Source of the DNA: Candidatus Mediterraneibacter pullistercoris
GTDB lineage: Bacteria > Bacillota > Clostridia > Lachnospirales > Lachnospiraceae
Assembly (NCBI GenBank): GCA_019116885.1
Contig: DXAU01000039.1
Coordinates: forward strand, 1 to 58,965
Reading direction: 5' to 3'
Length of the DNA stretch: 58,965 bases
A program made the translations under genes and the position numbers. Numbering within the stretch: the stretch's first letter is position 1; the number at the start of each line of letters is the position of its first letter. Under the pieces are notes generated by a model. That model made no database searches, was not told where the DNA came from, and saw only the letters and a program-made list of their open reading frames with translations. Below, in pieces: positions 1 through 58,965 of the stretch.

Positions 1-763
1 AATCGCAGCAGAGGGTATCGTTAAGACTGTTGTAAGAGATGACAAAGTTGCAGCAATCGTTGAGGTTAACTCTGAGACAGACTTCGTTGCCAAGAACGAT
101 GAGTTCCAGAGCTTTGTTGATACAGTTGTAAATCAGGTTGCAGACAATAACCCGGCTGACATGGATGCGTTCATGGCAGAAGCATGGGCAGCAGATACAT
201 CCAAGAGTGTAAAGGATGCCCTTGTAGAGAAGATTGCAGTTATCGGAGAAAACCTGAACATCAGAAGATTCGAGAGAGTAGAAGCTGAGAACGGATGCGT
301 TGTATCCTATATCCACGGCGGCGGACGCATCGGCGTACTTGTAATCGCTGATACAGACGTGGTAAACGATGAGATTAAGGCATGCTTAAAGAACGTGGCT
401 ATGCAGGTTGCAGCCATGTCTCCGAAGTATGTATCCCGTGACGAAGTATCACAGGAATATCTGGAGCATGAGAAGCAGATCCTGCTTGCTCAGGCAAAGA
501 AAGAGAACCCGGAGAAACCGGACAACATCATCGAGAAGATGATCATCGGACGTCTCAACAAAGAGATGAAAGAGATCTGTCTGCTCGACCAGGTGTATGT
601 ACAGGACAGCGACCTTACAGTTGCAAAATATGTTGATAAAGTAGCGAAAGAGAACAACGCAAAAGTAACAGTTACAAAGTTCATCCGCTTTGAGACTGGC
701 GAAGGAATCGAGAAGAAAGAAGAGAACTTCGCAGAAGAAGTTGCAAAACAGATGGGGAACTAA
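1..763 (+). CDS. tsf: Elongation factor Ts (partial, 5' end outside window)
   Basis: EF-Ts is the guanine nucleotide exchange factor that regenerates EF-Tu-GTP during translation elongation in the cytoplasm. The reading frame is open from base 2 and already encodes the core before the first internal ATG, including the hallmark EVNSETDFVAKND near bases 64-102 that contacts EF-Tu. About 253 residues are visible; family members are near 300, so the N-terminal UBA-like part lies upstream of the window. Downstream are the coiled-coil dimerisation region and the C-terminal module. In Firmicutes tsf normally follows rpsB, which would be just outside. A strong terminator follows directly, so this is the end of its operon. 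Identification is secure. Confidence 0.97.
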   Translation, partial: IAAEGIVKTVVRDDKVAAIVEVNSETDFVAKNDEFQSFVDTVVNQVADNNPADMDAFMAEAWAADTSKSVKDALVEKIAVIGENLNIRRFERVEAENGCVVSYIHGGGRIGVLVIADTDVVNDEIKACLKNVAMQVAAMSPKYVSRDEVSQEYLEHEKQILLAQAKKENPEKPDNIIEKMIIGRLNKEMKEICLLDQVYVQDSDLTVAKYVDKVAKENNAKVTVTKFIRFETGEGIEKKEENFAEEVAKQMGN

Positions 764-794
764 TACAGAGTCTGTATTGGTATCCTGAAAAGAA

Positions 795-838
795 AGCCCT
801 TACACGCGGCGGTTTACCCCGGGTGTAAGGGCTTTTTT
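795..838 (+). terminator. Intrinsic terminator of tsf
   Basis: An 11-bp stem AGCCCTTACAC / GTGTAAGGGCT with a GC-rich loop is followed by a run of six T, 30 bases after the tsf stop codon. It separates the translation operon from the accessory patch that follows. Confidence 0.93.
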
Positions 839-874
839 GATGAAGAATGTATAATAGGGCAAAGAAAAGTCCGG

Positions 875-903
875 TTGATTTTACCTAGCAGAATGGATAT
901 ACT
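875..903 (+). promoter_or_regulatory. Sigma-A-type promoter for the nucleotidyltransferase/HEPN pair
   Basis: TTGATT (875-880), a 17-bp spacer and TATACT (898-903) lie about 33 bp upstream of the nucleotidyltransferase start, after the tsf terminator. An overlapping TATAAT occurs at 903-908. Called by eye from consensus and spacing. Confidence 0.6.
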
Positions 904-936
904 ATAATTAGAAAACGAGAAGGAAGGAGGGAGAAT

Positions 937-1275
937 ATGTCTCAGAATTTAAATGAAATACTGAAAAGATACGTAGAAGATGTCCATAAAATTTATGGAG
1001 AAAAGCTGAAAACGATAATATTATATGGCTCTTACGCAAGAGGCGATTTCAGACCGGATTCCGATATTGACCTCATGATTCTGGTGGATTTATCAGATGA
1101 TGAGATAAGATGCAAAAGACATATGCTCTCCGACCTGACCTTTGATTATAATTTCGATAATGATCTGGAGATCATGCCTATAGTTAAGAATCGAGATCAC
1201 TTCAATAAATGGCTCAGAGCATATCCATTTTATAACAATATCAAGAACGAAGGGATAGAATTGTATGCCGCATAA
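937..1275 (+). CDS. MNT-type minimal nucleotidyltransferase (putative antitoxin)
   Basis: This 112-residue protein is a minimal nucleotidyltransferase. It carries the polymerase-beta-fold signature GSYARGDFRPDSDIDLMI at about residues 32-49, with the G-S motif and the paired aspartates D-I-D that bind catalytic metal. A GGAGGG ribosome binding site precedes the ATG. It overlaps the following HEPN gene by 11 bp, the usual two-gene MNT/HEPN arrangement. In characterised MntA/HepT modules the MNT protein neutralises the HEPN RNase by adding AMP to it; whether that holds here is inferred from family and context. The surrounding 1.5 kb is clearly richer in AT than its neighbours, which suggests horizontal acquisition. 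Confidence 0.88.
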   Translation: MSQNLNEILKRYVEDVHKIYGEKLKTIILYGSYARGDFRPDSDIDLMILVDLSDDEIRCKRHMLSDLTFDYNFDNDLEIMPIVKNRDHFNKWLRAYPFYNNIKNEGIELYAA

Positions 1276-1684
1276 TTTGGATGATATTGGCGGTGCTAGG
1301 GAATTAGCCCTGCATAGAATCAATGTTGCGAAAGATGATCTGGAAGCCGCAGAAATGAATTTTGAGGGCGGACATTACAGATCCTCAAATAATAGAGCGT
1401 ATTATGCCATTTTCAGAGCAATTTCGGCATGTCTTGCGTTGGAGTTTAGAGCGTATAAACAGCATGCTCAGGTGATTGGCAATTTTAATAAGGATTTTGT
1501 CCATACTGGTGTGTTCCCGAAAGAAATCAGCAGGAAAATTAACAGGGCACAGGAGGTTCGCCACGCCAGCGATTATGATGATTTTTACATTGTATCAATA
1601 GAGGATGCAAAAGAACAATTGGAAACAGCCAAAGAAGTGGTGGCATTAGTTGAGCAATATCTAAAAACGCTGGATGAAAAATAA
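1265..1684 (+). CDS. HEPN-domain protein (UPF0332-like), partner of the MNT protein
   Basis: A 139-residue all-helical HEPN protein. The conserved segment NRAYYAIFRAISACLALE (about residues 44-61) and the later RHASDYDDF (about 98-106) match the UPF0332/COG1895-type HEPN family that sits next to minimal nucleotidyltransferases. Canonical HepT toxins have R-X4-6-H-X-Y; here the R is followed by HASDY, so Tyr sits where His would be, and RNase activity is doubtful. The start overlaps the MNT stop, so the two are translationally coupled. Role as toxin, or as a retired or alternative partner, is inferred from family only. Confidence 0.82.
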   Translation: MPHNLDDIGGARELALHRINVAKDDLEAAEMNFEGGHYRSSNNRAYYAIFRAISACLALEFRAYKQHAQVIGNFNKDFVHTGVFPKEISRKINRAQEVRHASDYDDFYIVSIEDAKEQLETAKEVVALVEQYLKTLDEK

Positions 1685-1692
1685 GAGTGTTG

Positions 1693-2091
1693 ATGAACGC
1701 AAAGGGGATTCAGGACATTGGATTATTCTTTCAGCGGTATTTGGAAAAAGAGTTTCTAAAGCTGGCTGATTATATTCATTTTTCAGATGATCAGCTTGGT
1801 GCATATTCAATGTTTATTGCCGATTTAATTGTGCGTTGTTCTGTGGAAATCGAGGCGCTCTCAAAAGAACTATATTGTATGCTTGGAGGCAATATGTCTC
1901 CCACTGATCTACAGGGCAATGCAAGAGATTTATACTTTGATACAGACTGCTTAGACTTATTAGAGCAAAAGCGGGTTATAAGTAAAAAGCAAATTATGGT
2001 TTCCACTATCAATTTTTATTTTACAGATTTGATAATCGTGCTGGATCAGAAGTTTTTTCGGCGTATTATTGTCGGGCAACGGGGGTGTTAA
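1693..2091 (+). pseudogene. Hypothetical gene, probably frameshifted or truncated (N-terminal part)
   Basis: Follows the HEPN stop by 8 bases with almost no ribosome binding site; GTG at 1687 or ATG at 1693 can start it. The 132-134-residue product is helical and reads convincingly up to about residue 110 (segments RDLYFDTDCLDLLEQK and FYFTD). It then becomes a short low-quality tail ending in GQRGC. An overlapping open frame takes over from about base 2022 and runs on to 2462. That pattern fits one gene broken by a frameshift, or two gene fragments joined by a deletion. I do not recognise the family with confidence; similar proteins are part of accessory islands. AT-rich like the two genes before it. 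Confidence 0.45.
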
Positions 2092-2462
2092 TGCAACCAC
2101 ACATGGATGATAATTGTATTGTTCCTCCGCTTCGAGATCAATTAGACAAGGCTATTTACATAATAAAATACGATGATGCATCGTTTAAGGAAATGCACAA
2201 AAATTATTGCCTAGATAATCAAAATTCCATTGATCGGTTTAAGGCGTCGCCCGAGATTCAAAAATTTTTAGTCCAGCACCCCGAATACAGAGAAAAAAGT
2301 ATCAATGAAATCTGTATGGCTGCTGGTGGTGTAAATCTACTTACACGCATAATATGTTCCCGGCAGACCATTCAAGAAAAAAGGATAAGGAAGGAGGCTG
2401 TGCTCAATAAACATTCTGGCATATATCCTGAGTTGCTACCCTTAGAGGGCAGTGAAGAGTAG
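2085..2462 (+). CDS. Hypothetical ORF continuing the broken accessory gene
   Basis: A 125-residue frame opening at a GTG, without a ribosome binding site and overlapping the previous frame by 7 bases. The same frame is open upstream without a stop to about base 2022 (reading FDNRAGSEVFSAYYCRATG). The real product is therefore probably the C-terminal part of a larger ancestral protein, not an independent gene. It is basic in the middle (RQTIQEKRIRKEA) and acidic at the end. No family recognised. A hairpin terminator lies 78 bases after the stop, so the remnant still ends at an operon boundary. Confidence 0.4.
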   Translation: MLMQPHMDDNCIVPPLRDQLDKAIYIIKYDDASFKEMHKNYCLDNQNSIDRFKASPEIQKFLVQHPEYREKSINEICMAAGGVNLLTRIICSRQTIQEKRIRKEAVLNKHSGIYPELLPLEGSEE

Positions 2463-2539
2463 TTTTCAAATTTAAGCGGATAGATGAAGCTCAGCCTTCC
2501 GGCGGTAATCGGGAGTGAGTAGAAGAGATCAGAAATGAG

Positions 2540-2590
2540 AGAAGTTGTATTGTTTATGTTAAGATAAAGCAATACAACTTCTTATTTTAT
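2540..2590 (+). terminator. Terminator closing the accessory patch
   Basis: A perfect 13-bp inverted repeat, AGAAGTTGTATTG (2540-2552) and CAATACAACTTCT (2570-2582), is followed by TATTTTAT. It ends the MNT/HEPN patch. The rest of 2463-2708 is AT-rich non-coding sequence holding the araR promoter region, where I see only weak -35/-10 candidates. Confidence 0.8.
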
Positions 2591-2708
2591 GCCAAAAATT
2601 AACCATAATATTTGGAAATATTGCGAATTGTATTGAAAGTTGTTCTGATATATTATGTGTATATAAGCTGACTTAGAGAATCGGAGAACTGTACAAGGAG
2701 GCTGGTGG

Positions 2709-3788
2709 ATGCAGAAAAAGTATGAACGTATCGTCGCATGGGTGCAGGAGGAAATCAGGAACGGAACTTTAAACCGCGGCGATAAGCTGCCGTCGGAAAA
2801 CGACCTGATGGAACACTTTGGCGTGAGCCGCCAGACAGTCCGGCGGGCCATGGAGGAACTGACAGAGAACGGTGTTGTCGAGGCCCGCAGAGGAAGCGGA
2901 ACTTATGTGGCCGCAAATACGCGCAGATATGCCGGGAAAGAGATCAGGATCGCCGTTATGCTGACTTACGTAGATACCTATATCTTTCCTTCGATTATCA
3001 AGGGAATCGAATCTGTCCTTTCACGGGAAGGATGCACCCTGCAGATCGCAATGACAGACAATGCGGTAGAGAAAGAGCGGATGCTGCTTAAGGAGTTCAT
3101 CCGCACCCAGTCGGTGGACGGTGTCATAGCGGAAACAGTAAAGAGCGCCCTTCCAAACCCGAATCTGGAGCTCTACCGGGAACTGGAGAATGAGAGGATT
3201 CCGGTGCTGTTTGTCAACAGTTACTATAAGGAGCTTGATATTCCGCATATCAGCATGGATGACCGAATGGCAGGATATCTTGCGGCGAAGCATCTGGCAG
3301 AGTGCGGGCATACCCGTATCGGAGGTGTATTCAAGGCGGATGACGGACAGGGGCATCTTCGGTATGCCGGCTACACGGACGCCCTGATGGAGCAGGAAAT
3401 AAAGATAAGAGGCGATCAGGTCATCTGGATCGATTCGGAAGAACTGAAAGCTATGGAAGAGGAGAGCGCCAAATTTCTGAAAAGGCTGAAGAGGTGTACT
3501 GCCTGCGTCTGCTATAATGACGAGACAGCGTACAGACTGGTCAGCATTTTCCGGAAAGCCGGACATCGTGTGCCGGATGATCTGTCGGTTGTGGGGATCG
3601 ACAACTCGGGACTTGCGAAGTTCTGCCCTGTACCGCTGACTTCGCTGGAGAATCCGGTGGAAGAACTGGGGCACGCAGCGGCAGAGCAGATCATCGGAAA
3701 GATACTTAAGAATGAGAAAATGGAGACGCAGGAATTCGTGCCGAAACTCGTGGTGCGCAGTTCTGTACAGGTCATCCATGAGATATGA
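2709..3788 (+). CDS. araR: GntR/LacI-type repressor of arabinose genes, AraR-like
   Basis: A 359-residue chimeric regulator. An N-terminal GntR winged helix (residues about 1-72; [21 protein letters not shown] is the recognition region) is joined to a LacI/periplasmic-binding-type effector domain (about 78-355) with the typical [10 protein letters not shown]-like C-terminal strand. This fusion is characteristic of AraR, which represses arabinose genes until L-arabinose binds. It lies directly upstream of araD and araA, with the araD frame starting inside its stop region, so it is cotranscribed with its presumed targets and autoregulated. AGGAGG precedes the ATG. No clear classical AraR operator was found by eye. 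Confidence 0.88.
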
Positions 3789-3808
3789 ATAAAAGGAGAG
3801 ACATCATT

Positions 3809-4513
3809 ATGCTGGAACAATTAAAACAAGAGGTGTACGAGGCGAATATGCTTCTGCCAAAGTATAACCTTGTGACATTTACATGGGGAAATGTGAGTGG
3901 GATTGACCGCGAGAGCAGCCTGTTCGTCATCAAACCGAGCGGGGTGGAATACGATAAGCTGACTCCGGACGACATGGTCGTCGTCGATCTTGACGGGAAT
4001 AAGGTGGAAGGAAGATACAATCCGTCTTCAGACACGCCGACCCATGTAGTGCTTTACAACCGTTTCCCGAAGATCGGAGGCGTCGTTCATACACACTCAT
4101 CCTGGGCGACAAGCTGGGCACAGGCGGGAAGAGACATTCCGTGCTACGGAACGACACATGCAGATTACATTTACGGCGGGATCCCCTGTGTGAGAAACCT
4201 TACGAAAGAGGAGATTAAAGAGGCATATGAGAAGAATACAGGCGTACTGATCGCGGACGAGTTTGAGCGGATGGAGAAAGATTACATTGCGGTTCCGGCA
4301 GTACTCTGTAAGAATCACGGTGTATTCACATGGGGCAAGGATGCCCGCGAAGCGGTGCACAACGCCGTAGTCGCAGAAGAGGTGGCGAAGATGGCTGCAC
4401 GCTGCGAGCTCATCAATCCGCAAGTAAAGCCTGCGCCGCAGGAACTTCAGGATAAACATTACTACAGAAAACACGGGGCAAATGCGTATTACGGACAGCC
4501 CGGTGAGAAATAA
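3809..4513 (+). CDS. araD: L-ribulose-5-phosphate 4-epimerase
   Basis: Converts L-ribulose 5-phosphate to D-xylulose 5-phosphate, the last step of arabinose catabolism before the pentose phosphate pathway. Class II aldolase/epimerase family: [11 protein letters not shown] near the N-terminus, a catalytic acid and zinc site in [16 protein letters not shown] (His-x-His) and a third zinc His in the C-terminal half (KNHGVFTWG). The frame is open from 3785, overlapping the araR stop, but AAAGGAGAG sits correctly before ATG 3809, giving 234 residues against about 231 in characterised enzymes. It is cotranscribed with araR and araA. Confidence 0.95.
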
Positions 4514-4540
4514 AAGATTCAAGACAAGGAGGATACAAAG

Positions 4541-6040
4541 ATGTTAAAAAGAAAAGAGTACAAGTTTTGGTTTTGCACAGGATCACAGGATCTCTATGGG
4601 GATGAGTGTCTTGCACATGTTGCCGGGCACTCACAGATCATAGTGGAGAAACTCAATGAGTCCGGTAATCTGCCGTATGAGGTCGTGTTAAAGCCGACGC
4701 TTATCACGAACGAGCTGATCCGTAAGACGTTCAACGAGGCAAATATGGACGAGACATGTGCAGGTGTTATCACATGGATGCACACATTCTCTCCGGCAAA
4801 ATCATGGATCCTTGGTCTGCAGGAATACAGAAAACCGCTCCTTCACCTGCATACACAGTTCAACCGTGAGATTCCTTATGACACGATCGATATGGATTTC
4901 ATGAATGAGAACCAGTCCGCCCACGGCGGCCGCGAGTATGGACATATCTTCACCCGCATGGGCATTGAGCGTAAGGTGGTCGTCGGATACTGGGAAGACG
5001 AAGAAGTGCAGAAGAAGATCGCGTCATGGATGCGTACGGCAGTGGGCGTGATCGAGAGCAGCCATGTGCGCGTCATGAGAGTGGCTGATAACATGAGAAA
5101 TGTAGCAGTCACAGAGGGAGATAAAGTAGAGGCACAGATCAAATTCGGATGGGAAGTTGACGCTTATCCGGTCAACGAGATCGCAGAGGTTGTGGAAGCT
5201 GTGTCCGCAAGCGACGTAAAAGCGCTTACAGATGAATACTATGATACATATGACATCCTGCCTGAAGGAAGAGATCCGGAAGAATTCCGCCGTCATGTGG
5301 CAGTACAGGCGCAGATCGAGATCGGATTCGAGCGGTTCCTTGAAGAGAACAACTATCAGGCAATCGTCACGCATTTCGGTGACCTTGGAAGCCTGAAACA
5401 GCTTCCGGGACTTGCAATCCAGAGACTGATGCAGAAAGGCTACGGCTTCGGCGCAGAGGGAGACTGGAAGACAGCGGCTATGGTACGTATTATGAAGATT
5501 ATGACAGAGGGGATGAAAGACGCCAAGGGAACTTCCTTCATGGAAGACTATACATACAATCTGGTTCCGGGCAAAGAGGGAATCCTGCAGGCTCATATGC
5601 TGGAAGTGTGCCCGACGATCTCGGATGGACCGGTCAGCATCAAAGTACAGCCGCTCTCCATGGGTGACAGAGAGGATCCGGCAAGGCTTGTATTTACGGC
5701 AAAGACAGGCCCGGCTGTGGCAGCTTCCCTGATCGATCTGGGCGACCGTTTCCGCCTGATCATCAACGATGTGAACTGTAAGAAGACAGAGAAACCGATG
5801 CCCAAGCTCCCGGTGGCAACAGCATTCTGGACACCGGAGCCGAACCTGCAGACAGGCGCGGAGGCGTGGATCCTCTGCGGCGGCGCGCACCATACGGCAT
5901 TCTCCTACGATCTGACCAGTGAGCAGATGGGAGACTGGGCGGCAGCTATGGGCATTGAGGCAGTCTATATTGACAAAGACACGACGATCAGAAATCTCAA
6001 AAACGAGCTGAGATGGAACGAAGCGGCTTACAGAAAATAA
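4541..6040 (+). CDS. araA: L-arabinose isomerase
   Basis: A 499-residue cytoplasmic, manganese-dependent enzyme that isomerises L-arabinose to L-ribulose. It opens with the family signature FWFCTGSQDLYG, contains HTFSPAKSWI and QFNREIPYDTIDMDFMNENQ, and shows the metal-ligand region with conserved acids and histidines (GAEGDWKTAAMVR, EVCPTI, CGGAHHTAFS). Length matches the family. An AAGGAGG site 28 bases after the araD stop sets the start. It lies in the araR-araD-araA transcript; a strong promoter begins 12 bases after its stop and starts the next gene, so araA is the last gene before the insertion of ddh. Confidence 0.97.
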   Translation: MLKRKEYKFWFCTGSQDLYGDECLAHVAGHSQIIVEKLNESGNLPYEVVLKPTLITNELIRKTFNEANMDETCAGVITWMHTFSPAKSWILGLQEYRKPLLHLHTQFNREIPYDTIDMDFMNENQSAHGGREYGHIFTRMGIERKVVVGYWEDEEVQKKIASWMRTAVGVIESSHVRVMRVADNMRNVAVTEGDKVEAQIKFGWEVDAYPVNEIAEVVEAVSASDVKALTDEYYDTYDILPEGRDPEEFRRHVAVQAQIEIGFERFLEENNYQAIVTHFGDLGSLKQLPGLAIQRLMQKGYGFGAEGDWKTAAMVRIMKIMTEGMKDAKGTSFMEDYTYNLVPGKEGILQAHMLEVCPTISDGPVSIKVQPLSMGDREDPARLVFTAKTGPAVAASLIDLGDRFRLIINDVNCKKTEKPMPKLPVATAFWTPEPNLQTGAEAWILCGGAHHTAFSYDLTSEQMGDWAAAMGIEAVYIDKDTTIRNLKNELRWNEAAYRK

Positions 6041-6051
6041 TGCGGTATTCA

Positions 6052-6080
6052 TTGAAAACTTGCTCCTGCACCTGTATAAT
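6052..6080 (+). promoter_or_regulatory. Sigma-A promoter for ddh
   Basis: TTGAAA (6052-6057), exactly 17 bp, then a perfect TATAAT (6075-6080), 53 bp before the ddh start. One of the best consensus promoters in the window. It gives ddh transcription independent of arabinose control. Confidence 0.85.
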
Positions 6081-6132
6081 AACAGGCAGAGCACTTAAAA
6101 AATAATAAAAACAAGAGAAAAGGAGCAGTTGA

Positions 6133-7119
6133 ATGAGTATCAGAATAGGTATCTTAGGTTATGGAAATCTCGGCAAAGGTATCGAGTGCGCCATAAAACA
6201 GAATCCGGACATGGAGCTTGCGGCAGTATTTACCCGCAGGGACCCGTCCGGCGTGACAATACAGACAGACGGCGTGCCGGTGTGCAGTGTGGCTGAGGCA
6301 GGAGACTGGAAAGACAAGATTGACGTTATGATCCTCTGCGGAGGAAGCGCCACAGATCTTCCGCAGCAGACGCCGGAATATGCGCGTATGTTTAATGTGA
6401 TCGACAGTTTTGACACCCACGCAAAGATCCCGGAGCACTATGCGAATGTAGACGCGGCTGCGAAAGAAGGAAATAAGATCGGCATCATTTCTGTGGGCTG
6501 GGATCCGGGCATGTTCTCGCTCAACAGGCTGTATGCGAACGCCATCCTGCCGGACGGAAAAGACTATACATTCTGGGGCAAGGGCGTAAGTCAGGGACAC
6601 TCTGACGCTATCCGCAGGGTCAAAGGCGTAAAAGACGCAAAGCAGTACACGATCCCGGTAGATGAGGCGCTCGAAGCTGTGAGAAACGGAGAGAATCCGG
6701 AACTGACGACGAGGCAGAAGCACACGAGAGAGTGCTTTGTTGTCCTGGAAGAGGGGGCAGATGCGGCAAAAGTCGAGGAAGAGATCAAGACAATGCCGAA
6801 CTATTTCTCAGATTATGATACGACCGTACACTTTATCAGCGAAGAAGAGTTAAAGAGAGAACACAGCGGAATTCCGCACGGCGGATTCGTCTTAAGAAGC
6901 GGGAAGACCGGATGGAACGGTGAGAACAGCCATCTTATCGAGTACAGCCTGAAGCTGGATTCCAACCCGGAGTTCACTTCATCCGTTCTTGTTGCCTATG
7001 CTCGGGCAGCATACCGTCTGTCCGAAGAAGGACAGTGCGGATGCAGGACAGTCTTTGATATCGCGCCTGCTTATTTAAGTGTGAAGAGCGGGGAAGAGCT
7101 GCGTAAGACAATGCTGTAG
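6133..7119 (+). CDS. ddh: meso-Diaminopimelate dehydrogenase
   Basis: A 328-residue NADPH-dependent enzyme that makes meso-diaminopimelate in one step from tetrahydrodipicolinate, for lysine and peptidoglycan. An N-terminal Rossmann motif GILGYGNLGKGIE (residues 6-18) and TRRDP for NADP phosphate recognition are followed by DSFDTHAKIPEHY and GWDPGMFSLNR, which match Ddh substrate-domain signatures; the C-terminal part has the HGGFVLRSGKTGWNG region. AAAGGAGCAG precedes the ATG. It sits between araA and the ribulokinase gene although it has no role in sugar catabolism; its own strong promoter supports independent expression. Confidence 0.95.
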   Translation: MSIRIGILGYGNLGKGIECAIKQNPDMELAAVFTRRDPSGVTIQTDGVPVCSVAEAGDWKDKIDVMILCGGSATDLPQQTPEYARMFNVIDSFDTHAKIPEHYANVDAAAKEGNKIGIISVGWDPGMFSLNRLYANAILPDGKDYTFWGKGVSQGHSDAIRRVKGVKDAKQYTIPVDEALEAVRNGENPELTTRQKHTRECFVVLEEGADAAKVEEEIKTMPNYFSDYDTTVHFISEEELKREHSGIPHGGFVLRSGKTGWNGENSHLIEYSLKLDSNPEFTSSVLVAYARAAYRLSEEGQCGCRTVFDIAPAYLSVKSGEELRKTML

Positions 7120-7125
7120 GCTGCA

Positions 7126-7159
7126 GATCAGCAGGTGCATATCAAAGCGCCTGCTGATT
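7126..7159 (+). other. Hairpin between ddh and the ribulokinase gene
   Basis: GATCAGCAGGTGC and GCGCCTGCTGATT form a roughly 12-bp stem with an 8-nt loop, 7 bases after the ddh stop. There is no T-tract, so it is more likely a processing or RNA-stabilising hairpin, a leaky terminator, or a regulator site than a full terminator. Confidence 0.5.
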
Positions 7160-7199
7160 GCTGTACACTGGGAATAAACATCAAAGGAGGATTGCGCAA

Positions 7200-8801
7200 A
7201 TGAGAAGCAGAGAAGAGATCAGAGAGATGATAAGCGCCGGACAGGCAGTGCTTGGGATCGAGCTTGGGTCGACAAGGATCAAAGCAGTGCTCATCGATGT
7301 AGATAAATCACCGGTTGCTTCCGGAAGCTATGACTGGGAGAATCAGTATGTGGACCATATCTGGACGTATGATATCAATGAAGTGTGGAAAGGGCTCCGG
7401 GGAAGCTACCAGGATCTTGTGAAAAATGTGCAGGAAGAGTACGGAGTGACGATCACAAATCTGGCGGCAGCAGGCGTCAGCGCTATGATGCACGGATATC
7501 TGGCGTTTGACGAAAAGGACGGGCTCCTTGTGCCCTTCCGTACATGGAGAAATACGATCACCGGCGAGGCATCGGAAAAGCTGTCTGAGCTTTTTGAATA
7601 CCATATCCCGCAGCGCTGGAGCATTGCCCATCTCTATCAGGCGGTCTTAAACGGCGAGGATCACGTGGACAAAGTACGTTTCTTTACAACCCTTGCCGGA
7701 TATATCCACTGGAAGCTGACCGGCCGGAAAGTGATCGGAAGCGGCGATGCAGCCGGCATGTTCCCGATCAATATTGAAGCAAAAGACTATGACAGCAGGA
7801 TGCTGGATCAGTTTGATGAGCTTGTCGCAGACAAAGGATTCCCCTGGAAGATACGAGAACTTCTTCCGAAAGTGCTCCTTGCAGGCGAGGATGCAGGCTG
7901 CCTGACGGAAGAGGGGGCGAAACTCCTCGATCCTTCCGGCAATCTGGCTTCCGGTATCCCGATGTGCCCTCCGGAGGGAGATGCAGGGACCGGCATGACG
8001 GCGACAAACAGCGTTGCCGTAAGGACCGGAAATGTATCCGCCGGAACGAGTGTATTCGCCATGGCGGTTCTTGAGAAAGACCTGACAAAACCTTATGAGG
8101 AGATCGACCTTGTGACCACACCGTCAGGGGATCTGGTGGCAATGGTCCACTGCAACAACTGTACGTCTGATTTGAACGCGTGGGTAGGGCTGTTCAAAGA
8201 GTTCGCGGAGAGTTTCGGGATCGACGTGGATATGAACAAGCTCTTTGGAACACTCTACAACAAAGCGCTGGAAGGAGATCCGGACTGCGGCGGCCTGCTC
8301 GCTTATAATTACTTTTCAGGTGAGCATATCACAGGATTCGACGAGGGACGTCCGCTCTTCGTGCGCTCTCCCGAGAGTAAATTCAATCTTGCAAACTTCA
8401 TGAGAGTCCATCTGTACACCTCTCTCGGCGCTTTGAAGACAGGTATGGATATCCTGCTCAAAAAAGAGAATGTCACGCTTGACCGGATGATGGGGCATGG
8501 CGGACTGTTCAAGACAAAAGGCGTCGGACAGAGGATACTTGCCGGAGCTATTGATACGCCTGTATATGTGATGGAAACAGCAGGCGAGGGCGGCGCATGG
8601 GGAATTGCCCTTCTGGCTGACTATCTCGTCCGCAGGGAAGAAGGGGAGAGCCTGACAGATTATCTCAACAATAAAGTATTCCACGATGCAGAAGGCTCGG
8701 GCATGAATCCGGTTCCGGAAGACGTGGCAGGCTATGAGAAATTTATGGAAAGGTATACGAAAGGCCTCGCCATCGAAAGAGCGGCGGTATCTTTTGATTA
8801 A
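7200..8801 (+). CDS. araB: FGGY-family kinase, probable L-ribulokinase
   Basis: A 533-residue sugar kinase of the FGGY family that phosphorylates L-ribulose to L-ribulose 5-phosphate. The N-terminal ATPase motif is [15 protein letters not shown] (about residues 17-31). An adenosine-binding/phosphate 2 loop is visible as [12 protein letters not shown], and the C-terminal [19 protein letters not shown] and [13 protein letters not shown] regions match the family. The open frame extends upstream to 7158, but AAAGGAGG is positioned for ATG 7200. Context (araR, araD, araA) supports L-ribulokinase. It is separated from them by ddh and may be reached by readthrough from ddh or by an unseen promoter. 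Confidence 0.88.
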
Positions 8802-8840
8802 GGACAAATCCGGGAAATACAGGAGAAGCGGGAGGCCAGT

Positions 8841-9791
8841 ATGGAGGACAGGATGCACGGCGCGCAGCAGGTAATAGAAGAAGTGGAGAAAGCAGTTGTA
8901 GGAAAACGGGACGTTCTTACAAAGATTATGACGGCGATTCTTGCAGGAGGACATATCTTAATCGAAGACATACCGGGAACGGGCAAGACAACGATGGCGC
9001 TTGGATTTTCAAGGGCGATGGGGCTTCAGGCAAGGAGGGTCCAGTTTACACCGGACGTTCTGCCGTCAGATCTGACAGGGTTTACAATCTATCAGAAAGA
9101 GACGGGGGAATTTGCCTACCAGCCAGGAGCGGTAATGTGTAATCTGCTGCTGGCCGACGAGATCAACCGGACGTCTCCCAAGACACAGTCGGCGCTCCTC
9201 GAGGTAATGGAAGAGCGGCAGGTGACCGTGGACGGCGTGACACGGCGGACGGGAGATCCGTTCATTGTGATTGCCACGGAGAATCCGGCGGGATCAGCGG
9301 GCACCCAGCTTCTTCCGGAGTCCCAGCTGGACCGTTTCATGATCTGCGTAAGCATGGGGTACCCTACGGTGGAAGAGGAGATGGAGATCCTTCGCAGAAG
9401 CCAGGAAGAAGGCCGGTCTGCGGGAATCCGTCCGGTGCTGGACGCTTCGGCTCTGCGGGAAATGATACATGAGGCGCGGGAAATCTATATACATGAGCGT
9501 GTCTGCCGTTATATCGCAGAGCTGGCGAAGTCCTCCCGCGAAAATGAATGGACAGAACTGGGGCTGAGCCCTAGAGGTGCAGTGGCTCTGACGGCTATGG
9601 CAAAAGCGTGCGCCTATCTGAAAGGCCGCGCCTATGTGATCCCGTCGGATGCGGAGGAAGTCTTCCCCTGCGTGGCATCCCACAGGATTCTGCTGAATAT
9701 GAAGGCAAAAGCAGGCCGCATAAAAGTAGCGGAAGTCATCCGGCAGATTCTTGAGAATACGGAGAAACCGGCGCTGAAAACAAGGCGGTAG
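8841..9791 (+). CDS. MoxR-family AAA+ ATPase
   Basis: A 316-residue MoxR-type AAA+ chaperone. Walker A is IEDIPGTGKTTMA (about residues 41-53), Walker B LLADEINRTSPKTQSALLE (about 103-121), sensor 1 ATENPAG, followed by the AAA lid domain. MoxR proteins act with DUF58 (VWA-like) partners in maturation or assembly of other proteins. It begins 40 bases after araB and is followed by its DUF58 partner after 4 bases and then a membrane transglutaminase, the conserved three-gene cluster. The detailed substrate of the system is unknown. Confidence 0.94.
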   Translation: MEDRMHGAQQVIEEVEKAVVGKRDVLTKIMTAILAGGHILIEDIPGTGKTTMALGFSRAMGLQARRVQFTPDVLPSDLTGFTIYQKETGEFAYQPGAVMCNLLLADEINRTSPKTQSALLEVMEERQVTVDGVTRRTGDPFIVIATENPAGSAGTQLLPESQLDRFMICVSMGYPTVEEEMEILRRSQEEGRSAGIRPVLDASALREMIHEAREIYIHERVCRYIAELAKSSRENEWTELGLSPRGAVALTAMAKACAYLKGRAYVIPSDAEEVFPCVASHRILLNMKAKAGRIKVAEVIRQILENTEKPALKTRR

Positions 9792-9795
9792 CAAG

Positions 9796-10851
9796 ATGGT
9801 AAGAAGGTCGGCTGGGTATCTGTCAGTGCTTCTTTTTACGGGATACCTGTATTTTATGTATGATGAGGCGGTTCTTTCCGGCATACTGGTATTTCTGCTT
9901 CTCTATCCGGCTGTCTCGGGAGTTTATCTTGCGGCAGCAGGCGGGAAAGTGGTTCCGGATCTGGAGCGAGTGCCGCCCATGGGCGAAAAAGGGAAAAAGA
10001 TCCGGGCCGGAGTCTCTGTAAAAAACCGCGGTGCACACATGAGCATCCGGTATGAGCTGGCAGTACGGATCAGAGACAGCAGCGGAAGGAAGTGCGGAAA
10101 GCAATGGTTCCGCGGTGTGCTGCACCCGAAAGAGACGGAAACGGTATGGCTGGCGTTTGATATAAAATACTGCGGCGCGGTGCATGTCTGCATCGACCGT
10201 GTGAGGGTGTATGACTTTCTTGGAATATTTTACAGAAGTGTAAAATGCAGGCGCAGGGCACAGGTCAAGGTGATGCCGGAATTTAAGCTCATGCCGCTGG
10301 AGATCACGCGGAGGACCAGGGAATTCCAGGCAGATGCGCAGGAGTTTTCGCAGGAAAGGAGGGGCGATGACCCGTCCGAGATCTACCAGGTCAGGGAGTA
10401 CAGGGAACGAGATCCGCTTAAGGACATCCACTGGAAACTGAGTGCGAGAGAAGAAAAACTTATGGTGAAAGAGCGCGGTTTCCCCCTTGGATGTGTGGTG
10501 CTTATGTACATTGACTGCGGGACGGCAAAACGTCCGGCAGCAGAATTTTCAAAAATGCTGGAGGCTGCAGCTTCCCTTGCAATCACGCTTGTTTCGCAAA
10601 AATGCACCCATATGGCGGCATGGTATGAAGAGAAAAATGAAAGAATTGTCAGATGGCGTATTTCCGACGAGGAGAGCGCCTGCAGCATGATCTGGGACCT
10701 GATGGAAATACAGCCGTATCACGACGCGCGGAAGGCGGAGGTGTGCCGCAGCGATGCGTTTCGCGGCCAGGAATTTGCCGCTGTCGTGACAATTGACGGA
10801 AACGGCGGGATGAAAAAGGACGGAGAGGCATTTGACTATCTGAGATTATGA
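9796..10851 (+). CDS. DUF58 domain protein, MoxR partner
   Basis: A 351-residue protein with two N-terminal hydrophobic segments (about residues 8-50) and a cytoplasmic DUF58 domain. The diagnostic stretch is SEIYQVREYRERDPLKDIHWKLSAR (about residues 195-219). DUF58 proteins resemble von Willebrand A folds and pair with MoxR ATPases. It starts 4 bases after the moxR-like stop and ends 19 bases before the transglutaminase gene, so all three are one transcript. No secretion signal; it is likely membrane-anchored facing the cytoplasm. Confidence 0.92.
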   Translation: MVRRSAGYLSVLLFTGYLYFMYDEAVLSGILVFLLLYPAVSGVYLAAAGGKVVPDLERVPPMGEKGKKIRAGVSVKNRGAHMSIRYELAVRIRDSSGRKCGKQWFRGVLHPKETETVWLAFDIKYCGAVHVCIDRVRVYDFLGIFYRSVKCRRRAQVKVMPEFKLMPLEITRRTREFQADAQEFSQERRGDDPSEIYQVREYRERDPLKDIHWKLSAREEKLMVKERGFPLGCVVLMYIDCGTAKRPAAEFSKMLEAAASLAITLVSQKCTHMAAWYEEKNERIVRWRISDEESACSMIWDLMEIQPYHDARKAEVCRSDAFRGQEFAAVVTIDGNGGMKKDGEAFDYLRL

Positions 10852-10870
10852 TGTTCAGGGAGCAGAGACA

Positions 10871-12904
10871 ATGAGGATCAGGAATTCGGGCATAAAAATA
10901 TACCGGACAGATTCAAAAGAGACGAGAAGAGGCAGGAAAAGTCGGTCTCTTTTTGCCCTCCGGACAGTGACTCTGTATGTGCTTATGATCCTGTGGTGGA
11001 ATGCATTTCTGGAAGTATTCTATATGCCCTTTGATAAAGTATGGCTGTATGGCGGTATTGCCGCTGCGGTACTGATTCTGGAAACCGCAGTCGGCAAGTT
11101 CGGCGGGAAAGCTGTTCCGGCAGTTTTTGCCGCAGCGGCAGTTCTCCTCTGGTATGTCAGAGACATGATATGGGAACTCTGTGACTGGACCGTACAGAAT
11201 TATGACACGCTGTTTTCCATCCAGCCCGCCGGGAGGCCGGAGTTCAGCTATGCGGCGGTACTGGCGTGCGTGCCTGTCCTGCTGATCCTGATTTTCGTGC
11301 AGAGGAGCGGCAAAGGCAAAGGGCTGGCAGGACTGATTATATGCGCTCCGTTTCTTGCAGCGGCGTGCGCGGGATATTTTCAGGGGATGCGGACATCCTG
11401 GTTTCTGCTCATGGGCGGAGCGGCGTACTTTGCCGGAGCGGTATCCGGCGCGGGGAGAGCAGGGAAAGGCATATTTCTGTGGAAACATGCCGTAGTTACG
11501 GTGGCGGTGTGTGGAGCGCTGGCATTTCTCGCCTCCCAGGCGGGCCGTCTTCTGGACGTCGGGAGAGCCTCGGAGGACAGCTATTATTTTCAGGTGAGAG
11601 GAGTGCTTACGTCAGAAGTGGTCGGGGGAATCCGGGATCTGCTGACGGAAACATCCAGGGAAGAACTGACGGAGCCGGCGGAAAGTACGCAGAATGAAGA
11701 GCCGGCGGAGAGCCAGGACTTACAGGCGCAGGAGGAGCAGGAGTGGGAAGAACCGATAAACAGCGGTCTGGAGCAGGGCGAATCAGCGGACGCTGATCTG
11801 GGACGCATCTCCCGATTCGAGCCTTCTTTGCAGACAGAGAGCCTGACACTGGATGAGAAGCCGGAAGGGACGGTGTATTATGCAGAAAGCTGGGGGATGG
11901 CGTATTCAGACAACAGATGGGAACTGGTTTCTGCAGAGGCTTCTGACTATGACGAACTGGTCATGCGTGAGATGTGCAGGACGTATCCGGATGAAATACA
12001 GGATACACTTGCAGACCTCTGCGGCGGGCAGACGGACAGGAGTCTGGAGGATGTAAGTACAATAATCAGCAGGGTGCTTAACCGGCGGGCAGTCTACGAT
12101 ACCAATCCGGGAGCCCCGCCGGAAGGAGAGGAATTTCTGCATTACTTTCTCTTTGAGAACCACAGAGGCTTCTGCGTGCATTTTGCCACTGCCGCCGCAC
12201 TGATGTACCGCTATTTCGGGTATGAGGCGAGGTATGTGGAAGGCTACGCCATTCCGGCGTCTGCTTTCAGCCCTGTATATCAGGCGGAAAACGGGGAGGA
12301 GAGACAGTATGAGGCTCAGATTACCGGAGAAATGGGACACGCATGGTGTCAGGTGTACGATGAGCAGACCGGGGAGTGGATCGTCATGGAGCACACTCCG
12401 CCTGCACCAGAGAACAGTGACGCGCGGCCGCCGGCGGCAAGCTCGGATTATGAAGAGTCAATTGGTGAGAAAATCGTGTATGAGATCCTTCCGGTTCTGA
12501 TCCGGGGCGGACTGATTGTCCTGCTGTGCGCGGCTCTTTTCTTCGTCCAGGCAGCAGTACGCACCGCACGGCGGGAATACTGTTTCCGAAAGCAGAAAGA
12601 CGGAGAAGGAATCCGCCGGATGTATGAGGCTGTCGTCCGGACGGCGGGCTTTCAGGGGGTGAAGATCAGAGAGCCGCTGGACGAAAGCACAGTGGAAACC
12701 CTGTATCTGAAATATCCGGAACTGGAAGAAAGGGAGTGGAAACAGTTGTATGAATGTGTAATGGAAGGTCTGTTCTATCACCCTGGAAATGAAAAAGAAG
12801 ACTGGGAAAAGACGAGGAAATTCTATGCAAGGTTCCGGAAAGCTGCCTGCGGACAGATGAGTCCGTGGCAGAAGTGGCAGTTCCGGTATATATATTGCCT
12901 GTAA
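10871..12904 (+). CDS. Membrane transglutaminase-like protein (TgpA type)
   Basis: A 677-residue membrane protein with a block of N-terminal transmembrane helices (about residues 25-235), an acidic linker rich in E, S and Q (about 265-315), a transglutaminase-core domain (about 380-530), a further membrane helix (about 540-560) and a cytoplasmic tail. The catalytic Cys is in HRGFCVHFATAAALMYR and the His in GHAWCQVYDEQTGEW; the third position is Glu (VMEHTPP), as in related proteins. The family is linked to MoxR/DUF58 pairs and presumably acts on cell-surface proteins. Target unknown. It converges on aroA with a gap of only 29 bases and no evident terminator. Confidence 0.9.
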   Translation: MRIRNSGIKIYRTDSKETRRGRKSRSLFALRTVTLYVLMILWWNAFLEVFYMPFDKVWLYGGIAAAVLILETAVGKFGGKAVPAVFAAAAVLLWYVRDMIWELCDWTVQNYDTLFSIQPAGRPEFSYAAVLACVPVLLILIFVQRSGKGKGLAGLIICAPFLAAACAGYFQGMRTSWFLLMGGAAYFAGAVSGAGRAGKGIFLWKHAVVTVAVCGALAFLASQAGRLLDVGRASEDSYYFQVRGVLTSEVVGGIRDLLTETSREELTEPAESTQNEEPAESQDLQAQEEQEWEEPINSGLEQGESADADLGRISRFEPSLQTESLTLDEKPEGTVYYAESWGMAYSDNRWELVSAEASDYDELVMREMCRTYPDEIQDTLADLCGGQTDRSLEDVSTIISRVLNRRAVYDTNPGAPPEGEEFLHYFLFENHRGFCVHFATAAALMYRYFGYEARYVEGYAIPASAFSPVYQAENGEERQYEAQITGEMGHAWCQVYDEQTGEWIVMEHTPPAPENSDARPPAASSDYEESIGEKIVYEILPVLIRGGLIVLLCAALFFVQAAVRTARREYCFRKQKDGEGIRRMYEAVVRTAGFQGVKIREPLDESTVETLYLKYPELEEREWKQLYECVMEGLFYHPGNEKEDWEKTRKFYARFRKAACGQMSPWQKWQFRYIYCL

Positions 12905-12933
12905 ATGCGGTCTTTTGGCAGGTGGAATACATG

Positions 12934-14223
12934 TTAGAGCAGGTCTTCAAATGTATCGTAGAACTCCGGATACGACACATCGACGCATTTGCTGTCCAGT
13001 ATTTTTGTATTTCCCTCAGCCACCAGTGCAGCGATACTGAACGCCATGGCGATGCGGTGGTCGAGCAGTGTGTGGATTGAGGTGCCTCTTAGTTTTCCGC
13101 CGCTGATAATCATGCCGTCCGGAGTCGGCGTTACATTGCATCCCATTGATTTCAGATTATCGCATATTGTCTCGATGCGGTCCGTCTCTTTGACTTTCAG
13201 TTCAGCCGCGTCTTTGATGACCGTCGTCCCCTCGGCGACAGCGGCCATGACCGCGATCACCGGTATCTCGTCGATGAGTGTCGGGATGATATCGCCCTGA
13301 ATGGTGACGCCATGGAGCCTGCTTGTGCGGACGAGGATGTCGGCGATCTTCTCTCCGCCCTGGACGCGCTCGTTGAGAAGGGTGATGTCTCCGCCCATGT
13401 CCTCGCATACTTTCAGGATGCCGGCGCGGGTCGGATTGATGCCGACATTTTCGATCATTATTTCAGAGTCAGGGACGATGAGTCCTGCTGCGATAAAGTA
13501 GGCGGCGGAGGAAATGTCGCCTGGCACAGTGATTTTCTGGCCGTACAGTTCTTTGCAGGGGGATATGCTGGCAGTGGCTTTTGAGTTGTCAAGATCATGT
13601 GTGGACCGGATATCGGCACCGAATTCTTTCAGCATGAGTTCTGTATGATTTCTGGAAAGCGACGGCTCGGTGACAGACGTCTCCTGGTCAGCGTACAGTC
13701 CGGCGAGCAGGAGACAGGATTTTACCTGTGCGGAAGCAACGGGAGAGTCATAGTGGATTCCATGCAGACTGCCGGGAGCAATGTACAGCGGAGCACATCC
13801 GTTGCGCAGGATGCTGGATATATTTGCGCCCATCTGTGTCAGAGGCTCGATGATCCGGTTCATCGGGCGGGAATTCAAAGAGCGGTCGCCCGATATCTTG
13901 GAATCAAAAGGCTGGCCTGCCAGGATACCTGAGATCAGACGGGTCGTAGTGCCGCTGTTTCCCGCGTCCAGAATCTCAGACGGGGCCGACAGACCGTGGA
14001 GCCCTTTGCCATGTACAAGAACTGTGGAGCCGTTCTTTTCGATCTCGATTCCGAGAGTGCCAAAGCAGCGGATCGTTGCCAGACAGTCCGCTCCTTCTAA
14101 AAAATTGTGTATCTCCGTTATGCCTTGGGCTATTGATCCGAACATCACACAGCGGTGTGAGATGGATTTATCCCCGGGCACGGTGATCTTTCCTTTTAAT
14201 CCTGTGATACTGCATAATTCCAT
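12934..14223 (-). CDS. aroA: 3-Phosphoshikimate 1-carboxyvinyltransferase (EPSP synthase)
   Basis: The sixth enzyme of the shikimate pathway; it joins PEP to shikimate 3-phosphate. 429 residues with the signature GKITVPGDKSISHRCVMFGSIA near the N-terminus, LDAGNSGTTTRLISGILAGQPF (PEP-site loop), GDRSLNSRPM, and KVKETDRIETI plus DHRIAMAFSIAALVAEG near the C-terminus. An ATG at 14241 is in frame, but AAAGGAC lies 9 bases before ATG 14223, and the protein then begins MELCSITGLKGK as expected. It is 32 bases downstream of tyrA on the same strand, forming an aromatic amino acid pair. Confidence 0.95.
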   Translation of the reverse strand: MELCSITGLKGKITVPGDKSISHRCVMFGSIAQGITEIHNFLEGADCLATIRCFGTLGIEIEKNGSTVLVHGKGLHGLSAPSEILDAGNSGTTTRLISGILAGQPFDSKISGDRSLNSRPMNRIIEPLTQMGANISSILRNGCAPLYIAPGSLHGIHYDSPVASAQVKSCLLLAGLYADQETSVTEPSLSRNHTELMLKEFGADIRSTHDLDNSKATASISPCKELYGQKITVPGDISSAAYFIAAGLIVPDSEIMIENVGINPTRAGILKVCEDMGGDITLLNERVQGGEKIADILVRTSRLHGVTIQGDIIPTLIDEIPVIAVMAAVAEGTTVIKDAAELKVKETDRIETICDNLKSMGCNVTPTPDGMIISGGKLRGTSIHTLLDHRIAMAFSIAALVAEGNTKILDSKCVDVSYPEFYDTFEDLL

Positions 14224-14255
14224 AAGTAGTTGTCCTTTCATTTATCTATCTGTAA

Positions 14256-15353
14256 TCAGGTCTCATAGACGATATAGCGGTATTTCTGCAGAAGCTGCGC
14301 TGCTTTCGCAGAGGAAGCCTCGTCGTAGAACTCAATCCGCAGCACACCTTCTTCAAATTCCCTGTTGTGTATGATTCCGATATTTTTGATATTGATGTGA
14401 TTGCTTGCAAGGATAGTCGCAATTGTCGCGATTCCGCCGGCCTCATCGATGATGTCGCAGTAGACGGCAAACTGTTTCTTGATCGGCCCTGCGGAGCTGT
14501 TCGGCATAGAGTTCCGGTAATCGCGGGAAGTCTCGAACAGAGAATACAGTTCGCTTTCATTTCCGGCATCCACCGAAGCCTTTGTCTGTACGAGCGCCTC
14601 GATATACTCTCCAAGGATGCGGGAGATATTTGCACGGTTCTTCAGGCAGATCTGCTGCCACATCACAGGTGAGGAAGACGCGATCCTTGTGATATCTTTA
14701 AATCCTCCCGCAGCCAGCGCTTTCATCAGTTCGTCTTCTGTGTCGTGATCGCGCACATAGTTTACAAGTGTTGAGGCGATGATATGCGGAAGGTGGCTGA
14801 TGGTTCCCGTGACACAGTCGTGTTCTTTATAGTCCAGCACGATCGGGATCGCTTTCAGAGAAGCGATGAGATCCTGGAACTCCTGCGTCTTGTCACAGGA
14901 TACTTTTTCTGTGGGAGTCAGGACGTAGTAAGCGTTTTCGATCAGGTGCGCCCTGGAATTGGAGAATCCGCTTTTCTCGGAGCCGGCCATAGGATGTCCG
15001 CCGATAAAATTCTCCTCCATGCCAAGGGATGCGATTTCCTCGTGAATGGAAGTCTTCACGCTGCCTACATCTGTCAGGATGCAGTCCGGATGAAGAAACT
15101 CCTTTAACTGCGATAAATAGGCGGTGTTGCAGGATACAGGAGCGCACAGGAAGATATAGCGGCACTCTCTGAAATTGTCGTCAATGGAAGAGCATGCTGT
15201 GTGTATGATATCCTCCTGTACGGCGAGGGCCAGCGTCTCCCGGTTTTTGTCAAATGCAATAATCTCAAAGCCGGGGTAATATTTGCGCAGAGCCTTTGCG
15301 ACAGAGCCGCCGATCAGCCCCAGCCCGATAAATCCGATCCTGGTAGAAGCCAT
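14256..15353 (-). CDS. tyrA: Prephenate dehydrogenase with C-terminal ACT domain
   Basis: Oxidises prephenate to 4-hydroxyphenylpyruvate on the tyrosine branch. 365 residues: Rossmann motif IGFIGLGLIGGSVAKAL (about residues 5-21), catalytic region GGHPMAGSEKSGF, a helical dimerisation domain, and a C-terminal ACT domain (about 295-365; DEAGGIATIATILASNHINIKNIGIIHN) that normally gives tyrosine feedback. The open frame extends to 15521, but AAAGGAAAT before ATG 15353 and the immediate Rossmann start fix the N-terminus. It is first in the tyrA-aroA pair. Confidence 0.95.
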   Translation of the reverse strand: MASTRIGFIGLGLIGGSVAKALRKYYPGFEIIAFDKNRETLALAVQEDIIHTACSSIDDNFRECRYIFLCAPVSCNTAYLSQLKEFLHPDCILTDVGSVKTSIHEEIASLGMEENFIGGHPMAGSEKSGFSNSRAHLIENAYYVLTPTEKVSCDKTQEFQDLIASLKAIPIVLDYKEHDCVTGTISHLPHIIASTLVNYVRDHDTEDELMKALAAGGFKDITRIASSSPVMWQQICLKNRANISRILGEYIEALVQTKASVDAGNESELYSLFETSRDYRNSMPNSSAGPIKKQFAVYCDIIDEAGGIATIATILASNHINIKNIGIIHNREFEEGVLRIEFYDEASSAKAAQLLQKYRYIVYET

Positions 15354-15415
15354 GATAAGGTGATTTCCTTTCGTTTTAAATCGTAAGAAACAGAATGTTC
15401 CGTGTATACAGAGAT

Positions 15416-15444
15416 ATCTTAGCACTTTACAGCACAAAAGTAAA
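15416..15444 (-). promoter_or_regulatory. Possible promoter of tyrA-aroA
   Basis: On the minus strand TTTACT (15444-15439), 17 bp, TAAGAT (15421-15416), 63 bp before the tyrA start. Imperfect boxes but correct spacing. Confidence 0.4.
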
Positions 15445-15459
15445 CTGAAATAGTCTGCT

Positions 15460-15503
15460 TCAGGCTCCCTGCGCCAGGGCTGCTTATGCGTCAGGGAGTC
15501 TGA
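15460..15503. repeat. Imperfect 12-13 bp inverted repeat between tyrA and the EF-G paralogue
   Basis: TCAGGCTCCCTG and CAGGGAGTCTGA enclose a GC-rich 20-base centre. There is no T-tract on either strand, so it is not an ordinary terminator. It lies upstream of the tyrA promoter candidate and between the two divergent promoters. Confidence 0.55.
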
Positions 15504-15550
15504 ACCGTACCAGTACGCCAAATAATATATGTGAAAAATGAATAAAATAG

Positions 15551-15579
15551 TTGTAATTACACTGTGATTTTAGTACAAT
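15551..15579 (+). promoter_or_regulatory. Sigma-A promoter for the EF-G paralogue
   Basis: TTGTAA (15551-15556), 17 bp, TACAAT (15574-15579), 70 bp before the start codon. An AAGGAGG site lies just before the ATG. Confidence 0.7.
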
Positions 15580-15648
15580 ATATCCATGATGAGCTTACCT
15601 GACTGAAAATAAGGTGGGCAGAATAACTACATACAAGGAGGCAGCAGC

Positions 15649-17724
15649 ATGAAGGTTTACAGAACGGATGAAATAAGAAACGTGGTATTGCTCGGACACG
15701 GTGGAAGCGGAAAGACAAGTCTTGTCGAGGCAATGCTGTATGTATCGGGAGCGTCAAGCCGTATGGGTAAAGTTTCAGATGCCAGTACGGTGAGTGATTT
15801 TGATAAAGAGGAGCAGAAACGCGGATTTTCGATCAGCACGAGCCTGATCCCGATCGAGTGGGAGAAAGCAAAGATCAACATCCTTGACACGCCGGGATAT
15901 TTCGACTTTGTCGGAGAGGTGGAGGAAGCGGTCAGCGCAGCGGACGCGGCAGTCATCGTAGTATCCGGAAAAGCAGGAGTTCAGGTAGGGACTGAGAAAG
16001 CATGGGAGCTGTGCGACAAATATAACCTTCCAAGGATGGTCTATGTGACAGAGATGGATGTGGACGACGCAAGTTTCCGCCAGGTTGTTGAGGATCTGAC
16101 AGAGCGCTATGGCAAGAAGATCGCGCCGCATTTCCAGCCGATCCGCGAGAATGAGAAACTGGTCGGGTACATCAATGTCATCAAAAACGCCGGGCGCAGA
16201 TACACAGGGATCGGCCAGAGGGAAGAGTGCGAGATCCCGGATTACTGTAAGCCGAATCTTGAGATCTTAAGAGATTCCCTGATGGAAGCTGTCGCTGAGA
16301 CGAGCGAGGAATTCATGGAGCGCTATTTCAACGGCGAGGAGTTCTCCATCGAGGAGATCCGCGCAGCTATGCGTACAGAGGTTATGGGCGGGGATATCGT
16401 TCCGGTAGCCATGGGATCCAACGTACAGGCCCAGGGCGTAGCGAACCTCCTTTCCGATATCGTGAGATTTTTCCCGAGTCCGGACAAGAGAACATGCGCG
16501 GGCATCAACCGTACGACGAACGACATCTTTGAAGCAAATTATGACTTCTCAAAGGCAAAGACAGCATATGTGTTCAAGACGATGGTAGATCCATTTATCG
16601 GAAAATACTCGTTTATCAAGGTGTGCTCCGGCGTTTTAAGAGGAGATGATGTTCTCTACAATGCAGACACGGAGTCCGAGGAGAAACCGGGCAAACTCTA
16701 TACGATGTGCGGCAACAAGCCTTCGGAGGTGTCCGAGCTCTTTGCGGGCGATATCGGAGCCATAGCAAAGCTTACAAATACGCGCACAGGGGATACGCTG
16801 TCAACGAAAGCAAACCAGGTTACGTATGCGAAGACAGACTACTCCGTACCTTATACATATATGAGATACCGTGTGAAGAATAAAGGCGATGAGGACAAAG
16901 TATCACAGGCTCTTGCCAAGATGACGGCAGAGGACGTGACGCTTCGCTCAGTCAACGACAGCGAGAACAGACAGACCCTTCTCTACGGCATGGGAGATCA
17001 GCATCTGGAGATCGCAGCGAGCAAACTGGCAGCCAGATACAAGGTGGATATCCTGCTGGAGACTCCGAAAGTGGCGTTCCGCGAGACGATCCGGAAGAAT
17101 TCGGATGTGGATATGAAGTATAAGAAACAGACCGGCGGCCACGGACAGTACGGACATGTCAAGATGAAGTTCGAGCCGTCGGGAGATCTGGATACCCCAT
17201 TTGTATTTGAGGAGTGCGTAGTCGGAGGAGCGGTTCCGAAGAACTACTTCCCGGCAGTGGAAAAAGGCCTTCAGGAGTCAGTCGTCAAAGGACCTCTTGC
17301 CGGATATCCGGTAGTCGGCGTGAAAGCTACACTCTACGATGGATCTTATCATCCGGTGGATTCCTCAGAGATGGCTTTCAAGACAGCTACGGCTCAGGCG
17401 TTTAAGAAAGGATTCATGGAGGCGTCGCCGGTACTGCTCGAGCCGATTGCTTCTGTGAAAGTCACTGTGCCTGACGATTATACAGGAGATGTCATGGGCG
17501 ATCTGAACAAGAGGAGGGGACGGGTGCTCGGAATGACTCCTGTCCCAGGAGGAAAGCAGATTGTCGAGGCAGATATCCCGATGACAGGCCTGTTCGGATA
17601 TTGTACGGCTCTGCGGTCCATGACAGGCGGACGCGGCACATATTCCTATGAATTTGCGAGATATGAGCAGGCTCCGTCAGACGTTCAGGAGAAAGAGATC
17701 GCTGCAAGAGCATCAGAAGAATAG
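15649..17724 (+). CDS. EF-G-like translational GTPase paralogue with altered G4 motif
   Basis: A 691-residue five-domain elongation factor G homologue. G1 is GHGGSGKTS (residues 16-24) and G3 DTPGYFDF (about 84-91). The G4 motif, NKxD in canonical EF-G, reads TEMD (YVTEMDVDD, about residue 130), so the guanine-recognising Asn and the Lys are both lost. Domain IV (TGGHGQYGHVKMKFEP) and the domain V glycine-rich region are intact. It is monocistronic, with its own promoter and terminator and away from any str operon, so it is not the housekeeping fusA. It is probably a specialised factor in translocation, recycling or stress. GTP use by this protein needs testing. Confidence 0.88.
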   Translation: MKVYRTDEIRNVVLLGHGGSGKTSLVEAMLYVSGASSRMGKVSDASTVSDFDKEEQKRGFSISTSLIPIEWEKAKINILDTPGYFDFVGEVEEAVSAADAAVIVVSGKAGVQVGTEKAWELCDKYNLPRMVYVTEMDVDDASFRQVVEDLTERYGKKIAPHFQPIRENEKLVGYINVIKNAGRRYTGIGQREECEIPDYCKPNLEILRDSLMEAVAETSEEFMERYFNGEEFSIEEIRAAMRTEVMGGDIVPVAMGSNVQAQGVANLLSDIVRFFPSPDKRTCAGINRTTNDIFEANYDFSKAKTAYVFKTMVDPFIGKYSFIKVCSGVLRGDDVLYNADTESEEKPGKLYTMCGNKPSEVSELFAGDIGAIAKLTNTRTGDTLSTKANQVTYAKTDYSVPYTYMRYRVKNKGDEDKVSQALAKMTAEDVTLRSVNDSENRQTLLYGMGDQHLEIAASKLAARYKVDILLETPKVAFRETIRKNSDVDMKYKKQTGGHGQYGHVKMKFEPSGDLDTPFVFEECVVGGAVPKNYFPAVEKGLQESVVKGPLAGYPVVGVKATLYDGSYHPVDSSEMAFKTATAQAFKKGFMEASPVLLEPIASVKVTVPDDYTGDVMGDLNKRRGRVLGMTPVPGGKQIVEADIPMTGLFGYCTALRSMTGGRGTYSYEFARYEQAPSDVQEKEIAARASEE

Positions 17725-17769
17725 GGGCGGGACCAGAGTTCTGCGGCAGAGAACGGATGAAATGACACG

Positions 17770-17813
17770 AGGAGATATGAGATCAGAGAAGGATGATCTC
17801 ATGTCTCCTTTTT
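17770..17813 (+). terminator. Terminator of the EF-G paralogue
   Basis: A 16-bp stem, AGGAGATATGAGATCA (17770-17785) with TGATCTCATGTCTCCT (17794-17809), followed by TTTTT. Confidence 0.92.
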
Positions 17814-17858
17814 CAGTGTGAGCTGCCATAATTTTATGCCAAGAAAGCGTTAAGATTG

Positions 17859-17887
17859 TTGTACTTTATAATTAAAGGTGCTATAAT
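17859..17887 (+). promoter_or_regulatory. Promoter of the trk operon
   Basis: TTGTAC (17859-17864), 17 bp, perfect TATAAT (17882-17887), 78 bp upstream of trkA. Confidence 0.7.
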
Positions 17888-17964
17888 TTTTCTGCTATGT
17901 CAACACAGGAATTAGTGCCGCAGTATATAGACACTAAAATACGGACTTAACAGAGGGAAAAAGA

Positions 17965-19323
17965 ATGAAGATTGTTATCATCGGAGATGGAAAAGTAGGT
18001 TACAAACTTGCAAAACAGCTTTCTGTCGAAAACTATGATGTGGTGATGATCGACAGCAATGAAAAGAAACTAAAATATGCTGTGGACCGGCTGGATATCG
18101 CATGTGTGACAGGAGATGCGGCAGACGCTGAAGTGCAGAGAGAGGCTGACGTGCCTCATGCAGATCTTGTAATCGCATGTACGTCGGCGGATGAGTGCAA
18201 CATGTTAAGCTGTCTTATTGCGAGACGTCTCGGGGCGAAACATACGATCGCCCGTGTCCGCAACCCGATCTATTTCAAACAGATCGGTCTGCTCAAAGAG
18301 GATCTTCATCTGAGCATGGCGGTGAATCCGGAACTGATTGTAGCAGATGAGATCAGCAGGGTGCTTTTGTTCCCGGATGCCAGCAAGATAGAGACATTTG
18401 TAAAGGGCCGGGTAGAGCTGATCGAGTATGCGATACAGAAAGAAAGCAGACTCGTGGGAATGACCCTTGCAGATATGTATGACAAGTTTCAGATCAAGAT
18501 CCTTGTCTGTGCTGTAGAACAATGCGGCAATGTCATTATCCCGGACGGAGATTATGAGATCAGGACAGGGGACAGACTTCACATCGCAGTATCTCACAGA
18601 GAGCTGGAACGGTTCTTCCGGCTGCTTGGGAAACATCGGGAAAAAGTCAGAAAGGTCATCATATGCGGCGGCGGCCGCGTAGCATATTATCTGGCTGTAC
18701 AGCTCTGCTCTCTGGGGATGCAGGTCAAGATTATAGAACGAAATGTGGACAGATGCGAGGAACTCTGCGAACTGCTTCCAAAAGCGATTATCATCAATGG
18801 TGACGCCACTGACCATGACCTTCTCATTGAGGAAGGGATAGAGAGTGCGGATGCTTTTGTTGCTCTGACAGGCATGGACGAGGAGAATATCATCACTTCA
18901 TTGTTTGCGAAGAGCCAGGGATCGGCCAAGATTATTGCAAAAATAAATGAGGACCGGCGCGCCAGCATGGTTGAGGACTTTGGAATCGACAGCATCGTAT
19001 CTGCCAAGACGGCGACAGCGGACGCTATCTTAAGCTATATAAGGGCGAGACAGAATTCTCAGGGCAGTGCCAATGTGGAGACTTTATACCAGCTTGTGGA
19101 TGATAAGATCGAGGCGCTGGAATTTATTATCAAGTCTGAGACGGGATATACCGGAATCCCTCTGAAGGATCTGTCGCTTAAGTCAAACAATCTGATCGCA
19201 TGTATCGCCAGAAAGAGACAGATTATCATTCCCGGCGGTGATGACTGCCTGGAAGTCGGGGACAGCGTGATCGTAATCACAATGGGAAAACATATCGAAG
19301 ATATAGAGGACATTTTGGCATAG
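17965..19323 (+). CDS. trkA: Trk potassium uptake regulatory subunit TrkA
   Basis: A 452-residue cytoplasmic gating ring subunit of the Trk/Ktr potassium channel. It has two tandem RCK units: Rossmann motif 1 IIGDGKVGYKLAKQLS (about residues 4-19) and motif 2 IICGGGRVAYYLAVQL (about 232-247), each followed by an RCK-C domain, the second at about 370-450 (GIPLKDLSLKSNNLIACIARK). It binds NAD(H) or ATP and controls TrkH opening. The trkH gene begins 10 bases after its stop, an obligate functional partner. Confidence 0.95.
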   Translation: MKIVIIGDGKVGYKLAKQLSVENYDVVMIDSNEKKLKYAVDRLDIACVTGDAADAEVQREADVPHADLVIACTSADECNMLSCLIARRLGAKHTIARVRNPIYFKQIGLLKEDLHLSMAVNPELIVADEISRVLLFPDASKIETFVKGRVELIEYAIQKESRLVGMTLADMYDKFQIKILVCAVEQCGNVIIPDGDYEIRTGDRLHIAVSHRELERFFRLLGKHREKVRKVIICGGGRVAYYLAVQLCSLGMQVKIIERNVDRCEELCELLPKAIIINGDATDHDLLIEEGIESADAFVALTGMDEENIITSLFAKSQGSAKIIAKINEDRRASMVEDFGIDSIVSAKTATADAILSYIRARQNSQGSANVETLYQLVDDKIEALEFIIKSETGYTGIPLKDLSLKSNNLIACIARKRQIIIPGGDDCLEVGDSVIVITMGKHIEDIEDILA

Positions 19324-19333
19324 GTGCAGAAAA

Positions 19334-20779
19334 ATGAATAAAAGAATGATAATATACATACTGGGAAGGATGCTTGGCGTCGAGGGTGTCGTGCTTCTGA
19401 TCCCGGCTCTTGTATCCCTCATTTACCGGGAACAGAGTGGATTTTCTTTCCTGATCGTGGCGGTAATTCTTGGACTCATATTTCTTGTTTTTGGAAGAAA
19501 GAGACCAAAGAATACGAGGATCTACGGCAAAGAAGGGTTTGTTATTGTTGCCCTTGCATGGCTGTTCTGGTCGCTGTTTGGTGCCCTACCGTTTGTGATA
19601 TCGGGAAGCATACCGGACTATATCGATGCTTTCTTTGAGACTGTATCAGGATTTACGACGACAGGTTCGACAATTCTCCAGGAAATTGAGAGCCTGCCCA
19701 TGGGTATTAATTTCTGGCGCTGCCTGACCCACTGGATCGGCGGTATGGGAGTGCTTGTGTTTGTTCTTATGATCATGTCCTTTGATGATGAGAACTCTAT
19801 GCCGCTTATGCGCGCGGAGATGCCGGGGCCTGAAGCGGATAAACTTGTCCCGAAAGCAAGGAATACAGCGGCGATCCTTTACGGGATGTATTTTGTGCTG
19901 ACAGCGGCGGAAGTTATTCTGCTTATGCTTGGCGGGATGAATCTCTACGATGCTTTGGTACACTCGTTCAGTACCGCAGGAACCGGTGGGTTTTCCAATC
20001 GGAACGCGAGCGTCTCTTTTTATGACAGTGCATATATCGATGGTGTAATTACTGTATTCATGATCCTTTTTGGCGTAAACTTCAATCTGTATTTTATGCT
20101 GCTGATAAAAGAGTGGAAGAGTGTGCTCAAGAATGAGGAGCTGCGTGCATATCTGGGGATTATAGCTGCTTCCATCGTGGTGATAACGGCTAATATCCTG
20201 AGCATGTATGAAAATGTGTTCCACGCATTTCGGTACGCGGCGTTCCAGGTGGCATCGATCATCACCACAACGGGATTTTTTACGGCGGATTATGAACTGT
20301 GGCCGGAACTCTCGAAAGCGATACTACTGGCGCTTATGTTCATCGGGGCAAGCGCCGGTTCTACTGGCGGCGGTATCAAAGTATGCCGTTTTGTGATCCT
20401 CTGCAAATCCATCAGACAGGAAATACGTAAGATTCTGCACCCCAATGCAGTGACGGTTATAAAGCTCAACGGGAAAAAAGTCGGGCAGGACACGATGAGG
20501 GGAATAAATGTATATTTCGCCTCATATATATTTGTGCTGATCGCATCCGTCCTGATTGTTTCAATAGATAATTTTGATTTCGCCACATCTTTCAGTGGTG
20601 TTCTGACAACAATAAATAACGTGGGTCCGGGTATCTCGAAAGTAGGTCCGGTTGAGAACTTCCATATGTTCTCTCCGCTGTCCAAGATTGTATTTAGCTT
20701 TGACATGCTCGTCGGACGTCTGGAGATCATCCCGTTCCTTATCATCCTGTCGCCGGATCTGTGGAGAAAAAGATTCTGA
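19334..20779 (+). CDS. trkH: Trk potassium transporter membrane subunit TrkH
   Basis: A 481-residue integral membrane potassium channel subunit with about ten hydrophobic helices arranged in four M-P-M repeats. Selectivity-filter-like segments are visible: TVSGFTTTGSTIL, FSTAGTGGFSNR, ITTTGFFTADY and TTINNVGPGISKVGP. The third membrane-pore repeat is followed by GASAGSTGGGIKVCR. It is coupled with trkA upstream; the downstream gene starts 11 bases after its stop (an alternative GTG overlaps its end). Its last residues WRKRF end at the membrane as usual for the family. Confidence 0.95.
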   Translation: MNKRMIIYILGRMLGVEGVVLLIPALVSLIYREQSGFSFLIVAVILGLIFLVFGRKRPKNTRIYGKEGFVIVALAWLFWSLFGALPFVISGSIPDYIDAFFETVSGFTTTGSTILQEIESLPMGINFWRCLTHWIGGMGVLVFVLMIMSFDDENSMPLMRAEMPGPEADKLVPKARNTAAILYGMYFVLTAAEVILLMLGGMNLYDALVHSFSTAGTGGFSNRNASVSFYDSAYIDGVITVFMILFGVNFNLYFMLLIKEWKSVLKNEELRAYLGIIAASIVVITANILSMYENVFHAFRYAAFQVASIITTTGFFTADYELWPELSKAILLALMFIGASAGSTGGGIKVCRFVILCKSIRQEIRKILHPNAVTVIKLNGKKVGQDTMRGINVYFASYIFVLIASVLIVSIDNFDFATSFSGVLTTINNVGPGISKVGPVENFHMFSPLSKIVFSFDMLVGRLEIIPFLIILSPDLWRKRF

Positions 20780-20790
20780 AAGGGAGAAAT

Positions 20791-22470
20791 ATGGGTACGA
20801 TCAAACGAAAAATCATTATTACATTGGCTGTGATCATCCTGCTGGGTATTTATTATTATACGGCGCTGCCGGCTCTCAATATCCACTCTACAGAGTTTTG
20901 GATATTCCTCGGCGTGCTCCTTCTGCTGGCAGCAGCTCTCTTCATAAAGAAGAAAGGCCTCAGCCGCTATGAGTTGAAAGAATCGAAAGGGCTGAAAGTC
21001 ATCCTGGGCGCTTTTGCTGCAGTTGTTATTGTATATCTGGTGGGAGCGCTCCTGTCCTCTCCGGTTGTCAATGCGGACAAATATCAGAAGCTCATGACGG
21101 TTGAGAACGGGGAATTTACCAGGGATATTGAGGAGCTTTCTTTTGACCAGATCCCTCTTCTTGACCGGGATTCGGCTACGCTTCTTGGAAACCGGGAGAT
21201 GGGAAGTATGGTGGACATGGTGTCTCAGTTTGAAGTGGACGATCTGTATTCCCAGATCAATTATCAGGACCGCCCGGTGCGCGTATCTCCGCTCAAATAT
21301 GCCAGTATTATCAAATGGCTGACGAACAACGGAGACGGCATCCCTGCGTATATCAAAATAGATATGGCAACGCAGGACACGGAGCTTGTGAAACTTGAAG
21401 AAGGCATGAAATACACGACGAGCGATCACTTCAACAGGAATATTTACCGGCATCTCCGATTCAGATATCCGACGTATATCTTTAATGACCTGAGTTTTGA
21501 AGTGGACGAAGAAGGAACGCCTTACTGGATCTGTCCGGTGAAAAAATACAATATCGGTCTGTTTGGCGGGGTGACGATCGGAAGAGTCGTACTCTGCAAC
21601 GCTATCACAGGGGAGACAGAAGATTATGCCATAGAAGACGCTCCGCAGTGGATCGACAGGGCTTATTCTGCGGATCTTCTTGTAGAACTGTATGATTATC
21701 ACGGTACATTGCAGCACGGTTTTCTGAACAGCGTACTCGGGCAGAAAGACTGTCTTGCGACTACTGATGGTTATAATTATCTGGCGATCAATGATGACGT
21801 ATGGGTGTATACGGGTGTCACATCCATCACGGGCGATCAGTCCAATGTTGGATTCGTCCTTATGAACCAGAGAACTATGGAGACAAAGTTCTATGAGGTA
21901 GAGGGGGCAACGGAACAGTCGGCGATGGACTCGGCGGAAGGCCAGGTGCAGAACCTCCACTATACGGCTACATTCCCGCTTCTGCTCAATATATCGGGGG
22001 AACCAACGTATTTTATCGCCCTGAAAGACGATGCCGGACTGGTAAAGATGTATGCTATGGTCAATGTTCAGAAATACCAGATTGTGGCTACGGGTGATAC
22101 GGTCAGTGAGTGCGAGGAAGTGTATACCACGCTGATGTATGAGAACGGAATCAAGGAAGTGGCGGAAGATACCCGCGAGATTCAGACGGTTACGGGAAAG
22201 ATCACGAAAATCGCCCAGGGCGTTATTGAAGGGAATTCCCACTACTATATCATGGTTGAGGGATCGGACGGGATCTTTGATGTCTCAGTTGTGGATTATA
22301 TTGACGTGATCAGGTACAATGTGGGAGACGAGGTGACGATCGAATATAAAGAAGGTGAGGACACAAACACGGTTCTGTCTATGAACGGAACCAGTCTTAC
22401 CGGCTCACCGGATGAAGATAGCGCCAATCCTGCTGAGGGAGAAAATGCGGGTGCGGCACAGGAGCAATAG
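20791..22470 (+). CDS. Conserved membrane protein of unknown function, trk-linked
   Basis: A 559-residue protein. Three hydrophobic segments at about residues 8-27, 31-52 and 65-90 are followed by a long soluble region (about 95-525) rich in aspartate and tyrosine. A C-terminal segment (about 470-530; VTGKITKIAQGVIEGNSHYYIMVEG, YNVGDEVTIEYKEG) looks like a small beta-barrel of OB/SH3 type, and the tail is low complexity. The start at ATG 20791 is preceded by AAAGGGAG; GTG 20761, overlapping trkH, is an alternative. No family assigned with confidence. Position directly after trkAH and before a strong terminator suggests one operon, possibly a potassium or envelope accessory role (inference). 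Confidence 0.75.
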   Translation: MGTIKRKIIITLAVIILLGIYYYTALPALNIHSTEFWIFLGVLLLLAAALFIKKKGLSRYELKESKGLKVILGAFAAVVIVYLVGALLSSPVVNADKYQKLMTVENGEFTRDIEELSFDQIPLLDRDSATLLGNREMGSMVDMVSQFEVDDLYSQINYQDRPVRVSPLKYASIIKWLTNNGDGIPAYIKIDMATQDTELVKLEEGMKYTTSDHFNRNIYRHLRFRYPTYIFNDLSFEVDEEGTPYWICPVKKYNIGLFGGVTIGRVVLCNAITGETEDYAIEDAPQWIDRAYSADLLVELYDYHGTLQHGFLNSVLGQKDCLATTDGYNYLAINDDVWVYTGVTSITGDQSNVGFVLMNQRTMETKFYEVEGATEQSAMDSAEGQVQNLHYTATFPLLLNISGEPTYFIALKDDAGLVKMYAMVNVQKYQIVATGDTVSECEEVYTTLMYENGIKEVAEDTREIQTVTGKITKIAQGVIEGNSHYYIMVEGSDGIFDVSVVDYIDVIRYNVGDEVTIEYKEGEDTNTVLSMNGTSLTGSPDEDSANPAEGENAGAAQEQ

Positions 22471-22475
22471 AAAAC

Positions 22476-22520
22476 AGCGGCGGCAGAATTAAATTTCTGC
22501 CGCCGCTTGACGTTTCTTTT
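22476..22520. terminator. Terminator shared by the trk operon and the converging P-loop gene
   Basis: A perfect GC-rich stem AGCGGCGGCAGAA / TTCTGCCGCCGCT (22476-22488, 22495-22507) with T-rich sequence after it on the plus strand. Genes converge here, so it may serve both directions. Confidence 0.85.
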
Positions 22521-22577
22521 ATTATTTCATTTGCAGACGTCTGCTTTGTCTGCGTAGTCTATCGGTATGCCTGCCTG

Positions 22578-22997
22578 CTAAATCAGATTATAATCAGACA
22601 GATCAATACCAGAAATCTCATTTTTATCTACGCCTACGCTCAGATAAAAGTCGATATTGTTTTCAGAGCTTATCTTATTCAGTTTCTGCAGGAAGACAGG
22701 GAGACTTTCAAGAGTGATGTTGGCTTGTTTCAGCACACTGTCGATAAAGATTGTTTCGATGTCGTGATTGCCGGCTACCATGCCGTAAAGGAATCCTACG
22801 AATTCTTCAAGAGTGAGGATATCTGGATAATCTGCCATACGGATTGCGCGGATATTGAAATCTACCGTGTAAGTATCCTTGTGGCTCTTTTTGATAAATA
22901 CTACGTTTCCGTTGGAAGTTTTCACCTTCTCATTTGCAAGTTCAATCATTTGCTGTGTTTTTCCGCTGCCTCTCGGGCCTGTAATTAAATTTACCAT
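22578..22997 (-). CDS. Small P-loop NTPase of unknown function
   Basis: A 139-residue protein with Walker A TGPRGSGKTQQMIELA (residues 6-21) and a Walker B-like strand IETIFIDS (about residues 80-87). The overall fold resembles small RecA/thymidine-kinase-like ATPases, but no thymidine kinase lasso or zinc cysteines are present. The protein is compact and has no membrane segment. It is monocistronic with its own promoter. The function is not known; a role in stress or nucleic acid metabolism would be a guess. Confidence 0.78.
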   Translation of the reverse strand: MVNLITGPRGSGKTQQMIELANEKVKTSNGNVVFIKKSHKDTYTVDFNIRAIRMADYPDILTLEEFVGFLYGMVAGNHDIETIFIDSVLKQANITLESLPVFLQKLNKISSENNIDFYLSVGVDKNEISGIDLSDYNLI

Positions 22998-23059
22998 GGC
23001 GAATCTCTCCTTTATGTATGTATTGTTTGAGACTTTCCTCTCTCAAATATCATATACTC

Positions 23060-23088
23060 ATTATACACTAAAGACATGTGGGGAACAA
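23060..23088 (-). promoter_or_regulatory. Promoter of the small P-loop NTPase gene
   Basis: On the minus strand TTGTTC (23088-23083), 17 bp, perfect TATAAT (23065-23060), 62 bp upstream of its start, with AAAGGAGAG before the ATG. Confidence 0.75.
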
Positions 23089-23144
23089 CTAAAAAAAGGA
23101 TAAAAAAACAAAAAAAATTAAGCATATTGACTATAAGTGGAAAA

Positions 23145-23159
23145 TGATAAAAGTTATCA
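23145..23159 (+). promoter_or_regulatory. Fur-box-like palindrome 1
   Basis: TGATAAAAGTTATCA matches the 7-1-7 Fur consensus TGATAATNATTATCA at 12 of 14 defined positions. It lies just upstream of the promoter of the DUF3793-flavodoxin operon. Confidence 0.6.
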
Positions 23160-23168
23160 AAATAAATA

Positions 23169-23203
23169 TTGAAATGATGAAGCAGTTATGATAGTATAAA
23201 CTA
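23169..23203 (+). promoter_or_regulatory. Promoter with DtxR-like operator, DUF3793-flavodoxin operon
   Basis: TTGAAA (23169-23174) with -10 candidates TAGTAT (23192-23197, 17-bp spacer) or TATAAA (23195-23200). The -10 lies inside the palindrome-like TAGTATAAACTA (23192-23203). This differs at one base from TAGTTTAAACTA on the feoA -10, suggesting the same DtxR-family repressor. Confidence 0.6.
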
Positions 23204-23206
23204 AAT

Positions 23207-23221
23207 TGAAAATCATTCTCA
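23207..23221 (+). promoter_or_regulatory. Fur-box-like palindrome 2
   Basis: TGAAAATCATTCTCA matches the 7-1-7 Fur consensus at 12 of 14 positions and lies just downstream of the -10, 19 bases before the start codon, a position suited to repression. Confidence 0.72.
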
Positions 23222-23239
23222 TAAACACAAGGAGAGATC

Positions 23240-23827
23240 ATGCCGGCAGAAGTGTTATCTTATTTCTTAAAAAACAGCGACCGGAGACTGCGCCTGACAT
23301 TCCAGGTAGTGCTCCAGTGCGCTCCCTTTTTAAAAGGACTGAAAGTATCGTGTGTCATATCTCTGGAAGAGGTTCTGTATGGGGAACTTGCAGAACTGCT
23401 CCGGGATACGGGAATCAAATACCACAGGCTGTCCTGCCTGGAGGGGAAATGCCTTGTCCTCTTTTACCGCCCCGCTGAGCTGGAGAGATACCTGGACAGT
23501 CCCAAGATCCGAAGCCTGCTCAGAGAATACGGATATGACAATATGAATCTTGACGGGATGTTCTGCCGCCTGTGTTCGCGCATCAGAGATTTCGCAAAGC
23601 AGGGGATGGGATTTCCTCATGAGATAGGGATTTTCCTTGGATATCCGGCGGATGATGTGAAAGGCTTCATCGAAAACGAAGGAAGAAGATATCTGATGAT
23701 CGGATACTGGAAAGTCTACAGTGATCTTACAAGAGCCAGAATGATCTTCAAGGAGTATGACCGCGCGAAGAACTGTGCGGTAAATGAATTTATTACCGGA
23801 AAAAGCATCCGGGAAATCGCTGTCTGA
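23240..23827 (+). CDS. DUF3793 family protein
   Basis: A 195-residue soluble protein with the features of DUF3793, a Firmicute family of unknown biochemical function often found near iron or haem genes. The visible core has CAPFLKGLK at the N-terminus, the central FCRLCSRIRDFAKQGMGFPHEIGIFLGYPADDVKGFIENEG with a C-x-x-C-like pair (about residues 112-115), and a helical C-terminus. It starts 10 bases after an AAGGAGAG site and precedes a flavodoxin gene by 65 bases. Two Fur-like boxes and a DtxR-like site frame its promoter, pointing to expression under iron limitation. Confidence 0.85.
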   Translation: MPAEVLSYFLKNSDRRLRLTFQVVLQCAPFLKGLKVSCVISLEEVLYGELAELLRDTGIKYHRLSCLEGKCLVLFYRPAELERYLDSPKIRSLLREYGYDNMNLDGMFCRLCSRIRDFAKQGMGFPHEIGIFLGYPADDVKGFIENEGRRYLMIGYWKVYSDLTRARMIFKEYDRAKNCAVNEFITGKSIREIAV

Positions 23828-23892
23828 GAGACTTGCGGCCGGCAGGCTGTTACTGCATTGACGACAGCAGATCATGAAATGGAGGAGAAAAT

Positions 23893-24318
23893 ATGAACGT
23901 ATCAGTAGTATATTGGAGTGGAACAGGAAATACCCAGGCTATGGCTGAGGCAGTGGCGGAAGGGATCCGATCAGCCGGAGCAGAGGCCGTTCTCCTGGAA
24001 GTGGGAAATGCCGATGCAGAGAGTCTTGCATCAGAGAATGTTTTTGCTCTGGGCTGCCCATCCATGGGAGCAGAGCAGCTTGAAGAGACAGAGATGGAGC
24101 CTTTCGTGGAAGCGCTCGTCCCTCTTGCATCAGGAAAGAAGATACTTCTCTTCGGATCTTATGGATGGGGCGACGGAGAATGGATGAGAGAATGGACAGA
24201 GCGCATGAAAAATGCAGGGGCAGTTCTCGTAAGGGAAGAAGGCGTTATCGCAAATGAGACGCCGGACGATGAGGCGCTGGCGGAGTGCCGTTCGGCGGGA
24301 AAAGAGCTGGCGTCATAA
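23893..24318 (+). CDS. Flavodoxin
   Basis: A 141-residue FMN-binding electron carrier that replaces ferredoxin when iron is scarce. The phosphate-binding loop is VVYWSGTGNTQAMAEAV (residues 5-21), with FMN-contacting loops LGCPSMGAEQLE (about 54-65) and LFGSYGWGDGEWM (about 86-98, aromatic residues stacking on the isoalloxazine). The length is that of a short-chain flavodoxin. It lies in the same transcription unit as the DUF3793 gene behind Fur-like boxes, consistent with iron-starvation induction. Confidence 0.95.
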   Translation: MNVSVVYWSGTGNTQAMAEAVAEGIRSAGAEAVLLEVGNADAESLASENVFALGCPSMGAEQLEETEMEPFVEALVPLASGKKILLFGSYGWGDGEWMREWTERMKNAGAVLVREEGVIANETPDDEALAECRSAGKELAS

Positions 24319-24358
24319 AACACAGCTCCTGAAACCTGCAAAACGATGCGATAAGACG

Positions 24359-24388
24359 TTGACAAAATCTTCTCCCTGTGCATATGAT
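24359..24388 (+). promoter_or_regulatory. Promoter of the ZIP transporter gene
   Basis: A perfect -35 TTGACA (24359-24364), 18 bp, TATGAT (24383-24388), 44 bp before the start codon. No Fur-like box is visible here. Confidence 0.75.
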
Positions 24389-24431
24389 AGGATAACGAGA
24401 AAATGACAGACAGAACCAAGGGAGAGAAGAT

Positions 24432-25214
24432 ATGGACCAGAATACATTGACAGGGATATTGATACCATTTGCCGGGACCGCGCTTGGCTCGGCAATGGTA
24501 TTTTTTATGAAAAAAGAAATGAACGAGCGGCTGCAGAAACTGCTTCTAGGATTCGCTTCAGGCGTTATGATGGCGGCTTCCGTGTGGTCACTTCTGATAC
24601 CTGCCATCGATATGGCGGAACAGGAGGGAGGCATATCCTGGTTTCCGCCGGCGGCCGGGTTTCTTCTTGGCATGGGTTTCCTGCTCCTGCTGGATACTCT
24701 GACCCCGCATCTCCACCTTACAGACGAGAAGCCGGAGGGAGTTCCGGCACATTTAAAAAAAACAACCATGCTTGTCCTCGCAGTCACACTCCACAACATA
24801 CCGGAGGGAATGGCAGTGGGCGTCACTTTCGCAGGCGTCCTTTCCGAAAATACGGCGATGACTCTGACAGGAGCGTTTGCACTTTCTGCCGGTATTGCTA
24901 TCCAGAATTTTCCTGAGGGTGCGATCATCTCCATGCCCCTTAAGAGCCAGGGACTGTCCAAAACGCGGGCTTTCGCTTACGGGGCGCTCTCCGGCATTGT
25001 GGAACCTGCAGCAGCATTTGTCACCATCCTTCTGACTGGTCTGGTCGTTCCCCTGCTGCCGTATCTTCTTGCATTTGCCGCAGGAGCGATGATATATGTG
25101 GTAGTGGAGGAACTGATCCCCGAAGCTCAGACAGGGGCACATTCAAATATCAGCACAATAGGAGTTGCAGTCGGATTTGTGCTCATGATGGTGCTGGATG
25201 TGGCGCTGGGATGA
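24432..25214 (+). CDS. ZIP family divalent metal transporter
   Basis: A 260-residue integral membrane protein with about eight transmembrane helices. The binuclear metal centre motifs are plain: HNIPEGMAVG (TM4, about residues 119-128) and QNFPEGAIIS (TM5, about 157-166). A small His-containing cytoplasmic loop (TPHLHLTDE) lies before TM4. It belongs to the GufA/ZupT branch that takes up zinc and sometimes iron or manganese; direction and substrate are not determinable from sequence. It has its own promoter, next to iron-responsive genes. Confidence 0.93.
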   Translation: MDQNTLTGILIPFAGTALGSAMVFFMKKEMNERLQKLLLGFASGVMMAASVWSLLIPAIDMAEQEGGISWFPPAAGFLLGMGFLLLLDTLTPHLHLTDEKPEGVPAHLKKTTMLVLAVTLHNIPEGMAVGVTFAGVLSENTAMTLTGAFALSAGIAIQNFPEGAIISMPLKSQGLSKTRAFAYGALSGIVEPAAAFVTILLTGLVVPLLPYLLAFAAGAMIYVVVEELIPEAQTGAHSNISTIGVAVGFVLMMVLDVALG

Positions 25215-25260
25215 GCAGTTCATTTGACAGGCTGGGAAGAGTACGGCAGGGAGGACCATG

Positions 25261-26037
25261 ATGTTAGATGATACAGCCGCAAGAACGGCGTTTGAAAACT
25301 ATCTGGATAACTATGACAGGAAGAATGATAAAGTAAAGCTGAAGATAGCACACACATATGGCGTAGTGGCGCAGAGCACCGGGATCGCGGCGCGCAAGGA
25401 ACTGTCGGAAGAGGATGTGTTTCTCGCGCGCATCATCGCGCTTCTGCACGATATCGGACGTTTTGAGCAGTTGAAACTCTACGACAGCTTTCTTCCGGAG
25501 ACAATGGACCATGCGGCTTATGGGACCAGGGTGCTGTTTCAGGAGGGGATGATCCGCAGATTCGTCCCCGAAAATACCTGGGATGACATCATAAAGACTG
25601 CGATTGCAAAGCACAGTGATTTCGCCCTGAGCGGGATAGAGGATGAGAGAACGCTTCTCCATGCCCGCATCATCCGGGACGCGGACAAGCTGGATAACTG
25701 CCGGGTGAAACTGACAGATCCGCTCGAGACTTTTATGGGCGCGGGAGCTGAGGAGATCGGAGCATCTGCCATTTCGCCGAAGATACGCCGGGACGCCCTG
25801 GAAGGAAAGAGCATCCTGTCAGCAGACCGGGTGACGCTTATGGACTACTGGGTGTCTTATGTGGCATATTTCTATGATCTTAATTTCCGGGCAAGTCTGG
25901 ATATTGTGGAAGAGAATGACTATGTGCGACGGATCATACGCAGGATACCGTACACAGACCCGGGGACGGCAGAGACAATGGCAGAGCTGGAAAGGCGTCT
26001 TATCCAGTATGTCCATGAGGCGAAACAGACAGACTGA
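25261..26037 (+). CDS. HD domain protein (putative phosphohydrolase)
   Basis: A 258-residue metal-dependent phosphohydrolase of the HD superfamily. The metal motif is ALLHDIGRFEQ (about residues 61-71), preceded by a conserved His in KIAHTYGVV and followed by KHSD and RDADKLDNCR, which supply the remaining ligands. Substrate unknown; HD proteins cleave nucleotides or other phosphoesters. Tandem ATGs at 25258 and 25261 follow GGGAGG; the second has the better spacing. Its 3' end overlaps the convergent amidase gene by 38 bases. Confidence 0.9.
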   Translation: MLDDTAARTAFENYLDNYDRKNDKVKLKIAHTYGVVAQSTGIAARKELSEEDVFLARIIALLHDIGRFEQLKLYDSFLPETMDHAAYGTRVLFQEGMIRRFVPENTWDDIIKTAIAKHSDFALSGIEDERTLLHARIIRDADKLDNCRVKLTDPLETFMGAGAEEIGASAISPKIRRDALEGKSILSADRVTLMDYWVSYVAYFYDLNFRASLDIVEENDYVRRIIRRIPYTDPGTAETMAELERRLIQYVHEAKQTD

Positions 26038-26851
26038 GTGTGTACACATCTTCCCGTCTGTGCCGGAGCACCGGAATCTGTTCCCTGACCCGCTTACATT
26101 CTGCCAGATCGATCCCGGTTACGCGCAGCCCCGCTCCGGCATCCATCTGCGAGACCACATTTCCCCACGGGTCAGTGACGATACTGTGTCCCCATGATGT
26201 ATAAGAGGCTGTTTCGTCCCTTGCAGGGGCTGTTCCGACGAGAAAGACCTGGTTCGATACAGCCTGAGAACGGAAGAGGAGTTCCCAGTGCATCGGTCCG
26301 GTGGTCAGATTGAAAGATGCAGGGACAAGGATGACCCTGGCGCCCTGAAGCGCCATCAGGCGGAACAGTTCGGGAAAACGGATATCGTAGCACACGGCAA
26401 GCCCCATCGTGCAGGGACCGGCATCAAAAGTTGTGACCTCGTTTCCCGGAGTAAGTACTGCGGACTCCCGGAAATGCTGTCCGCCCTCTACGCTGATATC
26501 GAACAGGTGCATTTTACGGTGTTTTGCAATCTGAGAGCCGCTGCCGTCAAATACATAGGCAGTATTATAGATACGCCCGTCGCTGTCCCGTTCCGGCATT
26601 GTTCCTGCAGACAGGAAGATATGGAATGAACGGGCGATGCGGGAACATATCTGCCATACCGGGCCGCCCTCTTCCTCGGCGTGAGCGGGGAAGCAGCACA
26701 CGTCATAGGGACAGCAGAACATTTCGGGAAGAGACAGCAAGTCGGCGTGATTCCTGACGGCCTGTTCCGCAAGCGATTCAAGAATCCGGATGAGCTGTTT
26801 TCTTTCTGTGCATACAGGCATCTGAGCCTGTGCGATCCGCAATATCGTCAT
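26000..26851 (-). CDS. Carbon-nitrogen hydrolase (nitrilase/omega-amidase family)
   Basis: A 283-residue member of the nitrilase superfamily. The Glu-Lys-Cys triad is visible: Glu in LLSLPEMF (about residue 44), Lys in AKHRKMHLFDI (about residue 112) and Cys in LAVCYDIRFPELFRLMALQGA (about residue 153). The sequence around the Cys resembles omega-amidase/Nit2 enzymes that hydrolyse 2-oxoglutaramate or 2-oxosuccinamate; this assignment is by family. An upstream in-frame ATG at 26875 exists, but AAAGGAG precedes ATG 26851. It converges on and overlaps the HD gene by 38 bases, an unusual tail-to-tail overlap. Confidence 0.92.
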   Translation of the reverse strand: MTILRIAQAQMPVCTERKQLIRILESLAEQAVRNHADLLSLPEMFCCPYDVCCFPAHAEEEGGPVWQICSRIARSFHIFLSAGTMPERDSDGRIYNTAYVFDGSGSQIAKHRKMHLFDISVEGGQHFRESAVLTPGNEVTTFDAGPCTMGLAVCYDIRFPELFRLMALQGARVILVPASFNLTTGPMHWELLFRSQAVSNQVFLVGTAPARDETASYTSWGHSIVTDPWGNVVSQMDAGAGLRVTGIDLAECKRVREQIPVLRHRREDVYTLSLSVSPHGHTG

Positions 26852-26967
26852 AGTGGTACGGCTCCTTTCGGTCATGTATTTCGAGAGGTTCTGACAGTAT
26901 TATAAAGAAAAAAAGCGTTGAAATCAATCGGAACGGCCGGACAGGAAGAGCGGACGGGAATTCCTGC

Positions 26968-26997
26968 TTGACACAGGCTGTCCGGGTGAGGTAGAAT
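26968..26997 (+). promoter_or_regulatory. Promoter of thrS leader
   Basis: A perfect TTGACA (26968-26973), 18 bp, TAGAAT (26992-26997), immediately before the T-box leader. Confidence 0.8.
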
Positions 26998-27009
26998 ATC
27001 CGGTATAGA

Positions 27010-27283
27010 GAAAGCGTTGACGGGGACAGTAGGCTGTCAGTACATCGACAGAGAGGGATATGCAGGCTGGAAATATCCTGTTGTACGGCATGACCGAATA
27101 CCACCTCTGAGCGGCCCTAATAAGGCACGGTGATTCCGTTATCATCATCAGAATCAAGATGGTTTTCTATGGAAAGCAAGCAGGGTGGAACCGCGGGGAT
27201 ATCCCCGTCCCTGCATGGAGTGTTTCCGTGTAGCCGTACAGATATAAAAAGTAAGAGACATTCCGGAGAATGTCTCTTTTTCT
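27010..27283 (+). ncRNA. T-box riboswitch leader of thrS
   Basis: A roughly 270-nt leader that senses uncharged tRNA-Thr. The universal T-box sequence AGGGTGGAACCGCG is at 27182-27195. The antiterminator is flanked by GCAGGG and CCCTGC. Stem I occupies about 27015-27125, and a likely Thr specifier codon ACC is at 27100-27102 in the loop GAATACCACC. A terminator hairpin, AGAGACATTC/GAATGTCTCT plus six T, ends at 27283. The antiterminator 3' arm does not obviously overlap this terminator, which is unusual (see findings). Confidence 0.92.
27254..27283 (+). terminator. T-box-associated intrinsic terminator
   Basis: A 10-bp stem with CGGA loop (27254-27277) and a T-tract 27278-27280 plus, in the thrS leader. 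Read through when uncharged tRNA-Thr binds. Confidence 0.9.
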
Positions 27284-27300
27284 TGCGTGGACGACGAGCC

Positions 27301-27351
27301 AAAGTCCGGGCTTGCCCGAGACCTTGGCGACCGCTTACAATCCCGGGATGT
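27301..27351 (+). repeat. Dispersed repeat, copy A (thrS leader)
   Basis: About 50 nt that recur at 56838-56887 with roughly 80 percent identity by eye. The shared blocks are CCGGGCTTGCC, ACCGCTTA and CCGG(G/A)ATGT. Complementary CCGGG/CCCGG ends and an inner GCC/GGC pair could fold. It lies 18 nt after the T-box terminator, inside the thrS 5' untranslated region. Confidence 0.7.
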
Positions 27352-27454
27352 GCCTTTTGGCACTTCCGGTGATTCTGCCGATATTGTCAGGAAAGAGAGT
27401 GTCTGTTTTTCTGCGGCCCGGGACAGCGAAAAAGAGTAGAAAGGGAGAGAAAAA

Positions 27455-29356
27455 ATGAAGATTACATTAAAAGACGGATCATTTAAAGAGTATCAGGAGC
27501 CTAAGAGTGTATATGAGATCGCTCTCGATATCAGCGAAGGACTTGCCAGAGCAGCGACATCGGGCGAGGTGGACGGTGAGGTGGCCGATCTCAGAACAGT
27601 GATCGACCACGACTGCGAACTCAATATTCTTACGTTTCACGATGAGAAAGGGAAGGGAGCATTCCGTCATACTGCCTCCCATATTATGGCGCAGGCGGTG
27701 AAAAGACTGTATCCTGAGACAAAACTTGCAATCGGGCCGTCCATTGCGGATGGATTTTATTATGACGTGGACAGGGAGACTCCGCTCACAGCAGAGGATC
27801 TGGAGAAGATAGAAGCTGAGATGAAGAAGATAGTCAAAGAGAATCTCGAGATCAGACAGTATACAATGCCAAGAGACGAGGCCCTTGAGTATTTCAGAGA
27901 GAAGAATGAACCATATAAGACAGAGCTCATCGAGGATCTGCCTGAAGGGGAGGAGATCAGCTTCTACTCCCAGGGAGAATTTACCGACCTGTGTGCGGGC
28001 CCTCACCTGATGACGACAAAACCGGTGAAAGCGTTCAAGCTGACAAGCCTGGCAGGAGCCTACTGGAGAGGCGACGAGCACAATAAAATGCTCCAGAGAA
28101 TCTACGGGACTGCATTTCCGAAGAAGGCAGAGCTTGAAGAGTACCTGGCCATGATCGAAGAGGCCAAGAAACGCGACCACAGAAAACTCGGAAAAGAGCT
28201 GGGTCTGTTCATGATGCGGGAAGAAGGACCGGGATTCCCCTTCTTTCTGCCAAACGGAATGGTGCTTAAAAACACGCTCCTGGACTACTGGAGGGAGATT
28301 CACCGCAGAGCAGGATATGTGGAGATCAACACGCCCATTATGCTGAGCCGCCACCTGTGGGAGACGTCCGGGCACTGGGACCACTACAAGGAAAATATGT
28401 ATACAACAGTTATAGACGAGGAAGACTTTGCCATCAAACCGATGAACTGTCCGGGCGGTATTCTTGTATACGAGTCAGAGCCACGCTCTTACCGTGACCT
28501 GCCGATCCGCATGGGAGAGCTGGGACTGGTCCACCGCCATGAGAAATCGGGGCAGCTCCACGGGCTGATGCGCGTGCGCTGCTTCACGCAGGACGACGCC
28601 CATATCTTCATGATGCCGGAACAGATCAAAGATGAGATCAAGGGCGTTGTGAGGCTGATCGACGAGGTGTACAGTCTGTTTGGGTTTAAATACCATGTAG
28701 AGCTTTCCACCCGTCCCGACGACAGCATGGGAAGCGATGCGGACTGGGAGATGGCCACGGATGCGCTCAGGAGCGCTCTCGATGACATCGGTCTTCCCTA
28801 CATTGTAAATGAGGGGGACGGAGCGTTCTATGGACCGAAGATCGATTTCCACCTTGAGGATTCTATCGGACGGACCTGGCAGTGCGGCACGATCCAGCTC
28901 GATTTCCAGCTTCCGCTCCGCTTTGACCTGGAATACACGGGAGCGGATGGGGAGAAACACAGACCGATCATGATCCACCGGGTAGTGTTCGGCTCCATCG
29001 AGCGTTTCATCGGCATCCTGATCGAGCATTTTGCCGGCGCTTTCCCGACATGGCTTGCTCCGGTACAGGTAAAGGTGCTGCCGATCTCCGACAAGCATCT
29101 TGAATATGGCATGAAAGTGCTTAACGACCTTAAAGCGGCAGGCGTGCGCGCTGAGATCGATACCCGTGCGGAGAAGATCGGATATAAGATCCGTGAGGCG
29201 CAGATGAACAAGATCCCGTACATGCTCGTAGTGGGAGCGAAGGAAGAGGAAGAAGAGAAAGTCTCTGTAAGGAGCAGGAAAGAAGGAGACGAAGGACAGC
29301 GCGGACTTGCTGAATTTATCGAAAAGATTGAGGAAGAGATCAAACTGAAAAAATAA
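27455..29356 (+). CDS. thrS: Threonyl-tRNA synthetase
   Basis: A 633-residue class II synthetase that charges tRNA-Thr. Order: N-terminal TGS domain (about residues 1-60), editing domain with HTASHIMAQAV (His-x3-His, about 68-78) and the later CAGPHL, catalytic core with motif 2 region RCFTQDDAHIF and zinc ligands including the Cys of MNCPGG (about 330-335), and a C-terminal anticodon-binding domain (about 530-633). The start follows AAAGGGAG. Expression is controlled by the T-box leader; about 170 nt of leader remain after the terminator, longer than needed. Confidence 0.97.
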   Translation: MKITLKDGSFKEYQEPKSVYEIALDISEGLARAATSGEVDGEVADLRTVIDHDCELNILTFHDEKGKGAFRHTASHIMAQAVKRLYPETKLAIGPSIADGFYYDVDRETPLTAEDLEKIEAEMKKIVKENLEIRQYTMPRDEALEYFREKNEPYKTELIEDLPEGEEISFYSQGEFTDLCAGPHLMTTKPVKAFKLTSLAGAYWRGDEHNKMLQRIYGTAFPKKAELEEYLAMIEEAKKRDHRKLGKELGLFMMREEGPGFPFFLPNGMVLKNTLLDYWREIHRRAGYVEINTPIMLSRHLWETSGHWDHYKENMYTTVIDEEDFAIKPMNCPGGILVYESEPRSYRDLPIRMGELGLVHRHEKSGQLHGLMRVRCFTQDDAHIFMMPEQIKDEIKGVVRLIDEVYSLFGFKYHVELSTRPDDSMGSDADWEMATDALRSALDDIGLPYIVNEGDGAFYGPKIDFHLEDSIGRTWQCGTIQLDFQLPLRFDLEYTGADGEKHRPIMIHRVVFGSIERFIGILIEHFAGAFPTWLAPVQVKVLPISDKHLEYGMKVLNDLKAAGVRAEIDTRAEKIGYKIREAQMNKIPYMLVVGAKEEEEEKVSVRSRKEGDEGQRGLAEFIEKIEEEIKLKK

Positions 29357-29372
29357 GATTATGGGCTGCCTC

Positions 29373-29395
29373 TGTATGGAAAAAAATACCATACA
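29373..29395 (+). promoter_or_regulatory. Inverted repeat just upstream of the ldh promoter
   Basis: TGTATGG (29373-29379) and CCATACA (29389-29395) with a 9-base A-rich centre end six bases before the ldh -35. No T-tract follows, so an operator is more likely than a thrS terminator. Confidence 0.45.
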
Positions 29396-29400
29396 ACCTA

Positions 29401-29428
29401 TTGATTTTTCCGGACAATATATTATAAT
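29401..29428 (+). promoter_or_regulatory. Promoter of ldh
   Basis: TTGATT (29401-29406), 16 bp, perfect TATAAT (29423-29428). A second palindrome, ATTCCTAG/CTAGGAAT (29442-29449, 29457-29464), lies just downstream near the expected transcription start and could be an operator. Confidence 0.75.
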
Positions 29429-29507
29429 AAGCCTGTAAATAATTCCTAGCAAAATACTAGGAATAAACAGAGGGTTGAAGAAAATATATGAAAAGGAGGA
29501 TAATGGA

Positions 29508-30449
29508 ATGGTAAATATACAGAAGGCAGCAGTAATAGGGTGTGGATTCGTAGGATCCACAATCGCCTACACACTGATGCAGAAAGGAACATTTTCTGAG
29601 CTGGTACTCATCGATGCAGTGCAGGCAAAAGAGGAAGGAGAGGCGATGGATATCAGCCATGGACTTCCGTTTGCACACTCTATGGATATCACAGCGGGAA
29701 GATATGAGGATATCGCGGACGCTGCGGTAGTGATCATTACAGCCGGAGCGAACCAGAAACCGGGAGAGACAAGGCTGGATCTTGTCCAGAAAAATTCAAG
29801 GATCATGAAATCTATCGTCGATGAGATAAAGCGTGTAAAATGCGAGGGAATACTTCTTATCGTATCGAATCCGGTCGATATCCTTACACAGGTTGCTCTG
29901 GAAGAGTCGGGATTCCCGAAAGAGCGGGTGATCGGGTCGGGTACTGTGCTCGATACGGCAAGGCTGAAATACCTGATCAGCCAGAAGCTGGATGTGGACA
30001 GCAGGAACGTACATGCATTTATTGCAGGAGAGCACGGTGACAGCGAGCTGGCAGTATGGAGCTGCGCCAATATCTACGGTATCGGACTCCGGGATTTTGC
30101 CAGACTGCGCGGCTTTGATGACTTCTCAGCAGAGATGGATGAAATCTACCACGCAGTGCGTGACAGCGCATATGAGATCATCGAAAGAAAAGGAGCCACC
30201 TATTACGGGATCGGTATGGCCGCGGCAAGGATTGCAGAAGCGATTGTAAGAGACAGCCACACTGTCGTGCCCGTATCAGTCTCTCTGAACGGAGAATACG
30301 GACTGAGCGGGCTGTGTCTGAGTATTCCGACGATTATCGGGAACAAAGGTGCTGAACAGGTTCTTGAGATCAATCTAAGTGAAGAAGAGGAAGAGAAGCT
30401 GAGAAGATCAGCGGGTGAATTGAAAGAAGTGCTTTCTCAGATTGATTAA
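29508..30449 (+). CDS. ldh: L-lactate dehydrogenase
   Basis: A 313-residue NAD-dependent enzyme that reduces pyruvate to L-lactate and regenerates NAD in fermentation. The NAD-binding motif is VIGCGFVGSTIAYTL; the specificity loop reads GANQKPGETR, where Gln marks lactate rather than malate dehydrogenase, and Arg follows for substrate binding; the catalytic His lies in IAGEHGDSE. AAGGAGG precedes ATG 29508; the frame is open from 29475. It is monocistronic, flanked by two inverted repeats at its promoter and a terminator. Confidence 0.95.
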   Translation: MVNIQKAAVIGCGFVGSTIAYTLMQKGTFSELVLIDAVQAKEEGEAMDISHGLPFAHSMDITAGRYEDIADAAVVIITAGANQKPGETRLDLVQKNSRIMKSIVDEIKRVKCEGILLIVSNPVDILTQVALEESGFPKERVIGSGTVLDTARLKYLISQKLDVDSRNVHAFIAGEHGDSELAVWSCANIYGIGLRDFARLRGFDDFSAEMDEIYHAVRDSAYEIIERKGATYYGIGMAAARIAEAIVRDSHTVVPVSVSLNGEYGLSGLCLSIPTIIGNKGAEQVLEINLSEEEEEKLRRSAGELKEVLSQID

Positions 30450-30506
30450 AGACTAAAGAATGTATCCGACGCAACATTTCATAACAGTTTAGGTATGGTG
30501 AACAGG

Positions 30507-30543
30507 AAAAAGCGGTATCAGCATCTGCTGGCACCGCTTTTTC
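30507..30543. terminator. Bidirectional terminator between ldh and the DtxR-like gene
   Basis: AAAAAGCGGT (from 30507) pairs with ACCGCTTTTT (30533-30542), flanked by A and T runs on both sides. It fits the convergent gene arrangement. Confidence 0.9.
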
Positions 30544-30555
30544 TATCATACAGTT

Positions 30556-30915
30556 TTATTGTATATGCCTTTTTATCGCTTCAAAACTCTCCGCACTGAT
30601 GACATGCTCGATCCTGCATGCATCTTCTGCGGCCACTTTGGGATCGACGCCCAGACGTTGGAGCCAGGATGAGAGAAGCGTGTGACGTTCATAGATACAG
30701 TCCGCGACTTCGCGCCCGGTCTGTGTCAAAGAAATATAACCCTCAGGAGAGACGATGATATGTCCGCTTTCTCGTAATTTTTTCATTGCGACGCTGACGC
30801 TTGATTTTTTAAAATCCAGCTCTGTCGCGATATCTACAGAACGTACTACAGGGAGGCGCTGGCTTAAGATCAGGATCGTTTCCAGATAATTTTCAGCAGA
30901 TTCGTTCACGTGCAT
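30556..30915 (-). CDS. DtxR/MntR-family metal-dependent repressor (short form)
   Basis: A 119-residue regulator with an N-terminal winged helix (residues about 5-65; recognition helix near ELDFKKSSVSVAMKKL) and a metal-binding dimerisation domain (about 66-119). Metal ligands of the family are visible in ERHTLLSSWL and DACRIEHVIS (C-x-x-E-H). The C-terminal SH3-like domain of DtxR/IdeR is absent, as in MntR-like short members. GTG 30924 is in frame, but GAGGTG spaces correctly to ATG 30915. It is divergent from feoAB, whose -10 carries the palindrome TAGTTTAAACTA, the probable operator. Confidence 0.9.
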   Translation of the reverse strand: MHVNESAENYLETILILSQRLPVVRSVDIATELDFKKSSVSVAMKKLRESGHIIVSPEGYISLTQTGREVADCIYERHTLLSSWLQRLGVDPKVAAEDACRIEHVISAESFEAIKRHIQ

Positions 30916-30954
30916 AGATTTCACCTCGTTCCAGTTTTCAACTATTTTTTATTA

Positions 30955-30983
30955 AGTATACCATATCCGGTCATTGACGGCAA
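30955..30983 (-). promoter_or_regulatory. Promoter of the DtxR-like gene
   Basis: On the minus strand TTGCCG (30983-30978), 17 bp, TATACT (30960-30955), 40 bp upstream of the start. Confidence 0.65.
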
Positions 30984-31048
30984 ACCTTAATTGCGGTTCG
31001 GGAGCGCGCCCGTGGTTGAGAAAAAAAGAGGAATTTTATCAAAAAGGA

Positions 31049-31078
31049 TTGACAAATAGAAAAAGTTAGTTTAAACTA
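31049..31078 (+). promoter_or_regulatory. feo promoter with overlapping DtxR-like operator
   Basis: A perfect TTGACA (31049-31054), 17 bp, TAAACT (31072-31077). The -10 is embedded in the perfect 12-bp palindrome TAGTTTAAACTA (31067-31078). The regulator gene is divergent and adjacent, so metal-dependent repression is likely. Confidence 0.75.
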
Positions 31079-31153
31079 TCATCTGTTAGATGAAGTGACC
31101 GATATGGAAGAAAAAGTCATTCCGCATAAGACAGAGATTGAGAGGTCAGAACA

Positions 31154-31366
31154 ATGAATTTATTAGAAGCCGAAGAGGGCAAGGAATATATTGTAAAAGA
31201 TATCCTGACAGATGATGAGGAAATGAAATCATTTTTGTTTTCTCTGGGCTGCTACAGCGGGGAACCTATTACTGTCATATCCCGTGTAAGAGGCGGCTGC
31301 GTAGTCTCCATCAAAGATGGGAGATACAATATCGATACTGATCTGGCGCAGGCTATTTCAATATAA
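31154..31366 (+). CDS. feoA: Ferrous iron transport protein A
   Basis: A 70-residue SH3-like cytoplasmic protein that assists FeoB. It shows the family pattern of a central glycine-rich strand pair (SLGCYSGEPITVISRVRGGCVVSIKDGRYNIDTDLAQAI). Its start lies about 76 bp after the -10 and it is followed by feoB after 94 bases. Both are expected to be derepressed when iron is low. Confidence 0.93.
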   Translation: MNLLEAEEGKEYIVKDILTDDEEMKSFLFSLGCYSGEPITVISRVRGGCVVSIKDGRYNIDTDLAQAISI

Positions 31367-31460
31367 TAAACTAAAAAGAAAAAAATAGTTATGGTGTCAG
31401 CTATTTTTTTTGCGCATGGATTAGTTGTTTCTAATCAAGTCAAAGGAGGAGAATTGTAAA

Positions 31461-33458
31461 ATGAGAATTGCTTTTGCAGGGAATCCTAACAGCGGAAAGA
31501 CGACCATGTACAACGCGTTGACAGGAAGAAACGAACGCGTTGGAAACTGGGCCGGCGTTACGGTAGAGCGAAAGGAAAGCCTTATCAAAAAGGCATATTG
31601 TGAGGGGGCAGAGGAACTGACAGCGGTAGATTTGCCAGGCGCATATTCCATGTCTCCATTTACTTCTGAGGAGAGCATCACAAGCAGTTATGTCAAAAAT
31701 GAAAATCCTGATGCGATCATCAACATCGTGGATGCCACGAACCTGAGCCGCAGTCTGTTCTTCACGACACAGCTTCTGGAACTGGGGATTCCGGTAGTGG
31801 TGGCATTGAATAAGAGTGACATCACAGAGAAGAAACAGACAAAGATCGATGAAAAGCTCCTGGCTGAGAAGCTTGGATGCCCGGTAATCAAAACGATCTC
31901 CACATCTTCCGGACACGTGGGACTCAAAGAGGCTGTGTCTGCCGCCGCTGCTTTGAAAGGAGAAAGCCAGAAAGCTCCCTATGTGCAGGCAGATATTGAC
32001 CTGACGGATAAAAATGCCGTAGAGGCAGCCGACAGGAAAAGGTTTGAATTTGTCAACGGGATTGTAAAACAGGTAGAACAGAGAAAGGTTTTTACCAAAG
32101 ATAAAAACATACAGGACAAAATCGATGCTGTCATCACGCATAAGATCATAGGCATTCCGATCTTTGCCGCTGTCATCTTCCTTGTGTTTTACATATCTCA
32201 GACTACACTCGGGACATGGATTGCCGACTGGCTGGTCGGATGGATCGAGACATTCCAGGGCTGGGCAGGCGGCCTGATGGAAAATGCGAATCCTCTGCTG
32301 CAGGCGCTTCTTGTTGACGGTATTATCGGCGGCGTCGGCGCGGTAGTAGGTTTCCTGCCGCTCGTTATGGTAATGTATTTCCTCATCGCACTTCTTGAGG
32401 ACTGTGGATATATGGCGCGCGCAACTGTCGTGCTTGATCCGATCTTCAAAAGAGTGGGACTCTCCGGTAAATCTGTGATCCCTATGGTCATCGGTACCGG
32501 ATGTGCGATCCCGGGCGTTATGGCTTCCCGTACGATCCGCAACGAGAGAGAACGCAGGACAACGGCAATGCTCACACCGTTTATGCCGTGTGGAGCCAAG
32601 ATCCCTGTTATCGCCTTATTTGCAGGTGCTTTCTTTGCAGATGCATGGTGGGTGTCAGCTACGATGTACCTGGTAGGTATTGTGCTGATCCTGCTGGGAG
32701 CGCTTCTTGTAAAGAGAATTACAGGTCAGAAATACCGGAAATCTTTCTTTATCATCGAGCTTCCGGAATATAAGCTCCCAAGTCTGAAAAGAGCATGTGT
32801 TTCCATGCTGGAGCGCGGTAAAGCATATATCGTGAAAGCCGGAACAATCATTCTGGTGTGCAACACAGTGGTACAGATTATGCAGAGCTTTAGCTGGCAG
32901 TTCCAGCTCGTGGAAGAGGGTGCAGAAGGGACTTCCATCCTGGCAGGCATCGCTCATCCGTTCGCTATCCTGTTCATACCGCTTGGATTCGGTGTATGGC
33001 AGCTTGCGGCAGCGGCGATTACAGGATTTATCGCGAAAGAGAACGTAGTAGGTACTCTGGCAGTCGTGTATGGAGTTACCAACCTCATTGACACGGATGA
33101 ACTGGCTCTGGTCGGCAGTGGAAATGAAGTGGCGACGGTTATGGGTCTTACAAAGGCGGCGGCGCTTGCGTACCTGATGTTCAACCTTTATACACCACCA
33201 TGCTTTGCGGCGCTCGGTGCGATGAATTCCGAGATGAAGAGCGGCAAATGGCTGTTCGGCGGTATCTGTCTGCAGCTTGCGACCGGATATACGGTGGCAT
33301 TCCTCGTGTACCAGATCGGTACTCTGGCAACGACCGGAACGCTTGGAACAGCGTTTGTTCCGGGGCTGATCGCGGTTCTGGCTTTCGCAGTGATTATCCT
33401 GTGGCGGATACGGAAATCCGATAAAGAATTTGCAGCAGAATACAGCCTGCATACGTAA
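31461..33458 (+). CDS. feoB: Ferrous iron transporter B
   Basis: A 665-residue GTPase-coupled Fe(II) importer. The N-terminal G domain has G1 GNPNSGKTT (residues 7-15), G3 DLPGAYS (about 56-62) and G4 NKSD (about 117-120). A helical GDI-like spacer follows, then two Gate domains and about eight transmembrane helices with the conserved GTGCAIPGVMASRTIRNERERR segment carrying the cysteine of the putative pore. AAAGGAGG fixes ATG 31461; the open frame begins at 31425. Downstream is the FeoB-associated cysteine-rich protein. Confidence 0.97.
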   Translation: MRIAFAGNPNSGKTTMYNALTGRNERVGNWAGVTVERKESLIKKAYCEGAEELTAVDLPGAYSMSPFTSEESITSSYVKNENPDAIINIVDATNLSRSLFFTTQLLELGIPVVVALNKSDITEKKQTKIDEKLLAEKLGCPVIKTISTSSGHVGLKEAVSAAAALKGESQKAPYVQADIDLTDKNAVEAADRKRFEFVNGIVKQVEQRKVFTKDKNIQDKIDAVITHKIIGIPIFAAVIFLVFYISQTTLGTWIADWLVGWIETFQGWAGGLMENANPLLQALLVDGIIGGVGAVVGFLPLVMVMYFLIALLEDCGYMARATVVLDPIFKRVGLSGKSVIPMVIGTGCAIPGVMASRTIRNERERRTTAMLTPFMPCGAKIPVIALFAGAFFADAWWVSATMYLVGIVLILLGALLVKRITGQKYRKSFFIIELPEYKLPSLKRACVSMLERGKAYIVKAGTIILVCNTVVQIMQSFSWQFQLVEEGAEGTSILAGIAHPFAILFIPLGFGVWQLAAAAITGFIAKENVVGTLAVVYGVTNLIDTDELALVGSGNEVATVMGLTKAAALAYLMFNLYTPPCFAALGAMNSEMKSGKWLFGGICLQLATGYTVAFLVYQIGTLATTGTLGTAFVPGLIAVLAFAVIILWRIRKSDKEFAAEYSLHT

Positions 33459-33469
33459 TAAATGATCAC

Positions 33470-33518
33470 AACGTTTCGTGGTGGACAGAGGTATCAGCCT
33501 TGTCCACCGCTTGACGTT
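33470..33518 (+). other. Long hairpin between feoB and the FeoB-associated gene
   Basis: GTGGTGGACA (33478-33487) pairs with TGTCCACCGC (33501-33510), extended by AACGT/ACGTT (33470-33474, 33514-33518). It lacks a T-tract; it may act as a leaky terminator or mRNA processing site that lowers expression of the distal genes. Confidence 0.55.
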
Positions 33519-33569
33519 AAACATAAAAGGATCGGAACGATCATTCTACTTATGGAAAGGGTGCTTTTT

Positions 33570-33944
33570 ATGGCAGATATTATAGCGGTCATCGTACTGG
33601 TGGTCCTGATAGGGAGTTCGGTCGCATATATCGTAAAAGCGAAGAAAAGCGGCGTAAAATGTATCGGCTGTCCTGCAGGAGGAAGCTGTCCCGGAAGCGC
33701 CAGGACGCCAAAGAAGAAACTGGAAGGCCGGGTGATCGGCAGAAAGACGATGAAGATATCGGGGATGCACTGTGCGCACTGCGCCACGGACGTGACGAAA
33801 ATACTGAATCAGATTAACGGCGTTCGGGCAGAAGTGAATCTCTCAAAAGGCAGCGCCAGAATCTCCTATGACAGAGAAATCGGAGAGGACATTTTAAAGA
33901 ACGCGGTGGAAAAGGCAGGATATCATGTCACCCAAATATGCTGA
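33570..33944 (+). CDS. FeoB-associated Cys-rich membrane protein fused to an HMA metal-binding domain
   Basis: A 124-residue protein in two parts. Residues about 1-45 have one transmembrane helix followed by VKCIGCPAGGSCPGS, the pattern of FeoB-associated Cys-rich (p12-like) proteins. Residues about 58-124 form a heavy-metal-associated domain with the metal motif GMHCAHC (C-x-x-C) and the typical beta-alpha-beta pattern. FeoB partners usually lack the HMA part. AAAGGGTG sets the start at ATG 33570. Position directly after feoB suggests handling of iron or a copper-type ion at the membrane; function inferred. Confidence 0.85.
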   Translation: MADIIAVIVLVVLIGSSVAYIVKAKKSGVKCIGCPAGGSCPGSARTPKKKLEGRVIGRKTMKISGMHCAHCATDVTKILNQINGVRAEVNLSKGSARISYDREIGEDILKNAVEKAGYHVTQIC

Positions 33945-34033
33945 AAGCATCCTGTAAACAGATCAGAAGTATCCTGCAGCCGCGAGATGGACACAAGAGA
34001 GGCGGACACAGACCAGCCATACAGGAGACAGCC

Positions 34034-34444
34034 GTGAACAAGAAAGAACAGATCATCGAAAAACTGAAAGAAAACGGATGCCGCATCACAAAACAGCGCC
34101 TGATGCTTATAGACATCATTCTGGAAAATGACTGCTCGAGCTGTAAGGAGATCTACTACAAAGCGCTGAAAGAAGATGACAGGATAGGAGTTGCGACGGT
34201 CTACCGCATGGTAAACGCGCTCGAGGAGGCCGGCGCGATCAGCCGGAAAAACATGTACAAAATCGACTGCCCGGAAGACGCGGACAGTCATGGCGAGGGC
34301 TGCGAAATCGTACTGGATGATGACACGACGTATCATCTGTCCGAGGGAAACTGGAACAAGGTCGTCAGTGAAGGACTCAGGCATTGCGGGTATCTGAAAG
34401 ACCAGAAGATCGTTAAAATAAAAATCGATAAGATTTATCAATAG
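34034..34444 (+). CDS. Fur-family regulator lacking the usual metal motif
   Basis: A 136-residue protein with the Fur-type winged helix (residues about 1-75; RITKQRLMLIDIIL and DRIGVATVYRMVNALEEAGAI). The C-terminal dimerisation domain is atypical: the HHDH stretch and the paired C-x-x-C zinc sites of Fur/Zur/PerR are absent, leaving scattered His and Cys (SHGEGCE, RHCGY). GTG 34034 follows AGGAGA; an upstream in-frame ATG at 33938 overlaps the previous gene and would add residues of no recognisable domain. It may sense another signal or bind metal differently. It lies among metal transport genes. Confidence 0.8.
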   Translation: MNKKEQIIEKLKENGCRITKQRLMLIDIILENDCSSCKEIYYKALKEDDRIGVATVYRMVNALEEAGAISRKNMYKIDCPEDADSHGEGCEIVLDDDTTYHLSEGNWNKVVSEGLRHCGYLKDQKIVKIKIDKIYQ

Positions 34445-34538
34445 CTGGTGTTAGAATTGACTAGCTGGAAAACAGATTGCTATGATGTGACCGTACCCGG
34501 AAGTTTTACATATTATTTACAAAGGAAGTGATATAACC

Positions 34539-34619
34539 GTGAAGCAGCACAGATTCTGGGCGTGGGCTGCTGTCTTTTGTTTTGTGATGGTATTCTATAC
34601 GGGGTATAAGCACAAATGA
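34539..34619 (+). CDS. 26-residue single-pass membrane peptide
   Basis: A very small ORF: GTG start 34539, stop 34617-34619, preceded by AAAGGAAGTG at proper spacing. The product has a basic N-terminus (MKQHR), one hydrophobic, aromatic-rich segment of about 16 residues and a basic end (GYKHK), as expected for a single transmembrane helix. It lies 79 bases before the DUF6110-like gene and the P-type ATPase, and may be a subunit or regulator of that transporter. Support is the ribosome binding site, composition and position only. Confidence 0.6.
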   Translation: MKQHRFWAWAAVFCFVMVFYTGYKHK

Positions 34620-34697
34620 TATGTGCATCCGCTGCAGAAGACAGAGCAGACATAACAGCCACAACAGTATTACAGGTTATAACAGGAGGTATTTGAG

Positions 34698-35009
34698 ATG
34701 ATAAGCGCATCAACATTAAAAAAGATCGGACTTTTTGCAGGCGGAGTCCTGTTTGGGACAGCGGGAGTAAAAGTGCTCTCAAGCAAGGACGCGAAGAAAG
34801 TATATACGAACTGCACGGCAGCGGCTCTGCGTGCAAAGGACTGTGTGATGAAGACGGCGACAACAGTTCAGGAGAATGCAGAGGATATACTGGCAGAGGC
34901 TCAGCAGATCAATGAGAAGAGAGCGGCTGAGGAAGCAGCGGCTGTTCAGACTGACGAAAGTGAAGCTGAGGATAAAGGTGCGAAAGACTTCAGGGAAGAG
35001 ACTGTATAG
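34698..35009 (+). CDS. DUF6110-like small membrane-associated protein, P-type ATPase partner
   Basis: A 103-residue protein with an N-terminal hydrophobic, glycine-rich segment (KKIGLFAGGVLFGTAGVKVL, residues about 9-28) followed by a helical region (SKDAKKVYTNCTAAALRAKD) and an acidic, Ala/Glu-rich tail. It resembles the DUF6110 family found directly upstream of heavy-metal P-type ATPases in Firmicutes; that family name is from memory and should be confirmed. AGGAGG precedes the start, and the ATPase starts 6 bases after its stop. Probably an accessory subunit. Confidence 0.7.
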   Translation: MISASTLKKIGLFAGGVLFGTAGVKVLSSKDAKKVYTNCTAAALRAKDCVMKTATTVQENAEDILAEAQQINEKRAAEEAAAVQTDESEAEDKGAKDFREETV

Positions 35010-35015
35010 CAGGTT

Positions 35016-37127
35016 ATGAAATTTATCATAAAGCATGAGATAAAAGGCCGTCTGCGTATCCACGCCGTTCAGGGAAAGATGACGTGTGCGCAGGCGGATA
35101 CTCTTTGCTGGTTTCTCGAAAAGCAGGAATATGTGACAGATGCAAAAGTCTATGAGCGCACCGCAGACGCTGTAATCTGTTATACGGGAGAGCGCGAAGA
35201 ACTGATAGCGGTTCTCCGTGAGTTCAGCTATGAGAAAGCCGATGTGCCGGAGAACGTTCCGGCGAGTTCAGGAAGAGAACTGAATTCTGCTTTTCGAGAG
35301 AAACTTATCACAAAAGTGATCCTGCATTATGGCGGGAAACTCATCGTGCCATATCCACTTAGAAAAGTCTGGATGACTTTCAAGGCGCTCCGCTATATAT
35401 GGAAAGGGCTCTGCTGCCTGGCAAAACGCAGGATAGAAGTCCCGGTTCTCGACGCAGCTGCGATCGGTGTATCTGTTGTGAGAGGAGATTTCAATACGGC
35501 AGGTTCGGTCATGTTCCTGCTCGGAGTGGGAGAACTCCTGGAAGAATGGACACACAAGAAGTCAGTCGGGGAACTTGCACGGAGCATGTCGCTGAATGTA
35601 AAAAAAGTATGGCTCAAGAAAGACGATCAGGAAGTGCTCGTCCATTCTTCCAGGATCCAGCCGGGCGATACGGTTGTTGTTCATATGGGAAATGTGATCC
35701 CGTTTGACGGTGAAGTCTCTGACGGAGAGGGCATGGTCAATCAGGCATCGCTTACTGGAGAGTCTCTTCCGGTAAGGCGTGCGAACGGCCAGACCGTCTA
35801 TGCCGGAACCGTTTTGGAAGAAGGCGAGCTGGAGATCCTTGTCAAAGCAGTATCCGGCTCAACGAGATTCGAGAAGATCGTGACGATGATCGAGGATTCA
35901 GAGAAGCTGAAGTCTGCTCTGGAGAGCAAGGCGGAACATCTGGCAGATAAGCTGGTGCCGTATACACTCCTTGGAACAGGCATCGTGGGACTTGTGACCC
36001 GCAATGCAGCGAAAGCGCTTTCTGTCCTGATGGTGGACTTCTCGTGCGCGTTAAAGCTGGCTATGCCGATCGCCGTGTTGTCGGCGATCCGTGAGGCAGG
36101 TCAGCACGGCATCACAGTCAAAGGCGGAAAATATTTGGAAGCCGTGGCAGAGGCAGACACTATTGTGTTTGACAAGACCGGAACGCTGACAAAAGCGAAA
36201 CCAACGGTGAGAGAAGTAGTCGTCTTCGCGGACTATCCGGAAGACGAGGCGCTCCGTATCGCGGCTTGCCTTGAAGAACATTTCCCACATTCCATGGCCA
36301 AGGCAGTCGTGGATGCAGCGAAGAAGAGAAAACTGTACCACGAGGAAATGCACTCGAAGGTGGAATATATCGTTGCACATGGCATCTCGTCTTATATAGA
36401 AGATAAGAAAGTGATTATCGGAAGCAGCCATTTTGTGTTCGAGGATGAGGGCTGCACCATCCGTCCCGGGATGCAGGCGCGCTTTGACGACCTGCCATCT
36501 GAGTATTCCCATCTGTATCTTGCCATTGAGAAGGAGCTGACCGCTGTAATCTGTATCGAAGATCCTCTCAGGGAAGAGGCGGCGGACATGGTCCGGATGC
36601 TGAAAGGCGAAGGGATAAAAAAAGTCGTGATGATGACCGGAGACAGTGAGAGAACAGCGGCATCTATAGCGAAGCGTGTGGGTGTGGATGAATACTATTC
36701 GGAAGTTCTTCCGGAAGACAAGGCACGGTTCGTAGAAAAAGAAAAGGAAAGCGGAAAGAAAGTCATCATGATCGGTGACGGGATCAATGATTCTCCGGCG
36801 CTTTCGGCTGCAGATGCAGGGATCGCCATCAGCGACGGTGCAGAGATTGCGAGGGAGATTGCGGATATTACCATTGCAGCGGATGACCTGCGGGTGATTG
36901 TGACCCTGAAACGTCTGGCAAATGCCATGATGAAGCGCATCCAGGCCAATTACCGTGGGATTGTCGGGATCAATTCCGGACTGATCGCTCTCGGCGTGGG
37001 CGGCGTGATCCAGCCGACGGCGTCAGCGCTTCTGCACAATACTTCTACACTGGCAATCAGCCTCAGGAGTATGAAAGATCTTCTGCCGGAAGAGCAGAAC
37101 GTGCAGCAGACAGGAAAAGAAATGTAA
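35016..37127 (+). CDS. Heavy-metal-translocating P1B-type ATPase
   Basis: A 703-residue ATP-driven metal exporter. The N-terminal ferredoxin-like domain (residues about 1-75) lacks the C-x-x-C of ordinary HMA domains. The A-domain has TGES (SLTGESLPV), the phosphorylation site is VFDKTGTLTKAKP and the ATP-binding/hinge signature MIGDGINDSPALSAADAGIAI. The membrane metal motif is FSCALKLAMP rather than CPC, CPH or SPC, so copper specificity is unlikely. It is cotranscribed with the DUF6110-like gene and perhaps the 26-residue peptide. Substrate could be Zn, Mn, Fe or Co; undecided. Confidence 0.9.
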   Translation: MKFIIKHEIKGRLRIHAVQGKMTCAQADTLCWFLEKQEYVTDAKVYERTADAVICYTGEREELIAVLREFSYEKADVPENVPASSGRELNSAFREKLITKVILHYGGKLIVPYPLRKVWMTFKALRYIWKGLCCLAKRRIEVPVLDAAAIGVSVVRGDFNTAGSVMFLLGVGELLEEWTHKKSVGELARSMSLNVKKVWLKKDDQEVLVHSSRIQPGDTVVVHMGNVIPFDGEVSDGEGMVNQASLTGESLPVRRANGQTVYAGTVLEEGELEILVKAVSGSTRFEKIVTMIEDSEKLKSALESKAEHLADKLVPYTLLGTGIVGLVTRNAAKALSVLMVDFSCALKLAMPIAVLSAIREAGQHGITVKGGKYLEAVAEADTIVFDKTGTLTKAKPTVREVVVFADYPEDEALRIAACLEEHFPHSMAKAVVDAAKKRKLYHEEMHSKVEYIVAHGISSYIEDKKVIIGSSHFVFEDEGCTIRPGMQARFDDLPSEYSHLYLAIEKELTAVICIEDPLREEAADMVRMLKGEGIKKVVMMTGDSERTAASIAKRVGVDEYYSEVLPEDKARFVEKEKESGKKVIMIGDGINDSPALSAADAGIAISDGAEIAREIADITIAADDLRVIVTLKRLANAMMKRIQANYRGIVGINSGLIALGVGGVIQPTASALLHNTSTLAISLRSMKDLLPEEQNVQQTGKEM

Positions 37128-37132
37128 AATCA

Positions 37133-37175
37133 AAAGCCGCCGCCGTCATCCGGCATAAGAGGATGACGGCGGTGG
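37133..37175 (-). terminator. Terminator of the minus-strand ABC operon, also facing the P-type ATPase end
   Basis: A 15-bp stem around CCGCCGTCATCC / GGATGACGGCGG. On the minus strand it is followed by GGCTTTTGATTTT, as for an intrinsic terminator; the plus side has only A/T-mixed sequence. Confidence 0.8.
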
Positions 37176-37177
37176 AA

Positions 37178-37825
37178 TCAGAAATGTTTCTTTCTGTAGA
37201 TCCGGACAGACAACAGACAGCTTGCGGCAAAGAGAAGGAAAGACGCCGGTATGGCGATGCAAAGGATTAGGGTTTTGTCCAGTGCGATGAAGTTTTCCAC
37301 ACCGAAAATCACTGCAGACGTGCCGTATATTAAAGAGATGAGTACTGCAATGATCACATACAGGATGGTAGCCGCCTTTTTCCCGAAGAGAAAGAACAGA
37401 ACATAGATGACGGCAGTAAAAGTGACAGATATGCAGATGCCCGTACACCAGATCTGCACACCCTCCACAAAAGCAGCAGTATGCCACGCATATACATGGA
37501 GAAGGGTGAATACAAGCGAGAGCAGATTGCTTGCTGCAAGGAAGATAAGGGCGAGGAGATATTTGGCGATCACGATCTCAGATTTTGTCACGGGAAATGT
37601 GATCTGCAGTTTGTCAAAATTTACTTTTTCATCCTGATCGGAAGCGGCTTCCAAAGCGCAGGAACCAAGAATAGTGGCGAGCAGTTCAATATACAGGATA
37701 AACGTATACTGTGTGCGTACAAGTCCTATCGTAAGAAAGATAAATCCAAGTCCTAATATATAGGATGCAAGGTTCTTTTTGATATAGAAATTATCATATA
37801 AATCTTTGAGCATAATCCCTTTCAC
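37178..37825 (-). CDS. ABC-2 type transporter permease
   Basis: A 215-residue membrane protein with six hydrophobic helices and a short cytoplasmic loop (DQDEKVNFDKLQITFPVTKSEIVIAKY), the pattern of small ABC-2 permeases linked to GntR/YtrA regulators. Its start overlaps the stop of the ATPase gene by 4 bases, so the two form one exporter. It is last gene of the five-gene minus-strand operon. The substrate is unknown; similar systems respond to peptide antibiotics or cell-envelope stress. Confidence 0.85.
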   Translation of the reverse strand: MKGIMLKDLYDNFYIKKNLASYILGLGFIFLTIGLVRTQYTFILYIELLATILGSCALEAASDQDEKVNFDKLQITFPVTKSEIVIAKYLLALIFLAASNLLSLVFTLLHVYAWHTAAFVEGVQIWCTGICISVTFTAVIYVLFFLFGKKAATILYVIIAVLISLIYGTSAVIFGVENFIALDKTLILCIAIPASFLLFAASCLLSVRIYRKKHF

Positions 37826-38685
37826 TTTGCTTTTTCTCCTTTTACGTAGAATAACATGATATCTTCAATAGATGCATTTTCCATTGGAATATCCTGAAAT
37901 ACCTGGCGGACTTTCGCACGGTTTTTTATGAGCACACGGTAGCTGTAGGGCTCCTTTTTGTAAGCTGCGATATCATCCCGGTTTAAGGCATCGAACAGTT
38001 CACGGCCGCAGGTGATGATACCGTAATCTTCACGTATCTCGTCGCAGGTCTTGATAAACTGCATCTTTCCTTCATGCAGATAGGCGATGTAGTCGGCGGC
38101 TTTGTCGAGATCGCTTGTGATGTGGGAAGAGATAAACACCGCGTTATCTTCATCCTGGGTAAACTCTCTTAGGATATCCAGGATCTCATCCCGGAATACA
38201 GGGTCAAGCCCGCTGGTCGCTTCATCCAGGATCAGCAGTTTCGGGTGGTGGCTCAGAGCCGCTGCGAACTCGAGTTTTACCCTCATGCCTGTGGAAAGTT
38301 TCTTTATCTTCTTTTTCTCCGGCAGGCCGAACCTCTCCAGATAACTGGAGAAGAGGGCGGCATCCCAGTTCTTATATACTTTGGAGAGGATGTGTCCGAT
38401 GATCCTAGGAGTCAGACTGATGTCATAGTGGGAGTCGTTGAAAATGACGGCAATGTCTTCTTTGATTATTTTGCTGTGTGTCTTCATGTCGAGTCCGAGT
38501 ATTGCAGTGAGTGTGGAATCACTGTCTGCAATGCCGAGAATCGAGTTGATGAGTGTGGATTTCCCTGCTCCGTTTTCTCCGATGAGTCCCATGATAGTGC
38601 CGCGCGGCAGTGCGAATGAGATGTTCTCGAGGGTGAAGTCTTTATAGCGTTTTGTCAGATTTCTGACTTCGATTGCATAATCCAT
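37822..38685 (-). CDS. ABC transporter ATP-binding protein
   Basis: A 287-residue nucleotide-binding subunit. Walker A GLIGENGAGKSTLINSILG (about residues 36-54), signature LSTGMRVKLEFAAAL (about 130-144), Walker B LLILDEATSGLDP and switch His in SSHITSDLD. The C-terminal extension after about residue 215 is typical of exporters in YtrB-like families. It starts 33 bases after the GntR regulator gene in the same operon and overlaps its permease. Confidence 0.93.
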   Translation of the reverse strand: MDYAIEVRNLTKRYKDFTLENISFALPRGTIMGLIGENGAGKSTLINSILGIADSDSTLTAILGLDMKTHSKIIKEDIAVIFNDSHYDISLTPRIIGHILSKVYKNWDAALFSSYLERFGLPEKKKIKKLSTGMRVKLEFAAALSHHPKLLILDEATSGLDPVFRDEILDILREFTQDEDNAVFISSHITSDLDKAADYIAYLHEGKMQFIKTCDEIREDYGIITCGRELFDALNRDDIAAYKKEPYSYRVLIKNRAKVRQVFQDIPMENASIEDIMLFYVKGEKAK

Positions 38686-38718
38686 ATTGCTGCTCCTTTA
38701 TATAAACGTAAATGTGCC

Positions 38719-39093
38719 TCATTCTTCAGTATATACGACTTCCAGCGTGGACTGTAACTCCGCCAGCGAGAGTCCGTTTTCCCGTCCAAGGGATGCAGCG
38801 TCTGAGAGCAGTTTCTCGATGCGCCTCAGATTCTCCTCTCTTATGAAGTCCTGATTCTGCGTGGAAACAAACGTGCCTTTGGCAGGTACAGTCACGATAA
38901 AGCCGTCCCTCTGAAGATCGTCATACGCCCTCTGAGTCGTGATTACGCTGACGTGAAGATCCTTTGCCAGTTTCCGCATGGATGGCATAGGCTCCCCGGG
39001 GGATAATATCCCTTTCATAATCATTTCTTTTATCTGTGAAGTGATTTGCTCGTAGATCGGGCGGTCGCTTGCATTGCTTAAGATAATCTCCAT
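38719..39093 (-). CDS. GntR-family regulator, YtrA subfamily
   Basis: A 124-residue repressor: winged helix at residues about 5-75 (RPIYEQITSQIKEMIMKGILSPGEPMPSMRKLAKDLHVSVITTQRAYDDLQRDGFI) and a short helical C-terminus (about 80-124) as in YtrA-type members that control adjacent ABC exporters. GAGAGGT sets the start at ATG 39093. It lies between two ABC exporter gene pairs. The operon promoter carries palindromes built on AGTATA/TATACT at 40757-40772, the probable binding site. Confidence 0.9.
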   Translation of the reverse strand: MEIILSNASDRPIYEQITSQIKEMIMKGILSPGEPMPSMRKLAKDLHVSVITTQRAYDDLQRDGFIVTVPAKGTFVSTQNQDFIREENLRRIEKLLSDAASLGRENGLSLAELQSTLEVVYTEE

Positions 39094-39097
39094 AGGC

Positions 39098-39889
39098 TTA
39101 CCTCTCAAATCCGTTCCTGCGGTATAGGATGAGAAAAAGGATGACAGACAGGAGAAGTTCTGCTGTGAGAATGGCGATCCCTCTGATATCTGCCGCCGGA
39201 AGCCCGCTGTTTATATTGGCCACGGCTTCAAACGCGATCCCGGTAAAGAAGAACATGCTGATCTTATGCAGGGTATCGCTGAATCCGGTGAACATCGGTA
39301 TCATCATGAATACGAGTACAGCGGGAGTTGTGATGGTGCTTGCTGTTACCTGGTTCTTTGCAAAGATGCCCAGGATCATTCCGACGACAGAGGCGATGAT
39401 GGAGGCTGCTGTGGTAACTGCCAGGTAAGCTCCCCACTGTGCAGGCGTCATGGAGAGACGCACGATGAATACACACAGCACATTGACTGCCGTACTCATG
39501 AGCACTACCGGGATGAGGCTTCCAAGGAAGAACTCCAGGCCGTTGACGGAGGATGTCATCAGAGTGCGCAGTGTGTTCTTTTCTTTTTCTTCAGCCAGGG
39601 AAGCGGCTGTACAGTAAATACCCATCATAGAGATGTTCATGAGTATCCCCAGAGCGAGGGCATAGGCGTTCATATCAGCCGTTCCTCCGGAAACCCGTTC
39701 ATAAAGGATCTTCATAAGAAATGTAAATCCCAGGGAAAATACAGGCATGATGATGAAATTCTTGCTGAAGAGCGCCCGTCCTTTTACATCTATGATGGCG
39801 GCAAGTTTTCTTGCATGTATGGGCTTTAATGTCATTGCCTTCCGGCCGTCTGATCTTATGTTTCCTGTAGATGATTCTGTATGTTTCAT
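39098..39889 (-). CDS. ABC-2 type transporter permease
   Basis: A 263-residue membrane protein with six hydrophobic helices, of the ABC-2 family; the cytoplasmic segment EEKEKNTLRTLMTSSVNGLEFFLGSL is the conserved motif of NatB/YhaP-like permeases. The open frame begins upstream, but GGGAGGG precedes ATG 39889, which overlaps the ATPase stop by 4 bases. It pairs with the ATPase encoded just before it. Confidence 0.9.
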   Translation of the reverse strand: MKHTESSTGNIRSDGRKAMTLKPIHARKLAAIIDVKGRALFSKNFIIMPVFSLGFTFLMKILYERVSGGTADMNAYALALGILMNISMMGIYCTAASLAEEKEKNTLRTLMTSSVNGLEFFLGSLIPVVLMSTAVNVLCVFIVRLSMTPAQWGAYLAVTTAASIIASVVGMILGIFAKNQVTASTITTPAVLVFMMIPMFTGFSDTLHKISMFFFTGIAFEAVANINSGLPAADIRGIAILTAELLLSVILFLILYRRNGFER

Positions 39890-40737
39890 TGCAATTCCCT
39901 CCCTGTCACTTCTAAAAATACGCTCTCCAGTGTCGGTTCGCACGTGTGGAGCGTCTCGATCTGGTCCGCCTCCATCCATGAGGCGATGCGGCCGGCTGTG
40001 TCGCTGCCCTGGAGCAGGACGTGTTTTGTTCCGTCTGTAAGCTGCACCCGGTATTTTTTGACTGTGTTGTATTTCAGGCAGATTTCTTCAGGCGTGCCGT
40101 ACTCCACGATCACACCTTCGTTCAAGAGGGCAACGTGGTCGCAGAGCTTTGCCGCCTCTTCCATGTTGTGCGTGGTAAGGAAGATCGCCATGCCTTCCTC
40201 CTTAAGCTCTCTCAAAATGCGATGGATCTCAAGCGCTGTGGAAGGATCGAGTCCGCTTGTCGGCTCGTCAAGAAAGAGAACCTTGGGTTTATGGAGGAGA
40301 GCCCTTGCCACAACGAGTCTCTGAGTCTGCCCTTTTGAGAGTTTTGACGCGGGCTTTTTCCTGTGTTCATAGAGACCGATGCGCTTTAAGAGAGGGTCAA
40401 TATCTGCAAGCGGCACATTCAAAAGTCTGGCGAAATATTTCAGGTTATCATATACGCTCATCCTCTCATAGACCCCGCTGGAATCTGTGACGATACCGAT
40501 CTGTTCATAGATGCGTTCATCGATCTTCTGACAGTCGATCCCGAGGACTTTCGCTTCCCCGGAGGTGGGCATGAGCTGTCCGGTCAGTATCTTGATGGTG
40601 GTTGTCTTTCCCGCGCCGCTCGGCCCAAGGAAACCAAGGATCTCTCCTTTGTGGAGAACAGCGGTCACATCTTTTAACACAAAGTCTTTGTCATATTTCT
40701 TGGAAATGTGGTTTACAGAGATATATGTTTCACTCAT
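39886..40737 (-). CDS. ABC transporter ATP-binding protein (NatA-like)
   Basis: A 283-residue ABC ATPase. Walker A GFLGPSGAGKTTTIKILTG (about residues 36-54), signature LSKGQTQRLVVARAL (about 134-148), Walker B VLFLDEPTSGLDP and switch TTHNMEEA. It is the first gene of the minus-strand operon, with AAAGGAG before its ATG and a consensus promoter upstream. With the adjacent permease it forms a complete exporter; substrate unknown. Confidence 0.93.
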   Translation of the reverse strand: MSETYISVNHISKKYDKDFVLKDVTAVLHKGEILGFLGPSGAGKTTTIKILTGQLMPTSGEAKVLGIDCQKIDERIYEQIGIVTDSSGVYERMSVYDNLKYFARLLNVPLADIDPLLKRIGLYEHRKKPASKLSKGQTQRLVVARALLHKPKVLFLDEPTSGLDPSTALEIHRILRELKEEGMAIFLTTHNMEEAAKLCDHVALLNEGVIVEYGTPEEICLKYNTVKKYRVQLTDGTKHVLLQGSDTAGRIASWMEADQIETLHTCEPTLESVFLEVTGRELQ

Positions 40738-40756
40738 TTTCCGTCTCCTTTACCTG

Positions 40757-40772
40757 AGTATATCAGTATACT
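40757..40772 (-). promoter_or_regulatory. Probable YtrA/GntR operator
   Basis: AGTATATCAGTATACT (6-4-6 inverted repeat) contains the palindrome CAGTATACTG, and a further CAGTAT/AATACTG arrangement follows to 40782. It lies between the promoter and the first gene of the ABC operon, the usual position for GntR autoregulation. Confidence 0.6.
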
Positions 40773-40800
40773 GACAATACTGTACTTGTTTTGTAAGCAC

Positions 40801-40829
40801 AGTATAGCAGATGATGTACTTTTTGTCAA
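40801..40829 (-). promoter_or_regulatory. Promoter of the GntR/ABC exporter operon
   Basis: On the minus strand a perfect TTGACA (40829-40824), 17 bp, TATACT (40806-40801). Confidence 0.82.
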
Positions 40830-40890
40830 TATCAAATAAGTACAGGTGTGGAAAAATACAGAGTTTGGAAACAATCAGGTGCAATAGAAA

Positions 40891-40920
40891 GAGGACGCCC
40901 TGTCTGAACAGGACGTCCTC
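40891..40920 (-). terminator. Terminator of the lipoprotein gene
   Basis: GAGGACG with CGTCCTC, extended by CCTGT/ACAGG. On the minus strand it is followed by CTTTCTATT. It lies 65 bases after the lipoprotein stop. Confidence 0.75.
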
Positions 40921-40985
40921 GGTATTGATCTGTCTATGCACAGTCGGAATACTGTGATCTTCCATACGATATGGTTCCCGGGTTC

Positions 40986-41561
40986 TTACTCTGCTGCAGC
41001 ATCGGATGATGAAGCGAATTCTCTTGCTACGAGCTCGTTCCCATCGCTGTCAAGATAGCGGACTACTACGACGGGGTTCTCTACCTCAATTGCTGTCGGG
41101 AGTATGCCTGCAACGGACTCAAAAGTAGAAGCCTGGGATTCGAGGGCGGATTCCAGTGCTGCTGTATCCATAACAGCAGAAAGATCAGGATCATCGATCT
41201 TGAAGCTGTAGATCAGCTTATTGTCTTCGCCTGTAATCTCCATTGACATGCCTGATCCTTCGAGAGCTGACATCTGAGTCTGAAGCTGTTCCTGCATAAT
41301 GTCAGAATCGATGAACTCCTGGATGGAAGCAAACTTGCCTGTGACTGCGGCATCATCAGCAGTGTCGTCGGCTGCTGCGGCATCATCATCAGCAGCGTCG
41401 TCAGCGGCAGCATCATCGGCAGAAGCGTCATCCGCTGTCTGGGCAGCGTCGTCTGTGTTGTCTGAATTGCCTGAATTGCCTGAACCACCGCAGGCAGTGA
41501 GTGCCAGTGCCATCATCATTGCGCACACAAGCAGAAGTGTCTTACGGATTTTGTTTTTCAT
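40986..41561 (-). CDS. Lipoprotein with Asp/Ala-rich linker (DUF4854-like)
   Basis: A 191-residue secreted lipoprotein. A type II signal peptide (residues about 1-24) ends in the lipobox LTAC; the Cys would be lipidated. Residues about 25-70 are an extreme low-complexity run of Asp, Ala and Ser/Thr, a flexible acidic linker. A folded domain of about 115 residues follows (FASIQEFIDSDIMQEQLQ to the end), resembling DUF4854-type surface proteins of Lachnospiraceae (by recollection). GAGGAGG fixes ATG 41561. Single gene with its own terminator; function unknown. Confidence 0.82.
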   Translation of the reverse strand: MKNKIRKTLLLVCAMMMALALTACGGSGNSGNSDNTDDAAQTADDASADDAAADDAADDDAAAADDTADDAAVTGKFASIQEFIDSDIMQEQLQTQMSALEGSGMSMEITGEDNKLIYSFKIDDPDLSAVMDTAALESALESQASTFESVAGILPTAIEVENPVVVVRYLDSDGNELVAREFASSSDAAAE

Positions 41562-41682
41562 AGTCTTTTTCCTCCTCAATAACTTATTCCGTTAGAGCCA
41601 TTATGCCATATAGACGACAGGTTATCAAGTTAAATTTAAAAAACATTCAAAGCCCAGAGCCCAGAGATGAGTCCATTATTGA

Positions 41683-41711
41683 TTGCATTTTTTATAAAAG
41701 AAGTGTATATT
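41683..41711 (+). promoter_or_regulatory. Promoter of the activase/reductase cluster
   Basis: TTGCAT (41683-41688), 17 bp, TATATT (41706-41711), 34 bp before the TTG start, with AGGAGG between. Confidence 0.6.
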
Positions 41712-41744
41712 ACTAATATTCCTTTGCATTAGGAGGAGATACCT

Positions 41745-42689
41745 TTGAGAACAATCCGGACGATCGGCATCCCGCGGGGGCTTATGGCTTACCGCGACGG
41801 AGTGCTGTGGAAAGAATTTTTTGAAAGGCTGGGATTTCAGTGTGTCGTAAGCCCCAGAAGCGACAGGGAAATGCTGGAAACAGGAACGGCCCGGGCAGTT
41901 GACGAGACATGCCTTCCTTTTAAGATGTATCTTGGACATGTGATGTGGCTGTTCGGAAAGTGTGATGTTATATTCATCCCGAGGATGGGTGGATATAGCG
42001 AAAGAGAGAAAATGTGTACCCGGTATGAGGCTCTGCCCGACCTGCTCAGAAATATTTTCCGTGAGGAAGGGATCCGGGTGCTCACAGTGAGTTATGACTG
42101 GTATACGAAGACGACGGAAGAGAAAGTGTATCTGGAACTGGGAGCAACTCTTGGCAAATCAAAGAAAGAAGTGAAGAGAGCATACGTCCATGCGAGAAAG
42201 TATCAGGATACATGGATGAAGTCAAAAGAGAAAGGACAGGATCAGGCGCTGGAGAGCGGGAAGATAAAGGTTCTCCTCTCCGGACATCCATATGTACTGC
42301 ACGATGCGTATATGGGCGGAGAGCTGGCGCGTATCCTGCAGAAGCTGGATGCGGAAGTAATTTATACAGATTATGTGGACAGGGAGAGCGCTTTGAAGAA
42401 GAGCTATGATTTCTCCCGTGTGATGCCCTGGCTCATTAACCGGGAGATCACAGGAGCGTCTCTCATACTCCGGCGGAAAGTGGACGGCATCATCCTGGTG
42501 AGCGCCTATCCGTGCGGGCCGGATGCGCTCGTTAATGATATGCTGGTCAGGAAACTGAAAAATGTCCCTGTCCTGAGTCTCACCCTGGACGCCCAGAGCG
42601 GCACGGCAGGAGTAGAGACGAGGATCGAGAGTTTTATAGATATCATCAAATATCAGAAAGCAGGCGGTTATGGAAATAAGGATCGATGA
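41745..42689 (+). CDS. DUF2229/HgdB-like iron-sulfur protein, component 1 of a putative ATP-dependent reductase
   Basis: A 314-residue protein starting at TTG after GGAGGAG. It opens with IGIPRGLMAYRDGVLWKEFFERLGF, the signature of the DUF2229 domain of large CoA-enzyme-activase proteins. Cysteines likely to bind Fe-S clusters are in DETCLPFKMYLGHV (about residue 54), GKCDVIF, REKMCTRYE and SAYPCGPDAL. In many bacteria this domain is part of a single polypeptide of over 1000 residues; here it is a separate subunit. It overlaps the second component gene by 20 bases. Expected role: reductase subunit fed by the activase. Substrate unknown. Confidence 0.82.
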   Translation: MRTIRTIGIPRGLMAYRDGVLWKEFFERLGFQCVVSPRSDREMLETGTARAVDETCLPFKMYLGHVMWLFGKCDVIFIPRMGGYSEREKMCTRYEALPDLLRNIFREEGIRVLTVSYDWYTKTTEEKVYLELGATLGKSKKEVKRAYVHARKYQDTWMKSKEKGQDQALESGKIKVLLSGHPYVLHDAYMGGELARILQKLDAEVIYTDYVDRESALKKSYDFSRVMPWLINREITGASLILRRKVDGIILVSAYPCGPDALVNDMLVRKLKNVPVLSLTLDAQSGTAGVETRIESFIDIIKYQKAGGYGNKDR

Positions 42690-43752
42690 CAGGAAGAAGA
42701 TCGCATTTCCAAGAATCAACCATTATGGTTTTGCGATAAAATATATTGTGGAACAGGCGCTGGGGGCGCAATTCGTACTGCTTCCGCCCGCTACAAAGAC
42801 GACCACAGAGCTTGGCAGCAAATACAGTCCGGATTATGCATGTGCGCCTTTCAAACACAGTCTCGGCAGCCTTATCGAGGCTCTGGAAGCAGGGGCTGAT
42901 GTCCTTGTGGAGACGGGAGGGCTGTGCAGGCTGGACTATTATGGAGCACTGCAGAAAGAGATCATCCGGGAGCTTGGATATCAATGCGAGTTCATTAACC
43001 TTGCGGAATATATGAGCGGAAAGAAAAAGGAGTGGCTGAGGCTTGCCAGGCATTTAAGTCCGAAGCTCAAACCTGCAAAGTTTACGGCGGGCGCCTATGA
43101 GGGCGTAAAGATGGCAGGATATATGGATGAGATAGAGGCGGCATACTACAAAAATGCTGCTTTTGAGACAGAGAAAGGGAGCTATAAAAGGGCATACCGC
43201 CAGTTTCTTCTGCGGATGCAGACTGCTGAGAACTGGCAGGAGATTAGGGAAGGATACCGGTCGGTCAAGCAGGCGTTTGATGAGATTGGGACAAGAATTC
43301 CCGAACATCCGGTCAGAATTGGCGTTGTGGGAGAGTACTTTACGATTATGGATGAACACTCCAATCAGTTTCTCCAGGAGAAACTTGTGCGTCTGGGGGC
43401 TTCCGTGCATCGTTTCCTGAATGTCACGAACTGTCATTTCGGGGCGAAAGAGGCAGCGCTCAGACCACGCATCAGGGAGTATGCAGACTACAGTATGGGG
43501 CCTACGACCACATGGACAGTCAATGCGGCGCTGGACTATGCAAAGCAGGGATTTGACGGGATCATCCATGTGAAATCATTCGGGTGTACGCCGGAGATGG
43601 ACGCGATCCCTGTACTCCAGAATATAAGCAGGGACTACCATATCCCGGTACTCTTTTTGAGCTACGATATGCAGGAGAGCGATACGGGGCTGGATACAAG
43701 ACTGGAAGCATTTTATGACATGCTGGAGAGAAAGAAGAAGGTAATACGATGA
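42670..43752 (+). CDS. HgdB/BcrC-like iron-sulfur protein, component 2
   Basis: A 360-residue protein of the 2-hydroxyacyl-CoA dehydratase/double-cubane family. Conserved cysteine-bearing segments are SPDYACAPFKHSLGS (about residue 57), VETGGLCRLDYYG (about 82), NVTNCHFG and VKSFGCTPEMDAIPVLQ (about 308), ending with SYDMQESDTGLDTRLEAF as in family members. It overlaps the gene before by 20 bases and the activase gene after by 4 bases, so the three are translationally coupled. The C-A-P-F-K motif mirrors C-L-P-F-K of component 1, pointing to homologous cluster sites. Confidence 0.85.
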   Translation: MEIRIDDRKKIAFPRINHYGFAIKYIVEQALGAQFVLLPPATKTTTELGSKYSPDYACAPFKHSLGSLIEALEAGADVLVETGGLCRLDYYGALQKEIIRELGYQCEFINLAEYMSGKKKEWLRLARHLSPKLKPAKFTAGAYEGVKMAGYMDEIEAAYYKNAAFETEKGSYKRAYRQFLLRMQTAENWQEIREGYRSVKQAFDEIGTRIPEHPVRIGVVGEYFTIMDEHSNQFLQEKLVRLGASVHRFLNVTNCHFGAKEAALRPRIREYADYSMGPTTTWTVNAALDYAKQGFDGIIHVKSFGCTPEMDAIPVLQNISRDYHIPVLFLSYDMQESDTGLDTRLEAFYDMLERKKKVIR

Positions 43753-44705
43753 GGAAAAAGGCTTATCTCGGGATCGATATTGGTTCCATTTCTACAAAAG
43801 GCGTTATCATTAATGACGAGAATGAGTTCCTCGCGGAGTGCTATCTCTGGACAGAAGGCAACCCGACGCAGGCGACGAAAAACGTACTCAGCGAATTAAA
43901 GAGGCAGTTTGACAGCGAGACATATCAGATCACTGCCTCAGGAACGACAGGGAGTGCAAGAAAACTGGTGGGAAGCATGATCGGAGCCCAGGTGATAAAG
44001 AACGAGATCACGGCTCATGCAGTGGGGACGACGACCCTGCATCCGGATGTGCGCACGATCCTTGAGATCGGCGGACAGGACTCCAAGATCATCTGCGTGG
44101 AAAACGGAGTGGCAGTTGACTATGCCATGAACACTCTGTGCGCTGCCGGAACAGGCGCATTTCTCTCAAGTCAGGCGCACCGGCTTGGCGTAGAAGTAGA
44201 AGAATTTGGGAAGATCGCGCTTAAGGCGGAGAAAGCAGCGCCGATCGCCGCGCGCTGTACGGTGTTTGCAGAGTCGGACCTGGTACACAAGCTGCAGGTG
44301 GGATGTCCGAAAGAAGAGATCATCGCAGGATTGTGCAAGGCGGTCGCGGGCAACTATCTGAATAATGTGGCCAAGGGTAAGAAAATCACCGCGCCTGTCG
44401 TGTTTCAGGGTGGTGTGAGCAAGAACGAAGGCGTGGTCCGCATGTTTGAGGAGGAACTTGGGATGTCGGTCCTGGTGGATGAGAGAGGACATCTCATGGG
44501 CGCTTTCGGCATCGCGGTGCTCGCCAGAGAACAGCAGACAGAGAGAGAATTCTCCTTTGATGTGGCGGAGATGGAGTTCAGGACGCGGGAAGTTAGCTGT
44601 GGGAAATGTGCCAATCACTGTGAGATCATCTGTGTGTACCGCGACGGCGAACTGATCGATGCATGGGGGAACCGCTGTGACAACGGAGCGGTCGCGCAGA
44701 GATGA
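43749..44705 (+). CDS. BadF/HgdC-type ATP-dependent activase
   Basis: A 318-residue ASKHA-fold ATPase that couples ATP hydrolysis to electron transfer. N-terminal phosphate loop GIDIGSISTKGVII (about residues 7-20), ILEIGGQDSK (adenosine/second loop), and the cysteines that hold the intersubunit [4Fe-4S] cluster: NTLCAAGTGAF and AARCTVFAESD. A C-terminal extension (about residues 278-312) adds a Cys-rich patch, SCGKCANHCEIICVYRDG and NRCD, not needed in the minimal activase and perhaps another cluster. Last gene of the three-gene operon. Confidence 0.92.
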   Translation: MRKKAYLGIDIGSISTKGVIINDENEFLAECYLWTEGNPTQATKNVLSELKRQFDSETYQITASGTTGSARKLVGSMIGAQVIKNEITAHAVGTTTLHPDVRTILEIGGQDSKIICVENGVAVDYAMNTLCAAGTGAFLSSQAHRLGVEVEEFGKIALKAEKAAPIAARCTVFAESDLVHKLQVGCPKEEIIAGLCKAVAGNYLNNVAKGKKITAPVVFQGGVSKNEGVVRMFEEELGMSVLVDERGHLMGAFGIAVLAREQQTEREFSFDVAEMEFRTREVSCGKCANHCEIICVYRDGELIDAWGNRCDNGAVAQR

Positions 44706-44707
44706 TC

Positions 44708-45541
44708 TTACTTTTCCGCGTGAGACTGCCGGTATTTGATCGGCGTGATTCCATAGACTTTCCGGAACGTCTGCGTGAAATACGACTGTGAGGAAAATCC
44801 AGTCTGGCTGGATATGTCGGAAACAGAAAAATCTGTATCCCGCAGAAGCTGGCAGGCAGTTTCCAGACGCCGCCGGTTCAGGTACTGGATGGGCGACATA
44901 CCGGTGAACTTGGTGAAAGAGTGCGCCATATAGTATTTATTCATATGTGTCAGGCTGGTCAGTGTTTCCAGGGTGATATGTTCTGCATAGTTGGTGTCCA
45001 GATATTCTTTGATCTGGACACATTCTTTTGTTGTGCGGACAGAATTGATCGGGACCGGAACCACATGCTGAGAGCGCACGATCCTCAGGATCAGGATTTC
45101 CAGAAGATTCTGGCAGATCATATCAGCCCCGTATTGTTTTGCTTTGACTTCGTAATAAATCTGAGCAAATAAATCAGCGATCAGCATGCGCTGCTCAAAA
45201 TTGCAGAAGATCTGGGCTGTGGCCGTGCTGCCATTAGCCTGAAATGCAATCCCATCCAGGCCTATGATATAATATTCAAGAGGCGGCATACCGGGAATGG
45301 ACTGCTCTGTATGTTCCAGATAAGGCGGGATGATGACAAGATCTCCGGTTTTAATCGGCTGGATGTCATTGCGGAACCGGAAATTGCCGTTGCCGTTCAG
45401 AACATAGAAGATTTCTGTAAAATGATGCGTATGGAATACACTTTTCCAATCCCCCTCGTCTTTTGAAAGAGAAATTGAAAGCAGTCTTGAATTCATCTTT
45501 GGAATATCCTTGGCGTTTATGGAATAATGTCTGTGGCTCAT
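44708..45541 (-). CDS. AraC-family transcriptional regulator
   Basis: A 277-residue regulator: an N-terminal cupin-like sensor domain (about residues 20-120; FHTHHFTEIFYVLNGNGNF and GDLVIIPPYLEHTE) and a C-terminal double helix-turn-helix AraC domain (about 175-275; ISSQTGFSSQSYFTQTFRKVYGITPIKYRQ). AAAGGAG fixes ATG 45541; the open frame extends to 45628. It is divergent from the sugar-binding protein gene, so it very likely controls the ABC importer. It ends 2 bases after the activase stop on the other strand. Confidence 0.93.
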   Translation of the reverse strand: MSHRHYSINAKDIPKMNSRLLSISLSKDEGDWKSVFHTHHFTEIFYVLNGNGNFRFRNDIQPIKTGDLVIIPPYLEHTEQSIPGMPPLEYYIIGLDGIAFQANGSTATAQIFCNFEQRMLIADLFAQIYYEVKAKQYGADMICQNLLEILILRIVRSQHVVPVPINSVRTTKECVQIKEYLDTNYAEHITLETLTSLTHMNKYYMAHSFTKFTGMSPIQYLNRRRLETACQLLRDTDFSVSDISSQTGFSSQSYFTQTFRKVYGITPIKYRQSHAEK

Positions 45542-45710
45542 TGCATTTCTCCTTTGAAGTAAAAAGATAGATAGTATCAATGGAAATACTGTTGTGTATA
45601 TTATGCAAAAAAGGGCGTCCAAAAGCAAGCAAATATAGAAAGAAATGATAATAAAGATTTATATATTTCCGTACCATGGCAGAAATAGAGCAATAAATAT
45701 AAAATAGAAA

Positions 45711-45730
45711 GCAACATTTAGTATTGTTGC
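45711..45730 (+). promoter_or_regulatory. Inverted repeat over the importer -35
   Basis: GCAACA (45711-45716) and TGTTGC (45725-45730) with an 8-base centre. The right arm overlaps the -35. The half-site TATTGTTG recurs in the sulfatase upstream region at 54316-54346. Confidence 0.5.
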
Positions 45731-45752
45731 AGTATTAAAATTAAAATATAAT
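45724..45752 (+). promoter_or_regulatory. Promoter of the sugar ABC importer
   Basis: TTGTTG (45724-45729), 17 bp, perfect TATAAT (45747-45752), 34 bp before the start codon. Confidence 0.75.
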
Positions 45753-45785
45753 AAAGGCATCATAAGAAATAAAGGAGGAGCTTTT

Positions 45786-47168
45786 ATGAAAAGGAAAATG
45801 GTGAAAAAGCTGATTTCTGTATCACTTGTTTCTGCACTGGCGGTTTCCATGCTCGCAGCATGTGGCAGCGGCAGCGGCAGCTCCAGTGAAGAGGGCGGTT
45901 CAGGCAGCGGCGGTGACGGTGACGTATTGAAAGTTGCAGCTTTTGAAGGCGGTAACGGAGCTGCCATATGGGAGAAGATTGCAGATGCTTTCGAGGAAGA
46001 GACAGGCTGTAAAGTAGAGCTGACTCTGTCATCTGAACTGGACCAGGTGCTCACAAAGAATATCCAAAACGGTGACGTTCCGGATGTTGTTTACTATAAT
46101 CTTGGACAGGAAAGCGGCTTCACAGAGACGATGCTCAAGGAAAATGCGGTAGCGGATATTACAGATGTGTTCGATGATGAACTCAGCGGGAAAATGCTCG
46201 AAGGTATCCTTGACGGTACCGCAGCACAGCCGTATGGAGACGGTAAGATCTATCTCGCTCCTATTTTCTACACACAGACGGGATTCTGGTACAATGCGAC
46301 TCTCGTAGGAGAGGGCAAAGAGTATGCAGTTCCGACTACATGGGACGAGATGTTTGAACTTGGCCAGCAGGCAAAAGCTGATGGAAGAGCTCTCTTTACA
46401 TATCCTCAGCCAGGATACTTTGACGCTACAATCTATGCGATGCTCGCACAGGCAGGCGGAACAGATTTCTATAACAACGCTCTGACATATGACGCGAACA
46501 CATGGACGTCTGATGAAGGGAAGAAAGTTCTGGACACAGTAGCACAGCTTGTATCTTCAGATAACATATGGGCTGATACAGTATCCAATGCAAATACAGA
46601 CGGCGGATTTAAGATCAACCAGCAGGCTGTTATCGACGGAGAGGCGCTCTTCATGCCAAACGGAAGCTGGGTTGTAGGCGAGATGGCAAACACGACTCCT
46701 GCTGAGTACGAGTGGGGAGTAATGGGCGTCCCGAAATGGAGTGCTGACGAAAGCCAGGCAGTATACACATTTACAGAGCAGATGTGGATTCCGGCAGATG
46801 CAGCAAACATTGATCTTGGTAAAGAGTTTATCAAATTTATGTATTCTGATACGGTAGTAGATCTCTGTCTTGCAAATACAACGACAAATGCAGAGACAGG
46901 TGAAGAATCCGAAGCTCCGATTGTTGTTCCTGTACAGGGCGCAGCGGATAAACTTCCGGAAGGCGTAATCAAGAGCAGTTTCCAGACAGGAGACGATGTA
47001 GTGGCAGTGACAGGAACATGGGCTACAACAGCGCCGATTGAAGGTCTCGACATGAAAGGTTCTGTTTACGGACCGATCGATTCCATCAGCAACGGTGATA
47101 TGACTGTTACTGAATGGCAGGAGCAGCTTGTGGGCGTATGGGAGCAGTGTGCAAACGCAATGGAATAG
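45786..47168 (+). CDS. Sugar ABC transporter substrate-binding lipoprotein
   Basis: A 460-residue extracellular solute-binding protein of family 1. A type II signal peptide ends in the lipobox MLAAC (Cys about residue 26), followed by a Gly/Ser-rich linker and a two-lobed binding domain with hallmark segments WEKIADAFEEETGCKVELTL, DVPDVVYYNLGQ and AALFMPNGSWVVGEM-like FMPNGSWVVGE. AAAGGAGG precedes the ATG. It is the first gene of the importer operon, followed by an intercistronic hairpin that should keep its dose above that of the permeases. Ligand is inferred from the locus as a beta-1,3-linked HexNAc disaccharide; not proven. Confidence 0.93.
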   Translation: MKRKMVKKLISVSLVSALAVSMLAACGSGSGSSSEEGGSGSGGDGDVLKVAAFEGGNGAAIWEKIADAFEEETGCKVELTLSSELDQVLTKNIQNGDVPDVVYYNLGQESGFTETMLKENAVADITDVFDDELSGKMLEGILDGTAAQPYGDGKIYLAPIFYTQTGFWYNATLVGEGKEYAVPTTWDEMFELGQQAKADGRALFTYPQPGYFDATIYAMLAQAGGTDFYNNALTYDANTWTSDEGKKVLDTVAQLVSSDNIWADTVSNANTDGGFKINQQAVIDGEALFMPNGSWVVGEMANTTPAEYEWGVMGVPKWSADESQAVYTFTEQMWIPADAANIDLGKEFIKFMYSDTVVDLCLANTTTNAETGEESEAPIVVPVQGAADKLPEGVIKSSFQTGDDVVAVTGTWATTAPIEGLDMKGSVYGPIDSISNGDMTVTEWQEQLVGVWEQCANAME

Positions 47169-47200
47169 CAAACGTATAAGAGCATATCAGACATGCTGAT

Positions 47201-47232
47201 AAAAACGGTGAGTGTCAAAGCTCACCGTTTTT
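47201..47232 (+). terminator. Intercistronic attenuating terminator
   Basis: AAAAACGGTGAG (47201-47212) pairs perfectly with CTCACCGTTTTT (47221-47232). It lies between the binding-protein gene and the permeases, an arrangement that gives differential expression in sugar importers. Confidence 0.85.
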
Positions 47233-47253
47233 ATAGAGGAAAGGAGACATAGT

Positions 47254-48144
47254 ATGAATCGAAAACGTGCTCAGGGACGTTTCGTCTTTTTCTGTATCGC
47301 ACCGGCAGCTATATTGGTTGTTCTTTTCATATTTGTTCCGACTATCAATGTATTCAGAATGTCTCTGTATCGGATGGGCGGAATTACGAACAGAAAAGAA
47401 TTTGTCGGACTCAATAATTTTAAATCTTTGATTGCAGATAAAAATTTTTTACAGGCAATGCAGAATTCCATAGCCATAATCGTACTGGTTACGCTGTGTA
47501 CGGTTCTTTTTGCCGTTCTTTTTGCGGCGATACTTTCCCGTGGGAAATTTAAAGGAAAAAACTTTTTCCGGATTATTTTCTATATACCTAATATTCTGAG
47601 TATCGTGGTTATCGCCGGTATTTTCGGAGCGATTTACAACCCAAGCACCGGACTTCTGAACACATTTCTAAAAGCAATCGGACTTGAAAGTTTAACGCAT
47701 CAGTGGATGGGAGACCAGAGGATCGTACTCTATTCAGTAATCTTTGCCCTTGTATGGCAGGCGATTGGTTACTATATGGTAATGTACATGGCGAGTATGG
47801 CCGCTATTCCGCAGGATCTCTATGAAGCGGCTTCTCTTGACGGAGCAACGGAGATTCAGATGTTTTTTCAGGTGACCCTTCCGCTTATATGGAGCAATAT
47901 CCGTACAACGCTGACGTTCTATATTATTAGTACGATTAATTTAAGTTTCCTGTTTGTACAGATTATGTCAGGCGGCGGTCCGAATGGGCACTCGGAAGTA
48001 TTCCTGAATTACATGTATAAACAGGCATATGGTGCGGGAGTTTATGGATATGGTATGGCGATTGGTGTGGTTGTGTTTATCTTCTCGTTTGCTCTTGCGG
48101 CGATCGTAAATAAGATCACAGACAGAGAAGTTCTGGAATTCTAG
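47254..48144 (+). CDS. Sugar ABC transporter permease (MalF type)
   Basis: A 296-residue inner-membrane permease with six hydrophobic helices. The EAA loop contacting the ATPase is visible as YEAASLDGATEIQMFFQVTLPLIW (about residues 190-213). The frame is open from 47212 within the hairpin, but AAAGGAGA marks ATG 47254. It pairs with the following permease gene 18 bases later. No ATPase gene is in the locus, so a shared MsmX-like ATPase elsewhere is expected. Confidence 0.93.
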   Translation: MNRKRAQGRFVFFCIAPAAILVVLFIFVPTINVFRMSLYRMGGITNRKEFVGLNNFKSLIADKNFLQAMQNSIAIIVLVTLCTVLFAVLFAAILSRGKFKGKNFFRIIFYIPNILSIVVIAGIFGAIYNPSTGLLNTFLKAIGLESLTHQWMGDQRIVLYSVIFALVWQAIGYYMVMYMASMAAIPQDLYEAASLDGATEIQMFFQVTLPLIWSNIRTTLTFYIISTINLSFLFVQIMSGGGPNGHSEVFLNYMYKQAYGAGVYGYGMAIGVVVFIFSFALAAIVNKITDREVLEF

Positions 48145-48162
48145 GAAAGGGGCATAAACGAG

Positions 48163-49035
48163 ATGAAAAAACAGAATCCGGTTACAAAAATAATCTTCAA
48201 GATAATTGTCTATGCGGCGCTGATCGCTATGACAATTTCTATTCTGGTACCGGTCGCATGGGTGTTTATGGCGAGCTTCAAGCGCAATGCAGAATTCATC
48301 GGCCAGGGGACAAACCCGTGGGCGCTTCCGGAACAGCTTCAGTATCAGAATTATATCACAGCTTTTATCGATGCAGAGATGGGAAAATACTTCATGAATT
48401 CTGTAATCGTGACGGCTCTCTCTCTGGTGCTGCTCCTCATAATTGCGCTTCCGGCAGCCTATGCACTTTCGAGGTTCGACTTCAGAGGCCGTAAAATATT
48501 GAATATCGCTTTTATGGCCGGGCTTTTTGTGAATATCAACTATATAGTTGTTCCGATCTTTTTGATGCTCAGCGATGCAAATAAGGCTCTGGGTGTCAGC
48601 TTTTTCCTCGACAACAGGTTTTTGCTGTCAGTTATCTACGCTGCGAGTTCCCTGTCGTTTTCAATCTATCTGCTGAGCGGATATTTCAAGACGCTTCCCA
48701 GAGGATTTGAGGAGGCAGCATATATTGACGGATGTGGATATTTCAAGACAATGGTGAAGATCATGATCCCGATGGCCAAGCCAAGTATATTGACGGTCAT
48801 TCTCTTCCAGTTCTTGTCATTTTGGAATGAGTATATCATAGCTTTTACCATTATGGACGAACACAGCACATTAGCTGTGGGACTTAAGAATTTGATGGCA
48901 GTTGAGAGGACGGCGACAAACTATGGTATCATGTACGCGGGTCTTGTGATCGTCATGATTCCGGTGCTTATCCTTTATATATGCGTACAAAAGCAGCTCA
49001 CAAAGGGTATGACGCTTGGCGGTCTGAAAGGATAA
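48163..49035 (+). CDS. Sugar ABC transporter permease (MalG type)
   Basis: A 290-residue permease with six hydrophobic helices; the EAA loop is FEEAAYIDGCGYFKTMVKIMIPMAKPSILT (about residues 182-211). Preceded by AAAGGGG. The C-terminus ends in MTLGGLKG, typical of the CUT1 family. With the preceding permease and the lipoprotein it makes a CUT1 oligosaccharide importer. Confidence 0.94.
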   Translation: MKKQNPVTKIIFKIIVYAALIAMTISILVPVAWVFMASFKRNAEFIGQGTNPWALPEQLQYQNYITAFIDAEMGKYFMNSVIVTALSLVLLLIIALPAAYALSRFDFRGRKILNIAFMAGLFVNINYIVVPIFLMLSDANKALGVSFFLDNRFLLSVIYAASSLSFSIYLLSGYFKTLPRGFEEAAYIDGCGYFKTMVKIMIPMAKPSILTVILFQFLSFWNEYIIAFTIMDEHSTLAVGLKNLMAVERTATNYGIMYAGLVIVMIPVLILYICVQKQLTKGMTLGGLKG

Positions 49036-49047
49036 GGAGGGAATGAT

Positions 49048-49215
49048 ATGAGCAATGTGATAAAAAATATTATTCTGGTGGTCGTTTTTGTTGTCTGCCT
49101 GATCCTGATCATCACCGGACAGAAAAGCATTAGTCCGAGCGGGCTTGCGATGGAACTGGCCGGTCTTGCCGGGCTGCTTATACTACTGTTCCTCTATAAT
49201 AAAAAATATAGGTAA
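49048..49215 (+). CDS. 55-residue two-helix membrane protein of the sugar importer operon (DUF6903-like)
   Basis: A small gene with an AAGGAGG site, ATG 49048 and stop TAA 49213-49215, 12 bases after the permease stop. The product has two hydrophobic helices (about residues 6-22 and 35-50) joined by GQKSISPSGLAME, and ends in NKKYR. Its position directly behind the permeases suggests an accessory transporter subunit. It resembles the DUF6903 family seen in similar Lachnospiraceae loci, from memory; confirm by profile search. It is too short for most gene finders. Confidence 0.75.
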   Translation: MSNVIKNIILVVVFVVCLILIITGQKSISPSGLAMELAGLAGLLILLFLYNKKYR

Positions 49216-49281
49216 CTTATTATTTTAGATTCAGAGCAAGAACTGAAAACAGGGAAATATGTGAGGAGGCAGGTGCCATTT

Positions 49282-50178
49282 ATGAAAAAGTATATCGGAG
49301 TAGATCTTGGCGGGACAAACATCCGCGCTGCTGTGGTACAGGAAAATGGTGAGATCATATGCATGAAAAAGGCTCAGAGCCACCCGGAGAGAGGCGCCGA
49401 GGCAGTCATGGGGACGATGACAGCGCTGATCGAGAGTCTTGATGGATGGCAGTCATGTGAGGGGATCGGTATGGGCATACCAGGACCAATAGATACGGCG
49501 GCAGGGAAGATCATCGTATCGACGAATCTTCCAAAACTCATCGGATTTCCGATCGCGGGATACATACAGGAGCATTTCCAGAAACCGGCATATATGGATA
49601 ATGATGTAAAAGCAGCGGCCCTGGGAGAAGCTGTCCAGGGAGCCGGAAGAGGGATGCCTATCGTATATTATGTGACGATCTCCACAGGAATTGGAGGAGC
49701 CCTTGTCATTGATCAGAAAGTCGTAAGCGGTCAGAACGGTCATGCCGGGGAGATCGGAAATATCTGTATCGACAGAGCCCGGGAAAAGTACAATATCCTT
49801 AATGCAGGAGCCGTGGAAAACGAGGCAAGCGGTACGGCGATCACCCGGAAAGGAAAGGCCGTCTTCGGGGACCGGATACAAAATGCCGGTGACGTCTTTG
49901 AACTGGCGCGTTCAGGGGATGAGAAAGCAGAGGCGATCGTGCGGGATATGGCCTACGACCTGGCAGTGATGTTCAGTGCGATCGGCCATGTGGTAGATCC
50001 TCATGTGTTCGTTGTGGGCGGCGGTGTAATGAAAGGCAAGGATGTATTTTTTGACAAGATGGAGTTCTACTACCGGTCCATGATCCACGATGGCATGCAG
50101 CCCGTCGTGTTTAAAGAGGCAGAACTTGAGGAGCCGGGAATTATCGGTGCCGCGATGCTTCCGATGACTCGTCAGTGA
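49282..50178 (+). CDS. ROK-family sugar kinase without the zinc motif
   Basis: A 298-residue sugar kinase of the ROK family. Phosphate loop GVDLGGTNIRAAVV (about residues 5-18), sugar-site DNDVKAAALGE, GGALVIDQKVVSGQNGHAGEIGN, and adenosine loop VDPHVFVVGGGV. The ROK zinc motif C-x-C-G-x-x-G-C-x-E is missing: the region reads GNICIDRAREKYNILNAGAVENEASG. GTG 49261 is in frame, but ATG 49282 has AGGTG at good spacing. Its place after the importer suggests it phosphorylates the monosaccharide released from the imported glycan, such as a HexNAc. Confidence 0.9.
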   Translation: MKKYIGVDLGGTNIRAAVVQENGEIICMKKAQSHPERGAEAVMGTMTALIESLDGWQSCEGIGMGIPGPIDTAAGKIIVSTNLPKLIGFPIAGYIQEHFQKPAYMDNDVKAAALGEAVQGAGRGMPIVYYVTISTGIGGALVIDQKVVSGQNGHAGEIGNICIDRAREKYNILNAGAVENEASGTAITRKGKAVFGDRIQNAGDVFELARSGDEKAEAIVRDMAYDLAVMFSAIGHVVDPHVFVVGGGVMKGKDVFFDKMEFYYRSMIHDGMQPVVFKEAELEEPGIIGAAMLPMTRQ

Positions 50179-50220
50179 CAAGGGAAAATTACTATAAAAT
50201 GTATATATGTTACAATATAA

Positions 50221-50236
50221 ATACTATATTTTGTGT
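50221..50236 (+). promoter_or_regulatory. NrdR-box-like site upstream of the ribonucleotide reductase
   Basis: ATACTATATTTTGTGT matches the NrdR consensus ACACWATATATWGTGT at 14 of 16 positions. No convincing second box at the usual spacing was found by eye. Confidence 0.5.
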
Positions 50237-50289
50237 TTAGAACACTACTTTTTCATTTGTCAAGACTTGATATTTTCTGATTAAGATGA

Positions 50290-50340
50290 TACCCTCTTTT
50301 ACAGATGCATGTATCCCTGTAAAAGAGGGTAGATTTTTTG
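50290..50340 (+). terminator. Terminator between the ROK kinase and nrdJ, inside the possible nrdJ leader
   Basis: A perfect 15-bp stem TACCCTCTTTTACAG / CTGTAAAAGAGGGTA (50290-50304, 50317-50331) with a 12-nt loop and GATTTTTTG. It ends the importer operon; because the NrdR-like box lies upstream of it, it could also attenuate nrdJ. Confidence 0.92.
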
Positions 50341-50371
50341 AAGATAATGAATAGAGAAAGAGGTATGTAAG

Positions 50372-52663
50372 ATGAATGTTGAAGAATGGCTGGGAGAAGA
50401 CAACCAGCTTGGGACAGATATCTGGACCAAAAAGTATTGTAACGACGGGGAGGACTTTGAACAGTGGCTGGATCGTGTGAGCGGCGGAAACGCAGAGGCT
50501 GCGGAGTATATCCGGCAGAAGAAGTTCCTGTTTGGCGGAAGAATCCTTTCAAACAGAGGAATGGATCAGAAAGGCAGAAAGGTGACGTACTCCAACTGCT
50601 ATGTCATAGAACCGCCGGAGGACTGCATTGAGAGTATCTTCGACTGCGCGAAGAAACTGGCGCGCACATACAGCTATGGAGGCGGCTGCGGCGTGGATAT
50701 CTCACGTCTGAGTCCGCGCGGGGCAAAGATCAACAACGCGGCGAAAGAGACGAGCGGTTCCGTGTCTTTCATGGAGCTTTATTCTCTCGTGACAGCGCTG
50801 ATCGGGCAGAATGGCCGCCGCGGGGCGCTCATGATCTCCATAGACTGTTCCCACCCGGATGTGGAAGAGTTTATCGATCTGAAGACAGATCTGGAGAAAG
50901 TGACGAAAGCAAATATTTCGGTCCGCATCCATGAGGATTTCATGGAAGCGGTAAAGAATGACGAGGATTATCTGCTCCATTATACGAGAGAGGCAACAGG
51001 AGAAGTCATTGAAAAGACAGTGAATGCCAGGGAGCTTTTCCGGAGGATCGCTGAGACGAACTGGGATTATGCGGAGCCGGGGGCTCTGTTCTGGGACCGG
51101 ATCGAGAACTGGAACCTTCTAAGCAATACGAAAGAGTTCTCCTATGCGGGCGTCAACCCGTGCGCGGAAGAGCCTCTTCCGGCAGGAGGGAGCTGTCTGC
51201 TGGGAAGTATCAATCTGTCAGAGTTTGTACAGAATCCATTTACAGCCCATGCGGAATTTGACTTTGAAGGGTTCAAGCGCTGTGTGAAAGTATCCGTGCA
51301 GGCTCTCAATGAAGTTCTGGAAGAAGGGCTTGCGCTGCATCCGCTGAAAGAGCAGCAGGACAGCGTAAATGAGTGGAGGCAGATCGGACTTGGCATCATG
51401 GGACTGGCGGACTGTCTCATCAAACTGGGGCTTACTTATGGAGAGGAAGACGCTGTCAGAATGTGCGATGATATCGGTTTCGCCATGGCGGATTCTGCTA
51501 TCGCTTCATCTGCGGCGCTCGCGAAAGAGAAAGGGGCGTTTGCAGGATGCAATACAGAAGAGATCATGTCTACGCCATATTTTAAGGCCAACACATCAGA
51601 GAAGACGAAAGAGCTTGTGCGCAAGCACGGTCTGAGAAACTCCCAGCTTCTTACGATCGCTCCGACAGGAACGCTGTCGACTATGCTCGGCATTTCCGGC
51701 GGCATCGAGCCAGTCTATGCGAACTACTATGAGCGCAAGACAGAATCTCTTCATGGTACGGATGTTTACTATAAGGTATACACGAAGATCGTGGAAAGCT
51801 ATATGAAGCAGCACGGGCTGAAGAATGATTCGGAACTCCCGGAGTATTTTGTGACAGCGCTGACGCTGGATTACCGGCAGAGGATCGACATGCAGTCGGT
51901 ATGGCAGACGCATATCGACGCGTCGATCAGTTCCACTGTAAATGTACCGAACCGTTTTACGGTAGAAGAGACGGAAAGCCTTTATCTGTACGCTTATGAG
52001 AAAGGGCTTAAAGGAATCACGATCTTCCGGGACGGCTGTAAGAGGATCGGCATCCTCAATACGAACAGTGAGAAAGAGACGAAGAAGATCTCTGCAGGGG
52101 AAGGACTGAAGCGGGGAGAGATCCTGCTTGTCACAGACGATGTTGTGGGGAAAAAGAGGAAACTGACGACAGGATGCGGAAGCCTGCACTGTATCGCCCT
52201 GTTTGATCCGCATACCGGAGCGCTCCTTGAGACTTACTTAAGCAAAGGCTCCACAGGCGGCTGCAACAACTTTATGGTCGGACTTTCCCGCATGATTTCC
52301 ATCAGTGCGAGAGGCGGCATAGATATAGAGACGATCGTGGATCAGCTCAATTCAAGCGGTTCATGTCCGTCCTATACAGCAAGACGCGTCTCCAGGAAAG
52401 ATACGAGTAAAGGAGCGTGCTGCCCTATGGCAGTGGGAAATGCGCTCATGGATATGTATAATGAGATGCAGGCAGAGCTTGCAGAAGCCCAGGGCACGGA
52501 AAATATAAAATCAGTGCGGAAAGCGGACAAAGCTCCAAAGCCGAAAGCCGTGAATATGGAAGCTCAGGCAGATAAGATGTACTGTCCGGAATGTGGGGAA
52601 CCTCTCGTATTTGAAGAGGGGTGCAATATCTGCAAGTGCTGCGGATGGAGTAAATGCCATTAA
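50372..52663 (+). CDS. nrdJ: Adenosylcobalamin-dependent ribonucleotide reductase (class II)
   Basis: A 763-residue B12-dependent enzyme converting ribonucleotides to deoxyribonucleotides. The substrate/allosteric region has SNCYVIEPPEDCIESIF (first redox Cys), the active site loop NPCAEEPLPAGGSCLLGSINL gives Asn, the radical Cys and Glu, and PTGTLSTMLGISGGIEP follows. A TSCPD-like domain (about residues 590-690) and a C-terminal zinc ribbon (MYCPECGEPLVFEEGCNICKCCGWSKC) provide the thiols for reduction. An oxygen-insensitive route to dNTPs in an anaerobe. It sits inside the glycan locus without a metabolic link. Confidence 0.95.
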   Translation: MNVEEWLGEDNQLGTDIWTKKYCNDGEDFEQWLDRVSGGNAEAAEYIRQKKFLFGGRILSNRGMDQKGRKVTYSNCYVIEPPEDCIESIFDCAKKLARTYSYGGGCGVDISRLSPRGAKINNAAKETSGSVSFMELYSLVTALIGQNGRRGALMISIDCSHPDVEEFIDLKTDLEKVTKANISVRIHEDFMEAVKNDEDYLLHYTREATGEVIEKTVNARELFRRIAETNWDYAEPGALFWDRIENWNLLSNTKEFSYAGVNPCAEEPLPAGGSCLLGSINLSEFVQNPFTAHAEFDFEGFKRCVKVSVQALNEVLEEGLALHPLKEQQDSVNEWRQIGLGIMGLADCLIKLGLTYGEEDAVRMCDDIGFAMADSAIASSAALAKEKGAFAGCNTEEIMSTPYFKANTSEKTKELVRKHGLRNSQLLTIAPTGTLSTMLGISGGIEPVYANYYERKTESLHGTDVYYKVYTKIVESYMKQHGLKNDSELPEYFVTALTLDYRQRIDMQSVWQTHIDASISSTVNVPNRFTVEETESLYLYAYEKGLKGITIFRDGCKRIGILNTNSEKETKKISAGEGLKRGEILLVTDDVVGKKRKLTTGCGSLHCIALFDPHTGALLETYLSKGSTGGCNNFMVGLSRMISISARGGIDIETIVDQLNSSGSCPSYTARRVSRKDTSKGACCPMAVGNALMDMYNEMQAELAEAQGTENIKSVRKADKAPKPKAVNMEAQADKMYCPECGEPLVFEEGCNICKCCGWSKCH

Positions 52664-52696
52664 AGTCCTGCGGAACGGAAAAGATATATATGGTTC

Positions 52697-52735
52697 AGAG
52701 GAAGAGCTGTCACGGGCAGATCTTCCTCTTGCCGC
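52697..52735 (+). terminator. Terminator of nrdJ
   Basis: AGAGGAAGA (52697-52705) pairs with TCTTCCTCT (52721-52729); the centre has a GCTG/CAG inner pairing and T-rich sequence follows. It lies between convergent nrdJ and the sulfatase gene. Confidence 0.75.
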
Positions 52736-52750
52736 TTATTTTTGCCGCTT

Positions 52751-54214
52751 TTAGATACCGGAATCGGCGTTTGGGAGGACATCCGCATAAGGCTTTCCAA
52801 CGATCAGTGCCTCTCCGTCTGTGTATCCCTCGGGCCGTCCCGCCAATGATTCTATAAGATGGCCTCTCAGTCTGGAGATCCGCTCCTGGGCATCTGGATC
52901 GTGAATCCGGTCGGTTAATTCATGGGGATCGTTTTCCAGATCAAAATATTGTTCTACACCGGTTTGAGAATACCAGATATATTTGTCGCGGTTGGTCACA
53001 ATCCAGTGATTGGAGAATTCATCAAAGGCATGTTCTCCATGAAGCCAGCTTCTCAAAGAGTTTTCAGGTCTGCGCACAAGAGGTAGCAGACTATGACCGT
53101 CTACAGTGGCCGGGATATCTGCTCCGGCTGCGTCAAGCAGGGTAGGCATGACATCACGGAGTTCTGCAACATCGCCGCACACGGAAGAAGAAGCCATATC
53201 TGTGAGAACGTTTTTTCCGGCTGTTATGAGCATAGGAATATGACAGCTTCCCTCATAGGGGCGCGCCTTTCTGAACATGTGATGGTCACAGAGCTCTTCG
53301 CCGTGGTCGGAGGTGAAGAGGATGACGCAGTCGTCATACACTTCGTGCTCTTTGAGTGCCATTATCAGACGGCCGATCTGATGATCCAGATGGGTGATGC
53401 AGGCATAATATCCGATCTGAGCCTGTCGTATCAGTTCGGGATCAGCCGGTCCGGATATTGAGTTGCAGAGGCGGCCGTTTTTTCTCAGATATTCGTCGGT
53501 CTCCCATGTTCCGACGAAAGGAGGACGCAGTGTTTTGCCGCTGTAGAGATCAAAATAGTGCTGCGGTGCGTCGAACGGCGGATGGGGACGGAGATAAGAG
53601 GCAAACAGGAAGAATGGTTTTCCGGGATCACGCCTCCTGAGAAAATCAATGCTTCTTTCTGTGACCCAGTTGGTTGGATGATGCTTTTCTTCGTGCATCC
53701 ATGGGCGGGAGACAAAACTGTTACATTCGATCCCGGTTTCCGTCACGTCTGCGGTTACCCCCAGCTCCTGTTTAAGCCAGTAGAAATAGTCGTCGGCCAT
53801 GAGCTGGTTCTCTGAATAAGGAAGAGAGTGCTTCCTCGCTGCTTCCAGAAAGCCGTCATGAAGTTCTACATTGTGGAAACCGAGATAATTTCGCAGAGGG
53901 TGCACATGCATTTTTCCAACACACTGGGTATAGTAGCCTGCTTTTGCGAGTTCCTCTGCCATCGTGTGTTTATAGTTCCATGGAATCCCGTCTTTGTATC
54001 CGACGCGTCCGTGACGGCTTTGCTCCCGTCCTGTGTGCAGCGCAGCCCGGGCGGCGATACAGCTCGGGCAGGCGCTGTAGGCGTGGGAAAAAGATACGCC
54101 GGTCGATGCCAGCGTGTCCAGATAGGGAGTCTTCACATCAGGATGTCCTGCATATCCGAGACAGTCGCCCCGGAGCTGATCTGTCATGATTAGTACAATA
54201 TTTGGCTGCTTCAT
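52751..54214 (-). CDS. Sulfatase with C-I-A-A-R active-site signature, cytoplasmic
   Basis: A 487-residue type I sulfatase/alkaline-phosphatase-fold enzyme. N-terminal metal site NIVLIMTDQLRGD; the formylglycine region is CPSCIAARAALHTGR with Cys52 as the modified residue and Arg56. The usual CxPxR signature is replaced by C-x-A-x-R, which anaerobic sulfatase-maturating enzymes can process. Other sites: KMHVHPLRNYLGF (Lys/His), TSDHGEELCDHHMF (Asp-His metal ligands). There is no signal peptide, so it works on imported substrate. It is divergent from the GH112 gene; likely a 6-O-sulfated HexNAc or Gal disaccharide substrate (inference). Confidence 0.85.
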   Translation of the reverse strand: MKQPNIVLIMTDQLRGDCLGYAGHPDVKTPYLDTLASTGVSFSHAYSACPSCIAARAALHTGREQSRHGRVGYKDGIPWNYKHTMAEELAKAGYYTQCVGKMHVHPLRNYLGFHNVELHDGFLEAARKHSLPYSENQLMADDYFYWLKQELGVTADVTETGIECNSFVSRPWMHEEKHHPTNWVTERSIDFLRRRDPGKPFFLFASYLRPHPPFDAPQHYFDLYSGKTLRPPFVGTWETDEYLRKNGRLCNSISGPADPELIRQAQIGYYACITHLDHQIGRLIMALKEHEVYDDCVILFTSDHGEELCDHHMFRKARPYEGSCHIPMLITAGKNVLTDMASSSVCGDVAELRDVMPTLLDAAGADIPATVDGHSLLPLVRRPENSLRSWLHGEHAFDEFSNHWIVTNRDKYIWYSQTGVEQYFDLENDPHELTDRIHDPDAQERISRLRGHLIESLAGRPEGYTDGEALIVGKPYADVLPNADSGI

Positions 54215-54315
54215 AGTCTTATCACTCCTGGTTTTTTCTTACATCATAAGATACAAAAAAAATAAAATCAAGAAAGATAAAATAAAACAGCAGAATACGG
54301 AGAAAAAATATTATA

Positions 54316-54346
54316 TATTGTTATCAATATACTAATGACAACAATA
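54316..54346. promoter_or_regulatory. Imperfect palindrome upstream of the sulfatase gene
   Basis: TATTGTTATCA (54316-54326) and TGACAACAATA (54336-54346), 10 of 11 positions symmetrical. The half-site TATTGTTG also occurs at the importer promoter, which suggests one regulator for both. Confidence 0.45.
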
Positions 54347-54421
54347 TTCATAAAAAACAGAACAATATATTGCTGGAAAAAGTGGCAGAAGAGAAATATA
54401 ATTTATGTCAGCAGATACAGA

Positions 54422-54445
54422 CAGATACATCAATTGATGTATCTG
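54422..54445 (+). promoter_or_regulatory. Perfect 24-bp palindrome on the GH112 promoter (operator candidate)
   Basis: Positions 54422-54433 are exactly complementary in reverse to 54434-54445 (half-site CAGATACATCAA). The right half contains the -35 TTGATG. As there is no loop and no T-tract, a DNA operator is more likely than a terminator. Confidence 0.7.
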
Positions 54446-54462
54446 GTGTTTATCTATATGAT
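54434..54462 (+). promoter_or_regulatory. Promoter of the GH112 gene
   Basis: TTGATG (54434-54439), 17 bp, TATGAT (54457-54462), about 100 bp before the GTG start. Confidence 0.6.
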
Positions 54463-54562
54463 ACGCTGTTCGTTACAACTGGGGAATAGCTGGATGGAAC
54501 TGAGTATATAAGACTAACGCAGCGTGTTGTACCAGCCCGAAAGCATAAGGAGGAAAATTACA

Positions 54563-56725
54563 GTGAAACAAAATTCGGTGGGAAGAGTGACAATACCTAC
54601 AGATGTGGATGTAGTACCGGAGACTCTTGAACTCTTAAAACGGTGGGGGGCAGATGCGATCCGGGACTGCGATGGCACAGATTACCCGGAAGAACTTAAA
54701 AATGTAGATGCAAAGGTGTACTCTACATATTATACGACCAGAAAGAATAATGAATGGGCCAAGGCGAATCCGGATGAGATTCAGCAGATGTATATCATGA
54801 CTCCCTTTTATACAGCAGTAGACAGTGAACTGTCGATCCACCTTATGAATCATCTCTATCCGGATATGCTGAAAGTCAATGACCATGATGATATCACAAG
54901 ATGGTGGGAAGTGATCGACCGCACTACAGGGGAAATTGTTCCGACAGACCAGTGGAGTTATGACAACAGATCCGGAGACGTGACTATTCATAATGCACAG
55001 GCTTTTCATGATTACACTGTAAGTTTCCTTGCATATATTATGTGGGACCCGGTGCATATGTACAATGCAGTGACAAACGGATGGGAAAACTTTGAAAAGC
55101 AGATCACATTTGATGTGCGCCAGCCCAAAACGCATAAGTTCTCGATGGAGAGATTAAGAAAGTTTATTGCAGATAATCCTCATGTAGATGTGCTGCGTTA
55201 TACGACCTTCTTCCATCAGTTTACGCTGGTCTTCGATGAGCTTGCAAGAGAGAAGTACGTAGACTGGTATGGATACTCGGCGTCGGTAAGCCCGTACATC
55301 CTGGAGCAGTTCGAGAAAGAAGCAGGATATAAGTTCCGGCCGGAGTTCATTATCGATCAGGGCTACATGAACAATACATACCGCATCCCATCCAAAGAGT
55401 TTCAGGACTTCCAGTCATTCCAGAGAAGAGAAGTGGCGAAGCTGGCCAAAGAGATGGTCGATATTACTCATGAGTGCGGAAAAGAGGCTATGATGTTCCT
55501 TGGCGACCACTGGATTGGAATGGAACCGTTCATGGACGAGTTTAAATCAATCGGGCTGGATGCCGTGGTTGGCAGTGTGGGAAATGGTGCGACTCTTCGT
55601 CTGATCAGCGACATTGAAGGTGTGAACTACAGAGAAGGACGTCTGCTTCCTTACTTTTTCCCGGATGTGTTCCATGAAGGTGGAGATCCGGTAAAGGAAG
55701 CAAAAGTAAACTGGGTGACGGCAAGACGTGCAATCTTAAGAAAGCCGATCGACAGGATTGGGTATGGCGGGTACTTAAAGCTTGCGCTTCAGTTTCCTGA
55801 TTTTGTGGATTATGTAGAGAGCGTCTGCAATGAGTTCCGCGAGCTCTACGACAATATAAAGGGCACGACTCCGTATTGCATTAAGAAAGCAGCAGTATTA
55901 AACTGCTGGGGCAGGATGCGCGCATGGGGGAACCATATGGTACATCACGCGATCTATTATAAGCAGAACTACTCTTACGCAGGTGTGATCGAGGCCCTAA
56001 GCGGAGCTCCGTTTGACGTGGAGTTCATCAGTTTTGACGATATCAGGAATCATCCGGAGATTCTGGATGATATCGATGTGATCCTCAATGTAGGTGACGC
56101 AGATACTGCGTATACAGGCGGAGAGAACTGGACAGATGAGAAAATCGTTACCGCAGTGAAGAGATTTATCTATAACGGCGGCGGGTTTATCGGTGTCGGC
56201 GAACCGGCGGCTCATCAGTACGAGGGACATTTCTTCCAGCTTGCCACAGTGATGGGAGTGGAGAAAGAAACAGGGTTTACGCTCAATGTGGACAAGTATA
56301 ACTGGGAGGAGCACGACCACTTTATAAAAGAGGACTGTACAAAGGACATCGATTTCGGCGAGGGCAAGAAGAGCATTTATGCTCTGGATGGAACAGAGAT
56401 TCTTGTACAGCGCGACAAGGAAGTGCAGATGGCGGTCAGAGAGTTCGGCAAAGGGCGCTGCGTATATATCAGCGGACTTCCCTACAGTTTTGAGAACAGC
56501 CGTATACTGCACCGTTCGATTATCTGGTCCAGCCACGATGAAGAGAACCTTTACAAATGGTTCAGCTCGAACTTTAACGTAGAAGTACACGCCTATGTAA
56601 AGAACGGAAAATACTGTGTTGTTAATAATACATATGAACCTCAGAGCACTGTTGTGTATAAAGGCGATGGAACAAGTTTTGAACTGGATCTGGGCGCAAA
56701 CGAGATCCGCTGGTATGAGATCTGA
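54563..56725 (+). CDS. 1,3-beta-Galactosyl-N-acetylhexosamine phosphorylase (GH112)
   Basis: A 720-residue cytoplasmic enzyme that phosphorolyses lacto-N-biose or galacto-N-biose to galactose 1-phosphate and GlcNAc or GalNAc. The sequence matches GH112 throughout: GRVTIPTDVDVVPETLELLKRWGADAIRDCDGTDYP at the N-terminus, SVSPYILEQFEKEAGYKFRPEFIIDQG with the catalytic acid region, MMFLGDHWIGMEPF, NCWGRMRAWGNHM, GEPAAHQYEGHFFQL, and a C-terminal beta domain ending LGANEIRWYEI. AAGGAGG sets GTG 54563; length equals the family. It is preceded by a palindromic operator and is divergent from the sulfatase. Confidence 0.96.
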   Translation: MKQNSVGRVTIPTDVDVVPETLELLKRWGADAIRDCDGTDYPEELKNVDAKVYSTYYTTRKNNEWAKANPDEIQQMYIMTPFYTAVDSELSIHLMNHLYPDMLKVNDHDDITRWWEVIDRTTGEIVPTDQWSYDNRSGDVTIHNAQAFHDYTVSFLAYIMWDPVHMYNAVTNGWENFEKQITFDVRQPKTHKFSMERLRKFIADNPHVDVLRYTTFFHQFTLVFDELAREKYVDWYGYSASVSPYILEQFEKEAGYKFRPEFIIDQGYMNNTYRIPSKEFQDFQSFQRREVAKLAKEMVDITHECGKEAMMFLGDHWIGMEPFMDEFKSIGLDAVVGSVGNGATLRLISDIEGVNYREGRLLPYFFPDVFHEGGDPVKEAKVNWVTARRAILRKPIDRIGYGGYLKLALQFPDFVDYVESVCNEFRELYDNIKGTTPYCIKKAAVLNCWGRMRAWGNHMVHHAIYYKQNYSYAGVIEALSGAPFDVEFISFDDIRNHPEILDDIDVILNVGDADTAYTGGENWTDEKIVTAVKRFIYNGGGFIGVGEPAAHQYEGHFFQLATVMGVEKETGFTLNVDKYNWEEHDHFIKEDCTKDIDFGEGKKSIYALDGTEILVQRDKEVQMAVREFGKGRCVYISGLPYSFENSRILHRSIIWSSHDEENLYKWFSSNFNVEVHAYVKNGKYCVVNNTYEPQSTVVYKGDGTSFELDLGANEIRWYEI

Positions 56726-56782
56726 TAGCAGTACAGCCAAAGAGCTGCACTGAAATTATATCCTGGGATAAAAGAGGGAGAG

Positions 56783-56823
56783 AAACAGCATTTCAACTTT
56801 TTCTGAGTGAAATGCTGTTTTTT
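56783..56823 (+). terminator. Terminator of the GH112 gene
   Basis: AAACAGCATTTCA (56783-56795) pairs with TGAAATGCTGTTT (56808-56820), followed by TTT. Confidence 0.9.
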
Positions 56824-56837
56824 CGTGAGTGACAAGA

Positions 56838-56887
56838 TAAAGCCCGGGCTTGCCAATACCCTGGCACCGCTTATAATTCCGGAATGT
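56838..56887 (+). repeat. Dispersed repeat, copy B (after the GH112 terminator)
   Basis: Aligns with 27301-27351 over about 50 nt with one- to two-base gaps; blocks CCGGGCTTGCC, TGGC, ACCGCTTA and CCGG(G/A)ATGT are shared. It starts 15 nt after a terminator, as copy A does. The upstream flank GTG...GAC.A...AAAG is also partly shared. Confidence 0.7.
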
Positions 56888-56964
56888 AACCATATTGATT
56901 ACAACTGGGGCGTGCTATTTTTAAAGCGCAAGATATAATAAAAATAATTACAACAAAACAAGGA

Positions 56965-56995
56965 GGCGGGACTTCTAGAAAACTCCCGCTTTTGT
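56965..56995 (+). terminator. Possible terminator of a small transcript
   Basis: GGCGGGA (56965-56971) pairs with TCCCGC (56984-56989), then TTTTGT. No gene lies between the GH112 terminator and here, so it may end a small RNA that includes the repeat. Confidence 0.5.
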
Positions 56996-57161
56996 ATTGT
57001 TCATCATATCTTTATCATTTTGTGTGAAATAAAACATTCTTTCAGATAGATAAGCTGAAAGTTCTGTGGTATACTAAACTAAACAACAGGAAAACTCTAA
57101 GTAAATCTGTTCACAGTTAAAAATTTATGCTGCAGGAGAATGGCTGCGGTCTTCTATAGTC

Positions 57162-57190
57162 TTGATTATGTTAAAGATATGCGCTAAAAT
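57162..57190 (+). promoter_or_regulatory. Promoter of the FapA-like gene
   Basis: TTGATT (57162-57167), 17 bp, TAAAAT (57185-57190), 72 bp upstream of the start. Confidence 0.6.
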
Positions 57191-57262
57191 AATGCTAAGA
57201 TTTGAAGGCGGAAACCATTCTGATAGAAATCCTGTCAATTTGCGGAAAGGCGGAGTACATAA

Positions 57263-58939
57263 ATGAGAGATGAGAAAAATATAAAAAATAGTGGATCTGA
57301 CAGTTTTCTCTTTTCACTGTTTAATAGGCTGGTGAGCATGAAAGGACGTGAACAGTCTGAGGCTCCGGAAGAACAGGAAGAACAGAAAGAAAAGAAAGAT
57401 GCCGAGGCGGCGGTTACAGAGACGGAATACGATACAAGGAATATCCTCGACACACCGGTAGAAAACGAGCTCCTTTTTTATCGAATGAAGTGGCAGGGGC
57501 GGAAACAGACGGAAGGGGCAGTCCCTTTGCGAAGTTTTATCTATGATGAAGACATTCCTCAGGAAGATGTCATGAAATGGATGTCAAAGGCGTCGAAAAG
57601 AGCGGAAGAACTGCTGGAAGCAAGAAACAGAAGAATGGAGGCGGACGTAGAGGATGACAGCCTTGATGCGGAACTGATGGTCGTAACGCCCCATGACGGG
57701 TTATCTGCGTGGTGCTTTATCTTTCCTGCGCTGAGCGGCGGCAGGAATCTGTCAAGCGTGGATATTCTGTCTGAGATTACGGCGCAGGGGATCATGACAG
57801 GAATTCAGAAAGACCGGCTGGAGCTGGCTTTGCAGGATGAGGTCGGAATGAAGTGGTTCCGTATCGCACAGGGTACGCCGCCGGTACATGGAACCGACGG
57901 CGTGCTGACAGAGAACTATCCTCATACTGCAGGAACTCCCCAGCTTATTGAAGATGAGAAAGGAAATGTTGATTTTCATGAGCTGAACTGGCTGATTAAA
58001 ATCAACAATGGAGATGAGATCTGCAGATTTACCCGCGCTACAAAAGGTGTTGATGGGAAGAGTGTCTTCGGCAAAGCAGTCAAGGCCAGAAACGGTAAAG
58101 AGGTGAAGCTTCCTGACGGGAAAAATACAGTAGTGGAAGAAGCGGAAGGCAGAGTTCTCTCAGAAGCTGACGGACTGCTTTCTTACAGAAACGGAAAGTT
58201 TCATGTGGCTGAACTGCTGGAGATCAGGGGAGATGTTGCTACGGCTACAGGGAATATTGACGCTCAATGCGACGTCCTGATCCATGGAAGCATCCTGAGC
58301 GGGTACACAGTGAAATCTCTTGGGAATATTATCGTAAAGGGTATGGTAGACAGAAGTACAGTGATAGCCGGAAAAGATGTCTACATTGCATATGGGATGG
58401 CCGGCGGCGGCACCGGAACTCTTGATGCCGGCGGGACGGTGCGGTGCAAATATCTGGAAAATGTCAATGTACGTGCGACAGGTGACGTGATTACGGGAAG
58501 TATCGTCAACTCACATGTGAGCTGCGACAGATCTATATTTGTCAATATCGGAAGAGGAGCCATTATTGGCGGAAGGCTTCTGGCAATGGACAAGATCGAG
58601 GCAAAGATTATCGGAAACAGAGCCCATGGAAATACTATCCTTCTCATTGAACCCAGTGTTCATTTTCAGGAGATTAAAATGCAGCTTGGAATTGAATATG
58701 CCAACATCAGCGCTAATCCGGAGAGAGAGGAAGAAAAGAAGAGAAAAGACACGCTGAAAAAGCTCATTGAGGAAATGGAAGAACGCGAGAAGCTGGTAAA
58801 GAATGGACAGATTATCGCGGATGTCATATATCCTGTTGCAGAAGTATCGTTCCAGGGGTTCTCCAAGACAATTGAGAGAGAAGAGAACTCGGTTCGTCTG
58901 TTCAGAGATTCTGAAGGGATCAAGACAGGTATGAAATAG
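57263..58939 (+). CDS. FapA/DUF342 family protein
   Basis: A 558-residue protein. The N-terminus (about residues 1-60) is charged and low complexity. The middle (about 125-300) has the alpha/beta FapA N-terminal domain (GIQKDRLELALQDEVGM). Residues about 320-470 are a right-handed beta-helix of short repeats (GDVATATGNIDAQCDVLIHGSILSGYTVKSLGNIIVKGMVD), and the C-terminus is a coiled coil (about 475-510; EEEKKRKDTLKKLIEEMEEREK). FapA proteins polymerise in some bacteria and affect flagellar number, but no flagellar gene lies in this window, so the role is open. Confidence 0.88.
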   Translation: MRDEKNIKNSGSDSFLFSLFNRLVSMKGREQSEAPEEQEEQKEKKDAEAAVTETEYDTRNILDTPVENELLFYRMKWQGRKQTEGAVPLRSFIYDEDIPQEDVMKWMSKASKRAEELLEARNRRMEADVEDDSLDAELMVVTPHDGLSAWCFIFPALSGGRNLSSVDILSEITAQGIMTGIQKDRLELALQDEVGMKWFRIAQGTPPVHGTDGVLTENYPHTAGTPQLIEDEKGNVDFHELNWLIKINNGDEICRFTRATKGVDGKSVFGKAVKARNGKEVKLPDGKNTVVEEAEGRVLSEADGLLSYRNGKFHVAELLEIRGDVATATGNIDAQCDVLIHGSILSGYTVKSLGNIIVKGMVDRSTVIAGKDVYIAYGMAGGGTGTLDAGGTVRCKYLENVNVRATGDVITGSIVNSHVSCDRSIFVNIGRGAIIGGRLLAMDKIEAKIIGNRAHGNTILLIEPSVHFQEIKMQLGIEYANISANPEREEEKKRKDTLKKLIEEMEEREKLVKNGQIIADVIYPVAEVSFQGFSKTIEREENSVRLFRDSEGIKTGMK

Positions 58940-58965
58940 CGGATAAATCAATAAGAGCCGGGTTT

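Follow-up and report, generated by a model that had tools for sequence, protein, structure and literature searches.

A three-gene reductase locus

The window analyzed here is a whole 58,965-nucleotide stretch of Candidatus Mediterraneibacter pullistercoris (contig DXAU01000039.1, assembly GCA_019116885.1), and on its forward strand it carries three tightly coupled genes. Gene 1 (P0001; 41745–42689) starts at a TTG codon and encodes a DUF2229 'Red1'-like subunit of 314 residues; an AGGAGG ribosome-binding site, read directly at 41731–41736 on the same strand, lies 8 bp upstream of the TTG. Gene 2 (P0002; 42670–43752, forward strand) encodes a second HgdB-like subunit, 'Red2', of 360 residues, and gene 3 (P0003; 43749–44705, forward strand) a BadF/HgdC-type ATP-dependent activase of 318 residues. 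The overlaps are exactly 20 bp between genes 1 and 2 and exactly 4 bp between genes 2 and 3, just as an earlier sequence-only reading of this DNA had described.

This arrangement is conserved. Among 39 close loci (a count that takes in the window itself and one duplicate) gene 1 adjoins gene 2 in all 39, and the activase follows 3' of gene 2 in 38; in locus L040 the activase is broken by a stop. Forty more distant loci were hand-picked among the best matches listed, and in this non-random sample gene 2 adjoins gene 1 in 40 of 40 and the activase then follows in 31 of 40. The conserved adjacency of the three genes is far beyond chance, and the split three-gene form is widespread.

Twenty genes of the window were scanned with Pfam (17 lie within 31.4–56.7 kb), and none is a CoA transferase, an acyl-CoA dehydrogenase or an electron-transfer flavoprotein, in agreement with the sequence-only reading, which had noted that none is adjacent. 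Comparison with other genomes likewise found no pathway enzyme near the trio: clustering of neighbors at 39 window-clade loci found no gene conserved beside it across groups and no transporter, regulator or pathway gene travelling with it. Apart from general ABC-transporter genes and open reading frames on the strand opposite the trio, the neighbors held in common in these 39 loci are common to closer relatives only. The clustering used crude gene calls, worst in the high-GC loci, and could have overlooked weak context.

The same genome also encodes a fused homologue of 1440 residues, in which DUF2229 and a further reductase domain are joined to two activase domains; this bears out the earlier remark that domains often fused into one large protein are split here; the trio shares 25% identity with it. 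DUF2229 was found in this genome on contigs C16 and C27 only, and a SpoVAD gene is on contig C2. Sporulation context is absent at the window's own trio, and a SpoVAC-like gene lies about 5 kb from the trio in just one of 45 window-clade loci (L075).

Domains and predicted folds

The Pfam assignments anticipated for the three proteins (DUF2229, HGD-D and BcrAD_BadFG) were borne out. The gene 1 protein matches DUF2229 at 161.4 bits (cut-off 29.4) and has an HGD-D tail, and the gene 2 protein matches HGD-D at 37.7 bits (cut-off 28.4) and, below the cut-off of 29.4, DUF2229 at 26.9 bits. The gene 3 protein matches BcrAD_BadFG (PF01869) at 162.5 bits, the acyl-CoA dehydratase activase model TIGR00241 at 204.5 bits (cut-off 125.4), and the 2-hydroxyglutaryl-CoA dehydratase activator of structure 1hux with a phmmer E-value of 1.9e-41.

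Sequence-profile matches of the reductase subunits to solved structures are weak: the first subunit has only a weak match to a double-cubane cluster protein (DCCP; 0.029), and the second has one to a dehydratase beta subunit (0.00091). In the second-subunit search a designed repeat protein ranked at the top, from one short match repeated. Because these matches are weak, folds were compared instead. A BCR/HAD fold is predicted over the full length of both P0001 and P0002, with scores above those of unrelated chains; as the top single structural match of both models, DCCP narrowly outranks HAD and BCR. In the Red1 model the helical middle part is reduced to two helices, as against four in Red2, and the substrate site may therefore differ. 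Pfam and the predicted folds thus agree on a BCR/HAD-type reductase system of two homologous subunits and an activase, as had been proposed.

Invariant and clade-specific cysteines

Each reductase subunit has an invariant set of three cysteines. In Red1 these presumed cluster ligands are C56 (41910–41912), C91 (42015–42017) and C257 (42513–42515), with C56 kept in 112 of 113 aligned proteins and the other two in 113 of 113; in Red2 they are C58 (42841–42843), C86 (42925–42927) and C306 (43585–43587), each kept in 78 of 78, and in alignment C306 matches the C-D-P-E cysteine of the dehydratase beta subunit 3o3m_B. All of these codons are on the forward strand. The sequence-only reading had pointed to matching C-(L/A)-P-F-K motifs in the two subunits; C-L-P-F-K and C-A-P-F-K are indeed present, although their cysteines are C56 and C58 and not C54 and C57. 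Red1 also has a clade-specific extra cysteine, C73 (41961–41963, forward strand), which is present in 42 of 45 proteins of the window clade, in 2 of 33 of a sister group described below, and in none of 35 fused homologues.

The activase carries C131 (44139–44141) and C170 (44256–44258) on the forward strand, both found in 67 of 67 aligned activases; we take these, after the HgdC family, to be the ligands of a [4Fe-4S] cluster shared by an activase dimer. The extra C-terminal cysteine-rich patch noticed earlier is real and is retained in 35 of 36 close relatives. It comprises C284, C287, C291, C295 and C310 and spans 44598–44678 of the forward strand, from the C284 codon (44598–44600) to that of C310 (44676–44678). 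C284, C287 and C291 are present in 66 of the 67 aligned activases and C310 in 65, and C295 is found in 41 of 42 window-clade proteins and 1 of 25 of the sister group. Written strictly as C-x2-C-x3-C...G-x-R-C, a feature that this analysis noticed ahead of Red1 in the fused homologues and did not draw from the literature, this tail is present in P0003, in 54 of 67 stand-alone activases and in 26 of 35 fused pieces. The solved activases matched by P0003 are just 243–276 residues long.

Phylogeny and distribution

Trees were made for all three genes by quick searches with SH-aLRT support only. In the Red1 tree, which took in no characterized PlsA or Ger sequence, a branch with support 97 separates the 35 fused rows from the rest, and the window falls outside them in a separate clade of 45 rows (99). 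In the gene 2 and gene 3 trees a branch at 100 likewise sets the window clade apart, and the groupings of the three genes are concordant.

Among the matches listed, 7 of the family's 150 genomes hold the trio, and the named genomes with it are mostly of the Lachnospiraceae and Eggerthellaceae, both gut groups; a cultured carrier is Catenibacillus scindens (locus L054). All of the trio genomes searched hold a fused homologue too (7 of 7 and 9 of 9, with one genome probably common to both sets), and the trio is therefore unlikely to be simply their PlsA. Its place outside the fused rows, together with the 25% identity to the fused homologue, makes the transfer of function uncertain.

A sporulation-linked sister group

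A sister group has the same three genes in the same order and with the same invariant cysteines as the window trio. With the fused rows as root, the gene 1 tree shows it as 4 + 29 rows at an open fork and not as one clade; the gene 2 and gene 3 trees, which are unrooted, place it on one side of a branch. The window-clade cysteines are mostly missing from it (C73 and C295 as given above, and C116 in 0 of 25).

Of 33 sister-group loci, 24 carry sporulation genes on the stretch that holds the trio; counted over the fetched Bacillota loci alone, the figure is 24 of 27. Across 398 Bacillota genomes, SpoVAD scored over its cut-off in 264 of the 274 with a strong DUF2229 match and in 73 of the 124 without one, counts that ignore kinship and use a best E-value of 1e-38 or lower as a proxy for the stand-alone form; removal of the 7 genomes known to have a window-clade copy leaves 259 of 267. 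Among the matches listed, a literature search found no paper that pairs a spoVA name with BCR/HAD or activase terms, and spoVAD and plasmalogen were mentioned together once, with no link drawn between them in the available part of that text. The available portions of the sporulation literature searched mention no dehydratase or activase, and a search on COG3580, COG3581, COG1924 or an activase of unknown function gave no matches. According to PMC13274423 (2026), the Bacillota genomes screened there hold further PlsA homologues that lack an activation domain and have an unclear role; the sister group is perhaps among these.

Relationships to known systems and interpretation

PlsA, the anaerobic plasmalogen synthase, and Ger, a glycerol ester reductase, are the nearest characterized relatives, and both reduce lipid esters; neither was named in the sequence-only reading. 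As described in the available parts of the sources, PlsA has the architecture Act1-Act2-Red1-Red2 (PMC12838417), PlsA/PlsR turns an ester into a vinyl ether (PMC9702350, PMC8788747, PMC10191378), and Ger, a PlsA-like protein with activation and reduction domains, forms an alkyl ether, PlsA and Ger being at present indistinguishable by sequence alone (PMC13274423). PlsA, PlsR and Ger-candidate sequences named in PMC8788747 are Q8XL48, Q8XL47, Q835P9 and locus Tmari_0479. The 1440-residue fused homologue of the window's genome shows the PlsA architecture. By Pfam, the trio has the PlsA/Ger content of a DUF2229 Red1, an HGD-D-like Red2 and a BadF activase, and it resembles PlsA/PlsAR of Clostridium perfringens, Enterococcus and Lactococcus in these kinds of parts. 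The likeness extends to the fused homologues, which have the Red1 three-cysteine set in 35 of 35 and commonly the cysteine tail. Unlike PlsA, the trio is three genes ordered Red1-Red2-Act, and its single activase gene, in place of two fused domains, was counted against a PlsA-like reading. Ger (Thermotogota, Desulfatibaculum), likened to the trio by description only, differs in its two activation domains and its alkyl ether products.

We tentatively favor a reading in which the trio forms a single radical enzyme of the BCR/HAD superfamily, on its PlsA/Ger (DUF2229) branch, built as three separate subunits and with a lipid ester as its most likely substrate. Sequence and models show the gene structure, the conserved order, the folds, the invariant cysteine sets and the family branch, whereas the electron transfer by ATP, the cluster types and the stoichiometry are drawn from the family. 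By analogy with it, a dimer of the gene 3 activase would hold one [4Fe-4S] cluster between its subunits on C131 and C170, bind and split ATP, and drive low-potential electrons into a heterodimer of the gene 1 and gene 2 proteins. In each of these, three cysteines would bind one [4Fe-4S] cluster, leaving a free iron site that would reduce the substrate by single electrons. The weakest part of this reading is the substrate, which, from the precedent of PlsA and Ger, would most likely be the acyl-ester carbonyl of a lipid; the product would then be a vinyl ether, an alkyl ether or something related.

The cysteines bear on the type of enzyme. In the available part of PMC11971306, the double-cubane ligands of BzdN are six cysteines (Cys36/73/100/263/293/327), and BzdO has a single active-site [4Fe-4S] on three (Cys95/128/380); the one invariant three-cysteine set per subunit of the trio resembles the single-cluster BzdO and not BzdN, and was counted for a single-cluster enzyme. 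The double-cubane-type reductase of a small substrate put forward in the sequence-only reading shares a predicted fold and, in DCCP with DCCP-R, a BadF-type activase with the trio, and yet it was rejected on this cysteine count and is very unlikely: three conserved cysteines in Red2 and three in Red1 (four in the window clade) stand against six, P0002 scores 17.6 bits on the double-cubane model NF040772 (cut-off 350) and P0001 has no match, and DCCP, per the same available text, is a homodimer with a double cubane in each monomer, unlike the two different subunits here. What stands from that reading is a split BCR/HAD-type reductase with no pathway enzyme nearby. Scarcely better placed is the view that the subunits belong to a benzoyl-CoA reductase or a 2-hydroxyacyl-CoA dehydratase whose remaining pathway genes lie elsewhere. 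The 2-hydroxyisocaproyl-CoA dehydratase HadBC and the class I benzoyl-CoA reductase BzdNO are, like the trio, heterodimers with an activase and share its superfamily and fold, with the BzdO three-cysteine site in common; they differ in acting on CoA esters and in their shorter activases (269–276 residues). This reading was rejected on equivalog cut-offs (HadC-type model NF052456, 11.6 versus 700; bzdN, 14.6 versus 453.8; bzdQ, 91.5 versus 380.2; benzoyl-CoA reductase A, bcrA, 123.4 versus 578) and on the neighborhood, the 20 window genes scanned including no CoA-ester pathway gene.

It is about as improbable that the trio has no reductase reaction of its own and instead activates another enzyme reductively or supplies it with electrons, or that it carries out TudS-like sulfur transfer. 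The extra cysteine tail of the activase could pass electrons, and the superfamily includes TudS, a one-domain sulfur-transfer member (PMC11971306, available part); against this, no conserved partner gene was found, and the three-cysteine set is kept in both subunits. A more serious competitor, if still somewhat unlikely, is an enzyme built in the same way, a single-cluster reductase driven by ATP, whose substrate is not a lipid but a small soluble molecule such as an aromatic or dietary gut compound. The patchy distribution, the prevalence of gut groups among the named genomes, the position of the clade outside the fused rows and its own extra cysteines C73 and C295 would fit such an enzyme; the clustering, however, revealed no transporter, regulator or pathway gene travelling with the trio, and the DUF2229-type enzymes found described act on lipids.

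The characterized members of the DUF2229 branch found described are plasmalogen and ether-lipid reductases. At the 40 hand-picked loci the stand-alone homologues always have a second reductase subunit, and at 31 of them an adjoining activase of their own; stand-alone homologues fall into two groups, the window clade and the sister group. Two testable questions arise: which substrate the trio acts on, and why an enzyme of this kind is encoded beside the genes of the spore dipicolinate channel (spoVA). As a speculative and rather improbable answer, anaerobic spore-formers could have a dedicated ATP-driven radical reductase beside spoIIA-sigF-spoVA that modifies a lipid or other component of the developing spore. 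The window trio could share that ancestry while lying away from the sporulation locus; exchanged between Lachnospiraceae and Eggerthellaceae and having gained conserved cysteines of its own, it could make another ether lipid or reduced product not yet described.

The three genes and their surroundings

The three genes all lie on the plus strand. Gene 1 (P0001; 41745-42689) has a TTG start behind AGGAGG and encodes a DUF2229 domain with an HGD-D tail, gene 2 (P0002; 42670-43752) encodes an HGD-D protein, and gene 3 (P0003; 43749-44705) encodes a BcrAD_BadFG / acyl-CoA dehydratase activase. Overlaps of 20 bp (genes 1 and 2) and 4 bp (genes 2 and 3) are read in the window, and the Pfam and NCBIfam domain names agree with those proposed, which confirms the trio described in the sequence-only reading. 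The neighbors are ordinary. Genes for ABC transporters, a GntR regulator and a DUF4854 protein lie upstream, and those for an AraC regulator and a binding-protein-dependent transporter lie downstream. The claim that no substrate enzyme lies nearby also stands: a scan of 20 genes in the window, 17 of which lie within 31.4-56.7 kb, gave no CoA transferase, acyl-CoA dehydrogenase or ETF. Interpretation of the trio as a BCR/HAD-type reductase with split domains is retained, but assignment to the double-cubane type is not supported. Further along, 54524-56725 encodes lacto-N-biose phosphorylase, a gut-glycan enzyme.

Relationship to PlsA and Ger

The nearest CHARACTERISED relatives have the PlsA-type build, and include the related Ger. 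PlsA is described as comprising Act1, Act2, Red1 and Red2 (PMC12838417) and, alone or with PlsR, converts the phospholipid sn-1 acyl ester to the plasmalogen vinyl ether (PMC9702350, PMC8788747, PMC10191378); Ger has two activation domains and yields alkyl ethers (PMC13274423). The genome carrying the window also encodes a fused 1440-aa protein of the same kind of build as PlsA, in which two activase domains and a Cys patch are joined in one chain with DUF2229 and a second reductase domain. Because PlsA and Ger cannot at present be separated by sequence alone (PMC13274423), we assign it to neither. By eye, its gene (L070:5740-10062, contig C16) lies near the glycolytic genes for pyruvate kinase, phosphoglycerate mutase, tpi, pgk and gapdh.

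The Cys patch noted earlier at the end of the activase has a counterpart in fused proteins, behind their second activase domain; a strict pattern recovers it in 26 of 35 pieces. We infer that the three chains together make up a single enzyme of the PlsA/Ger branch; the trio is a three-subunit relative of PlsA and Ger, itself uncharacterised. Screened Bacillota genomes are reported to contain further PlsA homologues that lack an activation domain and whose role is unclear (PMC13274423). Iron-sulfur enzymes of the trio's kind are likely to be oxygen-sensitive; aerobic function is reported for a Lactococcus PlsA (PMC12838417).

Two main clades are seen among the fused proteins. One (L016-L020, L023, L024, L026, L090, L095) has the Red2 motif D-I-C-F-P and the other (L001, L021, L022, L025, L027-L037, L091-L094, L096-L100) has D-A/I-C-Y-P; L015 stands apart from both. 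These clades might correspond to different ether products.

Distribution and phylogeny

Gene 1 matches are found in 147 of 150 genomes of the window's family, and among the rows listed only seven genomes (G000, G021, G025, G028, G065, G067 and G103) have a stand-alone gene of the window's type; all seven also encode a fused homologue. Among named genomes, 32 loci were found, most of them from Mediterraneibacter and other Lachnospiraceae or from Slackia, Adlercreutzia and other Eggerthellaceae, and one of them from a Bacilli MAG; a fused homologue is present in all nine of these genomes that were searched (one is probably G067). In each of 39 loci, of which one is a duplicate, gene 2 lies beside gene 1, and an activase comes next in 38; none was found in L068, and no neighbor gene shared between groups was found across the 39. 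In one of the 38, a MAG locus, the activase (L040:7996-8943) is interrupted by a single in-frame stop codon, through either assembly error or decay.

More widely, the gene 1 profile has matches in 348 of 398 Bacillota genomes, fused forms included, and in 60 of 198 genomes of Actinomycetota, the phylum of Adlercreutzia. Forty further stand-alone loci were picked from the best matches listed; gene 2 adjoins gene 1 in all of them, and the activase adjoins, in the window's order, in 31. In the gene 1 tree, seven of the 40 fall inside the window clade (45 rows, support 99), the other 33 being the remaining stand-alone rows, here called the sister group, and 35 fused rows form one side of a branch with support 97. 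This tree is a quick search with SH-aLRT support only, and does not join the 33 sister-group rows as one clade; in the gene 2 (78 rows) and gene 3 (67 rows) trees a single branch with support 100 divides the window clade from the sister group. Cysteines C73 of gene 1 (41961-41963) and C295 of the activase (44631-44633) are conserved almost only in the window clade.

Proposed working and substrate

From family knowledge, an ATP-using activase dimer would push very-low-potential electrons into the reductase heterodimer, and the substrate would be reduced in one-electron steps at an open iron site of the latter. Since the fused enzyme and the trio are both present in the genomes checked, we argue that their roles differ. 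A lipid ester would be our first choice of substrate, because the DUF2229-type enzymes found described act on one, and this choice is the weak point of the proposal. The main rival is a small soluble compound, to which the patchy distribution of window-type trios and their separate clade both point.

Sporulation genes beside the sister group

Sporulation genes are present on the fetched stretch in 24 of 33 sister-group loci (L163, L164, L166, L168-L171, L173-L176 and L184-L196, with spoIIA-sigF and/or spoVA), any SpoVA gene in 22 and SigF with SpoIIAB in 21. The nine loci without them on that stretch are three from Bacillota and all six from Actinomycetota; in the window clade, one of 45 loci has any sporulation gene. 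In L170 (1037-10949), for example, the trio comes after genes for a SpoIIAA-like STAS protein, a SpoIIAB-like HATPase, a SigF-like sigma-70 family factor, SpoVAA, a further protein, SpoVAC, SpoVAD, SpoVAC/AEb, SpoVAE and GerA/SpoVAF, in that order. Across the 398 Bacillota genomes, in a count that ignores kinship, SpoVAD is present in 264 of 274 with a strong DUF2229 match (best E <= 1e-38, a proxy for the stand-alone form) versus 73 of 124 without. The control genome of Bacillus subtilis, an aerobic spore-former, has a SpoVAD match and no DUF2229 match.

Five Actinomycetota trios of the sister group (L178-L182), without sporulation genes, have by eye an ApbE-like gene beside or near the trio, and L178, L181 and L182 also have NfnAB-like genes; these may hint at a flavin-based electron supply. 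No paper linking DUF2229 trio genes to sporulation was found among the open-licence papers listed. Of all the results, the linkage to sporulation genes seen in the trio's sister group is the most surprising.
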